Virus record (IMG/VR): IMGVR_UViG_3300022188_000047
Coordinates: 1-28,175 of that record
Length of the DNA: 28,175 bases
Reading direction: 5' to 3' (one strand)
DNA from: a virus
In this document: positions 1 through 28,175 of the stretch, piece after piece
Numbering within the stretch: position 1 is the stretch's first letter
Layout of the letters: each line of letters opens with the position of its first letter
Position numbers and translations under genes: made by a program
Notes under the pieces: generated by a model
What the model was told of the DNA's origin: nothing
What the model saw: the letters and a program-made list of their open reading frames with translations, nothing else
The model's database searches: none

Positions 1-24
1 TATATTAATTATTAATTTATTTGT

Positions 25-50
25 AAGAGCTATAATTTTCTATAGCTCTT
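25..50. terminator. Hairpin at the end of the minus-strand gene array
   Basis: A perfect 10-bp inverted repeat (AAGAGCTATA / TATAGCTCTT) with a 6-nt loop lies just downstream of the stop codon of the last minus-strand gene. The flanks are AT-rich but there is no clean T-run on the minus strand, so it could be a weak or bidirectional terminator or an RNA-stabilising 3' hairpin. Function is inferred from position and symmetry. Confidence 0.55.
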
Positions 51-59
51 GTTTGTTAT

Positions 60-401
60 TTATGCGACACCGACACCATCGAAATCAAGGTTCTCTTCTC
101 TTAGGAAGAGTAAATTTCTGCCAGTTGTTTCGGCGAATTTTGCCTTGTTTGTGCTTCCATATAACCACTTGTCTTTTTCTTTTCTTTTAACTCTTACATT
201 TTTTCCGCAAGAGTCGGAGGACCACTCAATGATGCAATCATCAGACGAGCTTGTTATTCTGAAAAAATCCATTTTCATCTCCTTTTGCCAATTATCGCAA
301 ATCTTTGGCAAGTCTTTAGAGTTAATTATATAACCATATTTTCTGTATCGCCAAACTGTGATACACCAGAGTTTCCATTTACAGGAGATGCAAAGTTGCA
401 T
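60..401 (-). CDS. Small Cys-rich hypothetical protein
   Basis: A 113-aa reading frame that I do not recognise. The N-terminal part is rich in Cys and Trp (CISCKWKLWC, later a Cys in PKICDNW), which could bind a metal; the C-terminal part is charged and ends in DFDGVGVA. The chosen ATG is preceded by AAAGGAGAAAATT, a good ribosome site. A second ATG at 272 (protein starting MDFFRITSS, 70 aa) also has an ideal AAGGAG six bases upstream, so the true protein may be shorter. The first 76 bases overlap the end of the upstream small gene in another frame. It is the last gene of the array, followed by a hairpin. Function unknown. Confidence 0.5.
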   Translation of the reverse strand: MQLCISCKWKLWCITVWRYRKYGYIINSKDLPKICDNWQKEMKMDFFRITSSSDDCIIEWSSDSCGKNVRVKRKEKDKWLYGSTNKAKFAETTGRNLLFLREENLDFDGVGVA

Positions 402-505
402 AATTTTCTCCTTTCAGTGAATGATCGTTTGTTTTTTCTTTTTGTTTTTATAATTTCTTTTGTAATTTCATTCAACCATTTTTTGAATAACCTCCTGTCA
501 TTCAT
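326..505 (-). CDS. Small basic hypothetical protein, translationally coupled
   Basis: A 59-aa reading frame starting MNDRRLFKKWLNEITKEI. It is basic and probably helical in its first 40 residues. Its ATG overlaps the TGA of the upstream HNH-like gene (ATGA) and is preceded by a G-rich GAGGGGGTAAG, so coupled translation is likely. Its last 76 bases overlap the next gene out of frame; the C-terminal residues may therefore be poorly constrained. No family recognised. Confidence 0.45.
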   Translation of the reverse strand: MNDRRLFKKWLNEITKEIIKTKRKNKRSFTERRKLCNFASPVNGNSGVSQFGDTENMVI

Positions 506-819
506 CTTACCCCCTCTGTTAGAAATTGTTTACGACCATAGTTTTTCCAAAACTTCTCAAACTTTTTTTCTTTAATTGGATATACGATTACTTCTTTGCC
601 TTGTAGCCACTTTGTATGAATATCTAAATATTCTTCTTTTGTTAGTTTTCTGTATTGGGGTAGAATATATTCAATTTTTTTGTGGCAATTATCGCAGAGA
701 TAAAGGACTTGAGTAGTGTTGTTTCGCTTAAAGAAGCGTTTAGGAAAACAATGGTGTTTTTGCAAAGAATGAATTTGCATACACTTTGGACAAAATCCAA
801 GCAATCTTTTCTTTTGCAT
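502..819 (-). CDS. Small HNH-endonuclease-like zinc protein
   Basis: A 105-aa protein with a treble-clef/HNH look: a CPKC pair near residue 10, HHCFPKRFF (candidate HH of the motif), then LCDNCHKKIE with the second Cys pair and the final His. This order (CxxC ... HH ... CxxCH) matches small phage HNH proteins. They can be free-standing homing endonucleases or packaging-associated nucleases, but this one is far from the terminase. The start is supported by AAGGAGG five bases upstream of the ATG, one of the few strong Shine-Dalgarno sequences here. The distal half is Lys/Tyr-rich with no further motif. The nuclease call comes from the motif only. Confidence 0.6.
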   Translation of the reverse strand: MQKKRLLGFCPKCMQIHSLQKHHCFPKRFFKRNNTTQVLYLCDNCHKKIEYILPQYRKLTKEEYLDIHTKWLQGKEVIVYPIKEKKFEKFWKNYGRKQFLTEGVR

Positions 820-867
820 TTGTGCCTCCTTGTTTTATTATTGTTAAAAAGAACAAACTTATTTTAA

Positions 868-1173
868 TTATTTATTTAATTTATTTTTGACCCACTCCAT
901 ATCAGTGCAGATTTTACCAATGTCAACAACTATCTTTGTTAGTTTTTGATTATGTTCCTTTTGAGCATTATCGTGATTGACCCACCTTACTTTGCTTTCC
1001 GCCTCTATTTTATCAATTCTTTCATTCGCTAATTTGATTTGTAACAAAGTATTTTCATTGTCTGTTTTAGCTTTTTGATTTGATAAATTAATATCGTTTC
1101 GCATTTTATAATAAAACCCGACGATTGTTATTACCCAAACGATTAATTGTATAATTCCTAATATTTCTGACAT
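868..1173 (-). CDS. Membrane-anchored coiled-coil protein, possible lysis accessory
   Basis: A 101-aa protein with one N-terminal transmembrane segment (about residues 5-22, ILGIIQLIVWVITIVGFYY) followed by a charged helical or coiled-coil tail (LLQIKLANERIDKIEAESKV). This topology is common among phage lysis-cassette proteins (spanin-like or holin-accessory) and other small membrane proteins. The holin-like gene lies about 0.8 kb upstream, so a lysis role is possible but not shown. It starts 4 bases after the stop of the RyR-like gene, implying cotranscription. No Shine-Dalgarno is visible before the ATG. Confidence 0.6.
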   Translation of the reverse strand: MSEILGIIQLIVWVITIVGFYYKMRNDINLSNQKAKTDNENTLLQIKLANERIDKIEAESKVRWVNHDNAQKEHNQKLTKIVVDIGKICTDMEWVKNKLNK

Positions 1174-1177
1174 ATGT

Positions 1178-1486
1178 TTAATTTATTAAATGAAAATATC
1201 TTAAAACTTGTTCTCTGTCACTATCTTTTTCTTGTTCAGATAAATCTTTATAATCTGTTTTGATCTGTCGCTCCGCTCTTTCCCAAGCCTCTCGTGGAAT
1301 TACCATATTACCAGTCTTAATAGCATCGTCTTGTTTTGTCTTGTGATTATAACAAGAAATTCGATGCTTAAAACATTTGCTATGAAAATACTCCTGCCAA
1401 CTTGACCATCTCTGATGTTCTATATCAGCTAATTTTTCCATTAATTTAATTTGCTCTTTGTTTAAATCTTTATGATATTTACTCAT
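1178..1486 (-). CDS. RyR-domain-like phage accessory protein
   Basis: A 102-aa protein with the layout of an RyR domain: LADIEHQRWSSWQEY near the start, then ERQIKTDYKDLSEQEKDSDR and a final EQVLRYFHLI helix. The two signatures (E-H-xx-W, and Y-xx-LS-xx-EK-x-x-D-R) are what I recognise from ryanodine-receptor-type repeats found in bacterial and phage proteins. Their role in phages is not settled; ligand binding or interference with nucleotide-signalling defences has been suggested for relatives. The ATG is preceded by AAAGGAAAATT, a moderate ribosome site. It sits among other small accessory genes. Assigned by motif from memory. Confidence 0.55.
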   Translation of the reverse strand: MSKYHKDLNKEQIKLMEKLADIEHQRWSSWQEYFHSKCFKHRISCYNHKTKQDDAIKTGNMVIPREAWERAERQIKTDYKDLSEQEKDSDREQVLRYFHLIN

Positions 1487-1495
1487 AATTTTCCT

Positions 1496-1603
1496 TTAAA
1501 TGTAATATTCTTTTTTCTCTGTTCCACATCTTTCGCATTTAAAAACCATATATTTTTTTGTCATTATCCATTTGTGAAAACCGAGTTTACATAATATACA
1601 CAT
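1496..1603 (-). CDS. 35-aa zinc-ribbon microprotein
   Basis: A very short frame (MCILCKLGFHKW ... FKCERCGTEKKEYYI) with two CxxC knuckles spaced about 18 residues apart, the minimal zinc-ribbon arrangement. It is preceded by the recurrent AATATAAAAATATG start context and ends 9 bases before the next gene's ATG, so it fits the operon. Such mini-ribbons are common in phage accessory regions and may bind DNA, RNA or protein; no specific function can be given. Confidence 0.6.
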   Translation of the reverse strand: MCILCKLGFHKWIMTKKYMVFKCERCGTEKKEYYI

Positions 1604-1625
1604 ATTTTTATATTTACTTAACAAG

Positions 1626-1651
1626 CCAAACTGCTCATAAAAGCAGAATGG
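1626..1651. terminator. Imperfect intergenic hairpin
   Basis: CCA-AA-CTGCT pairs with AGCAG-AA-TGG around a short loop. It lies between the Acb2/Tad1-like gene and the zinc-ribbon gene. There is no T-run on the minus strand, so it may be a processing or stabilising hairpin rather than a true terminator. Confidence 0.3.
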
Positions 1652-1659
1652 TCTGATAA

Positions 1660-1923
1660 TTATTTTTCTGGTGTGCCTACTGCATTATTATCATAGACAC
1701 TTTCGCCACCAGCTAATGCTTGTAATGTTTTGCCTATTCTCATACTCGCATCTTCTAAATGACGATAAGCAAGAGTTAAATTAGCTAACTCTTCTCCTCT
1801 ATCTTCTATTCCATCAACTTCGTCTTTCGCTTTGTTTTCTTTTGTTGCTTTAATTCTTTTCGCAATGTCTTTTAACTCTTTGCGAAAATCATCAAGCTCT
1901 TCTTTAAATGATTTGTTTTCCAT
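1660..1923 (-). CDS. Acb2/Tad1-hairpin-like protein, candidate anti-defence nucleotide sponge
   Basis: An 87-aa all-helical protein. Residues 1-40 are charged (KEELDDFRKELKDIAKRIK). Residues about 42-78 read RGEELANLTLAYRHLEDA then SMRIGKTLQALAGGESVYDN, which I recognise as the widespread phage hairpin domain shared by Acb2 (anti-CBASS) and Tad1 (anti-Thoeris) proteins. These oligomerise and sequester cyclic nucleotide or gcADPR signals. The recognition is from memory of the family consensus (AYRHLEDARMRLGK...GGxSxYD). The start has the ATATAAAAATT-ATG context. Neighbours are a holin-like gene and other small accessory genes, a usual place for anti-defence genes. Which signal it would bind, if any, cannot be told. 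Confidence 0.6.
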   Translation of the reverse strand: MENKSFKEELDDFRKELKDIAKRIKATKENKAKDEVDGIEDRGEELANLTLAYRHLEDASMRIGKTLQALAGGESVYDNNAVGTPEK

Positions 1924-1942
1924 AATTTTTATATTTAATTAA

Positions 1943-2197
1943 TTATATATTTAAACTATTTTTTACTGGACGAATCACCATTCTATAAAATGTATAAGCA
2001 GTTGTGAATATGCCTACATAATGCTTTACCATTTCCATTGTCAAAATATTCTCTGACATTAGATAAGCTCCAATTAAGACTATTACAGCAACTGTGCCGT
2101 GAACTATTTTTGTTGACATTTCTTTGCCAAACTTTTTACTTAAAATTTTTATTATTTCAACTATTCCAGTTGAGATAACACCGATTAATATTTCCAT
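1943..2197 (-). CDS. Holin-like small membrane protein
   Basis: An 84-aa protein with two or three predicted membrane helices (about residues 2-18, 31-49 and 55-74) and a short basic C-terminus (RMVIRPVKNSLNI). Size, topology and position after the fibre genes fit a phage holin that lets the muralytic enzyme reach the wall. No family-specific motif was identified. The only wall-enzyme candidate in the window lies about 24 kb away at 26449-26973. ATATAAAAAACT-ATG start context. Confidence 0.6.
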   Translation of the reverse strand: MEILIGVISTGIVEIIKILSKKFGKEMSTKIVHGTVAVIVLIGAYLMSENILTMEMVKHYVGIFTTAYTFYRMVIRPVKNSLNI

Positions 2198-2209
2198 AGT
2201 TTTTTATAT

Positions 2210-3613
2210 TTAATAAATTAATATTTGTGGGATAAAAGTTGCCGCCACCTCTGAATGTTCTACTACTAATTTAGGGTCTTTTGATGTTCCTGTTTCGTCT
2301 GAACCATAAAATCCAATATTACTTTTTTTTGTTGCTCCTCCAGTAGTAACAGCACTGTCTATTATATCGTGTCCTTCTCTCATCCCTAATTTTGTATATC
2401 CTGTTTTATTAATCCAATTTTTTCCTGTTGTATTAAAATCAAAATCAAAACGAGTTTCTGAGCTTGCACTTGTTAAATCTAATCTCTCGCTACTATCTAC
2501 TGCTTCATCTGGATTATCTATAGCTCCACAATTATTATAATCAGCCGTTGTTAATGAAGTATCAGATGGTTGATCTGTTTGAATTACAGAAATCCAGTCA
2601 TCACCATCATTCTCATCATCATTTAATTCTCCGCTTGAATAAAAACTAAAATTAGCACTATTTATTGTGTCGCCGTCATCTATTGCTGATGTATCAAATG
2701 GAAAAAATGCCCTTGATATATAATAATTTCCATCTGAATAACTAAGAACACCAAACCAAGAAGACCCTGCTGTCGCTGCACTACCTGTTGTTCCGTCGTG
2801 TGCTGTATTCCAATTGCCACTAACACTTTGCACTCGTCCATCGCCAGCACTTGAATAAAAAGTAGAAGTAGTATTTCCGATTTTTCCTTTTGCAATATTC
2901 TTTCCATTTTTGCCAACTAATCCTATCGTATGAATTAAATCTTGTTTGATAGCTTCCCCTGGGTCATATTTTAATTTTCTTTGTTTCTTTGTTTTCTCTT
3001 TTGTTTCTAAATCTTCCTCTTCCCATTCTCTAATTATTTCTCCATCAACATCATCAACTAAAACAGGCGGATTAAATATTCTAAATCTTTCAATTTCAAC
3101 TGTGCCGTCTTTGCCAAATCCTAATTGTTTACCATTTTTCCACGCTTTTGCAAATAATTCTATTCCGTGTTGTCCATTAACTTCTATCTCTTTTATATCT
3201 CCTATAATCTTAATCCTTAAATCATCTTTTATAAACTTATCAATTTTAACCTTAGTAAGTTCTTTTGATTTAATCTTTGCTTTTTCTTTTTGTGTTTTAT
3301 CTTTTAATACTTTTTCTATCCCTACATTTTTAACCTTCTCCGTTGTTGAAGTTGTTCCTAAATTTGTATCTATTGATTGTTCTGGTAACATAGTTAGTCC
3401 CCCTGCTAAAACAGCACTTCCTATAAATAAACCTACTATCCATTTTTTAAATTGACTAAAAAAACCTATCTGCTTAAAATTATCTTTTTCATCACAAAAT
3501 TCATTATATTTTCCGCAAGAACTTAAATCACACTCCTCATTACAAGTAAAACTATTTTTTTTATAATACTGACATTCTTCAGCATAGGGGCAAAAAGGTT
3601 TTTTATTTTTCAT
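2210..3613 (-). CDS. Membrane-anchored, Cys-rich N-terminus plus beta-rich adhesin/fibre-like protein
   Basis: A 467-aa protein with three parts. Residues 1-50 hold six Cys (CPYAEEC, TCNEEC, SSC, FC), a possible metal site. Residues about 56-76 (KKWIVGLFIGSAVLAGGL) form a single membrane segment. After a charged stretch, the C-terminal half is rich in Ser/Thr/Asp/Gly. It carries a jelly-roll-like pattern (ISRAFFPFDTSAI, then TINSANFSFYSSG, then KLGMREGHD) of the kind seen in DNRLRE/CBM-like surface domains (AFFxFDTSAI...I.SAxxSxY). It lies next to the fibre genes and could be a virion or host-surface adhesin. The membrane anchor is odd for a virion protein. The family call is by pattern only. 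Confidence 0.6.
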   Translation of the reverse strand: MKNKKPFCPYAEECQYYKKNSFTCNEECDLSSCGKYNEFCDEKDNFKQIGFFSQFKKWIVGLFIGSAVLAGGLTMLPEQSIDTNLGTTSTTEKVKNVGIEKVLKDKTQKEKAKIKSKELTKVKIDKFIKDDLRIKIIGDIKEIEVNGQHGIELFAKAWKNGKQLGFGKDGTVEIERFRIFNPPVLVDDVDGEIIREWEEEDLETKEKTKKQRKLKYDPGEAIKQDLIHTIGLVGKNGKNIAKGKIGNTTSTFYSSAGDGRVQSVSGNWNTAHDGTTGSAATAGSSWFGVLSYSDGNYYISRAFFPFDTSAIDDGDTINSANFSFYSSGELNDDENDGDDWISVIQTDQPSDTSLTTADYNNCGAIDNPDEAVDSSERLDLTSASSETRFDFDFNTTGKNWINKTGYTKLGMREGHDIIDSAVTTGGATKKSNIGFYGSDETGTSKDPKLVVEHSEVAATFIPQILIY

Positions 3614-3629
3614 ATTATAAATTTAATTA

Positions 3630-6467
3630 TTAAGGCAACTGAAATGAAAGTGAAATTATTGTCCCTTTCGCTGCGGTTGTTGAAATTGCATCACAATCTA
3701 ATCTTATTACATCATTAGTAGCAACATCATCATAACTTGTATTTATTACTGCTGGTGTCGCCGCAGTATTACTTCCTGTTTCTGTTGTATCAATAGTTAA
3801 TTTTGTGCTTAACATATCTTGACTATCTGTTAGATTATATAATTGCCAGTCTGTTGTGCCTGTTGTTCCAGCTGTAACAACTAATCCGTGAACACTTACT
3901 AAATTCATACCATTTAAACTCGCTGGAATATGAAAGTAGAATATTCCGTCTGCTGTTTCTGTGTCTGCGTCAAAAGCTATCGGTATTAATTCAATTGTTT
4001 TTCTACCGAATATAGATGAACCTGCTAATCCGTCTGGAGTTAATGTTCTATCTGTGTCTGTGCCTGTTGTTGTTTCTGCTGTTGTTGCAAGCTCTACAAT
4101 TCCGCTTGCCGTATCAGATGAGGCACTAACACTTAATGTGTCATCTGTAAGAACTACTGGTGCTGTTACTGCTAAATTAGTATTTGCTGAAATATCTACT
4201 GTTGTTAAATATGTTGAAGTATCTATACTTAATGCTCCTGTCCCTCCTGATGTCTTTACAAAGCCATTATCCGTTAGATTTGAGAGCGTAGTAATGTTTT
4301 GCGAAGTATCAACACTAAATGTTCCTGTTGTAAGTGTTAAGCCTGTGCCTGCCGTATATGTTGTGTCATTGTCAGTATATCCTACTGCCCAAGATTGTAA
4401 TTTTGCAAATGTGTCAATATCTGTATCTTGCATATATCCATTTACTGTTAAATCATCACTTACCTCATCATTTGCCCAAGGATTTATTGTATTAACCCAG
4501 TTTCCTGTAATAGTATCATTTTGAGCTAATTCAGCATAAACAGTCAGATCAGGCAAATCACTTAAATCATCATAACTTGTTGTTGTTTGTCCACTAAATT
4601 GAATATCCCACGGTATTTGAATTTCTGTAAAATTTGTATCATCTTTTTCAACAATAACTTTTGCTAATAACATTGAAAAAGAACTAACTAAATCTGGTAA
4701 GTTATCAGGAGAACCAAGAGCTTTTGCTTCTGCTAATGTATAACTTCCTATCCCATAAACTAAATAAAAATCTCCGTCAAAATCTCTATAAATATAATAA
4801 ACTCCATATTTATTTGGTGCTATTGTCGCAAGTCCTGTTCCATAATCATTATACTGAGTATTACTTATTGTTGTTTGTCCTGTTGTTTTTTGCCAAGCAC
4901 CGTCATTATACCAAGTAGTAAAAGTAATAGAAGATGAAGCCGTAGAAGTAAATCTTGTATTCCCGCGATAAAATACACCAGAAGTCATTGTTAGTCCTCT
5001 TGCTCCTATTTCTGATGTAATTAATCCACTTGCTCTTGCAAAGCTATATAATTCTTCTGCTCTTCTATGTGTTCTAAAAGCTAAATCTTGAATTTGCGCG
5101 CCACCAGATAATGTATGTATTTTAGTTCCGTCATTATAAGCCATACCTATAGCTACCTTAGTTCTTCCATTTATACTTGCTCTTGAAGTTGTTGTAGCGA
5201 AAATTGGACTTCCTCCATTATAATCAGCATAAACATAATTAATTTCATCTTGAGAAATCCCTAAGCTTGAATTTTCTGGCATATCAATACTAACATTATT
5301 ACCGATTGAACTATTAGTTGTTTTAATTATTCCATAACCAGCTAAAATTGTAATTGTCCCATCTCCATTATCCGATAATTCTCCTCCTGAATTTATTTTA
5401 CCTGCTGATTGTGTGACATTCCACCAATCCTCTGTGTTTGTGTAAGTTGCCCCTGCTATTATATTCATCTTAACCATTTCATCTTTTATTCCATAGTATG
5501 AACCTGTTATGCTTAAATCGCCGTTTACATCTAATTCGTATGCTGGGTTAGTTGTGCCGATGCCGACGTTGCCTGTTATTATTAAATTCCCATCTGTAGC
5601 CCCATCAAAACTTCCTGCTATTTTGAAAGTGTTAGCTGCACTTCTTGACAGAAAAATATCTCTGGTAGCATTTCCTGGACCAATTCCAATTTTTCCATCA
5701 GAGTAAAATACAGTTCTCCAAGAGCTTTCACCTGATGCAAAAATATTAAATGCACGACCTGTAGTAGCTGAGGTTGCTAAATCTGCAACGAGAGTTATTA
5801 CTCTGTCATTTCCTACAACCTCTAACTTGCTTTGTGGGTTAGTTGTGCCTATGCCAACATTGCCTGTGCTTAAAACAGTAATCGCAGAAGTAGCGGTTGC
5901 TTCGTTGCTTGCGTTGCCTACATAGATTTGAGTGTTTGGGAGAGCGGTCATTGAACCTGTATCTTCTTGCCAAGTTAATGTTCCGCTTCCATTTGTTTTT
6001 AAAGTATAACCATTCGTTCCATCAGAAGACGGGAAAGTATATTCTCCTACTTTTAATGTTCCATCAAAATAACTATTACCAACTACTTCAAAAATAGTGC
6101 CGTCAGAACTTGTTGCATTATTACCTATTACAAGAGGATAACCCTCTTGATTATAATAAATTGTCATTGGGGTGGTTGTTGACCAAATTGATGAACCACC
6201 GCCAGTGCCACTGCCTCCTGCTGGTGTATCAAAAGAATAAGTAAAAGGGCTATTGCCAGAAACTTTTAAATACTTGCCGACATCTCCTGCTGCTACTGTC
6301 CCTTGCCCTGTTCCACCCATATAAGGATAAATTAAACTTGCTCCTAATTCTTGTTCTTGTCCACTAAATAAATCTCTTAATTCATCAATAGATAACTGTA
6401 TAGCTTTGGCTGAAAATGGAATTAATGTTAATAAAATTCCATAGAGTAATAATTTTTTTATTTGCAT
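3630..6467 (-). CDS. Large tail-fibre/receptor-binding protein with signal peptide
   Basis: A 945-aa beta-rich protein. Residues 1-22 look like a Sec signal (KKLLLYGILLTLIPFSAKA), followed by YPYMGGTGQGT. Two fibre repeats, GNVGIGTTNPQSKLEV (about 202-217) and GNVGIGTTNPAYELDV (about 299-314), are typical of trimeric phage fibres and surface proteins. Further on are Thr/Ser-rich stretches and the tail-fibre motif ASGIVELATTAETTTGTDTD (about 780-805), then a C-terminal beta domain. Likely role: host recognition. The signal peptide is unusual for a cytoplasmically assembled fibre. Neighbours on both sides are also fibre- or adhesin-like. The product class is fairly secure; receptor and exact position in the virion are unknown. 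Confidence 0.75.
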   Translation of the reverse strand: MQIKKLLLYGILLTLIPFSAKAIQLSIDELRDLFSGQEQELGASLIYPYMGGTGQGTVAAGDVGKYLKVSGNSPFTYSFDTPAGGSGTGGGSSIWSTTTPMTIYYNQEGYPLVIGNNATSSDGTIFEVVGNSYFDGTLKVGEYTFPSSDGTNGYTLKTNGSGTLTWQEDTGSMTALPNTQIYVGNASNEATATSAITVLSTGNVGIGTTNPQSKLEVVGNDRVITLVADLATSATTGRAFNIFASGESSWRTVFYSDGKIGIGPGNATRDIFLSRSAANTFKIAGSFDGATDGNLIITGNVGIGTTNPAYELDVNGDLSITGSYYGIKDEMVKMNIIAGATYTNTEDWWNVTQSAGKINSGGELSDNGDGTITILAGYGIIKTTNSSIGNNVSIDMPENSSLGISQDEINYVYADYNGGSPIFATTTSRASINGRTKVAIGMAYNDGTKIHTLSGGAQIQDLAFRTHRRAEELYSFARASGLITSEIGARGLTMTSGVFYRGNTRFTSTASSSITFTTWYNDGAWQKTTGQTTISNTQYNDYGTGLATIAPNKYGVYYIYRDFDGDFYLVYGIGSYTLAEAKALGSPDNLPDLVSSFSMLLAKVIVEKDDTNFTEIQIPWDIQFSGQTTTSYDDLSDLPDLTVYAELAQNDTITGNWVNTINPWANDEVSDDLTVNGYMQDTDIDTFAKLQSWAVGYTDNDTTYTAGTGLTLTTGTFSVDTSQNITTLSNLTDNGFVKTSGGTGALSIDTSTYLTTVDISANTNLAVTAPVVLTDDTLSVSASSDTASGIVELATTAETTTGTDTDRTLTPDGLAGSSIFGRKTIELIPIAFDADTETADGIFYFHIPASLNGMNLVSVHGLVVTAGTTGTTDWQLYNLTDSQDMLSTKLTIDTTETGSNTAATPAVINTSYDDVATNDVIRLDCDAISTTAAKGTIISLSFQLP

Positions 6468-6477
6468 ATTTTTATTC

Positions 6478-7263
6478 TTAAATCCTATATGAACCTCTTA
6501 TTTTTGCCCCATTTGGTGGAGCTGTTAAAAATGTTATTGTTTGTCCTGATATTGTCCAGTCGTCAGTTTGAAATAACTCCCCACTTCCTACAACAATTCT
6601 TAATGAAGCAATAGGATTTGGTGCGTGATCAAGAGTAAATTCTGTTGTTGTTCCATCCCCTGTTCCAATTAATTCGTTATCAATGTGATGGATTTCAAAA
6701 TGAATTTTAGAAAATCCGCCTCCGCCTCTGCTTCCTAATTTTCTTTCCGCCAACTCATCTAATTTTTCTTGTAATCCATTAATAGCTGTTATTTCTAATC
6801 GCTCATTCTCATCTAATAATTCCAGCTTATCTCTTATCTTTTCTGCATTATCTAAAATTATTTCTTTTTGCTCTGGAAGTTTTATTTTATTTAAAACTTT
6901 TTCAACAATTTTTGTTTCATCAGCGTCTTTACCATTTGTAAAATCTTTAATTCTCATTGCCTTATCTTTAACAAAATTCAAGCTGTTTTCCTGTTCTTTT
7001 AATGCTTTATCTACTTTTCGCTTTGCTTCAGCTGTTAAGTCGCTTAAATCAAGCCTTGTAGCGTTTTTTAGTGTTTCCTGCTCCTGTTTAGAGGTATCTA
7101 TTGTTTCATTCATCCGTTTAACAAGCTTTTTTTCCACATCCAAAACAATCTTTAATATTTTTTTAAAGGAGTTTAAAAACTCTTCTGGCGTTAAAAGTTT
7201 ATTTCCATTTATTAATGAAAACAATTGTTCTACTTTTAATACATCTTTTTGTTCTATTTCCAT
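6478..7263 (-). CDS. Coiled-coil tail protein with C-terminal beta domain
   Basis: A 261-aa protein. Residues 1-175 are strongly helical and charged (for example KRMNETIDTSKQEQETLKNA), probably a trimeric or dimeric coiled coil. After a Gly-rich hinge (GSRGGGGFSK) the last 70 residues form a compact beta domain (TGDGTTTEFTLDHAPNPIAS, then TISGQTITFLTAPPNGAKI) that I recognise as a recurrent C-terminal module of phage tail and fibre proteins. It probably acts as a fibre linker or tip. It lies in the fibre gene block with 10-bp spacing to the next gene. Confidence 0.65.
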   Translation of the reverse strand: MEIEQKDVLKVEQLFSLINGNKLLTPEEFLNSFKKILKIVLDVEKKLVKRMNETIDTSKQEQETLKNATRLDLSDLTAEAKRKVDKALKEQENSLNFVKDKAMRIKDFTNGKDADETKIVEKVLNKIKLPEQKEIILDNAEKIRDKLELLDENERLEITAINGLQEKLDELAERKLGSRGGGGFSKIHFEIHHIDNELIGTGDGTTTEFTLDHAPNPIASLRIVVGSGELFQTDDWTISGQTITFLTAPPNGAKIRGSYRI

Positions 7264-7305
7264 ATATTTATATTATGCTATTATTGGCTGGACATCGCAA
7301 CTTTT

Positions 7306-7434
7306 TTATTTCTCTATTTTATTCAAACTCTTTTTTAATTCTACAATAAATTCAGCGTCTTTCCCTTGTATTTGTGTATTGCTTATGATCGCATTTAACG
7401 CGCTTAATTGCTCTTTTGATAATTCAATTTTCAT
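7306..7434 (-). CDS. 42-aa helical microprotein
   Basis: Short frame reading MKIELSKEQLSALNAIIS, then GKDAEFIVELKKSLNKIEK. It is amphipathic and helical, starts within a base of the previous small gene's stop, and lies inside the fibre block. Coding is suggested by operon spacing and balanced composition; no function is recognised. Confidence 0.5.
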   Translation of the reverse strand: MKIELSKEQLSALNAIISNTQIQGKDAEFIVELKKSLNKIEK

Positions 7435-7435
7435 A

Positions 7436-7594
7436 TTATTTAAAATTAGTTAATAAATCATCTATGGCTAATATCTGTTCTTGTAAAGCTGTTTTTTGGG
7501 CTTCTAATGTTTTCTTTGCTATTAATTGCTCATTAACGCTTGTTTCAATTACAGCAATATGTTCTGTGTCTATTTTTTTAATTATTTTTTCCAT
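7436..7594 (-). CDS. 52-aa coiled-coil microprotein
   Basis: Short frame MEKIIKKIDTEHIAVIETSV, then NEQLIAKKTLEAQKTALQEQ, with heptad-like spacing of hydrophobics. It is preceded by the ATATAAAAATATG start context shared with clearly real genes. Possibly a small structural or chaperone protein of the fibre cluster; not recognised. Confidence 0.55.
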   Translation of the reverse strand: MEKIIKKIDTEHIAVIETSVNEQLIAKKTLEAQKTALQEQILAIDDLLTNFK

Positions 7595-7608
7595 ATTTTT
7601 ATATTTAA

Positions 7609-8229
7609 TTATTTAGTTACCCACGCCCCGTTTTCATAAAAATTAAAAGCGTTAGTTGTAGTATTATAAATTATCATCCCATCTAAACCTGTTAAAGCAT
7701 CTCTTTGGTCTGTCGTCATTCGGGGCAAAAGTAATGTCCCTGTCGTTGAGGTTAAATCTATTAAGGCTGAAGTTGCTGGTGTTGTTGTGCCTATTCCAAT
7801 ATTACCAGATGAAGTTATTAATAGTTTTGCATTTGCGAAATAAGAACCACCACCAGATAGAATATCGCTTTGACTCATCGCAGATATTCCAAAATATCCT
7901 GTATTTTCATAGCCAAAAAAAGCTCCATTAGTTCCTGCTACAAGATTACCACATTTTTTTCCAGCACTAACTCTGTCAAATATTAAAGCTTGTGCATTCA
8001 TTTTTCCGCCTGCATTTATATTTCTATTTACAATTAAATCTTTTTCCATGGAAACATTACCACCATCCGCTATAAATATTCCCACTCCGCTATCTTCGTA
8101 TAGTTTTAAACCATTATTATCTTTAGCTCTTATTTCTGAAAGGTCAACTCTCTCACCTGATTTTGGCTTTAATATTGAACCGTCTTTTGACCAGTAAGAT
8201 AATGGAAATTGTGTTATTAATTTACTCAT
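7609..8229 (-). CDS. Short tail-fibre-like protein
   Basis: A 206-aa beta-rich protein. It contains a fibre repeat GNIGIGTTTPATSALIDLTS (about 143-162) followed by TGTLLLPRMTTDQRDALTGL and a C-terminal MIIYNTTTNAFNFYENGAW. That combination (GIGTTxP, LLPRMTTxQRDA, IYNTTTNxxNFY.NG.W) is a common C-terminal fibre module in phages and bacterial surface proteins. Its ATG overlaps the stop of the upstream gene by 4 bases, so the two are probably coupled. Role: minor fibre or receptor-binding component. Confidence 0.7.
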   Translation of the reverse strand: MSKLITQFPLSYWSKDGSILKPKSGERVDLSEIRAKDNNGLKLYEDSGVGIFIADGGNVSMEKDLIVNRNINAGGKMNAQALIFDRVSAGKKCGNLVAGTNGAFFGYENTGYFGISAMSQSDILSGGGSYFANAKLLITSSGNIGIGTTTPATSALIDLTSTTGTLLLPRMTTDQRDALTGLDGMIIYNTTTNAFNFYENGAWVTK

Positions 8230-9092
8230 ACTAATTCTTTAAAACTATAAGTTAGAACTTTGCCTGCTGAACCGCAATAACAATAGATTTGTTGACTTGC
8301 TCCTAAATCTAACGCTATTTTATCTCCGCTCTGTAATAATATTCCGTTAGCATTGCTGTTCTCATAACCCCAGAACATATCTGTATCACTGCCATTATAT
8401 AATACTATTACATAATTTTTAGTTGGTGTTGTCGTCGGAACTGAATAGGATGTGTCTGCGTCTGTTAATGTTCTTGTGCTGTTTGTTCCTGTGCCTGTTG
8501 GAAAACTTATTTCATCTAATTTAGTTATAATATTGTCTTGTTTTTCTTCTGTTGCTGGACTGATAGTTTTACCCGAAGTATTCATTATTAATTTAGTCAT
8601 TCCAGATCCACCAACCCTATCAACAGCTACTTTTATTCGTCCTTTGCCGTCAATATCAAATTTTGATTTTTGCTCTTTTTCCCAAGTTTGAAAATGCTCC
8701 GTAGTCGGTAATTTAGATAATTGGTCCATAATTGCTGCTATTTGTTCATTTGGTTTTTCAAGTCTTTTTAAAAGTTCATCAAAAAGTAAAGTGTAATCCG
8801 TCATTTCTATTTTGGGCATTTCTATTTTAGGCATTTCTGTCTTTGGGAGTTTTATCTTTCGTTCTTTTATTATTATATTGGGTGCTGGTATTTTAGGCAT
8901 TTCTATTTTAGGCATTTGAATATTTTGCACTCCTTCCACTATTTTTCTAATACTATTTTTTTGTTCTTCAAATAAATTATTAATATTCTTTATATTTTTT
9001 TTGTCAATATCCAATAAGAAAAGCATTAATAACTTTAATGTTTTATCAAATTGTTTTAATGTATTATTCTCTTGTGGTATTCTGTTATTCAT
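8226..9092 (-). CDS. Tail/fibre protein with KIEMP repeats
   Basis: A 288-aa protein. The N-terminal 55 residues are helical. Residues about 60-97 carry short Pro-containing repeats (MPKIEMPKIP, LPKTEMPKIEMPKIEM), probably an extended stalk. A helical segment and a basic patch (DGKGRIKVAVDRVGG) follow, and the last 80 residues form a beta domain (YVIVLYNGSDTDMFWGYENS, SGDKIALDLGASQQIYCYCG) like those ending phage virion proteins that sit on the particle surface. It is the first gene after the only strong promoter I see in the window and is likely the lead gene of a fibre operon. Confidence 0.6.
   Translation of the reverse strand: MNNRIPQENNTLKQFDKTLKLLMLFLLDIDKKNIKNINNLFEEQKNSIRKIVEGVQNIQMPKIEMPKIPAPNIIIKERKIKLPKTEMPKIEMPKIEMTDYTLLFDELLKRLEKPNEQIAAIMDQLSKLPTTEHFQTWEKEQKSKFDIDGKGRIKVAVDRVGGSGMTKLIMNTSGKTISPATEEKQDNIITKLDEISFPTGTGTNSTRTLTDADTSYSVPTTTPTKNYVIVLYNGSDTDMFWGYENSNANGILLQSGDKIALDLGASQQIYCYCGSAGKVLTYSFKELV
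8802..8915 (-). repeat. In-gene degenerate repeats encoding (M/L)PK(I/T)E
   Basis: Short tandem-like repeats encode MPKIE/MPKIP/LPKTE units. On the plus strand they read as variants of GGCATTTCTATTTT(A/G). Five or six imperfect copies, interrupted once, form a probable stalk whose length could vary by slippage or recombination. Confidence 0.7.
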
Positions 9093-9127
9093 AATTTTAT
9101 TATAGCATATTTATTTAAAATTGTCTT
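9093..9127 (-). promoter_or_regulatory. Extended -10 promoter ahead of the fibre operon, leaderless
   Basis: On the minus strand a perfect TATAAT (9099-9104) with upstream TGC forms an extended -10. At 17-bp spacing lies AAGACA (9122-9127; 4/6 to TTGACA). The ATG begins only six bases after the -10, so the predicted start of transcription falls on or next to it. A TTGTC-AA-GACAA inverted repeat overlaps the -35 and could be an operator. Confidence 0.6.
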
Positions 9128-9133
9128 GACAAA

Positions 9134-10873
9134 TTATTTGATTGATTTAATTTTCTTTAGTTTCTTCTTCGGTTTTCCGTAAGTTTGCACACCAAAGCCA
9201 ATTTGTTCAAAAAGCATAGCTGGAATAAGCGGAGCGGATTTAGGGTCATTTAATAATTCTGTAAATGTTTGTATCGGCAATGGTGTTGTCGCTCCTTTTA
9301 ATAATGTTTTAACTGTCGGTTGTCTTCCTTGAAAATCCTTACCTCTCCAAACATCTCTTAAAACTCCTGCTAATGGCGATAATTTATTTTCCCAAAAAGC
9401 CTCCATAACATCTAAAGCTGTTCGTTCTCCATATTTACCTGTTCCTAATTTTGTGTATTTTCCTGTAATACTGCTTTTAGTCCAAAACCCCCATTCTCCA
9501 TTATGTAAAGTTGGAGTTAATCTGCTTGCTGTTGATATTAAAGAAGCCATACCGCCAGTGACATCAAATCTTGTATTTCCAATTTTTATTTTACCAAAAT
9601 TTGCACTTCGCGGGTCAAGTTCAGTGCTCCCTGGCTGTAATAATTCTGATGTTGTTAATACTCCTGCTACTCCTCCCACAATTCTCAAAAGATTTTTTCT
9701 TGCTTCTTTTTTTTCAAAAGCTCCCATTTTTTTATCAAGTAAATGTGCGGTCAAAGTATCAAAGTTTGATTTAAAAAATTTAATAGAAAAAAATGTTGCA
9801 TTAACTTCTTTGCCTATTGTTTCAAGTTTGCCTATACTCCCCCTACCTGTCATTGAATTAATTAATTTTCCCACACCAACAGCCTCATCTTTATTAAGCA
9901 TATCTAATCCATTTTTTTCTGCTAACTTAATATATTTATCAGCCAAATCAGCTCTCATTCGCATTGCCCCCCCGTTAAAAGCCGCTTCCGCTCCTTTAAA
10001 TAATCTTCCAAGCAAAGGTATTTTTTCAGGTAATGAAGACGGAAATGCTTCTTCTGTTAATATTCCAACATCTACTTTCATTGTTTTATACTTTCCATTA
10101 AGAGCATTTGGTCTTGAATAAACATCTGCCTTAATCAAATCAGTTGCATCTATTTTAATTAATTCTCTGCCAATATCACTCCAAGATTTAGCAAAATTTT
10201 TAGCCCATATTGTTGGCTTATTGTATAAAACTTTTATTCCTTGTCTGCCAAAAAAACTATTATCCATTGAGGCTAAAAGTGATTTTGATAATCCAGCTAA
10301 ATCATAAACAACTTCTTTCGGATTTTTAAAATATTCTACAAAAGATAACTTTCCTGCTTCTTTTTTCAATTCATCAACATATTTTAAAAACATTACTCTT
10401 TCAGTCCCATATTCCAATCTTTCTTTACTTCCGATAGGGCTACTGGCATTAATTAATTTTTCTTTTGTTTCTACATTTTTAGCAAATTCAAAAATGTTTT
10501 TTGCCTCTTTCTCTGAAACATCAATACCCATTTTTTTAGCTGCCAAATCTTCTAAAAAATCCTGTTCGGCTTTTGGGTCTAAAACTTTTTCAAGCCGATT
10601 AATTTTAGAAATAATATCTCGTTTTGCGTCTTGTGTAATACCCCCTACCCTTTTAGCCCAAGTTATCATTCCTGCTTTTTGATTTTTAAGCAATAATTTA
10701 CTTTCAAACAAAGCATTAACATTTTTTGCCACATCTTCGTTAAACATTTTTGTAAAAAAAACTCTTCTTTCTTTACTTGTCATTTTAGAAAGTTTTTCAG
10801 GATTTATTTCGCCGTTTTTTATTTTTTTTAAAAACTCATCGGCGTGTTTTTTAACTAAACAAAAAGTTGCCAT
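9134..10873 (-). CDS. Internal (ejected) virion protein, polyvalent-protein-like
   Basis: A 579-aa, mostly helical protein. The N-terminal 200 residues are charged helices (KKIKNGEINPEKLSKMTSKE). A central region contains IPLLGRLFKGAEAAFNGGAM and later a possibly membrane-active stretch (LLRIVGGVAGVLTTSELL). The C-terminus reads DPRSANFGKIKIGNTRFDVT, then AFWENKLSPLAGVLRDVW, and ends in a Lys-rich tail. I recognise this C-terminal pattern from very large phage internal/polyvalent proteins, where it often ends the polypeptide. It lies directly after two other large helical genes, the expected place for ejection proteins in a podovirus-like genome. No catalytic motif seen. Confidence 0.55.
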   Translation of the reverse strand: MATFCLVKKHADEFLKKIKNGEINPEKLSKMTSKERRVFFTKMFNEDVAKNVNALFESKLLLKNQKAGMITWAKRVGGITQDAKRDIISKINRLEKVLDPKAEQDFLEDLAAKKMGIDVSEKEAKNIFEFAKNVETKEKLINASSPIGSKERLEYGTERVMFLKYVDELKKEAGKLSFVEYFKNPKEVVYDLAGLSKSLLASMDNSFFGRQGIKVLYNKPTIWAKNFAKSWSDIGRELIKIDATDLIKADVYSRPNALNGKYKTMKVDVGILTEEAFPSSLPEKIPLLGRLFKGAEAAFNGGAMRMRADLADKYIKLAEKNGLDMLNKDEAVGVGKLINSMTGRGSIGKLETIGKEVNATFFSIKFFKSNFDTLTAHLLDKKMGAFEKKEARKNLLRIVGGVAGVLTTSELLQPGSTELDPRSANFGKIKIGNTRFDVTGGMASLISTASRLTPTLHNGEWGFWTKSSITGKYTKLGTGKYGERTALDVMEAFWENKLSPLAGVLRDVWRGKDFQGRQPTVKTLLKGATTPLPIQTFTELLNDPKSAPLIPAMLFEQIGFGVQTYGKPKKKLKKIKSIK

Positions 10874-10878
10874 ATTTT

Positions 10879-10962
10879 TTAATCTTTACAGCCATAATAT
10901 ATAGAGGCTACTGCTAGTCCGCTTATACCAAGATATAATGCTGTTAATAATAATTCACTCAT
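10879..10962 (-). CDS. 27-aa hydrophobic microprotein
   Basis: Tiny frame MSELLLTALYLGISGLAVAS followed by IYYGCKD: a single membrane helix with a short polar tail. It fills the gap between two large genes exactly (4 bases after the upstream stop, 5 bases before the downstream ATG), which is the main reason to believe it. Possible membrane peptide; function unknown. Confidence 0.45.
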   Translation of the reverse strand: MSELLLTALYLGISGLAVASIYYGCKD

Positions 10963-10966
10963 AAAT

Positions 10967-13228
10967 TTAACATTGAATTTTTTTTATAAAATTTTGCCAA
11001 CTATCTTTATTCGGCGTTTTAATAATTTTTTTAATATCTTTTGTTATTTCTTTTTTAACTTTTTTAATTGATTTACCTTTCAGTTTTTTTGTAATCGCTT
11101 TTTCTCTTATTTTAATTATTTCTTCTATCTTCCTAACAGGAGAATTAGGATTTAATTCTCTTAAAACACTTATCTCTTGCCCAAATCTTGTGGATTTTAA
11201 TGAGGCTAACTTCGTGGCTAAAGTAATATCTCCCTTAGCTAAATTATCCATAGCAACATATATTGAATTGTTTAATATTCCTTTTGGTGCTTGAACATTG
11301 CCCTTTAATACTTCCATAGCCTCGTCTGTGTTTTTAATTACATATTCACTTGCCTTTGCGATATTATCTTTATTATTTACTTGTTTATAGGTTGCAAGTC
11401 CTAAATCGTCTACCTCTTCTGGTGTCACTTTTTTTAATATATCCCTTGTCCTTGCTTCAAGTCTACTAATTTTTTCTACACCCTCTCCAACGGGTAATTG
11501 ATCCCTCGTGACTTTTTTAATTGTTGGTTTAATCTTGCTTGTTGTTGGTTTTATCTCACCTGCTTTTTCTTTATTCCAGATATCTTTTAGTTGGGACTTG
11601 GTTTTACTTATTGGTTCCGACATTGTAGAAACAGATTTTGACATATCTGCTGAAGTTTCTCCCATCATATCCATTGTTGCATTTACCTCGTATCCTAGAT
11701 CATCATAAAATTTAATTAAATTTTCTGATGTTATTGTTTTGTCTTGAGGATAAGCATTCAATTCTATCTCTTTTTTTCCTTTTTTTTGAGCTATTTTTTC
11801 TATCTCCTGCATAAGAGCATTTCCTGTTCCTTTTTTTTGAATTTTTACTTCAATGTTGTCTATAACTAAATTTCCATCATCATATGAATAAGCCAAAGAA
11901 CCATCTTTGTATTTTAAATTTCCTCCATACTTTGTTTCATTGTGTACAATATTGTTTTGTTTATATTTTTCAACAAATTCCTCCGCACTTTTATATTTTT
12001 TTGCTTGTTCTGTTAGTTTATCAGGAATAACTTTTGTTGTTGGTTTTATCTCGCTTATTTTTTTAATTGGTGGTTTTGGTTTTTTCATTTTTGCCATTTC
12101 CGTTGTTGCTTTTATAGCCTCTTTCTTTGTAATTTTTCCTACTTTTAAACTTTCCTTTATTGCATTATCAGCAATTTTAGATAACTCTTTTGCTCCTAAT
12201 TTAATAACCATTTCTCCTGCCTCTTTGGTCATTTTCTTTTTGATAACATTTTTTATTGCAGTTGGTATCCCAATAGACGCTAAAAATGGATTTTCCATAA
12301 CAGCCATAGTAATAACCGCCGCTGGAATACCTACACCCCTTGCTATCATTCCATACATATCTTCTTGCTTTGTCAATCTTCTTATTTTCTCTTCCCCAAG
12401 AAATAATTTTTGAGTATCTGTTTTTTGTTCATAAACAGCTTCGGAATTTGCTTTTTCTAAACTGTAAGAAGTCATCGCTTTAGCTAATTCTCCTGCTGTG
12501 TATCTAACAGGAATAACAAACGCTTTTGAAATAGTTTCTTGTTCTTCTGCTGTTTTTTCTGTTAATTCTGCTAAATCCTTATAAGAAGTCACGGAAGTTC
12601 CAGCTTCCATTTTTGCAATTTCTTCTTTTTTTGCTGTTCTCCCCTCATAACCTGCTAATGACCTTGTCGCATATTCTTTGTCTTTTTCCTCTTTTGTTTT
12701 GTTTTTTCTTTCTTGATATTCTTCTTTCAGGGGTTTTAAAAATTTTCTTTTAAAAAATCCTCCAACATCAGACGCAGTTTCTTTTACTCCCTCCCATAAA
12801 TATGCTTTTGTTCCTTGTTTTGGAATTAGTCCTTTAATCTTTTGTTGTTCTGTTGCTATCATCAACCTTGCTTGTTCTACTGTTATTTCTCCTTTTTTGT
12901 ATTTATTATATGCCTCTAACTCAACTTTAACTTTACCAGCTTGCCTGCCTCTTTTATCTGTCGGCAAATATTGTAAATTTTCTATATTAGAAGTCCCACC
13001 AGCAAAAACAGAGAAAATATGGTCTCTTTCTTGTTGTTCTTTTGTTGATAATCCAGCATAACCTCTTTTTGTTTTAACATCAGAATATTGACCACCTCCT
13101 AAATGTTCAGGAAATGTAAAAACTTTTGACTTAGGTTCGGGCTGTTGCTCTTTTCCAAAAATAGAAACATAACCAGTTTGTTCAGCTGGTCTTTCTTTTT
13201 TTGTTTTAAAAATACTTGTATATGACAT
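10967..13228 (-). CDS. Large internal virion protein with embedded GNAT acetyltransferase-like domain
   Basis: A 753-aa Lys/Glu-rich helical protein. Residues about 295-325 are hydrophobic (GVGIPAAVITMAVMENPFLA). Residues about 403-430 (LTEQAKKYKSAEEFVEKYKQ) resemble a segment common in phage polyvalent proteins. Residues about 435-517 look like a compact GNAT domain: SLAYSYDDGNLVIDNIEVKI, then the acetyl-CoA loop QKKGTGNALMQEIEK, and FYDDLGYEV as the final motif. The C-terminal 200 residues are helical and basic. By position (between adaptor/nozzle and fibres) and composition it is probably packaged and ejected with DNA; the GNAT domain could then modify a host protein early in infection. 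Ejection is inferred; GNAT is by motif. Confidence 0.6.
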   Translation of the reverse strand: MSYTSIFKTKKERPAEQTGYVSIFGKEQQPEPKSKVFTFPEHLGGGQYSDVKTKRGYAGLSTKEQQERDHIFSVFAGGTSNIENLQYLPTDKRGRQAGKVKVELEAYNKYKKGEITVEQARLMIATEQQKIKGLIPKQGTKAYLWEGVKETASDVGGFFKRKFLKPLKEEYQERKNKTKEEKDKEYATRSLAGYEGRTAKKEEIAKMEAGTSVTSYKDLAELTEKTAEEQETISKAFVIPVRYTAGELAKAMTSYSLEKANSEAVYEQKTDTQKLFLGEEKIRRLTKQEDMYGMIARGVGIPAAVITMAVMENPFLASIGIPTAIKNVIKKKMTKEAGEMVIKLGAKELSKIADNAIKESLKVGKITKKEAIKATTEMAKMKKPKPPIKKISEIKPTTKVIPDKLTEQAKKYKSAEEFVEKYKQNNIVHNETKYGGNLKYKDGSLAYSYDDGNLVIDNIEVKIQKKGTGNALMQEIEKIAQKKGKKEIELNAYPQDKTITSENLIKFYDDLGYEVNATMDMMGETSADMSKSVSTMSEPISKTKSQLKDIWNKEKAGEIKPTTSKIKPTIKKVTRDQLPVGEGVEKISRLEARTRDILKKVTPEEVDDLGLATYKQVNNKDNIAKASEYVIKNTDEAMEVLKGNVQAPKGILNNSIYVAMDNLAKGDITLATKLASLKSTRFGQEISVLRELNPNSPVRKIEEIIKIREKAITKKLKGKSIKKVKKEITKDIKKIIKTPNKDSWQNFIKKIQC

Positions 13229-13231
13229 ATA

Positions 13232-14917
13232 TTAATTCCAAAATTTATCCCACAGACTTCGTTTTTCTTCTTTTTTTGTGTTAAATAATTTATTAACTGT
13301 ATCTTTATCATATCCAGCTTCTGCAATTTCTTCAGATGAATAACCCTCGTCAATATATCCCTGTATCTTTTTTTCATCAGTTGAGGCGGTTTTTCCTGTT
13401 ATTTTATAATAAGGATTATTAGGATTTCTTCTGCCTTTAAATTTTTTATCAAAGTCATCAGGTTCATATCCTGCTTGTATCCAATCTTGTTTTGCTAGAT
13501 TATAATCATCAGGGCTTAAAAATCCATCTCCTCCTATTTCTGTTAATAAATTATTTTCTATCGTTTTTTTATTATCAACTTTTTTTTCTGTTGTTCCGCC
13601 ACCACTTTCTCCACCACTTATAGGACTATCTCCTAATTCCACGGCTACTTGATTGCGAATATCAGCAGGCACGGAGTTTAGTTTAATCCGTCCTGATTTT
13701 ATTTGATTGACATAGGCTTGAACAGTTTCTCCTCCTCCTTTTCTGGCATAAGTTCTACCACCTGCTTGTATTGTTTCATATCCTTGTGCTATTAATTGGT
13801 CGCGTTTTGCTGGTGTATTAACATATTCCCAGCCCTCTTCGGTTGCCAATCGTCCACCAATTTGCATAGCCTCCATAACAGTTTGAGCATTCTCCACTTG
13901 ATTAGCAAGGGCATTATCTCCCGTATTAGCTAAAATTTGTAAAGCAATCTTTTTGACACCTTTTTCAGTTTCTTTTTGTTCTTCTATTTTTGCTTGTTGA
14001 TCAGCGTATTGTCTATTTAAGGCAGTCGCATAAAGATTTTCCTCTTTACTTAAAGCTGGTTGTAATAAATTTAACTGGTCTTGCTTAATCTTTAATTCTT
14101 CCAGAATAGGCGTGTATTTATCGTCTACAGCTTTTTCCGCTTGGTCTTGAGCAAAGGTTAAGTTATTCTGTAAGGCGGACGCTCTTGCTTGCAAAAAGCC
14201 TATATCAGCCTGCATAACTGCCCTTGTTTGTGCTTGTTGTCCAATTATACTTGCCATTGATATTGGTTTGCTTTGTATATCGGCGTGTAATTTTTGATAT
14301 TGAGCAATTTTAATTGACATTTCGTTGTTAATGTTTTTAATTTGTTCTTCAATACTGCTGACACCTCTTGCTTTTTCTTCCGCTTGTAGCATTTCTTGTT
14401 GCCCTTGTGTTTCCTCTAAAAGTTTACTTATTTCACCTGTTAAAGTTCCAGCCTCTTCAGCCTTTTCTCCTTGTGGCGGTGTAGCTTCTTTTATATAATC
14501 AGATATTGACTTCATTTGCTCTTGCGCGCCTGCTATTGTCGCCTCTCCTGTGTCCTCTGCTTTATCTATTTGCGGAATTGTAATCTCTTCTCCCTCTGAT
14601 TTTAAAACATCGGAAGTTATTGCATCGTCTTTTTTTGTGGTGGGCGAATAGTCAAACGCACTTGGCAAATCCATTACAGAACTTCCCTTTGCACCAACAG
14701 TCCAGCCTTTACTTAGAAGCTTATTAGCGTCATCAGAACCTATTCCTACTATTGTTTTTTGAGCTTTATCGGCAGAAGTTAAAGTAGCGTTATTATCTCC
14801 TTGTGGTGTAGGAGTATCAGCCATTTTTGTAAATCCTTGAGACGCCCAATCCTCTGGTGTTTTTGCTCCAACAACACTTTCATCTAATTCTATTGTTCCT
14901 TTTTTATATTTTGCCAT
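13232..14917 (-). CDS. Coiled-coil internal/ejection virion protein
   Basis: A 561-aa protein. Residues 1-110 are low-complexity (MAKYKKGTIELDESVVGAKT...). Residues about 120-330 form long coiled coils (SSIEEQIKNINNEMSIKIAQ, DQLNLLQPALSKEENLYATA). Residues about 385-440 contain GGGETVQAYVNQIKSGRIKL followed by NSVPADIRNQVAVEL, a short module I recognise from phage and candidate-phylum proteins. The tail has two short helical EF-hand-like turns (GYEPDDFDKKF, GYSSEEIAEAGY). The position after the nozzle-like gene and the helical composition fit a podovirus internal core or ejection protein, with a short tape-measure-like protein as the alternative. Confidence 0.55.
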   Translation of the reverse strand: MAKYKKGTIELDESVVGAKTPEDWASQGFTKMADTPTPQGDNNATLTSADKAQKTIVGIGSDDANKLLSKGWTVGAKGSSVMDLPSAFDYSPTTKKDDAITSDVLKSEGEEITIPQIDKAEDTGEATIAGAQEQMKSISDYIKEATPPQGEKAEEAGTLTGEISKLLEETQGQQEMLQAEEKARGVSSIEEQIKNINNEMSIKIAQYQKLHADIQSKPISMASIIGQQAQTRAVMQADIGFLQARASALQNNLTFAQDQAEKAVDDKYTPILEELKIKQDQLNLLQPALSKEENLYATALNRQYADQQAKIEEQKETEKGVKKIALQILANTGDNALANQVENAQTVMEAMQIGGRLATEEGWEYVNTPAKRDQLIAQGYETIQAGGRTYARKGGGETVQAYVNQIKSGRIKLNSVPADIRNQVAVELGDSPISGGESGGGTTEKKVDNKKTIENNLLTEIGGDGFLSPDDYNLAKQDWIQAGYEPDDFDKKFKGRRNPNNPYYKITGKTASTDEKKIQGYIDEGYSSEEIAEAGYDKDTVNKLFNTKKEEKRSLWDKFWN

Positions 14918-14933
14918 ATGTTTTATTTATTAT

Positions 14934-15146
14934 TTAAGTTAAGGTTATACCTCTCCATCCGCCGTTTATGTAGGCATAAAGTTTATAAGTTCCACTTTCA
15001 TTTGCTAATACCAGTGTTCCCTCTTTTGCGTCGTGTGTTGGTGCGGAAGTAAATATCTGAAAACCTAATAAATTACGAGGATTTATTTTAGGCGAACCGA
15101 CACCATTATGTGCGTGAGTTATATTATCTTTTTCAAAATCTGACAT
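14934..15146 (-). CDS. 70-aa minor virion protein
   Basis: Short beta protein with NITHAHNGVGSPKINPRNLL at the start and TLVLANESGTYKLYAYINGG then WRGITL at the end. The HaHnGv.SPkI motif plus a C-terminal strand ending in Gly-Gly-Trp-Arg recurs in small phage structural proteins (decoration, fibre-base or chaperone type). It sits between the nozzle-like and internal-protein genes, each within 20 bases. The role within the virion is not known. Confidence 0.6.
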   Translation of the reverse strand: MSDFEKDNITHAHNGVGSPKINPRNLLGFQIFTSAPTHDAKEGTLVLANESGTYKLYAYINGGWRGITLT

Positions 15147-15153
15147 ATTATTA

Positions 15154-16569
15154 TTATATTATTATTATTTCTTGTAATTCAGCTACCGTATCGCTATTTC
15201 CATCAAAAGAAACTTTAAACTGAATACTGGGAGCTGTGACTGTGAACGGTATTTCATAATCTACTATAAGATTAGTATCATTAAGTTCAGTAGTATTAAT
15301 AGTAGTCCAAGTATTATATTTTCTATCTTTTCTACATGCTATTCTAACATTATACTCACCTCCATTTGCTGGTTTTCTAAATTTAAACTGTATTTTTTGA
15401 AATGTTCTAGGCTGTAATTTTGTCCCAACATTATAAAATTGAGTTATAAAATAAGCCTTATAATTTGAAACCCTAGCAGTTGCGGCAACCTTATCAACTC
15501 CAAAAGCATTAGCACCAGAAGTTTCATCAGAAAAACCATATCTATAAGAATAAGGTGAACTTGTGTCTATTTTTTTTATAACCCCAATTTTAACCCTGGT
15601 TACAGTCTTGGTGGAAATTATATTCTCACATTGGAATATTTTTGTTTTTGGGTCAAAACTATATATGCCTTGAGGCATATCATAACTATCAGCCTCAAGT
15701 CCAAAAAATATTTTATCTCTTATAATATCTATCGCATTTGGACGAAAGGTAAGGTTAAAATCTAATAGGTTGTTAATTGTATTTTCCAGAGATGATAAAG
15801 GAAATTTGTATGGACCAGCGACACTACTTCCATTAGAAATGTAAAAAGAACATTGATATCCCATATTTAAATAAAGCAAACCATTGTAAGCTATTATTTG
15901 GTTTCCCCTTTCATTAAACAATATAGGAGTATCAAAAGACACAGAGTGTTTATCCCATAAAAACAACGCCCCGTTAGCTCCCTTGTTTGCAAGTATAGCT
16001 AAATATTCCCCTACTTCTGATATTGCTTTTATCACATAACCGTCTGGTAAATCTAAAGCCTTTGTTATTGCCGTAAATGTAGTATTATCAGTTGGGTCAA
16101 AAGTCTTTCCTGCCACCTCCTCAAGGCTATATAAAAATCTTCCGCTTGCTATATACAATTTGTCGTTCATAGCCACATAAGAAAAACCTACACTACTCCC
16201 CTCTTTACTGTCGCCGTCCCAATCATCAGCCCAACCTACACCATCTTTCCAAGTATTAATATGACTATATCCTATATGGAATAAATAACCCTTCCACCAA
16301 GCTAACCCCTTGTCGTAATTACTCGGTCTATCTGGGATTACATCACCATCAAAAGTGGCAATAGTTCCGTTTTCATCCAACGCATAATTTCCAGCCATTG
16401 CTACGACTAACTCCGTGAAATTGGTCCCACTTTCCTTTGATGGAGTAAAATTTGGATATATAGTCCCCAAATTAGTATTGATATCACAATTAACAATAGC
16501 TTCAAATCCTGCTGATGGATTTGGATTAACGCCTTTTTGAAAATTATTGATTATTATTCTATTATCCAT
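15154..16569 (-). CDS. Beta-propeller-like tail protein, probable tail nozzle
   Basis: A 471-aa beta-rich protein with repeating strand patterns typical of propeller blades (DKGLAWWKGYLFHIGYSHIN, SYVAMNDKLYIASGRFLYSL, GNQIIAYNGLLYLNMGYQCS, NAIDIIRDKIFFGLEADSYD). It ends in a separate beta-sandwich-like region (KIQFKFRKPANGGEYNVRIA). Size, fold pattern and place straight after the adaptor match nozzle/needle-proximal proteins such as P22 gp10-type or T7 gp12-type proteins, which close the portal channel. The family cannot be settled by eye; a receptor-binding propeller is the alternative. Confidence 0.55.
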   Translation of the reverse strand: MDNRIIINNFQKGVNPNPSAGFEAIVNCDINTNLGTIYPNFTPSKESGTNFTELVVAMAGNYALDENGTIATFDGDVIPDRPSNYDKGLAWWKGYLFHIGYSHINTWKDGVGWADDWDGDSKEGSSVGFSYVAMNDKLYIASGRFLYSLEEVAGKTFDPTDNTTFTAITKALDLPDGYVIKAISEVGEYLAILANKGANGALFLWDKHSVSFDTPILFNERGNQIIAYNGLLYLNMGYQCSFYISNGSSVAGPYKFPLSSLENTINNLLDFNLTFRPNAIDIIRDKIFFGLEADSYDMPQGIYSFDPKTKIFQCENIISTKTVTRVKIGVIKKIDTSSPYSYRYGFSDETSGANAFGVDKVAATARVSNYKAYFITQFYNVGTKLQPRTFQKIQFKFRKPANGGEYNVRIACRKDRKYNTWTTINTTELNDTNLIVDYEIPFTVTAPSIQFKVSFDGNSDTVAELQEIIII

Positions 16570-16570
16570 A

Positions 16571-17266
16571 TTATCTAAAAGTAATTTCTTTTGTTTTAAT
16601 TATTGTTTTAGTGTCCCTTTCTCTCCCTGCATAAAAAGTTAATAATTCTTTTTCTATTCTTATTATTTCTGCCATAATAAAATTAACCCTTGCAGGATTA
16701 TATGCCATAGCGTAGGGAAGTGCCGCCTTATATGCTAAAAGTATATGAAATGGAGAGGCAAATCCTGGTGTTTTTGTTCCTGTCGTTACTTGAGCGGAAG
16801 TAAATAAATCAGCAGTTCTTTGACAATCAAGTTTTAATCCGTTAGCAAGAGTAACATCTGCGGAGGCAGGAGTTGGAAACAATAAAAGAAAATCTTCTCT
16901 AACTGCATACTCAGTCGGTTGTCCGTCTGTTTTACAATATTCTGTAATTGGTTCTATATCTTTTAAAGATACTCGTTTTAGTTTATGCCAAACGCCCTCA
17001 TCATCTAAAATTTGAACGGAATTAATAGTAAGCCACCCTGCTGTAAATTGATATTCTCGTGTGCCTGCTGTTAAATTAGAAAGTCCTGTTGGCAATGAGG
17101 TGAAATTACTGTCACCAAATGACCAGTTTTTATTGAGTGCTATTAGTTTGCTTATAATTTCTTCATAAGCAATATTCACACGCCTAAGTAAATCAGCGTC
17201 AGAATAGCTTGTGCTATCTGCATCTACTAATTTGCGTGCTTCTATGTTGATGTCGGCGATGTGCAT
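16571..17266 (-). CDS. Head-tail adaptor protein
   Basis: A 231-aa protein. The N-terminus MHIADINIEARKLVDADSTS then YSDADLLRRVNIAYEEIISK, the NWSFGDSNFTSLPTG stretch and the REYQFTAGWLTINSVQILD strand-turn match the common adaptor family that docks beneath the portal of podoviruses and some siphoviruses. The C-terminal helix bundle (HILLAYKAALPYAMAYNPAR, EIIRIEKELLTFYAGRERD) is also usual for it. It lies immediately after the capsid gene and one base before the nozzle-like gene. Likely function: sealing and completing the neck after packaging. Confidence 0.65.
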   Translation of the reverse strand: MHIADINIEARKLVDADSTSYSDADLLRRVNIAYEEIISKLIALNKNWSFGDSNFTSLPTGLSNLTAGTREYQFTAGWLTINSVQILDDEGVWHKLKRVSLKDIEPITEYCKTDGQPTEYAVREDFLLLFPTPASADVTLANGLKLDCQRTADLFTSAQVTTGTKTPGFASPFHILLAYKAALPYAMAYNPARVNFIMAEIIRIEKELLTFYAGRERDTKTIIKTKEITFR

Positions 17267-17292
17267 ATTTTTAATTTTAATAATTTACTCAG

Positions 17293-17321
17293 CTTTACGC
17301 TCCTTTTAGTGAAGCGTAAAG
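17293..17321. terminator. Hairpin downstream of the capsid gene
   Basis: A perfect 9-bp stem (CTTTACGCT / AGCGTAAAG) with an 11-nt loop sits between the capsid stop and the adaptor ATG. No T-run follows on the minus strand, so a partial terminator or an mRNA-stabilising or processing hairpin that raises capsid yield relative to downstream genes is more likely than full termination. Confidence 0.5.
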
Positions 17322-17334
17322 GGAAAAAACTATC

Positions 17335-18907
17335 TTAATTTACCAAAATATCAAATAACAACCCTTTTGTATTTGTCCAAGCCTTAAATTCCCAATCCAA
17401 TCTTTGATGTATTGAAACACCAGACATTGGACCAGCTTCGTTTGAACCGCTTTCTTTTTGAGCTGGAACTTGAGTAATGTAAACTTTTCCGTAAGTGCTT
17501 TTGCAAATACCTACGTGAAATAAGTTTTTAACACCACCAAATAGATGTCCTGAAGTATGAGAATTAGATACATAATGATCTACTCCCATATAATGAAACC
17601 CTTCTACAAGTCCATTCTTCAAAACATTATCAGCTGTATTAAAACCATTCGCTTGCGCAAATTGTTCTAATTTCTCAAAATCTTCCGCTCTCCATAGAAT
17701 AAATATCCCATTTCGTTTTGCAAGTTTTGTTCCATTTGCCTCTCTGATTTCTCTTTTCAAGCCTGTTATAATATCTCTGATATTAGTAACAGCAACATCT
17801 ATGTTTCCTGCTGACCCGCCAATAGCCGAATTATCAAAATTCGTCCACATAGCGTGATTTGCAAGCATATCTGTTTCAACATATTCATTAAGAATATCGC
17901 CTGACAATTCTGCCATTTCCATTTGCTTTACATATCTTGATTGTGCTAAATCAGCGTAATCAATATATACGGGCCAAACCATTGATTGGTTTATCGTTAC
18001 ATATTCATTAGTGACAGCAAAATCTTGATGAGTAAAGGCTGAACCTCTGGTATGAGATTGCGCGGATGGAGTAGTAGACATATAAGGATTATTAAAAACC
18101 CTACCGTCTGTATATTCCACTTTGCAAATTTCTTTCCAGTTTTGTGGGTAGTTTAATCTCTCTTGGAGTTTAACTGCCCAATCTTCTGCATACTTTTTTG
18201 TTACTACCCTAAAATAGGGCGGAGAAAACACTTCGGATTTCTCTCTTCATCTTCTTTTAATTTTTTGAGGATGGACCACAACTATTATATTTTATGTCAT
18301 ATTTTTTATGACAACTTCTACATAATGGTGTATAGTCTTTTAGTTCGCGTGTATAAGAATGGTCTTTGTTTGACCAATCGTTAGCTTATTTTCCGCAATG
18401 TTTACATTTACAATTTTTAGCTTTACCTAATTTAGTTTCAATCCATTTATGAATTGCACCAACAGTAGCTAAATTTCCTTTCATTAAGTTCGGTCTATCT
18501 TTACCAAGCCAATATTTTGCATTGTTCTTTTTTACCTTAGCTTTTGTTTCTTCTGATAATTTTCTACCTTTCATCCATTTTCCAACTTTAGATTTTTTAC
18601 ATCCTTTACTTATTTTCTTTTTTGTTTCTTCAGATACTACGCGTGTATATCCTTTGACAAATTGTCCTTTTTTATTTCTCATATATTGCCATTCTTCTGC
18701 ATAAGTCAAAAAATTAAATTTTAAAGTTCAATTATAATGAAGTTCAGACTATCGCTTCTTTCTTTTTCCCATAATTAGAAAGCTTCTTCGCTTAGTCGTT
18801 CAGGCTAGCTTTACCCTTGCCCCTTGTTATCCCTTGAATATAGGACCTCCAAGTCAATCAGAAGAAGTTTATAGTTGCCTATGCTACTAAACAACTGTAT
18901 TTCCCAT
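17335..18907 (-). CDS. Major capsid protein, interrupted by a group I intron (exons 18907-18890 and 18192-17335)
   Basis: Exon 1 is only 18 bases, encoding MGNTVV; exon 2 encodes 285 residues starting YAEDWAVKLQERLNY. The spliced product is 291 aa, with both exons joining on codon boundaries. The sequence (FTHQDFAVTNEYVTINQSMV, AELSGDILNEYVETDMLAN, GVDHYVSNSHTSGHLFGGVK) has the composition and order of an HK97-fold coat protein. It follows the scaffold gene and precedes the adaptor. A naive caller would start exon 2 at a GTG at 18231 and add 13 intron-coded residues (MFSPPYFRVVTKK). P1 and P10 pairing define the splice sites. Exon 1 start: the only in-frame ATG after a TAA; no close Shine-Dalgarno. 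Confidence 0.8.
18193..18889 (-). ncRNA. Self-splicing group I intron in the capsid gene
   Basis: Minus-strand elements seen directly: the 5' exon end AGTTGTT pairs with the guide GGCAACT (18873-18879), giving the canonical U-G at the splice site. Guide GCATA (18880-18884) pairs with the 3' exon TATGC (P10), and the intron ends in G (18193). P3 is CTTCTTC (18861-18867) with GAAGAAG (18783-18789). P7 is GACTA (18793-18797) with TAGTC (18747-18751) in the typical CGACTA ... GATAGTC context. P8 is CTTTCT/AGAAAG. The endonuclease frame lies after the P7 3' strand. Length is 697 nt. Splicing is inferred from known group I rules. Confidence 0.9.
18257..18709 (-). pseudogene. Intron-borne NUMOD3-HNH homing endonuclease with an in-frame stop
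   Basis: The frame begins around MRNKKGQFVKGYTR (ATG near 18682; open from 18709) with NUMOD3-type repeats (SEETKKKISKGCKKS, LSEETKAKVKKNNAKYW), then CKCKHCGK and a TAA at 18386-18388. Reading on in the same frame gives ANDWSNKDHSYTRELKDYTP and LCRSCHKKYDIKYN, the rest of a normal HNH domain (second Cys pair and His), to a stop at 18257. The single nonsense codon removes the catalytic part, so the endonuclease is probably dead, while the intron can still splice. A sequencing error or readthrough is the alternative; TAA ends other genes here, so it is not recoded. Confidence 0.8.
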
Positions 18908-18966
18908 TTGTTTTAAAATCTTTACCTTTTAATTAGACAAACAATTGATTTTAAACTATGCGACCT

Positions 18967-19584
18967 TTATTTAATTTCAACGCCGGATGTATTTGTGACA
19001 ACACTACCCTCGCTGGAATTATCAGCACTAGCCTCTCTTGTAATTTTCGCATTTACAACTTTTTCTCTTAATGCTCTATCAGGCGGAAGTTGACCTTTCG
19101 CTAACCAATAGTCTACATTATCCTTAGTCCCTGAGGACGGAGAACGCTTTGAATTGGACGGTATCGCATCTTTGACAGAACGGGCTTCTTGGCGTTCTTT
19201 AACATCCGCCTGAAACCATTTACTGCCTAAAATTTCATTTTGCGACTTCCCGCTTTCGTTCATCATATTTTGTAAATGTTCTATATCAGTATCATTTTCA
19301 ATTTTAAATGAATTTGATTTAGAATTGTGAAAAGCTAACTGACCATAATCTAATTCACTTTGCACAGCTTTTTTATCAGCTTTCGGGTTAATTTCTTTCT
19401 TACTTTCTTTTTTTGACCATTTTCCAGTTGCTTTATTTAATTCAAATCCCTCTGCTTTTTTAGTCCGAGAATAAAGCTGTTTACTTGTTTTATCACGAAC
19501 ACTTGCTTCAGAAATTAATTGTTCTCTAATTTCTTCTACGTTTTCATCATTTAAAGAGTTGATGAGCTCAGTTAATTTTGACAT
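18967..19584 (-). CDS. Capsid scaffolding protein
   Basis: A 205-aa hydrophilic, helical protein just upstream of the capsid gene, the standard position of a phage scaffold. Motifs: INSLNDENVEEIREQLISEA at the N-terminus, DKTSKQLYSRTKKAEGFELN, a central disordered Lys/Ser/Glu stretch, and DYWLAKGQLPPDRALREKVV near the end. The RxxKAEGF and scaffold-like acidic/helical composition fit phage scaffolding families, which guide coat assembly and then leave the prohead. No protease gene is visible nearby. Confidence 0.65.
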   Translation of the reverse strand: MSKLTELINSLNDENVEEIREQLISEASVRDKTSKQLYSRTKKAEGFELNKATGKWSKKESKKEINPKADKKAVQSELDYGQLAFHNSKSNSFKIENDTDIEHLQNMMNESGKSQNEILGSKWFQADVKERQEARSVKDAIPSNSKRSPSSGTKDNVDYWLAKGQLPPDRALREKVVNAKITREASADNSSEGSVVTNTSGVEIK

Positions 19585-19595
19585 AAAATTTGTAA

Positions 19596-19639
19596 GCGGA
19601 TATGTTTCCGCAAGTTATTACGCATTTAAGAGTTGCGTA
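19596..19639. promoter_or_regulatory. Two consecutive short hairpins upstream of the scaffold gene
   Basis: GCGGA...TCCGC (19596-19611) and TACGCA...TGCGTA (19619-19639) lie in the 76-base gap before the scaffold ATG. They are more GC-rich than the surroundings and could be RNA-processing or translation-control structures. No promoter hexamers are obvious. Confidence 0.35.
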
Positions 19640-19660
19640 TCTCTAAATAATAATAATAAA

Positions 19661-19756
19661 CTAATCTCCTACCTGAAATACTTCCACAATCATGCCAATA
19701 TCTGTATCTGCTTTTCTAATAAATGTTATTCTCGCAAATTCTAAACCATTTTGCAC
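19661..19756 (-). CDS. 31-aa microprotein with GTG start
   Basis: GTG preceded by AAGGGAGAG at good spacing, encoding MQNGLEFARITFIRKADTDI then GMIVEVFQVGD. It is compact and beta-like and overlaps the end of the preceding micro-ORF by 16 bases. The strong ribosome site and sensible composition favour a real gene; function unknown. Confidence 0.5.
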   Translation of the reverse strand: MQNGLEFARITFIRKADTDIGMIVEVFQVGD

Positions 19757-19848
19757 AACAGTCTCTCCCTTACTGAACCTACAGCTAATATAGCCACTAA
19801 TGAAATTATTCCATAGAATATTCCATTGTTATTTCTTTTTTTTGTCAT
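19741..19848 (-). CDS. 35-aa single-pass membrane microprotein
   Basis: MTKKRNNNGIFYGIISLVAI then LAVGSVRERLLCKMV: a basic N-terminus, one hydrophobic helix (about 9-25) and a basic tail. The ATG lies within the end of the upstream lysine-rich gene (20-base overlap), so translation is probably coupled. No family recognised. Confidence 0.45.
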   Translation of the reverse strand: MTKKRNNNGIFYGIISLVAILAVGSVRERLLCKMV

Positions 19849-19984
19849 CTTTTTTTTTCTTATCTTCTTTTTTATCTTTTAGAGGTCCGACTACTTCCTC
19901 TTTTTTCTTTTTAATCTCTTTTTGAGATTTTTCCTCTCCATAAAGTTTATCCTTTAGAGAGGTTAATTTTCCTGGTAATGGCAT
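19829..19984 (-). CDS. 51-aa lysine-rich microprotein
   Basis: MPLPGKLTSLKDKLYGEEKS followed by an almost pure Lys/Glu/Asp tail. It is preceded by the AATATAAAAATTT-ATG context. The LxSLKDKLYGEE opening recurs, to my recollection, in tiny phage proteins near capsid genes. The disordered basic tail may bind nucleic acid or act in assembly; unproven. Confidence 0.55.
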   Translation of the reverse strand: MPLPGKLTSLKDKLYGEEKSQKEIKKKKEEVVGPLKDKKEDKKKKDDKKKK

Positions 19985-20012
19985 AAATTTTTATATTAAT
20001 TAATTAAAATTT

Positions 20013-20459
20013 TTAACGAGTTTCTAATACTCTTATTTCTACAACCCCTGAGCTTGTAGCTATTACCTGACCTAAATATAAATTATCTAAATCAATCGTA
20101 TATGTTCCTCCTGATGCCGCCAATGGGATGACATAATTCTCTTCCCCCAAAAGCGGAACTGCATTAGGAGTAGTTGTAGCATTAAAAGCTAAATATGCTA
20201 TTGTAGCTGAAGTATTAGTCAAAACAGCATAATTTCTTGCACTATTTTGTGTTAACACCACTGATGCCTCCCCTGCTGTTAATGTTGTTGTAGTGGCTGA
20301 CACAGTGCCGTCCCAAAAATTATTAATCTGAGCCGCGCCTAAACTGTTATCATCATTTTTTGCAATATTATTAATAAAATATAACACACCGACAATAAGA
20401 AACAATATCCCTATAATCATTGATATATTTGCTAATAATGAAATTTTTCTTGTATCCAT
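20013..20459 (-). CDS. Membrane-anchored beta-domain protein, minor virion type
   Basis: A 148-aa protein with one N-terminal membrane helix (about residues 9-30, ANISMIIGILFLIVGVLYFI) and then a Thr/Ala-rich beta domain (SARNYAVLTNTSATIAYLAF, SGGTYTIDLDNLYLGQVIAT, VVEIRVLETR). The beta domain resembles small surface modules that end phage structural proteins. It sits between portal and scaffold with decoration or minor head proteins as the usual occupants, but the membrane helix would be odd for those. ATATAAAAAAAT-ATG start context. Confidence 0.55.
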   Translation of the reverse strand: MDTRKISLLANISMIIGILFLIVGVLYFINNIAKNDDNSLGAAQINNFWDGTVSATTTTLTAGEASVVLTQNSARNYAVLTNTSATIAYLAFNATTTPNAVPLLGEENYVIPLAASGGTYTIDLDNLYLGQVIATSSGVVEIRVLETR

Positions 20460-20478
20460 ATTTTTTTATATTAATTTA

Positions 20479-20823
20479 TTATCTTGCTTGATTTTTTTTA
20501 TCTGTTGCTTTTTTATTTTCTGTTTTAAACCCCTCTAACTCTTTAAAACCTAATTCAAGCATTCTAATTGCCGCTACATTTGACCTTAATTCGCGTCCTA
20601 AGTCTTCGTTGTTAACTTTTGGATTACTCTGTATAGCAAATAACGCTGATTGAGTTGCAAAGTTTTGTGATATATTTGGAGTTTTTCCTGCTTCCATTGT
20701 GCCATTATAATATACACCATACAATAGAATTTTCTTAATGGCTCCGATTGTTATTTCATTTTCAGCAAGTTTTCTTAATTCAATCTCTTCGTCCTCTGAT
20801 AAAATGTTATTAAATTTATTCAT
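20479..20823 (-). CDS. Helical hypothetical protein downstream of the portal gene
   Basis: A 114-aa mostly helical protein (LSEDEEIELRKLAENEITIG, NEDLGRELRSNVAAIRMLEL). The C-terminus is charged and disordered. It is in the head module between portal and minor virion genes, 24 bases after the portal stop, and has the ATATAAAAATT-ATG start context. It may be a minor head or chaperone protein. Not recognised. Confidence 0.55.
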   Translation of the reverse strand: MNKFNNILSEDEEIELRKLAENEITIGAIKKILLYGVYYNGTMEAGKTPNISQNFATQSALFAIQSNPKVNNEDLGRELRSNVAAIRMLELGFKELEGFKTENKKATDKKNQAR

Positions 20824-20847
20824 AATTTTTATATTTTAATTAATAAA

Positions 20848-22593
20848 TTATATTTGCGGTTGCGGTTGCGGTTGCGGTTGTTTTGGGACACTATTATAAC
20901 TCACTGGACTTAATCCGCTTATTTCAAGAATTTCATTAAATATTTTAGCAAGTTTCGGATTTGTATCTAAAACATTTTCGCCTGTTTCTGGATTTGTAGA
21001 TGATATAACTTGTTTAAATACATTAACTAATTTATCAGTCATTAATCCCAAGTTCTTTTGTTTATCTTTTATATTTATTTTAACTTTTATTTTACTGTTT
21101 TTAAATTCATCTTTAATTATTTCAATAAACTTTTTATTTCCACCTTTCATAAATTCTTCTATTGTTTTTTGTTTTAAGGCTTCTATTTCTTCTCGCAATA
21201 TTATTTTGCCACTTAATATTTTTTCTTTTATGTGTTTATTAACTTTCTTATCTGTTAATTTTTCAGCTATCTCTTGCATTTCCTCTAATGTTAATTCTGA
21301 TAAAAATTTCTTGCCCTTAACTATTTCTTTACTCATATAAGGAATAAACCAATCCCTATATAGCTCTTCAATAAATTTTGCGTGTTTACCTATTCTGTAA
21401 TTATGTAATGAATGACTTTCGGCCGCCTGAAATTCAACAGATTTAAATGGAGTATTAGCGTGAGGTTGTTCTCCCATTATTGCTTCTTGCGCCGCTCCTG
21501 TTTGTCTTGCGTGTGTTTCTAATTCATCGTCCCACTTATCAAATAACGCAATATTCCGTGGAAATGTATCTATTTGCCTAATTCGTTTACCCTCATCAAC
21601 TGTAATTATCTCTAAATTATCAACATCTTTTAAACCTGATGGATGTCTTGCTGCTAATTTTTCATCATCTGTTTCTAAAAGAGTTTTGGATGCCGCGTCA
21701 AGCATATTCTTTTTATGTATTTGACTGTAAGTTGTCCAGACTTGATCTTCAAACAATTCTTCTACTCCTCCCCTACCTAACGCCCTGTTATGAATATTAT
21801 CTCTTTTATTTAATTTAAAAATATCTTTTGTTTGTTTTTTTCTAAATAATGAAATTCCCTCTTTCTTGTTATCTTTGTTCGTATAAAAAGAAACTATATG
21901 CATTTGTTTTATATATTCATCAGAATTATCATCTTCATCCAAAAAAGAAACTGGCAAAACTCCGTGAACTTCATAAATTTCAATGTCCCTACCAACTACA
22001 TCGCCATTCTCTGCTATCAATGTAATTAATTCGTCTATATTTGTGTCTGCTCCATTTTCTTTATTTCCCCAACCTCTTGTCTCCATAGCCTTTAAATCAC
22101 TCGGTGCAAATATATGCTTAATACAAAAAGGGCTAGATAATATATCATTCTGATTACAAAAAGCTATATCTTGTAAATGAATAATATCAGGCTTTGCTTC
22201 TCCAACATTTTTAAGCAACGCTCCACCTAAATCAATCATCTCTTCTTTTTCTTCATCTATAAAAGTATCTATATCATTTTCCACCACAAAAACATCATCG
22301 TGATATTTTTTAAGTAAAAAAGATAATGGATATAAGTCCGAACTATCAACATAAAGCTGAATATCTTTAATGTCAATGTCTTCTGCTCTATATTCAAGAT
22401 TAAGAATTGGTAAAACTATATTTTTTACTGGTTTATCATCCTTGTTGCCTGTTTTTAATTGTCCATTCTTATACAAAATAGAAGTTAAAACATGGTCTTT
22501 CATCTCCCAATTCCAACCATCAACAACATCAACTCCTTCCAAATATTCTGCTTCTTTAATTTTTATGTAATCAAATATATTTTTTGTTAGCAT
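20848..22593 (-). CDS. Portal protein
   Basis: A 581-aa protein directly downstream of the terminase group and upstream of scaffold and capsid, the canonical portal slot, and of usual portal size. Features: an N-terminal alpha/beta wing (IVLPILNLEYRAEDIDIKDI), a charged middle (DVVGRDIEIYEVHGVLPVSF), a stem-like helix region (QTGAAQEAIMGEQPHANTPF, then AKFIEELYRDWFIPYM) and a long helical crown (LTLEEMQEIAEKLTDKKVNK). It ends in a repetitive PQPQPQPQI tail. The pattern around QEAIMGEQPHANTPFKS fits podovirus-type portals in which a GxxxxxA/S-TPF segment marks the stem. The dodecameric portal would dock the terminase and later the adaptor. Confidence 0.75.
   Translation of the reverse strand: MLTKNIFDYIKIKEAEYLEGVDVVDGWNWEMKDHVLTSILYKNGQLKTGNKDDKPVKNIVLPILNLEYRAEDIDIKDIQLYVDSSDLYPLSFLLKKYHDDVFVVENDIDTFIDEEKEEMIDLGGALLKNVGEAKPDIIHLQDIAFCNQNDILSSPFCIKHIFAPSDLKAMETRGWGNKENGADTNIDELITLIAENGDVVGRDIEIYEVHGVLPVSFLDEDDNSDEYIKQMHIVSFYTNKDNKKEGISLFRKKQTKDIFKLNKRDNIHNRALGRGGVEELFEDQVWTTYSQIHKKNMLDAASKTLLETDDEKLAARHPSGLKDVDNLEIITVDEGKRIRQIDTFPRNIALFDKWDDELETHARQTGAAQEAIMGEQPHANTPFKSVEFQAAESHSLHNYRIGKHAKFIEELYRDWFIPYMSKEIVKGKKFLSELTLEEMQEIAEKLTDKKVNKHIKEKILSGKIILREEIEALKQKTIEEFMKGGNKKFIEIIKDEFKNSKIKVKINIKDKQKNLGLMTDKLVNVFKQVISSTNPETGENVLDTNPKLAKIFNEILEISGLSPVSYNSVPKQPQPQPQPQI
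20854..20877 (-). repeat. Hexanucleotide tandem repeat at the portal C-terminus
   Basis: Four perfect copies of TTGCGG (plus strand) encode a Pro-Gln repeat at the end of the portal protein. It is GC-rich compared with its surroundings. Copy number could change by slippage without shifting the frame. Confidence 0.9.
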
Positions 22594-22597
22594 ATTT

Positions 22598-22864
22598 CTA
22601 TTTTAAATTATCTGCCCATTGTTTTGCTACAATTTGCTGACGGATATTATCAACTTCTAACATTTTTAACGCTTGTATATTAAAAACTTGTGAAGTTGTT
22701 TTTTTCTCCCTTTGAGCTTTAATAACTCCAACCGTAGAACATAATTCTGGAATATATAAGCGTTTTAACGCCTCTAAAACAGTTTTACCTGTTTCTTTAT
22801 ATTCTTTACCATTTATTTTTAATATTAACTTATATGGCTGTTTTTCTGTTTTCTTATTTTTCAT
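22598..22864 (-). CDS. Small hypothetical protein between terminase and portal
   Basis: An 88-aa protein: an N-terminal beta-like part (YKLILKINGKEYKETGKTVL) followed by helices (TSQVFNIQALKMLEVDNIRQ). Its ATG overlaps the upstream stop by 4 bases (ATGA), indicating coupled translation with the HExxH protein. The LKINGKEY...TxxEAL layout resembles small phage beta-grasp-like proteins in head modules. No function is recognised. Confidence 0.6.
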   Translation of the reverse strand: MKNKKTEKQPYKLILKINGKEYKETGKTVLEALKRLYIPELCSTVGVIKAQREKKTTSQVFNIQALKMLEVDNIRQQIVAKQWADNLK

Positions 22865-23274
22865 ACTTTAAATATAAAAGTTTGTTTAGATTTTATTGCT
22901 ATTATAGCATCTTGATATAATATTATTTTACCATACATTACCCCCGACAAGTCAAGAGCTAATAACTGTGCATATCTATTCAATTTTTCTCTGTCTTTAT
23001 TTATACTTTTTGCCGTTCTATATTGTATCTGATATGCTTTAACCTCTTGAGATAATCTAAAATTAACATCAACCAAATATCTTTGCCACCATTCTTTTGG
23101 ATTATCTCCTTGTTGTTTATAGTGAACTTCCTCGTGTTTCTCTAACGATTTGTCTATATATTTATCATCAGGATTATAAATTGTGTCGCCGTAAGTAAAT
23201 ATTATCCCCTTATGTAATTTAAACACTTTTTTTATTTCTTCATAATTTGGCGGATATTCTTTTTTAATTTTCAT
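22861..23274 (-). CDS. Putative HExxH metalloprotein/peptidase
   Basis: A 137-aa protein with a clear HEEVH zinc motif (residues 47-51, in KSLEKHEEVHYKQQ) and a downstream candidate third ligand Glu in FRLSQEVKAYQIQY (E77). This spacing fits a gluzincin-like phage protein family (HExxHxxQ ... E.xAY). It begins one base after the terminase stop and overlaps the next gene. It could be a maturation protease or merely keep the fold; the prohead-protease role is speculative because phage prohead proteases are usually serine enzymes. A WW pair (residues 62-63) follows the motif. Confidence 0.6.
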   Translation of the reverse strand: MKIKKEYPPNYEEIKKVFKLHKGIIFTYGDTIYNPDDKYIDKSLEKHEEVHYKQQGDNPKEWWQRYLVDVNFRLSQEVKAYQIQYRTAKSINKDREKLNRYAQLLALDLSGVMYGKIILYQDAIIAIKSKQTFIFKV

Positions 23275-23275
23275 A

Positions 23276-25402
23276 TTATCTTGCAGGATTTGTTTTTGCC
23301 TCCCTATGAAATATTGGGATTGTATCTAAAAAATCCTGTTTATTAATAATTGGTGCTAATGATATTATACCATAACGGATTGCATCCATACAATCACTTA
23401 AATAATGATCTGGTTCGTTCAAAACTTTTTCCTCTTTATCTGTCTTCCATAAATAATTTTTATATGCTTTTATAATGTTTATACTCCTTTTCGTCACACT
23501 AATTTTCTGTTCTTGAACCACTCCAATACTCCATTTAACATAAGTTTCTTTTGTGCCGAAATTTTCCTTTCTTTTTTTTGCTCCGATTATATTAATCCCA
23601 TAACTTCTAATTTCGGCTATACTTTTGGGTTCAGCACTATCAGCAATAGTTAAAGTATAAGGTAAATTCTTTAATATATCCGCTATTGGTTTATTTAGCA
23701 ATCCTTTCTGATAACATATTTCATCTATTATATATCCGCCATTATAATAATATATTGCTACAATAGCTGTAAAATCTACGCTATACCCAAAATCTAATCC
23801 ATATCGTTCTAATCGTGCCTCGTGCGGTATTTCATCAATAATTTTCCAGTTTTTATAAATTTTCCGCTCCATATTGTGCGGTTCGCCTAACCATTTATGC
23901 TTATATAATCCCGGTCTATTTTTTTTGTCATCTTCTATCTCTTTTAAAATAACATCAGGCATCATCCCATATTTTATTGCTATATCGTAATTGACATTAA
24001 TTATTAAAGTGTCGGGTCTTCCCTCTATTACCAATCTATTATGCACTGGGTCTTCTTCTAACAATCTATTATAGGTATATATTATTTTAGATTTTTCCTT
24101 TCTTACTGTTGGTGTTAAAACTTCTATACTTTTGGCACTGATTGACTGTGCCTCCTCACAATTATGAACTAATATTCCATTTGCAAAATAATTATTATTT
24201 ACTTCAACTTCAAGATTGTAGACATAATTTCCTTTATCACTAAGTCTGAGTTGTTCAATATCTCCTTGTTCCTGTATCTCAACACTGTCCACCCCAGTTT
24301 CTTTAATATCCGATTTTTCTTTTTGTCTTGTTCTCTCCCTATTAGTCCAGTATGAGAGCCACCATCGCATTCTACTGCTAACATATAATAAACATTTGCT
24401 AAATCTACCTTGTAATTTGTTGGAATACCCTTTTCTCTTCCTAGTTCTTTCGGCATAACAATCAATTCTCTCCACCAACCTCTCCCTAATTTCTTGTATA
24501 AAAATTGTTGTGCTTTTGTATAACCACGACCATTTCCACCTAAAACTTTTGGCTTGTGCCCAATTTTCTTTAATGTTTTCCCCATTTTTTCTCTTATCTC
24601 CTTGTTGTCCATTGGGTTGTTTATTTTCATTCTCTCCGATGCCCTTCTTTTCACACAATCCCAACAAAAAATTCCACCATTTTTTACATATTTTTGTCTT
24701 CTCCCGTGAGTGTTCATCTCTATTTCTTCTCCACAACCACCCAAACAGGGTGCTGTTTTTGGTAAATTTAATTTCTTCATAAACATTGTTTTTAATAGTT
24801 AGGTCTTTTAATGGAATATATCCACTTTCAGTAAAGACAGGATGTTCTCCTGTTCCTATTATATACCTGTCCCCATACAATGTCAATAATTTGTATAATT
24901 TTAAAGGTGCTTTTGTTTTAGAAATCTTTAACACTTTTCTATATTCAATTTTATTCAATTTATGATTATATGATTTTATGTAATCCCCAATCTTTATTTT
25001 TTCTATCGGCTTTTCATCAACAAGTGTGCCAGCAATGAAACACCAAGCTATGTCAATCCCCTCAATAGATTTAATACTTTGCTCATTATTCCATAATCCT
25101 TTAAATATAAAGTCCGAACCATTTATTTTATTAACTATTGAATTATTGGTTATATTAAAATCTGCTAAACCATATAAATTAATTAATTCTGATAATAATT
25201 GGTGTGAACTTTCTGCTATTGATGATTGAAATTCTCTAAAACACGCTACTCTCGTCTTTTTTTCTCTTGCTTTAATTAATAAATACCTTGCTACTGTATG
25301 AGATTTGAGCGAAAATCTTCCGCCAAAAATTGCCGCCTCTCGCCAATTATCATTGAATATGGGCTTATATTCAATCGGTATATTAATTATTTTATTTTTC
25401 AT
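23276..25402 (-). CDS. terL: Terminase large subunit containing an intein
   Basis: A 708-aa precursor; removal of the 294-residue intein leaves 414 aa, normal for PBSX/Terminase_3-type subunits. ATPase: Walker A-like GGRFSLKS (27-34), Walker B IDIAW|CEEAQ (split by the intein after residue 120), and coupling motif IIYTYNR (440-446). RNase H-like nuclease: LDFGYSVDFTA (D537), TIADSAEPKS (D588) and HYLSDCMDAIRYG (D670/D673), all three acid sites present. It packages DNA into the prohead through the portal, encoded downstream. It overlaps the small-subunit gene by 11 bases. Without splicing the Walker B would be destroyed, so splicing is needed for function. Confidence 0.9.
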   Translation of the reverse strand: MKNKIINIPIEYKPIFNDNWREAAIFGGRFSLKSHTVARYLLIKAREKKTRVACFREFQSSIAESSHQLLSELINLYGLADFNITNNSIVNKINGSDFIFKGLWNNEQSIKSIEGIDIAWCFIAGTLVDEKPIEKIKIGDYIKSYNHKLNKIEYRKVLKISKTKAPLKLYKLLTLYGDRYIIGTGEHPVFTESGYIPLKDLTIKNNVYEEIKFTKNSTLFGWLWRRNRDEHSREKTKICKKWWNFLLGLCEKKGIGENENKQPNGQQGDKRKNGENIKENWAQAKSFRWKWSWLYKSTTIFIQEIRERLVERIDCYAERTRKRKGYSNKLQGRFSKCLLYVSSRMRWWLSYWTNRERTRQKEKSDIKETGVDSVEIQEQGDIEQLRLSDKGNYVYNLEVEVNNNYFANGILVHNCEEAQSISAKSIEVLTPTVRKEKSKIIYTYNRLLEEDPVHNRLVIEGRPDTLIINVNYDIAIKYGMMPDVILKEIEDDKKNRPGLYKHKWLGEPHNMERKIYKNWKIIDEIPHEARLERYGLDFGYSVDFTAIVAIYYYNGGYIIDEICYQKGLLNKPIADILKNLPYTLTIADSAEPKSIAEIRSYGINIIGAKKRKENFGTKETYVKWSIGVVQEQKISVTKRSINIIKAYKNYLWKTDKEEKVLNEPDHYLSDCMDAIRYGIISLAPIINKQDFLDTIPIFHREAKTNPAR
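24161..25042 (-). mobile_element. Intein in the terminase Walker B site
   Basis: Precursor residues 121-414. Block A is CFIAGTLVDEKPIEKIKIGD with Cys1; block B is IGTGEHPVF with Thr and His; block F is YNLEVEVNNNYFANGILVHN ending in the His-Asn pair; and Cys is the +1 extein residue. All splicing residues of a class 1 intein are present, so it should be active. The segment between blocks B and F (about residues 210-390) has no LAGLIDADG or HNH motif in the terminase frame. It is the shadow of an endonuclease encoded in another frame. Insertion at a catalytic motif is usual for inteins. Confidence 0.93.
24199..24786 (-). CDS. EDxHD/Vsr-like homing endonuclease nested out of frame within the intein
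   Basis: A 195-aa frame, shifted +1 from the terminase and fully inside the intein. Order: a zinc knuckle (CLGGC at 14-18, CWDC at 41-44), a NUMOD3-like DNA-binding segment (RMKINNPMDNKEIREKMGKT, 52-71), then a PD-(D/E)XK/Vsr-like catalytic region with YKVDLAN, AVECDGGSH (E139, D141, H145), D154 and GWTVLRYRNKEIL, matching the EDxHD/DUF559 type. It starts at ATG 24786 or 24780, just after block B; no Shine-Dalgarno, but the upstream bases are A-rich as for other genes here. It ends within block F. It is presumably translated separately and would drive intein homing to terminase genes. Confidence 0.85.
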   Translation of the reverse strand: MFMKKLNLPKTAPCLGGCGEEIEMNTHGRRQKYVKNGGIFCWDCVKRRASERMKINNPMDNKEIREKMGKTLKKIGHKPKVLGGNGRGYTKAQQFLYKKLGRGWWRELIVMPKELGREKGIPTNYKVDLANVYYMLAVECDGGSHTGLIGREQDKKKNRILKKLGWTVLRYRNKEILNNSDLVIKEIMSTILKLK

Positions 25403-25754
25403 CTAAAAATTTAACTAAAAGAGGTTGTATTTCCGTTGGCTTTCCTCCTAATAATTGAATATTCTTTGTTGTAATATCTAAACCGCGAACTAAATCAGCA
25501 TAACCAGCAGTTTCTCTTTTCTTAACCATTGCTTTTAATATCTCTTCTCTTTCTTTTTTTAATTTATCAACTACTGTTTTCATTTTTTCTTTAATGGGTA
25601 TTAGAAGACTTGTTTGTTGTTCTGCTGAACTTTCTGAATAGCCCGCTTCTAACATCATAGCCTTAATTGACTGTGTTTTCTTGCCATTTCCGAGGTTCGC
25701 CGTGAATAGCTTCATCATTTTTCTTTGTCTTTCTGTTAATTCTTTTTTTCTCAT
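25392..25754 (-). CDS. terS: Terminase small subunit
   Basis: A 120-aa protein starting MRKKELTERQRKMMKLFTAN. It has an N-terminal helix-turn-helix-like region (TQSIKAMMLEAGYSESSAEQ) and a helical oligomerisation part (MKTVVDKLKKEREEILKAMV), usual for small terminases that recognise pac/cos DNA. The open frame extends 19 codons further up to 25811, but those codons run through the inverted repeat, so the internal ATG is preferred. The stop overlaps the large-subunit start by 11 bases. The inverted repeat just upstream is a candidate binding or packaging site. Confidence 0.75.
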   Translation of the reverse strand: MRKKELTERQRKMMKLFTANLGNGKKTQSIKAMMLEAGYSESSAEQQTSLLIPIKEKMKTVVDKLKKEREEILKAMVKKRETAGYADLVRGLDITTKNIQLLGGKPTEIQPLLVKFLDEK

Positions 25755-25770
25755 ATAATTAAAAAAAATA

Positions 25771-25866
25771 CCAATAAGTCTCCAGATATCCGTAGAAAAC
25801 AAATTTAACAAGCCAATAAAACTTTTTTTAGATTTGTTTTCTACGAGATATTCAGAAATTTATTGG
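25771..25866. promoter_or_regulatory. Long imperfect inverted repeat upstream of the terminase genes
   Basis: Two arms of about 34-35 bases (25771-25804 and 25832-25866) share a perfect 14-bp core (CGTAGAAAACAAAT / ATTTGTTTTCTACG) and near-identical outer parts including ATATC and terminal CCAATAA. They are separated by a 27-base loop that holds another CCAATAA. On the minus strand the structure is followed by TATTTTTTTT, so it could terminate early transcripts. Its place directly before terS also makes it a candidate packaging or regulatory site. Confidence 0.7.
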
Positions 25867-25926
25867 CATTCCTATTTTCACGAAGATTGTTCTTATTATT
25901 AATAATACATTATTAGTTGTTATTTG

Positions 25927-26277
25927 TCAAACTAACTTTTCCTTGTATTTGTTTATTATTCTCTCCATCTCTTTTATTCTCCATACCTGAAAATTATCTG
26001 AAAAGTTTTGACTATGATATAAATACATTACGTTATATAATCTTTCGCTCAATGATTTTCTTTCTTTTTCTATTGGGGCTTGTTCTTTCGGAATATCTTT
26101 TTCTTGCATTGTGTTTTCAGAAAATAAGAACCAGCCCTCAGTTGAACTTAACGAGAAAAGTTTTTGCATTTCTTCTGGTGGTAGTTCTCTGGCACAATAT
26201 ACTGTCATTTTGACTGTTCTGTCTTTTAATGTTTCTATTTTTTCTATTGATGCCGCGACTTGAAATATTTTATTCAT
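25927..26277 (-). CDS. Conserved phage hypothetical protein
   Basis: A 116-aa protein. An N-terminal beta part (VKMTVYCARELPPEEMQKLF) leads to SLSSTEGWFLFSENTMQEKD, then a Pro/Glu linker and a helical C-terminus (SLSERLYNVMYLYHSQNFSD, KEMERIINKYKEKL). The RELxPEExxxLFxLxxxEGWFLFSE ... (S/T)xSxRLxxVxYxxY ... MExxIxxxK order is one I recognise as a recurring uncharacterised phage family, often among early or recombination-side genes. Here it lies upstream of the terminase hairpin. No function assigned. Confidence 0.6.
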   Translation of the reverse strand: MNKIFQVAASIEKIETLKDRTVKMTVYCARELPPEEMQKLFSLSSTEGWFLFSENTMQEKDIPKEQAPIEKERKSLSERLYNVMYLYHSQNFSDNFQVWRIKEMERIINKYKEKLV

Positions 26278-26287
26278 AATTTTATTT

Positions 26288-26437
26288 TTATTTTTTATTT
26301 ATTGAAATTAATAAAAATATTATAGTAAAAAATCCATAAACGATAAGCCCTGCAATATCGTTTATAAGCCTAAAATAAATCATCCCTATAAATCCCGTAA
26401 AGGTTAATAATTCCGTTGAAAAAAAATGTTTTAACAT
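26288..26437 (-). CDS. 49-aa two-helix membrane microprotein
   Basis: MLKHFFSTELLTFTGFIGMI then YFRLINDIAGLIVYGFFTII: two hydrophobic stretches with a basic C-terminus (NKK). It lies 11 bases after the transglycosylase-like gene's stop and just before the next gene, in a matching AT-rich start context. It may be a small lysis accessory (holin-type), given its transglycosylase neighbour. Not recognised. Confidence 0.5.
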   Translation of the reverse strand: MLKHFFSTELLTFTGFIGMIYFRLINDIAGLIVYGFFTIIFLLISINKK

Positions 26438-26448
26438 ATTGTTTATAT

Positions 26449-26973
26449 TTATTTTAATTTATTAACACATTCTCTCCATCTCCATTTTTCGCCACGCTTG
26501 ATAGCAATCATAGCCTCTTGAATATTTTTTTTATAATCAAATCTACTAATATGATTACGACCACTTTCTGTTTCTCTAAAAGTTCCATATAAAAACTGAT
26601 AAACTCCTTCAGCACTAGATTTTTTGTTTTCTGCTAAATTATTATAACCACTTTCACAAAATGCTAATTCCAACATAAACTGCTCATCATTGCCATAAGT
26701 TTTAGCTTGTTTGATTATTTCAGCTTTTATAACTTTAACTGGAATTTGGTCATTGTATTTATACTCTTCAACTGGTTTTTCAATTCTAATACTATTAACT
26801 TCTGCAACTGCAAAATCCCAAGTAAACAGATAATCATAGATTTTTTGTAATCCTATAATAGAATAATTAATGACTACTACTAATCCTATTGACATTAATA
26901 AGCCTTTGGTTATAAATATTCTGCGTTTTTGTTTTTTTGTTTTATATTTTCTTTTTTTCATATTAAACATCAA
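26449..26973 (-). CDS. Membrane-anchored lytic transglycosylase/lysozyme-fold protein
   Basis: A 174-aa protein. A very basic N-terminus (KKRKYKTKKQKRR) and one membrane segment (about 22-47) precede a short linker and a lysozyme-fold domain: ELAFCESGYNNLAENKKSSA with the probable catalytic Glu107, then EGVYQFLYGTFRET and SRFDYKKNIQEAMIAI, closing with WRWREC. The E-S-G-x-N ... S-x-x-G-x-Y-Q-F signature is that of SLT-type muralytic enzymes. The anchor suggests a periplasmic or cell-surface domain. Role: lysis or local wall opening during entry. It overlaps the upstream gene by 11 bases. Confidence 0.75.
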   Translation of the reverse strand: MMFNMKKRKYKTKKQKRRIFITKGLLMSIGLVVVINYSIIGLQKIYDYLFTWDFAVAEVNSIRIEKPVEEYKYNDQIPVKVIKAEIIKQAKTYGNDEQFMLELAFCESGYNNLAENKKSSAEGVYQFLYGTFRETESGRNHISRFDYKKNIQEAMIAIKRGEKWRWRECVNKLK

Positions 26974-27460
26974 ATATTATTCTTAATTCTTTTTCAAATT
27001 TATTTATTATTGTTTGGCAATCTTCTATTTCTTTTAAAAAACCGATTTGTGTTTGTGCTTTTGTTTGGCAGGTGTAATTTGTTTTAATCATACCGTCTGT
27101 TGTATTGTAAACTATACTATATTTAAGCTGATCATCATCATCCCAATCTGACTCAAAAGGAAAATTCATAGCAATATAAGTTTTGATTTTTTGTATTGCT
27201 TTTCTTTTTTCTATTTCTTTGTCAATTGATTGTTCAGTAAGAAACATATTGCTTGCTGCTAATCTCATTTTATCAGTAGCATCGTTGTAATAATCAACTT
27301 TTTCTTTGTTTCCGTTGATGTTGATGCTCCAATAATAGCTTCCCTTTTTAGGCATTAGAGGATTTTTCTTTTCTTCTAATTTCTTAATTGTTTCTCCTAT
27401 TGTTTGGATTTGTTCATTTAAGTTTTGGTATTCTTTTTTTAATTTTTCTAAATTTTGCAT
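26963..27460 (-). CDS. Hypothetical protein with N-terminal coiled coil
   Basis: A 165-aa protein. The first 35 residues form a coiled coil (LEKLKKEYQNLNEQIQTIGE). The next part is KKGSYYWSININGNKEKVDY, then a mixed helical region with an acidic DWDDDDQL patch and a C-terminal helix. The YYWxI...G and DDDQ features may bind nucleotide or metal, but no family is recognised. It overlaps the transglycosylase-like gene by 11 bases; start context AAAATAAAAATT-ATG. Confidence 0.55.
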   Translation of the reverse strand: MQNLEKLKKEYQNLNEQIQTIGETIKKLEEKKNPLMPKKGSYYWSININGNKEKVDYYNDATDKMRLAASNMFLTEQSIDKEIEKRKAIQKIKTYIAMNFPFESDWDDDDQLKYSIVYNTTDGMIKTNYTCQTKAQTQIGFLKEIEDCQTIINKFEKELRIIFDV

Positions 27461-27482
27461 AATTTTTATTTTAATTTATAAT

Positions 27483-27821
27483 TTAATAATCTTCTAAGTT
27501 ATTCATTTCTTCATTTTTACAATCTCCTCTTAAAAAAACTGGACAATCAAGTCCGCAATTACCATTAATTCCAACAACTTCACAATCGCTTATATTAGCA
27601 GGATAATTCCCGACTATCATATTGCTTCTTTGTTTGCATATATCGTCATCTGTTTTAATTTTACCAAATAAAACAGGGTCGCATATTTTTTGTTCATTTC
27701 TAATTTTTTTTGATATGGCGACTAATTGTTCTTTATTGAAACCATCGGGGTATTGTTTCTTTGCTTCATCTATTGATAATAATAACAATTTACGTTCAAT
27801 AATTTGTTTTTCACTTTGCAT
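27483..27821 (-). CDS. Cys-rich hypothetical protein
   Basis: A 112-aa protein with a helical N-terminus (MQSEKQIIERKLLLLSIDEA) and six Cys in the second half (KICDPV, DICKQR, SDCEVV, GNCGLDC, GDCKNEE), suggesting a zinc or Fe-S site. The C-terminus is acidic. It lies 22 bases upstream of the coiled-coil gene in the same array. No function is recognised. Confidence 0.55.
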   Translation of the reverse strand: MQSEKQIIERKLLLLSIDEAKKQYPDGFNKEQLVAISKKIRNEQKICDPVLFGKIKTDDDICKQRSNMIVGNYPANISDCEVVGINGNCGLDCPVFLRGDCKNEEMNNLEDY

Positions 27822-27825
27822 AGTT

Positions 27826-27960
27826 TTATTTTAATTTATTATTTTCTTTATTTTTAAACGACTTATAAACCTCAAACCAATAATCTTCTTTTGTTAGATT
27901 GATTGACCATAAGAATATTTTAAAACTAATGTTTGATATTATGACTTTTAATTTTTTCAT
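27826..27960 (-). CDS. 44-aa small hypothetical protein
   Basis: MKKLKVIISNISFKIFLWSI then NLTKEDYWFEVYKSFKNKEN. A short amphipathic or hydrophobic N-terminus and charged C-terminus. It overlaps the upstream micro-ORF by 35 bases, ends 4 bases before the next gene's ATG, and is preceded by ATAATAAAAATTT-ATG. Coding is plausible from spacing; function unknown. Confidence 0.45.
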   Translation of the reverse strand: MKKLKVIISNISFKIFLWSINLTKEDYWFEVYKSFKNKENNKLK

Positions 27961-28072
27961 AAATTTTTATTATTATTACTATTATCCAACAACCGAGTGG
28001 AATATAAACAAAAAGCATTGGGGCGGTAAATAATATTAAGGCGAATACAAAAAAGGGTAGATAACTATACAT
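27926..28072 (-). CDS. 48-aa small membrane protein
   Basis: MYSYLPFFVFALILFTAPML then FVYIPLGCWIIVIIIKIYEK and a short polar tail. One long or two short membrane helices. It starts 2 bases after the stop of the partial gene on its upstream side. Codons and spacing suggest a real gene; no family. Confidence 0.5.
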   Translation of the reverse strand: MYSYLPFFVFALILFTAPMLFVYIPLGCWIIVIIIKIYEKIKSHNIKH

Positions 28073-28074
28073 AT

Positions 28075-28175
28075 TTAAAAATCACTTATTATTTCTAATT
28101 TATGTTTTTTTTTACAATTCTCACATTTATCATCAACTTCTTCTCCTGTTTTAACATCGCCATCATCAACATTTA
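28075..28175 (-). CDS. C-terminal end of a CxxC-containing protein (cut by the window edge)
   Basis: The last 32 residues of a frame entering from the right edge: acidic NVDDGDVKTGEEVDDK, then CENCKKKHKLEIISDF and TAA. The CxxC followed by Lys/His suggests half of a zinc knuckle. The rest lies outside the window, so nothing more can be said. Confidence 0.5.
   Translation of the reverse strand, partial: NVDDGDVKTGEEVDDKCENCKKKHKLEIISDF

What the first reader, a model, noticed from the sequence alone, without database searches (positions are those of the whole stretch)
18193..18889. Group I intron after the sixth codon of the major capsid gene
P1, P10, P3, P7 and P8 can be drawn directly. The two splice sites join exon 1 (MGNTVV) to YAEDWAVKL on a codon boundary and the intron ends in G. 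An 18-base first exon is very short. The capsid protein would be mis-annotated with a GTG start and 13 intron-coded residues, and its true start lies 676 bases upstream.
Basis: partly seen in the sequence, partly recalled or inferred. Interest (0 to 1): 0.8.

Follow-up and report, generated by a model that had tools for sequence, protein, structure and literature searches.

The report
Group I intron splitting capsid gene start
An uncultured phage has its main shell-protein gene interrupted after only six codons by a self-splicing RNA intron, and relatives of this phage carry similar introns, from more than one lineage, at almost the same spot.

Summary
Window 18889-18193 (minus strand, 697 nt) is a group I intron between MGNTVV and YAEDW of a major head protein gene (phrog_267). 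Rfam finds nothing here, but a covariance model from 39 other viral introns, window excluded, hits 18740-18874 at 113 bits, E 1.5e-27; its helices, including the P7 pseudoknot, covary. P1 pairs 7 of 7 with U.G at the splice site; the intron ends in G. Intronless homologues begin MNTIV|YAEEW or MAVDVVNTVV|YAEDW; none printed has the GTG-start N-terminus.
The window's core groups with introns of other genes, so at least two lineages invaded this spot. Its HNH gene is cut short by a TAA. Splicing itself is inferred. Capsid introns are known, so this is a new member; the start-codon hot spot is the noteworthy part.

The parts
18890..18907 (-). Exon 1 of the major capsid gene, ATGGGAAATACAGTTGTT (MGNTVV)
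   Evidence: homologues MNTIV|YAEEW, MAVDVVNTVV|YAEDW, MSNTIV|YAEEW
18193..18889 (-). Group I intron, 697 nt; begins with in-frame stop TAG, ends in G
18740..18874 (-). Catalytic core (P3-P8 and the 3' strand of P7)
   Evidence: covariance model R1, 113.1 bits, E 1.5e-27
18890..18896 (-). P1 5' strand (AGUUGUU), last U is the 5' splice site
   Evidence: 7 of 7 pairs with 18879-18873
18873..18879 (-). Internal guide sequence, P1 3' strand (GGCAACU)
18880..18884 (-). P10 intron strand (GCAUA), pairs with exon 2 UAUGC at 18192-18188
   Evidence: read
18861..18867 (-). P3 5' strand (CUUCUUC), pairs with GAAGAAG 18789-18783
18793..18797 (-). P7 5' strand (GACUA), pairs with UAGUC 18751-18747; further pair A18799-U18746 with C18798 bulged
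   Evidence: covariation in 39 relatives: 2 of 6 pairs vary and both compensate
18758..18782 (-). P8 hairpin (CUUUCU/AGAAAG)
   Evidence: read
18737..18742 (-). P9 5' strand (CUUCAU), pairs with AUGAAG 18250-18245; the HNH ORF sits in its loop
   Evidence: read by comparison with the three 3' hairpins of L028 and L057
18222..18243 (-). P9.1 hairpin
   Evidence: fold of the 3' end
18207..18219 (-). P9.2 hairpin, followed by GUAACAAAAAAG; with its neighbours it codes the residues of the false GTG start
   Evidence: fold; GTAACAAAA also precedes the 3' splice site in L028, L057, L222, L228 and L233
18386..18682 (-). HNH homing endonuclease ORF (from ATG, 98 aa) with NUMOD3 repeats, ended by TAA 18388-18386 ahead of the HNH core
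   Evidence: NUMOD3 E 4.3e-5, phrog_314 homing endonuclease E 1e-4, read-through translation
18257..18385 (-). Rest of the HNH domain (ANDWSNKDHSYTRELKDYTPLCRSCHKKYD...) in the same frame, beyond the stop
   Evidence: intact relative L021, 51% identical over query residues 39-144
18688..18703 (-). Exon-2-like copy TATGCAGAAGAATGGC (exon 2: TATGCAGAAGATTGGG), just upstream of the HNH ATG and in its frame
   Evidence: 1 of 5000 shuffles as good
17335..18192 (-). Exon 2 of the major capsid gene, 285 codons and stop
   Evidence: phrog_267 major head protein E 2.1e-11

Best explanation
A self-splicing group I intron interrupts the major capsid gene after its sixth codon. Exon 1 pairs with the guide sequence to form P1 (U.G at the 5' splice site), guanosine attacks there, and the freed exon joins UAUGC of exon 2, held by P10, after the last G (18193); the 291-aa capsid protein is read from the joined RNA. 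Unspliced RNA gives only MGNTVV, because the first intron codon is UAG. The intron is a mobile element by descent: its P9 loop holds an HNH homing endonuclease gene of NUMOD3 type, here cut short by a TAA ahead of the catalytic part, so this copy has probably lost its own homing activity and persists by splicing well. Shown by sequence: core, splice-site pairings, junction in homologues, ORF and stop. Inferred: splicing itself, mobility, loss of homing.
For: Covariance hit without the window in the model, E 1.5e-27; in the model alignment 98.3% of cells pair and 24 of 30 pairs show double changes, 0 of 500 shuffles reach either. A member of the same alignment (L121) is matched by Rfam Intron_gpI at 35.3 bits, E 2.7e-5, below the gathering score, and a 39-base stretch of it matches staphylococcal phage DNA, in several records annotated Intron_gpI. 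P1 7 of 7 with U.G, terminal G. Intronless homologues show the joined junction. In a 40%-identical capsid gene (L020) the contig begins inside a sequence ending AAAAAAG at the same codon boundary. HNH.
Against: No Rfam group I match at E up to 10. The core with its flanks does not fold better than shuffles by energy alone (z 0.10); the program cannot draw the pseudoknot, but this gives no support. The model's members were gathered with motifs of this intron. No RNA data. The stop in the HNH ORF could also be a sequencing error.
Confidence: 0.94

Rival explanations
1. No intron: the capsid gene starts at GTG 18231 with 13 extra residues, and 18232-18907 is an intergenic stretch with a small ORF.
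For: Mechanical ORF calling gives this start; general Rfam model silent.
Against: Homologues lack these residues and several carry an N-terminus matching exon 1; full group I core; the 13 residues are coded by the P9.2 hairpin and the 3' end, and L028 and L057 show the same kind of false extension with VTK from GTAACAAAA.
Confidence: 0.03
2. A real group I intron that is splicing-defective or misassembled in this record, so that this phage is dead or the contig is chimeric.
For: The HNH ORF already carries a stop.
Against: All 24 modelled pairs, P7 and P1 are intact, and exon 2 is open and close to its homologues.
Confidence: 0.03
3. Two 3' splice sites: besides full removal, the ribozyme can use the exon-2-like copy at 18703 inside the intron, where UAUGC can form the same P10. 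With the G at 18707 as last intron base this joins the capsid start codon in frame to the HNH ORF (MGNTVVTYAEEWQYMRNKKGQFVKG...), giving the nuclease, or its DNA-binding part, the capsid gene's start signal.
For: Copy identical in 15 of 16 in the best segment, 1 of 5000 shuffles; in frame with both exon 1 and the HNH ORF; the HNH ATG has no convincing promoter here (367 of 1000 shuffles as good), unlike the ORFs of L233 and L020 (0 of 1000).
Against: The base before UAUGC is U, so P10 would sit 3 nt off; the GUAACAAAA end is absent there; being in frame is a one-in-three event; L028 has a similar copy (78 of 5000 shuffles) before an HNH gene that lies upstream of the intron, where it cannot be a splice site; over whole loci a 16-base match with up to 3 mismatches is common (10 of 100 random 16-mers).
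Confidence: 0.1
4. The exon-2-like copy is an operator: the HNH protein binds its homing site and also this copy, repressing its own gene, as I-TevI does in phage T4.
For: Similar place relative to the ORF in the window and L028, between -35-like and -10-like hexamers in both; precedent with 15 of 20 identity in T4 td (PMC2988022, passages).
Against: No promoter called at either place, scores not above shuffles, and the window's -10-like hexamer overlaps the ATG.
Confidence: 0.15

Closest known systems
Group I intron in the capsid gene of mycobacteriophage LittleE
   Same: Group I-type intron with an endonuclease ORF in a major capsid gene, exon 1 ending in U and intron ending in G; splicing shown there by RT-PCR and N-terminal sequencing (PMC3706429, passages).
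   Different: LittleE's intron lies at nucleotide 496 of the gene (PMC11855218, passages) with a LAGLIDADG-like ORF on the other strand; here it lies after nucleotide 18 with an HNH ORF on the same strand.
Staphylococcal phage (Kayvirus) introns annotated Intron_gpI
   Same: A 39-base stretch at the 3' end of the core of a close relative of this subfamily (L121) matches at 89.7%.
   Different: The window's own core has no match in the 50,697 phage records at E 0.01.
Phage T4 td intron with I-TevI
   Same: Group I intron with an endonuclease ORF preceded by a homing-site-like sequence (PMC2988022, passages).
   Different: I-TevI is a GIY-YIG enzyme with proven promoter and operator; here an HNH ORF with a stop and no convincing promoter.
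Group I introns of Jug phages
   Same: Many small group I introns in phage genes, found with subtype covariance models (PMC12363816, passages).
   Different: The passages read name terL, nrdD and DNA polymerase genes, not the capsid gene start.

Membership tests
Group I intron | Conserved core P3-P8 with the P3/P7 pseudoknot | tested here: met
   R1 hit 113.1 bits; P7 as pseudoknot counted in 39 relatives, 100% of cells paired; in the window all these pairs stand
Group I intron | P1 between the end of exon 1 and the internal guide sequence, with U.G at the splice site | tested here: met
   7 of 7 pairs; the same in all six complete start-proximal introns
Group I intron | Last intron base G, P10 with the 3' exon | tested here: met
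   G at 18193; GCAUA with UAUGC. By eye no P10 could be drawn for L028 and L222
Group I intron | Match to the curated Rfam family RF00028 at its gathering score | tested here: not met
   No match; only 1 of 7 subfamily loci gives even a sub-threshold match. This is a curation threshold, not a biological feature
Group I intron | Guanosine-initiated self-splicing | not testable with these tools
   needs RNA
HNH homing endonuclease (active) | DNA-binding NUMOD3 repeats and HNH catalytic motif in one reading frame | tested here: not met
   NUMOD3 met; the HNH motif lies beyond an in-frame TAA
Phage major capsid protein | Profile match of exon 2 | tested here: met
   phrog_267 E 2.1e-11; no Pfam match at 0.001

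The most novel reading that the evidence does not exclude
In this phage group the first six codons of the capsid gene are a landing zone for unrelated group I introns, and the place matters: P1 is built from the start codon or begins within 11 nt of it, inside the footprint of an initiating ribosome, and unspliced RNA is stopped at once. Splicing and initiation would then exclude each other on one RNA, so that the ribozyme acts as a licence or timer for capsid synthesis; in the window the exon-2-like copy may in addition route some transcripts into an HNH fusion.
Probability: 0.15. Interest if true: 0.8.

Novelty: new member of a known kind. Interest (0 to 1): 0.52.

Why it matters
It corrects the annotation of the main structural protein of an uncultured phage and shows how gene callers hide such genes: the second exon looks like a complete gene with a GTG start. 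The wider pattern is a testable case of repeated intron invasion of one short stretch: at least two intron lineages at three insertion points within 12 nt near the capsid gene start, across capsid genes as little as 40% identical and one capsid of another type. If splicing there competes with ribosome loading, it would be a natural experiment on the coupling of ribozyme folding and translation initiation in what is usually a very strongly expressed phage gene.

Tried and rejected
Rfam at gathering and at E up to 10: no group I match in the window or, at E up to 1, in L020. Free-energy folding of the core: not better than shuffles, dropped as evidence. blastn of the whole intron in named phages gave only short weak matches at E limit 10, of the core none at 0.01. 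Exon 2 has no tblastn match in named phages. HNH query in viral contigs: two loci, L021 and L022; neither showed an intron at a capsid start. A second 3'-splice-site pattern aimed at the window's own site found nothing. Promoter for the window's HNH gene: none convincing. Query with the hidden nuclease of the intein: no relative confirmed. Bastillevirinae intron paper PMC11878797: none of five search terms present. Literature on start-proximal capsid introns: the listings showed no such report; only a few papers were opened, by passages, and the held library is limited.

Full report
Observation. The coordinates hold exactly: exon 1 18907-18890, intron 18889-18193, exon 2 from 18192 to the stop at 17335. 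The record is a viral contig of 28,175 bases. Exon 2 is a major head protein (phrog_267, E 2.1e-11; no Pfam family).

Homologues. 20 loci and 80 loci encode relatives; 13 contigs are in both lists, so 87 distinct contigs. Their upstream sequence was printed. Intronless ones read, for example, MAVDVVNTVV|YAEDW (L002), MNTIV|YAEEW (L005), MSNTIV|YAEEW (L034), MANTII|YAEEW (L058). None printed carries the 13 residues of the GTG start. Some have no ATG, GTG or TTG where relatives start (see noticed items), and others have quite different N-termini, so not every homologue informs the junction.

Core. Rfam gives nothing. 55 stretches also had a TGATTGACTTGGA-like motif and a compact core, and after removal of near-copies and of L028 and L057, 39 remained. 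Their alignment folds into P3, P4, P5, P6 and P8, with 22 of 24 pairs showing double changes. With P7 added as a pseudoknot 98.3% of cells pair, 24 of 30 pairs have double changes, 0 of 500 shuffles are as high, and slid versions drop to 38-47%. The model R1 finds one place in the window, 18740-18874 minus, 113.1 bits, E 1.5e-27, with no non-standard pair among the 24. Of 7 subfamily loci given to Rfam at E 0.1, one (L121) matched Intron_gpI, at 35.3 bits against a cut-off of 50.

Relatives with an intron at the capsid start. R1 over all 104 loci L001-L102, L221 and L222 (75, 29) gives strong hits in L028, L057, L222 and in the middle of the L020 capsid gene; three weak ones (L022, L060, L013, 19-22 bits) were not followed. 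L222 is a contig of a Parcubacteria MAG. L020 begins 59 nt inside a sequence that ends AAAAAAG at the boundary NTIV|W, the same codon boundary as in the window. Two patterns for the 3' splice site plus exon were then run. The first found 19 stretches, of which 6 have R1 hits: L226 (identical to L222 over 2100 nt) and L227 (same length as the L222 contig), L228 and L242 (another capsid type, like each other), L230 (the contig of L028) and L233, which scores only 25.8 bits because its ORF splits the core. The other 13 were not followed. The second pattern found none. Leaving out copies, there are seven start-proximal cases: the window, L028, L057, L222, L228, L233 and the cut-off L020. Of the 87 contigs, 3 (L020, L028, L057) have one; L222, L228 and L233 come from other searches and cannot be used for a frequency.

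Anatomy of the six complete ones. Exon 1 is 18, 6, 14, 12, 6 and 12 nt (window, L028, L057, L222, L228, L233); the introns are 697, 206, 203, 679, 765 and 717 nt. P1 has 7 of 7 pairs with U.G at the splice site in all; all introns end in G. Joined N-termini are MGNTVVYAEDW, MANTIIYAEDW, LANTIIYDEDW (TTG start), MAVANTITYE, MANTIGTSTL and MSVANTITFS. In L028 and L228 the AUG is inside P1; in the others P1 starts 5-11 nt after the first base of the start codon. The first intron codon is a stop in five of six (TAG, TAA, TAA, TAA, TGA); L057 has its stop three codons further on (LANTINS*). The landmarks for this table were picked by eye and then checked by script. By eye the ORF sits in the P9 loop (window, L222), inside the core before P7 (L233), between the 5' splice site and the guide sequence (L228), upstream of the gene (L028), or is missing (L057).

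Two lineages. In a tree of 45 cores the window groups with L198 (100/96) and L205 (96/91), whose introns lie in genes that look like a portal gene and another gene of unassigned type (by eye), while L028, L057, L222 and L228 form their own set (99/95). Trees with all five together: 0 of 200 bootstraps; at least two changes are forced. L233 and the first L020 intron were left out (split or truncated). So the capsid start was reached at least twice. The insertion points lie 0, 4 and 12 nt before the codon that aligns with Y.

HNH gene. The ORF from ATG 18682 has NUMOD3 repeats, and its frame continues after TAA 18388-18386 into a typical HNH core (the motif is named from recall). L021 carries an intact free-standing relative (51%). 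The N-terminal halves of the window and L028 proteins resemble each other by eye (MRNKKGQFVKG, MRDAKGRFVKG), while their C-terminal halves differ.

Exon-2-like copy. 18703-18688 repeats the beginning of exon 2 with two differences in 16. Against 5000 shuffles of the 50 nt before the HNH ATG, 1 is as good; for the similar copy before the HNH gene of L028, 78 of 5000. Over whole loci such matches are not rare: 11 of 97 loci show one with up to 3 mismatches on either strand, and so do 10 of 100 random 16-mers on one strand. Two readings are open: an operator as in I-TevI (PMC2988022, passages), or a second 3' splice site that would fuse the capsid start in frame to the HNH ORF. No promoter stands out there, while L233 and L020 have near-consensus promoters before their intron ORFs (11 and 12 of 12, 0 of 1000 shuffles).

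Verdict. The finding is right in observation and interpretation. Group I introns in phage capsid genes are known (LittleE, PMC3706429, passages; the same passages name lactococcal phage Tuc2009), so this is a new member. What is unusual is the first exon of two to six codons, its recurrence from more than one lineage, and its position where a ribosome would initiate; any function beyond splicing remains inference.

Noticed in passing
window 25042-24161 (minus), nested ORF 24786-24199 (minus): The large terminase gene carries an in-frame intein of 294 aa (Intein_splicing E 4.3e-11), and a different reading frame inside it encodes a 195-aa DUF559-type nuclease (E 1.1e-13): a nuclease hidden out of frame in an intein that stays open in frame, reminiscent of the ShiLan element (PMC11855218, passages) (no relative of the nuclease confirmed in viral contigs).
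   Followed up: partly
L006-L010, L012, L014, L041, L077, L094, L096 upstream of the capsid match: Several capsid homologues have no ATG/GTG/TTG where relatives start; ATA, ATT or ATC stands there (for example ATC GCA AAT ACT ATT GTT in L014), suggesting rare start codons or another hidden first exon.
   Followed up: no
L020, about 617-1522: A second group I intron in the middle of the L020 capsid gene (FVQA|NGFNTAD), P1 CCAGGCT/GGTCTGG by eye, with a 203-aa ORF behind a perfect TTGACA-N17-TATAAT promoter.
   Followed up: partly
window 25042-18193: Two self-splicing elements of different kind (an intein and an RNA intron) lie in two essential structural genes of one 28-kb record.
   Followed up: no
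L006, L008, L009, L012 between the preceding gene and the capsid gene: An imperfect hairpin of varying sequence seems to stand just before the capsid start in several relatives (by eye).
   Followed up: no
L057 2794-2996: A 203-nt intron without ORF at the capsid start that still has three hairpins after P7.
   Followed up: partly

Follow-up and report, generated by a model that had tools for sequence, protein, structure and literature searches.

The results of our analysis indicate that a homing endonuclease gene (HEG), carried within a group I intron of a viral capsid gene (MCP), is directly preceded by a close copy of the spliced MCP exon junction, and that a related freestanding HEG, located beside a related MCP gene, is preceded by a similar copy. 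Based on sequence comparison, the resemblance of the copy to the exon is judged to be genuine and beyond chance. The reading that we prefer, to which we would assign a probability of roughly one half, is that the copy is an operator that resembles the homing site and overlaps the putative promoter of the HEG, by means of which the enzyme would repress its own gene.

In the window, i.e., the entire 28,175-base stretch of viral DNA that was analysed, the MCP gene lies on the minus strand, as do all features described below. Exon 1 is ATGGGAAATACAGTTGTT (18890..18907), encoding MGNTVV, and is read directly from the sequence with the help of relatives uninterrupted at the site. Exon 2 (17335..18192) begins with YAEDW, matches the major head protein family phrog_267 (E value 2e-11), and had 20 close relatives in the first search. 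The intervening 697 nt (18193..18889) end with the omega-G and are recognised from uninterrupted relatives, Rfam and alignment. The splice junction was set by MCP relatives that are uninterrupted at this exact site, such as L003 (NTVV/YAEDW, where the stroke marks the junction), and which encode contiguous NTVV/YAEDW or NTII/YAEEW. The MCP gene of L210 carries AATACAGTTGTTTATGCAGAAGATTGGGCAG without interruption and shares the 16-mer of the window junction; around its position ~828, about 30 bases are identical to the window sequence on the two sides of 18890/18192, exactly over the intron site, while the two MCP proteins are 48% identical.

The intervening element has the conserved core, the P7 helix and the P1 guide of a group I intron, and on these sequence features is assigned to that class. 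The Rfam model RF00028 (Intron_gpI) was matched over its full length at 18900-18726 with 26.3 bits (E value 3.9e-5), a score that falls short of the curated 50-bit threshold. By inspection, the helices P1 (GTTGTT with GGCAAC), P7 (GACTA with TAGTC), and P3 (CTTCTTC with GAAGAAG) can be formed. The internal guide (18874..18884), read directly from the sequence, includes the P10 strand GCATA at 18884-18880 and the P1 3' strand GGCAAC at 18879-18874, the latter pairing with the exon end GTTGTT. A blastn comparison of this region of the window with phages yielded no match.

A pattern search using the R and S elements revealed introns of this type in no fewer than 119 viral stretches, and nearly all of them have about 50-140 nt between S and the GTAACA tail. 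Sixty-five compact introns, selected for a short tail, were aligned with the flanks of the window intron and share 60-74% identity with it. The P9 5' strand of the window intron is CTTCAT (18737..18742; sequence, and alignment with introns that have no L9 insert) and its partner is ATGAAG (18245..18250; alignment with related introns). Between them, in loop L9, lies an insert of 472 nt (18260..18731), made up of the leader and the endonuclease gene, on both sides of which the related introns align. Because gene and leader were inserted in L9, the exon-like sequence is the leader of the inserted gene and not an old splice junction. That it might be an ancestral junction was first suggested by the core ending upstream of it, and this was rejected by the L9 alignment. 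The introns of L057, L096, L099, and L102, which have an unusual tail distance, were read individually and have no L9 endonuclease; a pattern search for other introns with an endonuclease in L9 found none, and a search with a tail-plus-exon pattern gave four matches, all due to chance.

The inserted gene (18257..18682) encodes a protein of the NUMOD3-HNH type, as indicated by the NUMOD3 motif (PF07460; 21.1 bits against a cut-off of 20.4, E value 3e-4), a match to a PHROG homing endonuclease, and an HNH-type C-terminus. Its homologues start with MRNKKGQF at their own ATG, which in the window is located at 18682. The frame is continuous apart from an in-frame TAA (18386..18388), found on reading the frame, that intervenes ahead of the HNH histidine region. 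The window HEG thus has no intact HNH catalytic part, and we regard it as a decayed member of its family, in this assembly a pseudogene. Recoding of the stop is unlikely, because TAA is the usual stop in the window genome. The closest relative over the whole protein, that of L022, was considered since its start resembled an MCP start; the MCP of L022 itself differs, and this candidate was dropped.

The copy of the exon lies immediately upstream of this gene. An earlier note on this DNA had pointed to the near identity of 18703-18687, which reads TATGCAGAAGAATGGCA, with the 3' exon start at 18192-18175, which reads TATGCAGAAGATTGGGCA, and our reading confirms it: 11 identical bases are followed by one mismatch, TGG, one deleted G, and CA. 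The 17-mer (18687..18703), read directly from the sequence and subjected to match tests, is the proposed operator. When the preceding base is included, the copy is TTATGCAGAAGAATGG (18704-18689) and matches the spliced MCP junction T/TATGCAGAAGATTGG at 15/16 positions; the match to the intronless junction T/TATGC is one base longer than that to the genomic 3' splice site.

It had also been suggested that the copy might serve as an alternative 3' splice site, fusing MCP exon 1 to the endonuclease. The components of this proposal are present, given that TATGC of the copy is as able as the real 3' exon start to pair with GCATA of P10, and that no stop interrupts the frame where MGNTVV would join YAEEWQYMRNKKGQF. 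The absence of the terminal G, already noted at that time, is equally evident: the base before the copy is T18704, so that a U would take the place of the omega-G, while the genuine 3' splice site is preceded by G18193 and alleles uninterrupted at that site exist. Moreover, the copy is situated in L9, upstream of the P9 3' strand, P9.1 and P9.2, which related introns retain, and the relatives of the HEG begin at their own ATG. As the TAA interrupts the reading frame ahead of the HNH catalytic region, a fusion with exon 1 would not make an active enzyme. In the second virus described below (L156), the MCP start codon and exon 1 come only after the copy, which cannot be a 3' splice site there. 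Splicing into the endonuclease is, in our estimation, very improbable.

A second possibility is that the similarity arose by chance in the AT-rich promoter of the HEG itself. When the whole window was scanned by local alignment with AT content unweighted, the result was much less striking, with many comparable local matches; the window alone is thus suggestive and would not settle whether the copy is real. In addition, the leader of L031, an endonuclease gene from elsewhere, has TTTGACTTAT in common with the window leader. Against chance stand the shuffling tests, which for the window alone give p 0.0002-0.003: comparison of the 50-nt leader with the spliced junction gave p 0.0002-0.0006, and that of the whole insert or the whole intron with 40 nt of exon gave p 0.001-0.003. 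Searched across the rest of the window, the exon 16-mer finds its best match in this copy (15/16), against 11/16 at most on the plus strand. Of 435 control 16-mers, not one reached 15 in its own locus.

The decisive evidence, also against chance, comes from L156 (IMGVR_UViG_3300023245_000930), which encodes an intact HEG as a freestanding gene upstream of a related MCP start. The two HEG products share 57% identity over the N-terminal 65 amino acids, and their C-terminal parts differ. The L156 leader contains TTATGCAAAGGATTGG, which matches the exon 16-mer at 14/16 positions, or at 16/18 once the match is extended to GTTTATGCA..GATTGG; the p-value is < 0.0002 against the junction of the window and 0.0015 against its own exon. 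This copy was first spotted by eye, and a table of 23 leaders served as a systematic check. It comprised 21 genes with an MRxxKGQF-type start (one of which, that of L243, is probably not an endonuclease) as well as L218 and L220. Matches of 15/16 and 14/16 were found in the window and in L156, respectively, and the other 21 leaders (19 of the MRxxKGQF type, L218, and L220) did not exceed 10/16. Among the leaders compared, the copy is confined to the two related endonucleases associated with the MCP gene, and it has the same register in both. There are two positive cases, whose leaders may be homologous, and the p-values of the window and of L156 are not independent. With a second MCP-associated gene carrying the copy, chance becomes an improbable explanation.

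According to the earlier note, its reading would give way to chance similarity if RNA data showed no alternative junction and relatives no such duplication. The leader of L156 bears a comparable copy; in 14 related introns, the inserts located in P6 hold none (best p 0.01). Likewise, the endonuclease genes located in L9 and in P6 of the MCP introns of L220 and L218, which encode different proteins, have no copy in their leaders (p 0.42 and 0.28, respectively); that of L220 is a second insertion in L9 of an MCP intron, with a different endonuclease. These absences weigh against the operator reading. A repeat of the exon in L168 and L171 (14/16) lies within an upstream open reading frame rather than in an endonuclease leader and was set aside. 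Similarity to the promoters of L031 and L023 was also considered as the origin of the motif, and at p 0.005 and 0.046 among about 20 tests was unconvincing.

In both genes the copy fills a 17-nt spacer between promoter-like hexamers. The window leader can be written as TTGACT-TATGCAGAAGAATGGCA-ATATATG and that of L156 as TTGGTT-TATGCAAAGGATTGGTG-TATACT-TACAGC-ATG, that is, TTGACT-17-ATATAT and TTGGTT-17-TATACT-6-ATG. In the window, the -35-like hexamer TTGACT (18704..18709; direct sequence, TTGGTT being its L156 counterpart) is good and the -10-like ATATAT (18681..18686; direct sequence), which overlaps the start codon, is poor and apparently decayed; it was not called by a promoter scan. In L156, the -10 is good and the -35 is weak (3/6), which makes the assignment of the promoter imperfect. 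In nine of the 23 leaders, a -10 is separated from the ATG by 5-8 nt; shuffled leaders gave a mean of 1.9 such cases and a maximum of 8 in 1000 shuffles. On sequence grounds, NUMOD3-HNH genes thus appear often to carry their own promoter close to the ATG, and this arrangement suggests leaderless transcripts from that promoter. TATAAT-like -10 elements at 5-8 nt before the endonuclease ATG are seen, for example, in L023, L025, L026, L031, L156, and L218.

The mechanism that we propose would proceed as follows. The exon-like copy would mimic the target of the enzyme, i.e., the uninterrupted MCP exon junction, and the NUMOD3-HNH enzyme would bind the copy via the same module that recognises the MCP junction. 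Binding at the copy would then shut off the enzyme's own promoter, as is the case for I-TevI in the T4 td intron. We infer that the MCP junction is the target of the enzyme, that the enzyme binds the copy and that it represses by binding, the target being deduced from the position of the elements. The unit of leader and gene found in L9 of the window's MCP intron is now decayed: it carries a nonsense codon, and its -10 is damaged. What is observed is a sequence like the presumed homing site directly upstream of the HEG, at 15/16 in the window and 14/16 in L156.

The principal rival reading, also raised in the earlier note, is that the copy is a scar without present function, left when the HEG brought target DNA along in a break-repair or capture event. 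The similarity itself, and its association with the HEG, stood up to examination, and the idea that target DNA moved together with the gene comes near to what the comparison revealed. The copy matches the intronless junction (T/TATGC), as expected for target DNA, and in each of the two phages the copy is followed first by the endonuclease gene and then by the MCP exon. There may also be a precedent, as Loizos, Tillier and Belfort in 1994 reportedly found intron sequences recognised by the intron-encoded endonuclease and proposed an invasion model. As in that work, an exon-like sequence lies beside an endonuclease gene in an intron; unlike it, the copy in the window is present on the 5' side only, is located inside the insert, and is common to a freestanding gene. 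Preservation of the copy is harder to reconcile with a scar. The coding DNA of the two HEG N-termini is 59% identical, and 45% identical at third positions, so that the leader match has been kept better than neutral sequence; a functionless copy should erode at such a level of third-position identity, unless it arose twice. The two leaders differ from each other at three positions, and each resembles the exon more than it resembles its counterpart. Furthermore, although the genes have diverged, the limits of the similarity are almost identical in the two, and a promoter spacer is filled by the copy in either case. Since the same 16-base register is found in two diverged genes, between promoter-like hexamers, we favour an operator over a scar, which we consider a serious contender and the less probable of the two.

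The operator reading has its closest parallel in phage T4. The operator of I-TevI in the td intron is located directly upstream of the gene, resembles the homing site and overlaps a late promoter, and the operators of I-TevII and I-TevIII are putative (PMC2988022). In the window, too, an endonuclease gene encoded in an intron has a sequence resembling the presumed homing site immediately in front of it, at its putative promoter. In contrast to I-TevI, which is a GIY-YIG enzyme, those of the window and L156 are of the NUMOD3-HNH type, the L156 copy belongs to a freestanding gene, and the operator proposed here is a candidate. As a positive control, the td leader was scored in the same manner and gave 13/20 ungapped (p 0.19), where PMC2988022 counts 15/20; the present match (15/16) is therefore stronger than that of the proven I-TevI operator.

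With respect to origin, L156 and the window resemble the states before and after capture of a HEG by an intron. At ATGGCT/AACACA, 12 nt upstream of the window site, the MCP gene of L156 is interrupted by an intron of this type that carries no endonuclease gene; as this intron had no Rfam match at E 0.1, its assignment rests on alignment to its relatives. The introns of the window and L156 are not each other's closest relatives, which argues for a parallel and not for a direct lineage. Collaborative homing and the composite origin of mobile group I introns have been described (Bonocora and Shub 2009, summarised in PMC2988022). In keeping with that model, L156 has a freestanding HEG beside a gene with an endonuclease-less intron, and the window has a homologous HEG inside an intron; in contrast to it, the two introns are 12 nt apart and the target specificity is presumptive. 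The 5' end of this MCP gene family is a hot spot for introns, where a stretch of about 12 nt holds three or more insertion sites (window, L156, L175, L218, and L220), and the associated endonuclease genes are in L9 (window and L220), in P6 (L218), freestanding (L156), or absent (L175). Elsewhere in the window, the large terminase subunit (708 aa; 23276-25402) contains an intein, with Terminase_3 at residues 25-121, Intein_splicing (PF14890; E value 4e-11) at 136-414, and terminase sequence again thereafter.

Taken as a whole, the wider proposition that NUMOD3-HNH enzymes autoregulate by target mimicry independently of T4, and that the unit moved from a freestanding position beside the capsid gene into L9, is tentative and on balance unlikely. 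In the literature examined, target-like operators are described for T4 intron endonucleases only. If the proposal is true, there would be a second nuclease family with such an operator, implying that a target-binding endonuclease readily turns into its own repressor. The copy would then offer a handle for predicting, from the promoter of an uncharacterised endonuclease, which site that enzyme targets, and the pair formed by L156 and the window renders the route from freestanding gene to intron capture testable.

What the first reader, a model, noticed from the sequence alone, without database searches (positions are those of the whole stretch)
24199..24786. Homing endonuclease encoded in an alternative reading frame inside a terminase intein
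In ordinary full-length inteins the endonuclease is in frame between blocks B and F. Here the intein has intact splicing blocks, but the endonuclease (zinc knuckle, NUMOD3-like segment, EDxHD/Vsr-like catalytic residues) is read in the +1 frame, while the terminase frame stays open for all 588 bases. One stretch of DNA thus codes an inert linker in the intein and a separate enzyme. Expression of the enzyme would be uncoupled from splicing. Free-standing EDxHD genes next to split inteins are known (fractured-gene arrangements); I do not know a well described case of a continuous intein hosting one out of frame.
Basis: partly seen in the sequence, partly recalled or inferred. Interest (0 to 1): 0.93.

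Follow-up and report, generated by a model that had tools for sequence, protein, structure and literature searches.

The report
Endonuclease hidden out-of-frame inside inteins
A self-splicing protein insert (intein) in a phage's DNA-packaging gene carries, in a shifted reading frame of the same DNA, a second gene for a DNA-cutting enzyme that probably spreads the insert, and the same double-coding layout recurs in about 90 related phage and bacterial loci, so it is a widespread arrangement and not an oddity.

Summary
Confirmed and extended. The terminase (23276-25402, -) contains a complete intein (24161-25042, 294 aa, C1...HN|C). A 195-aa DUF559/EDxHD (Vsr-like) endonuclease lies in its +1 frame (24199-24786). 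It is not a one-off. A search with the endonuclease sequence alone gave 103 loci: 90 have it in the +1 frame of a continuous ORF spanning it (never +2), usually an intein at the Walker B motif of a P-loop NTPase (mostly SF2 helicases, some terminases). Three distinct further loci (four contigs) are split inteins with the same +1 geometry; two are ordinary in-frame inteins.

Both frames are real. Substitutions concentrate at endonuclease third positions. Host-frame stops are absent where synonymous recoding predicts 574-746. Most of the overlap shows no host-frame amino-acid constraint, but the last ~36 codons encode conserved parts of both proteins. The endonuclease model (pLDDT 91) matches homing endonuclease I-Bth0305I; the host-frame model is a Hint fold with a disordered middle. 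Exact empty sites exist, and one intein is about ten-fold less diverged than its exteins at silent sites, indicating mobility.

Not shown: translation, cleavage, splicing. Out-of-frame HNH insertions (not inteins) and split-intein fractured genes are published; a preprint on non-canonical phage inteins could not be read.

The parts
23276..25402 (-). Terminase large subunit gene, 708 aa, interrupted by the intein
   Evidence: Terminase_3 2.6e-25; phrog_3717 1.7e-43
25043..25402 (-). N-extein, ends ...SIEGIDIAW (Walker B region)
   Evidence: empty-site relatives read GIDIAWVEEAQ
24161..25042 (-). Intein, 294 aa, C1 to N294, +1 residue Cys
   Evidence: Intein_splicing 4.3e-11; model matches DnaB/RecA mini-inteins
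24787..25042 (-). N-terminal Hint part (blocks A and B), host frame only
   Evidence: C1, T64, H67 invariant in 45 inteins; pLDDT 93-98
24199..24786 (-). Out-of-frame (+1) EDxHD/DUF559 endonuclease gene, 195 aa plus stop
   Evidence: DUF559 1.1e-13; model pLDDT 91.4, best PDB matches 3hrl and 3r3p I-Bth0305I
24778..24798 (-). Start region: ATG at 24784-24786 or ATG at 24778-24780, A-rich leader TTAAAAACA, no Shine-Dalgarno motif
   Evidence: other genes of this phage also mostly lack Shine-Dalgarno motifs
24655..24744 (-). Zinc motif of the endonuclease (C15, C18, C41, C44)
   Evidence: C18 invariant, C15/C41/C44 >=90% conserved in 52 sequences
24214..24420 (-). DUF559/Vsr-like nuclease domain with E139, D141, H145, D154
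24310..24786 (-). Single-constraint part of the overlap: host frame must stay open, but its amino acids are not conserved beyond what the endonuclease frame imposes
   Evidence: mostly low pLDDT in the host-frame model
24199..24309 (-). Dual-coding zone (about 36 codons): endonuclease GWTVLRYRN to its end, and intein GVDSVEI...VYNLEV (C-terminal Hint strand and block F)
   Evidence: host-frame conservation exceeds recoding, z down to -36
24161..24198 (-). Last part of the intein (block G, ...FANGILVHN), host frame only
   Evidence: V292, H293, N294 invariant
23276..24160 (-). C-extein, begins CEEAQ
   Evidence: terminase relatives without the intein align across the junction

Best explanation
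This is a mobile, self-splicing intein whose homing endonuclease gene is overprinted in the +1 frame of the intein. Shown here by sequence: reading the host frame gives a terminase precursor with a complete Hint splicing domain; reading +1 from an ATG just after block B gives a 195-aa zinc-motif plus EDxHD nuclease; both frames are maintained. Inferred: the Hint domain removes itself together with a disordered, non-functional stretch (the host-frame reading of the endonuclease gene) and restores the terminase; internal translation initiation makes the endonuclease as a separate protein; it cuts intein-free copies at the Walker B codons of the same gene, and repair copies the intein in. Because the enzyme has its own start, its amount is not tied one-to-one to splicing, unlike in an ordinary in-frame intein.
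For: +1 frame: DUF559 1.1e-13; fold match to I-Bth0305I and 3hrl, pLDDT 91; 16 invariant residues in 52 sequences including E139, D141, H145, D154. Selection on +1: in close pairs overlap substitutions fall at endonuclease position 3 (e.g. 5,0,32 and 4,3,20) while flanks peak at host position 3; 6-8 endonuclease replacements against 19-31 expected in the three larger pairs, host-frame replacements at or above expectation. Selection on host-frame openness: 0 stops in 81 loci against 574-746 expected, third frame 1080 stops. Host-frame splicing residues C1, T64, H67, V292, H293, N294 invariant in 45 inteins; Hint fold predicted. Mobility: exact insertion of 906 bp in phage phi673 against phi674 with exteins 99% identical, and two further empty-site pairs; third-position divergence 0.048 in the non-overlapping Hint part against 0.49 in the N-extein and 0.475 in the C-extein for L007/L109; terminase relatives with an empty site. 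Start: Shine-Dalgarno motif on 46 of 144 start codons near the endonuclease start against 121 of 1358 internal ones.
Against: No expression, splicing or cleavage data. The window's own endonuclease start has no Shine-Dalgarno motif and its leader scores only at the 77th-86th percentile of non-start ATGs, so initiation may be weak. Some intein-free relatives (phi674, the terminases) have Val where the intein-bearing genes have Cys at +1, so transfer into such sites would also need co-conversion of a flanking codon. Loci are not phylogenetically independent, so counts and z values overstate significance.
Confidence: 0.9

Rival explanations
1. The endonuclease is made by programmed +1 ribosomal frameshifting, as a fusion of N-extein, N-intein and endonuclease, not from its own start.
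For: The frame offset is always +1, and about half of the loci have no Shine-Dalgarno motif near the start.
Against: The +1 frame opens only 0-6 nt before the first start codon in 34 of 81 loci, leaving almost no room for a shift. In a subset the start is preceded by GAGG/AGGAG 6-9 nt upstream. The split-intein relatives (L039, L055, L073) have separate genes with the endonuclease start overlapping the end of the first gene.
Confidence: 0.07
2. The +1 ORF is a decayed or accidental frame: the ancestral endonuclease was in frame and a frameshift killed it.
For: In-frame EDxHD inteins exist (L101, L103).
Against: The +1 frame is under purifying selection and intact in 81 distinct loci, with the same offset everywhere.
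Confidence: 0.01
3. The host frame is the passive one: the intein no longer splices and the open frame is a by-product of composition.
For: The middle of the host-frame product is disordered and shows no amino-acid conservation of its own.
Against: Stop-free only in this frame (0 against 1080 in the third frame); catalytic splicing residues invariant; the C-terminal Hint strand conserved beyond recoding; hosts are terminases and helicases, genes that phages are expected to need.
Confidence: 0.03
4. Assembly or base-call error shifted an ordinary in-frame intein endonuclease.
For: The window is a single contig.
Against: 90 loci from many studies, including isolated phage genomes, have the same +1 offset.
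Confidence: 0.005

Closest known systems
Canonical full-length inteins with in-frame homing endonuclease (e.g. PI-SceI; here L101 and L103 with the same nuclease family)
   Same: Hint blocks, autocatalytic splicing signature, endonuclease between blocks B and F, homing biology
   Different: Here the endonuclease is read in the +1 frame, is a separate predicted protein, and overlaps the C-terminal Hint strand
Fractured genes with split inteins and free-standing EDxHD endonucleases (Dassa et al. 2009, doi 10.1093/nar/gkp095; not readable here, known to me from memory)
   Same: Same endonuclease fold class located between the two intein halves; loci L039, L055/L058 and L073 show this with the same +1 offset
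   Different: In the window and 89 other loci the host frame is continuous, so the intein is not split and would splice in cis
ShiLan domain and other out-of-frame HNH insertions in phage methylases (PMC11855218; Applejack, PMC12613952)
   Same: Endonuclease read out of frame in an insertion that keeps the host frame open; described as actively homing
   Different: HNH and not EDxHD; third frame; no splicing domain found, so the insert is thought to stay in the protein; methylase host
I-Bth0305I (PDB 3r3p), EDxHD homing endonuclease
   Same: Catalytic domain fold and ExD...H...D order
   Different: Labelled 'mobile intron protein' in the PDB, so intron-associated rather than intein-associated
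Gosselin, Arsenault, Gogarten 2025 preprint on actinobacteriophage inteins with 'non-canonical architecture' (10.1101/2025.01.02.630785)
   Same: May describe related arrangements; cited in PMC11855218 in connection with overlapping reading frames
   Different: Not held here; its content is unknown to me, so prior description cannot be excluded

Membership tests
Intein (protein-splicing element) | Block A nucleophile C1, block B TxxH, blocks F/G ending in His-Asn, Cys/Ser/Thr at +1 | tested here: met
Intein (protein-splicing element) | Hint fold | tested here: met
   AlphaFold2 model residues 1-90 and 245-294 mostly at pLDDT above 90; top PDB matches are inteins and BIL domains, E about 3e-6
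Intein (protein-splicing element) | In-frame, precise insertion into a conserved site with intein-free relatives | tested here: met
   phi673/phi674, terminases L110-L115 and L118
Intein (protein-splicing element) | Splices in vitro or in vivo | not testable with these tools
   experiment needed
Canonical full-length intein | Endonuclease in the same frame as the splicing domain | tested here: not met
   +1 frame
EDxHD / Vsr-like homing endonucleases | Vsr/EDxHD fold | tested here: met
   I-Bth0305I TM-score 0.74 and 3hrl 0.80, both normalised by target, Foldseek probability 1.00; profile E 4.6e-11 to 3hrl, 0.034 to 3r3p
EDxHD / Vsr-like homing endonucleases | Catalytic acidic/His residues in order | tested here: met
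   E139, D141, H145, D154 invariant in 52 sequences
EDxHD / Vsr-like homing endonucleases | Cleaves the empty target site and promotes homing | not testable with these tools
   only indirect: recent transfer of the intein
Fractured gene with split intein (Dassa type) | Intein divided between two genes | tested here: not met
   window terminase frame is continuous; met in relatives L039, L055, L073
ShiLan-type out-of-frame HNH insertion | HNH nuclease in an insert without a splicing domain | tested here: not met
   nuclease is DUF559/EDxHD and a Hint domain is present

The most novel reading that the evidence does not exclude
The continuous out-of-frame intein is the evolutionary source of the split inteins in fractured genes: since the endonuclease already has its own start and overlaps the C-terminal Hint half, a stop codon in the host frame plus a start codon for the C-half inside the endonuclease gene turns a cis-splicing intein into a trans-splicing one. 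Loci L039, L055/L058 and L073 show the split product with identical +1 geometry, and their endonucleases lie among the overlapping ones in a quick tree, whose root and direction of change are not resolved.
Probability: 0.45. Interest if true: 0.92.

Novelty: new variant of a known kind. Interest (0 to 1): 0.86.

Why it matters
It is a large, recurrent same-strand gene overlap (about 590 bases in the window) with sequence evidence of selection in both frames, in a mobile element. It shows that an intein can carry a nuclease that would be translated apart from the splicing precursor, which changes how intein homing could be regulated. In six public phage records checked, only the host gene is annotated at the match. 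It also gives a testable route to natural split inteins, whose origin is an open question and which are important biotechnology tools, and adds many EDxHD nucleases that are probably aimed at conserved Walker B codons.

Tried and rejected
A single-sequence search of viral contigs with the window endonuclease found nothing; the alignment query found 230. NUMOD3: no Pfam match at E up to 1. Programmed frameshifting was considered and judged unlikely. Chance openness was rejected by recoding. Paper searches for out-of-frame intein endonucleases returned only the ShiLan methylase work as directly relevant; Dassa 2009, Taylor 2011, Gorbalenya 1998 and the Gosselin preprint are not held. Some automatic intein start assignments (e.g. 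L002, L014, L019, L067) picked a Cys upstream of the true C1, and 11 loci could not be delimited; such loci were left out of the model alignment A4. A first run of the stop test failed on a script error and was repeated.

Full report
OBSERVATION. The minus-strand ORF 23276-25402 (708 aa) is a phage terminase large subunit (Terminase_3 2.6e-25) with an intein (Intein_splicing 4.3e-11; TIGR01443 2.4e-7). The intein runs from Cys at 25042 to Asn at 24161, 294 aa, with Cys at +1...GIDIAW|CFIAGTLV...FANGILVHN|CEEAQ.... Inside it, 24199-24786 is open in the +1 frame and encodes 195 aa matching DUF559 (1.1e-13) and the solved endonuclease-like protein 3hrl. The terminase frame has no stop over these 588 bases.

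NOT A ONE-OFF. tblastn against phage records found 40 genomes, all with the match under a larger host gene; in the six examined the match is +1 to an annotated helicase or unnamed CDS and is not itself annotated. An alignment of seven endonucleases found 230 relatives in viral contigs (80 kept) and 16 in genome contigs. Of 103 loci, 90 have the endonuclease in the +1 frame of an ORF that extends at least 50 aa on both sides; none is in +2. The search used only the endonuclease sequence, so it did not select for an open host frame. Hosts are P-loop NTPases: ResIII-type helicases in 63 of 77 scanned, Terminase_3 in 5, one DNA polymerase III subunit and others. The commonest site is DE|CH, i.e. 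the Walker B motif; the terminase site W|CEEA is the equivalent place.

BOTH FRAMES ARE MAINTAINED. (1) In close pairs, substitutions in the overlap fall at endonuclease third positions (L007/L109: 5,0,32; L003/L006: 4,3,20) while the flanks peak at host third positions; neutral simulations expect 19-31 endonuclease replacements where 6-8 occur in the three larger pairs, and host-frame replacements are at or above expectation. (2) Synonymous recoding of the endonuclease predicts 574-746 host-frame stops in 81 loci; there are none, while the third frame has 1080; relatives that do not sit in a continuous host frame have 8-28 stops each in the corresponding frame. The 81 were chosen for an open frame; the unselected figure is 90 of 103. 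(3) Column by column, host-frame residues in most of the overlap are no more conserved than recoding predicts, but the last ~36 codons are far more conserved (z down to -36): the same bases encode endonuclease GWxVLRFxN to its C-terminus and intein RVxSVEI...VYNLEV. Loci are related, so z values are indicative only.

STRUCTURES. The endonuclease model (52 sequences, pLDDT 91.4) matches 3hrl, homing endonuclease I-Bth0305I and, more weakly, Vsr. The host-frame intein model has confident Hint parts (residues 1-90 and 245-294) and a mostly unordered middle; its best matches are mini-inteins.

MOBILITY. Phage phi674 has the phi673 helicase without the intein: 906 bp missing exactly, in frame, and 17 differences in 1605 bp of extein; 142E35-1 and 141O35-1 are further empty sites. 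Terminase relatives of the window (up to 76% identical) read GIDIAWVEEAQ with no intein. In L007/L109 third-position divergence is 0.048 in the non-overlapping Hint part and about 0.48 in both exteins, so the intein moved recently.

EXPRESSION. Start codons near the endonuclease start carry a Shine-Dalgarno motif 46/144 times against 121/1358 for internal ones. In the window neither candidate ATG has one, but only 2 of the 26 gene starts of this phage listed have a motif either; the leader is A-rich and scores moderately. In 34 of 81 loci the +1 frame opens 6 nt or less before the first start codon, which leaves little room for frameshifting. Independent initiation is therefore inferred, not shown.

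RELATED LAYOUTS. L039, L055/L058 and L073 are split inteins in SF2 helicases: the first gene ends where the endonuclease starts, the endonuclease is +1, and the second gene (C-intein and C-extein) starts inside the endonuclease 3' end. L101 and L103 are ordinary in-frame inteins with the same nuclease class. L049, L082 and L088 have a free-standing endonuclease directly upstream of an intein-less helicase. The remaining loci are L098 and L100 (free-standing), L066 (cut by the contig end, host frame open) and L099 (short host-frame remnant). In a quick tree the split ones form a fully supported group among overlapping ones. This suggests, without proving, that continuous out-of-frame inteins gave rise to split inteins.

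WHAT IS KNOWN. Out-of-frame HNH insertions in phage methylases are published, without a splicing domain (PMC11855218; PMC12613952). Split inteins with free-standing EDxHD enzymes are known as fractured genes (Dassa 2009, from memory; unreadable here). I found no readable paper on a continuous intein hosting its endonuclease out of frame, but the preprint 10.1101/2025.01.02.630785 could not be read and may contain one.

Noticed in passing
L039 3665-4453, L055 3731-4495, L073 3701-4438 and flanks: Split inteins in SF2 helicases with the endonuclease between the halves, same +1 offset, C-half gene starting inside the endonuclease gene.
   Followed up: partly
L088 3818-4429, L049 3355-3996, L082 3890-4519: Free-standing relatives directly upstream of intein-less SF2/SNF2-type helicases, the likely target gene.
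   Followed up: partly
L101 1467-3482, L103 3272-5404: Ordinary in-frame inteins with the same zinc-motif plus EDxHD nuclease, in a phage-head-like protein and an archaeal radical-SAM-like protein (host names are my reading of the sequence, not tested).
   Followed up: no
L108 301-2385 (Vibrio phage 268E42.1): An intein about 150 aa long, without room for the endonuclease, at the same helicase site and of a different sequence type.
   Followed up: no
phi674 (L104) and terminases L110-L115, L118: Intein-free alleles have Val where intein-bearing genes have Cys at +1 (DEVHH, AWVEEA), which suggests co-conversion or a requirement for Cys.
   Followed up: no
window gene starts, - strand: Nearly all genes lack Shine-Dalgarno motifs and have A-rich leaders (2 of 26 have a motif), which hints at a host with non-Shine-Dalgarno initiation.
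   Followed up: partly
alignment A2: Five host N-terminal parts match LAGLIDADG_3 and three match Hom_end, so some host genes may carry a second, ordinary intein.
   Followed up: no
phage records NC_019457, OZ196825, NC_042354, MT104474, MW824411, MG592563: The out-of-frame endonuclease is unannotated in these public genomes; only the host CDS is listed.
   Followed up: yes
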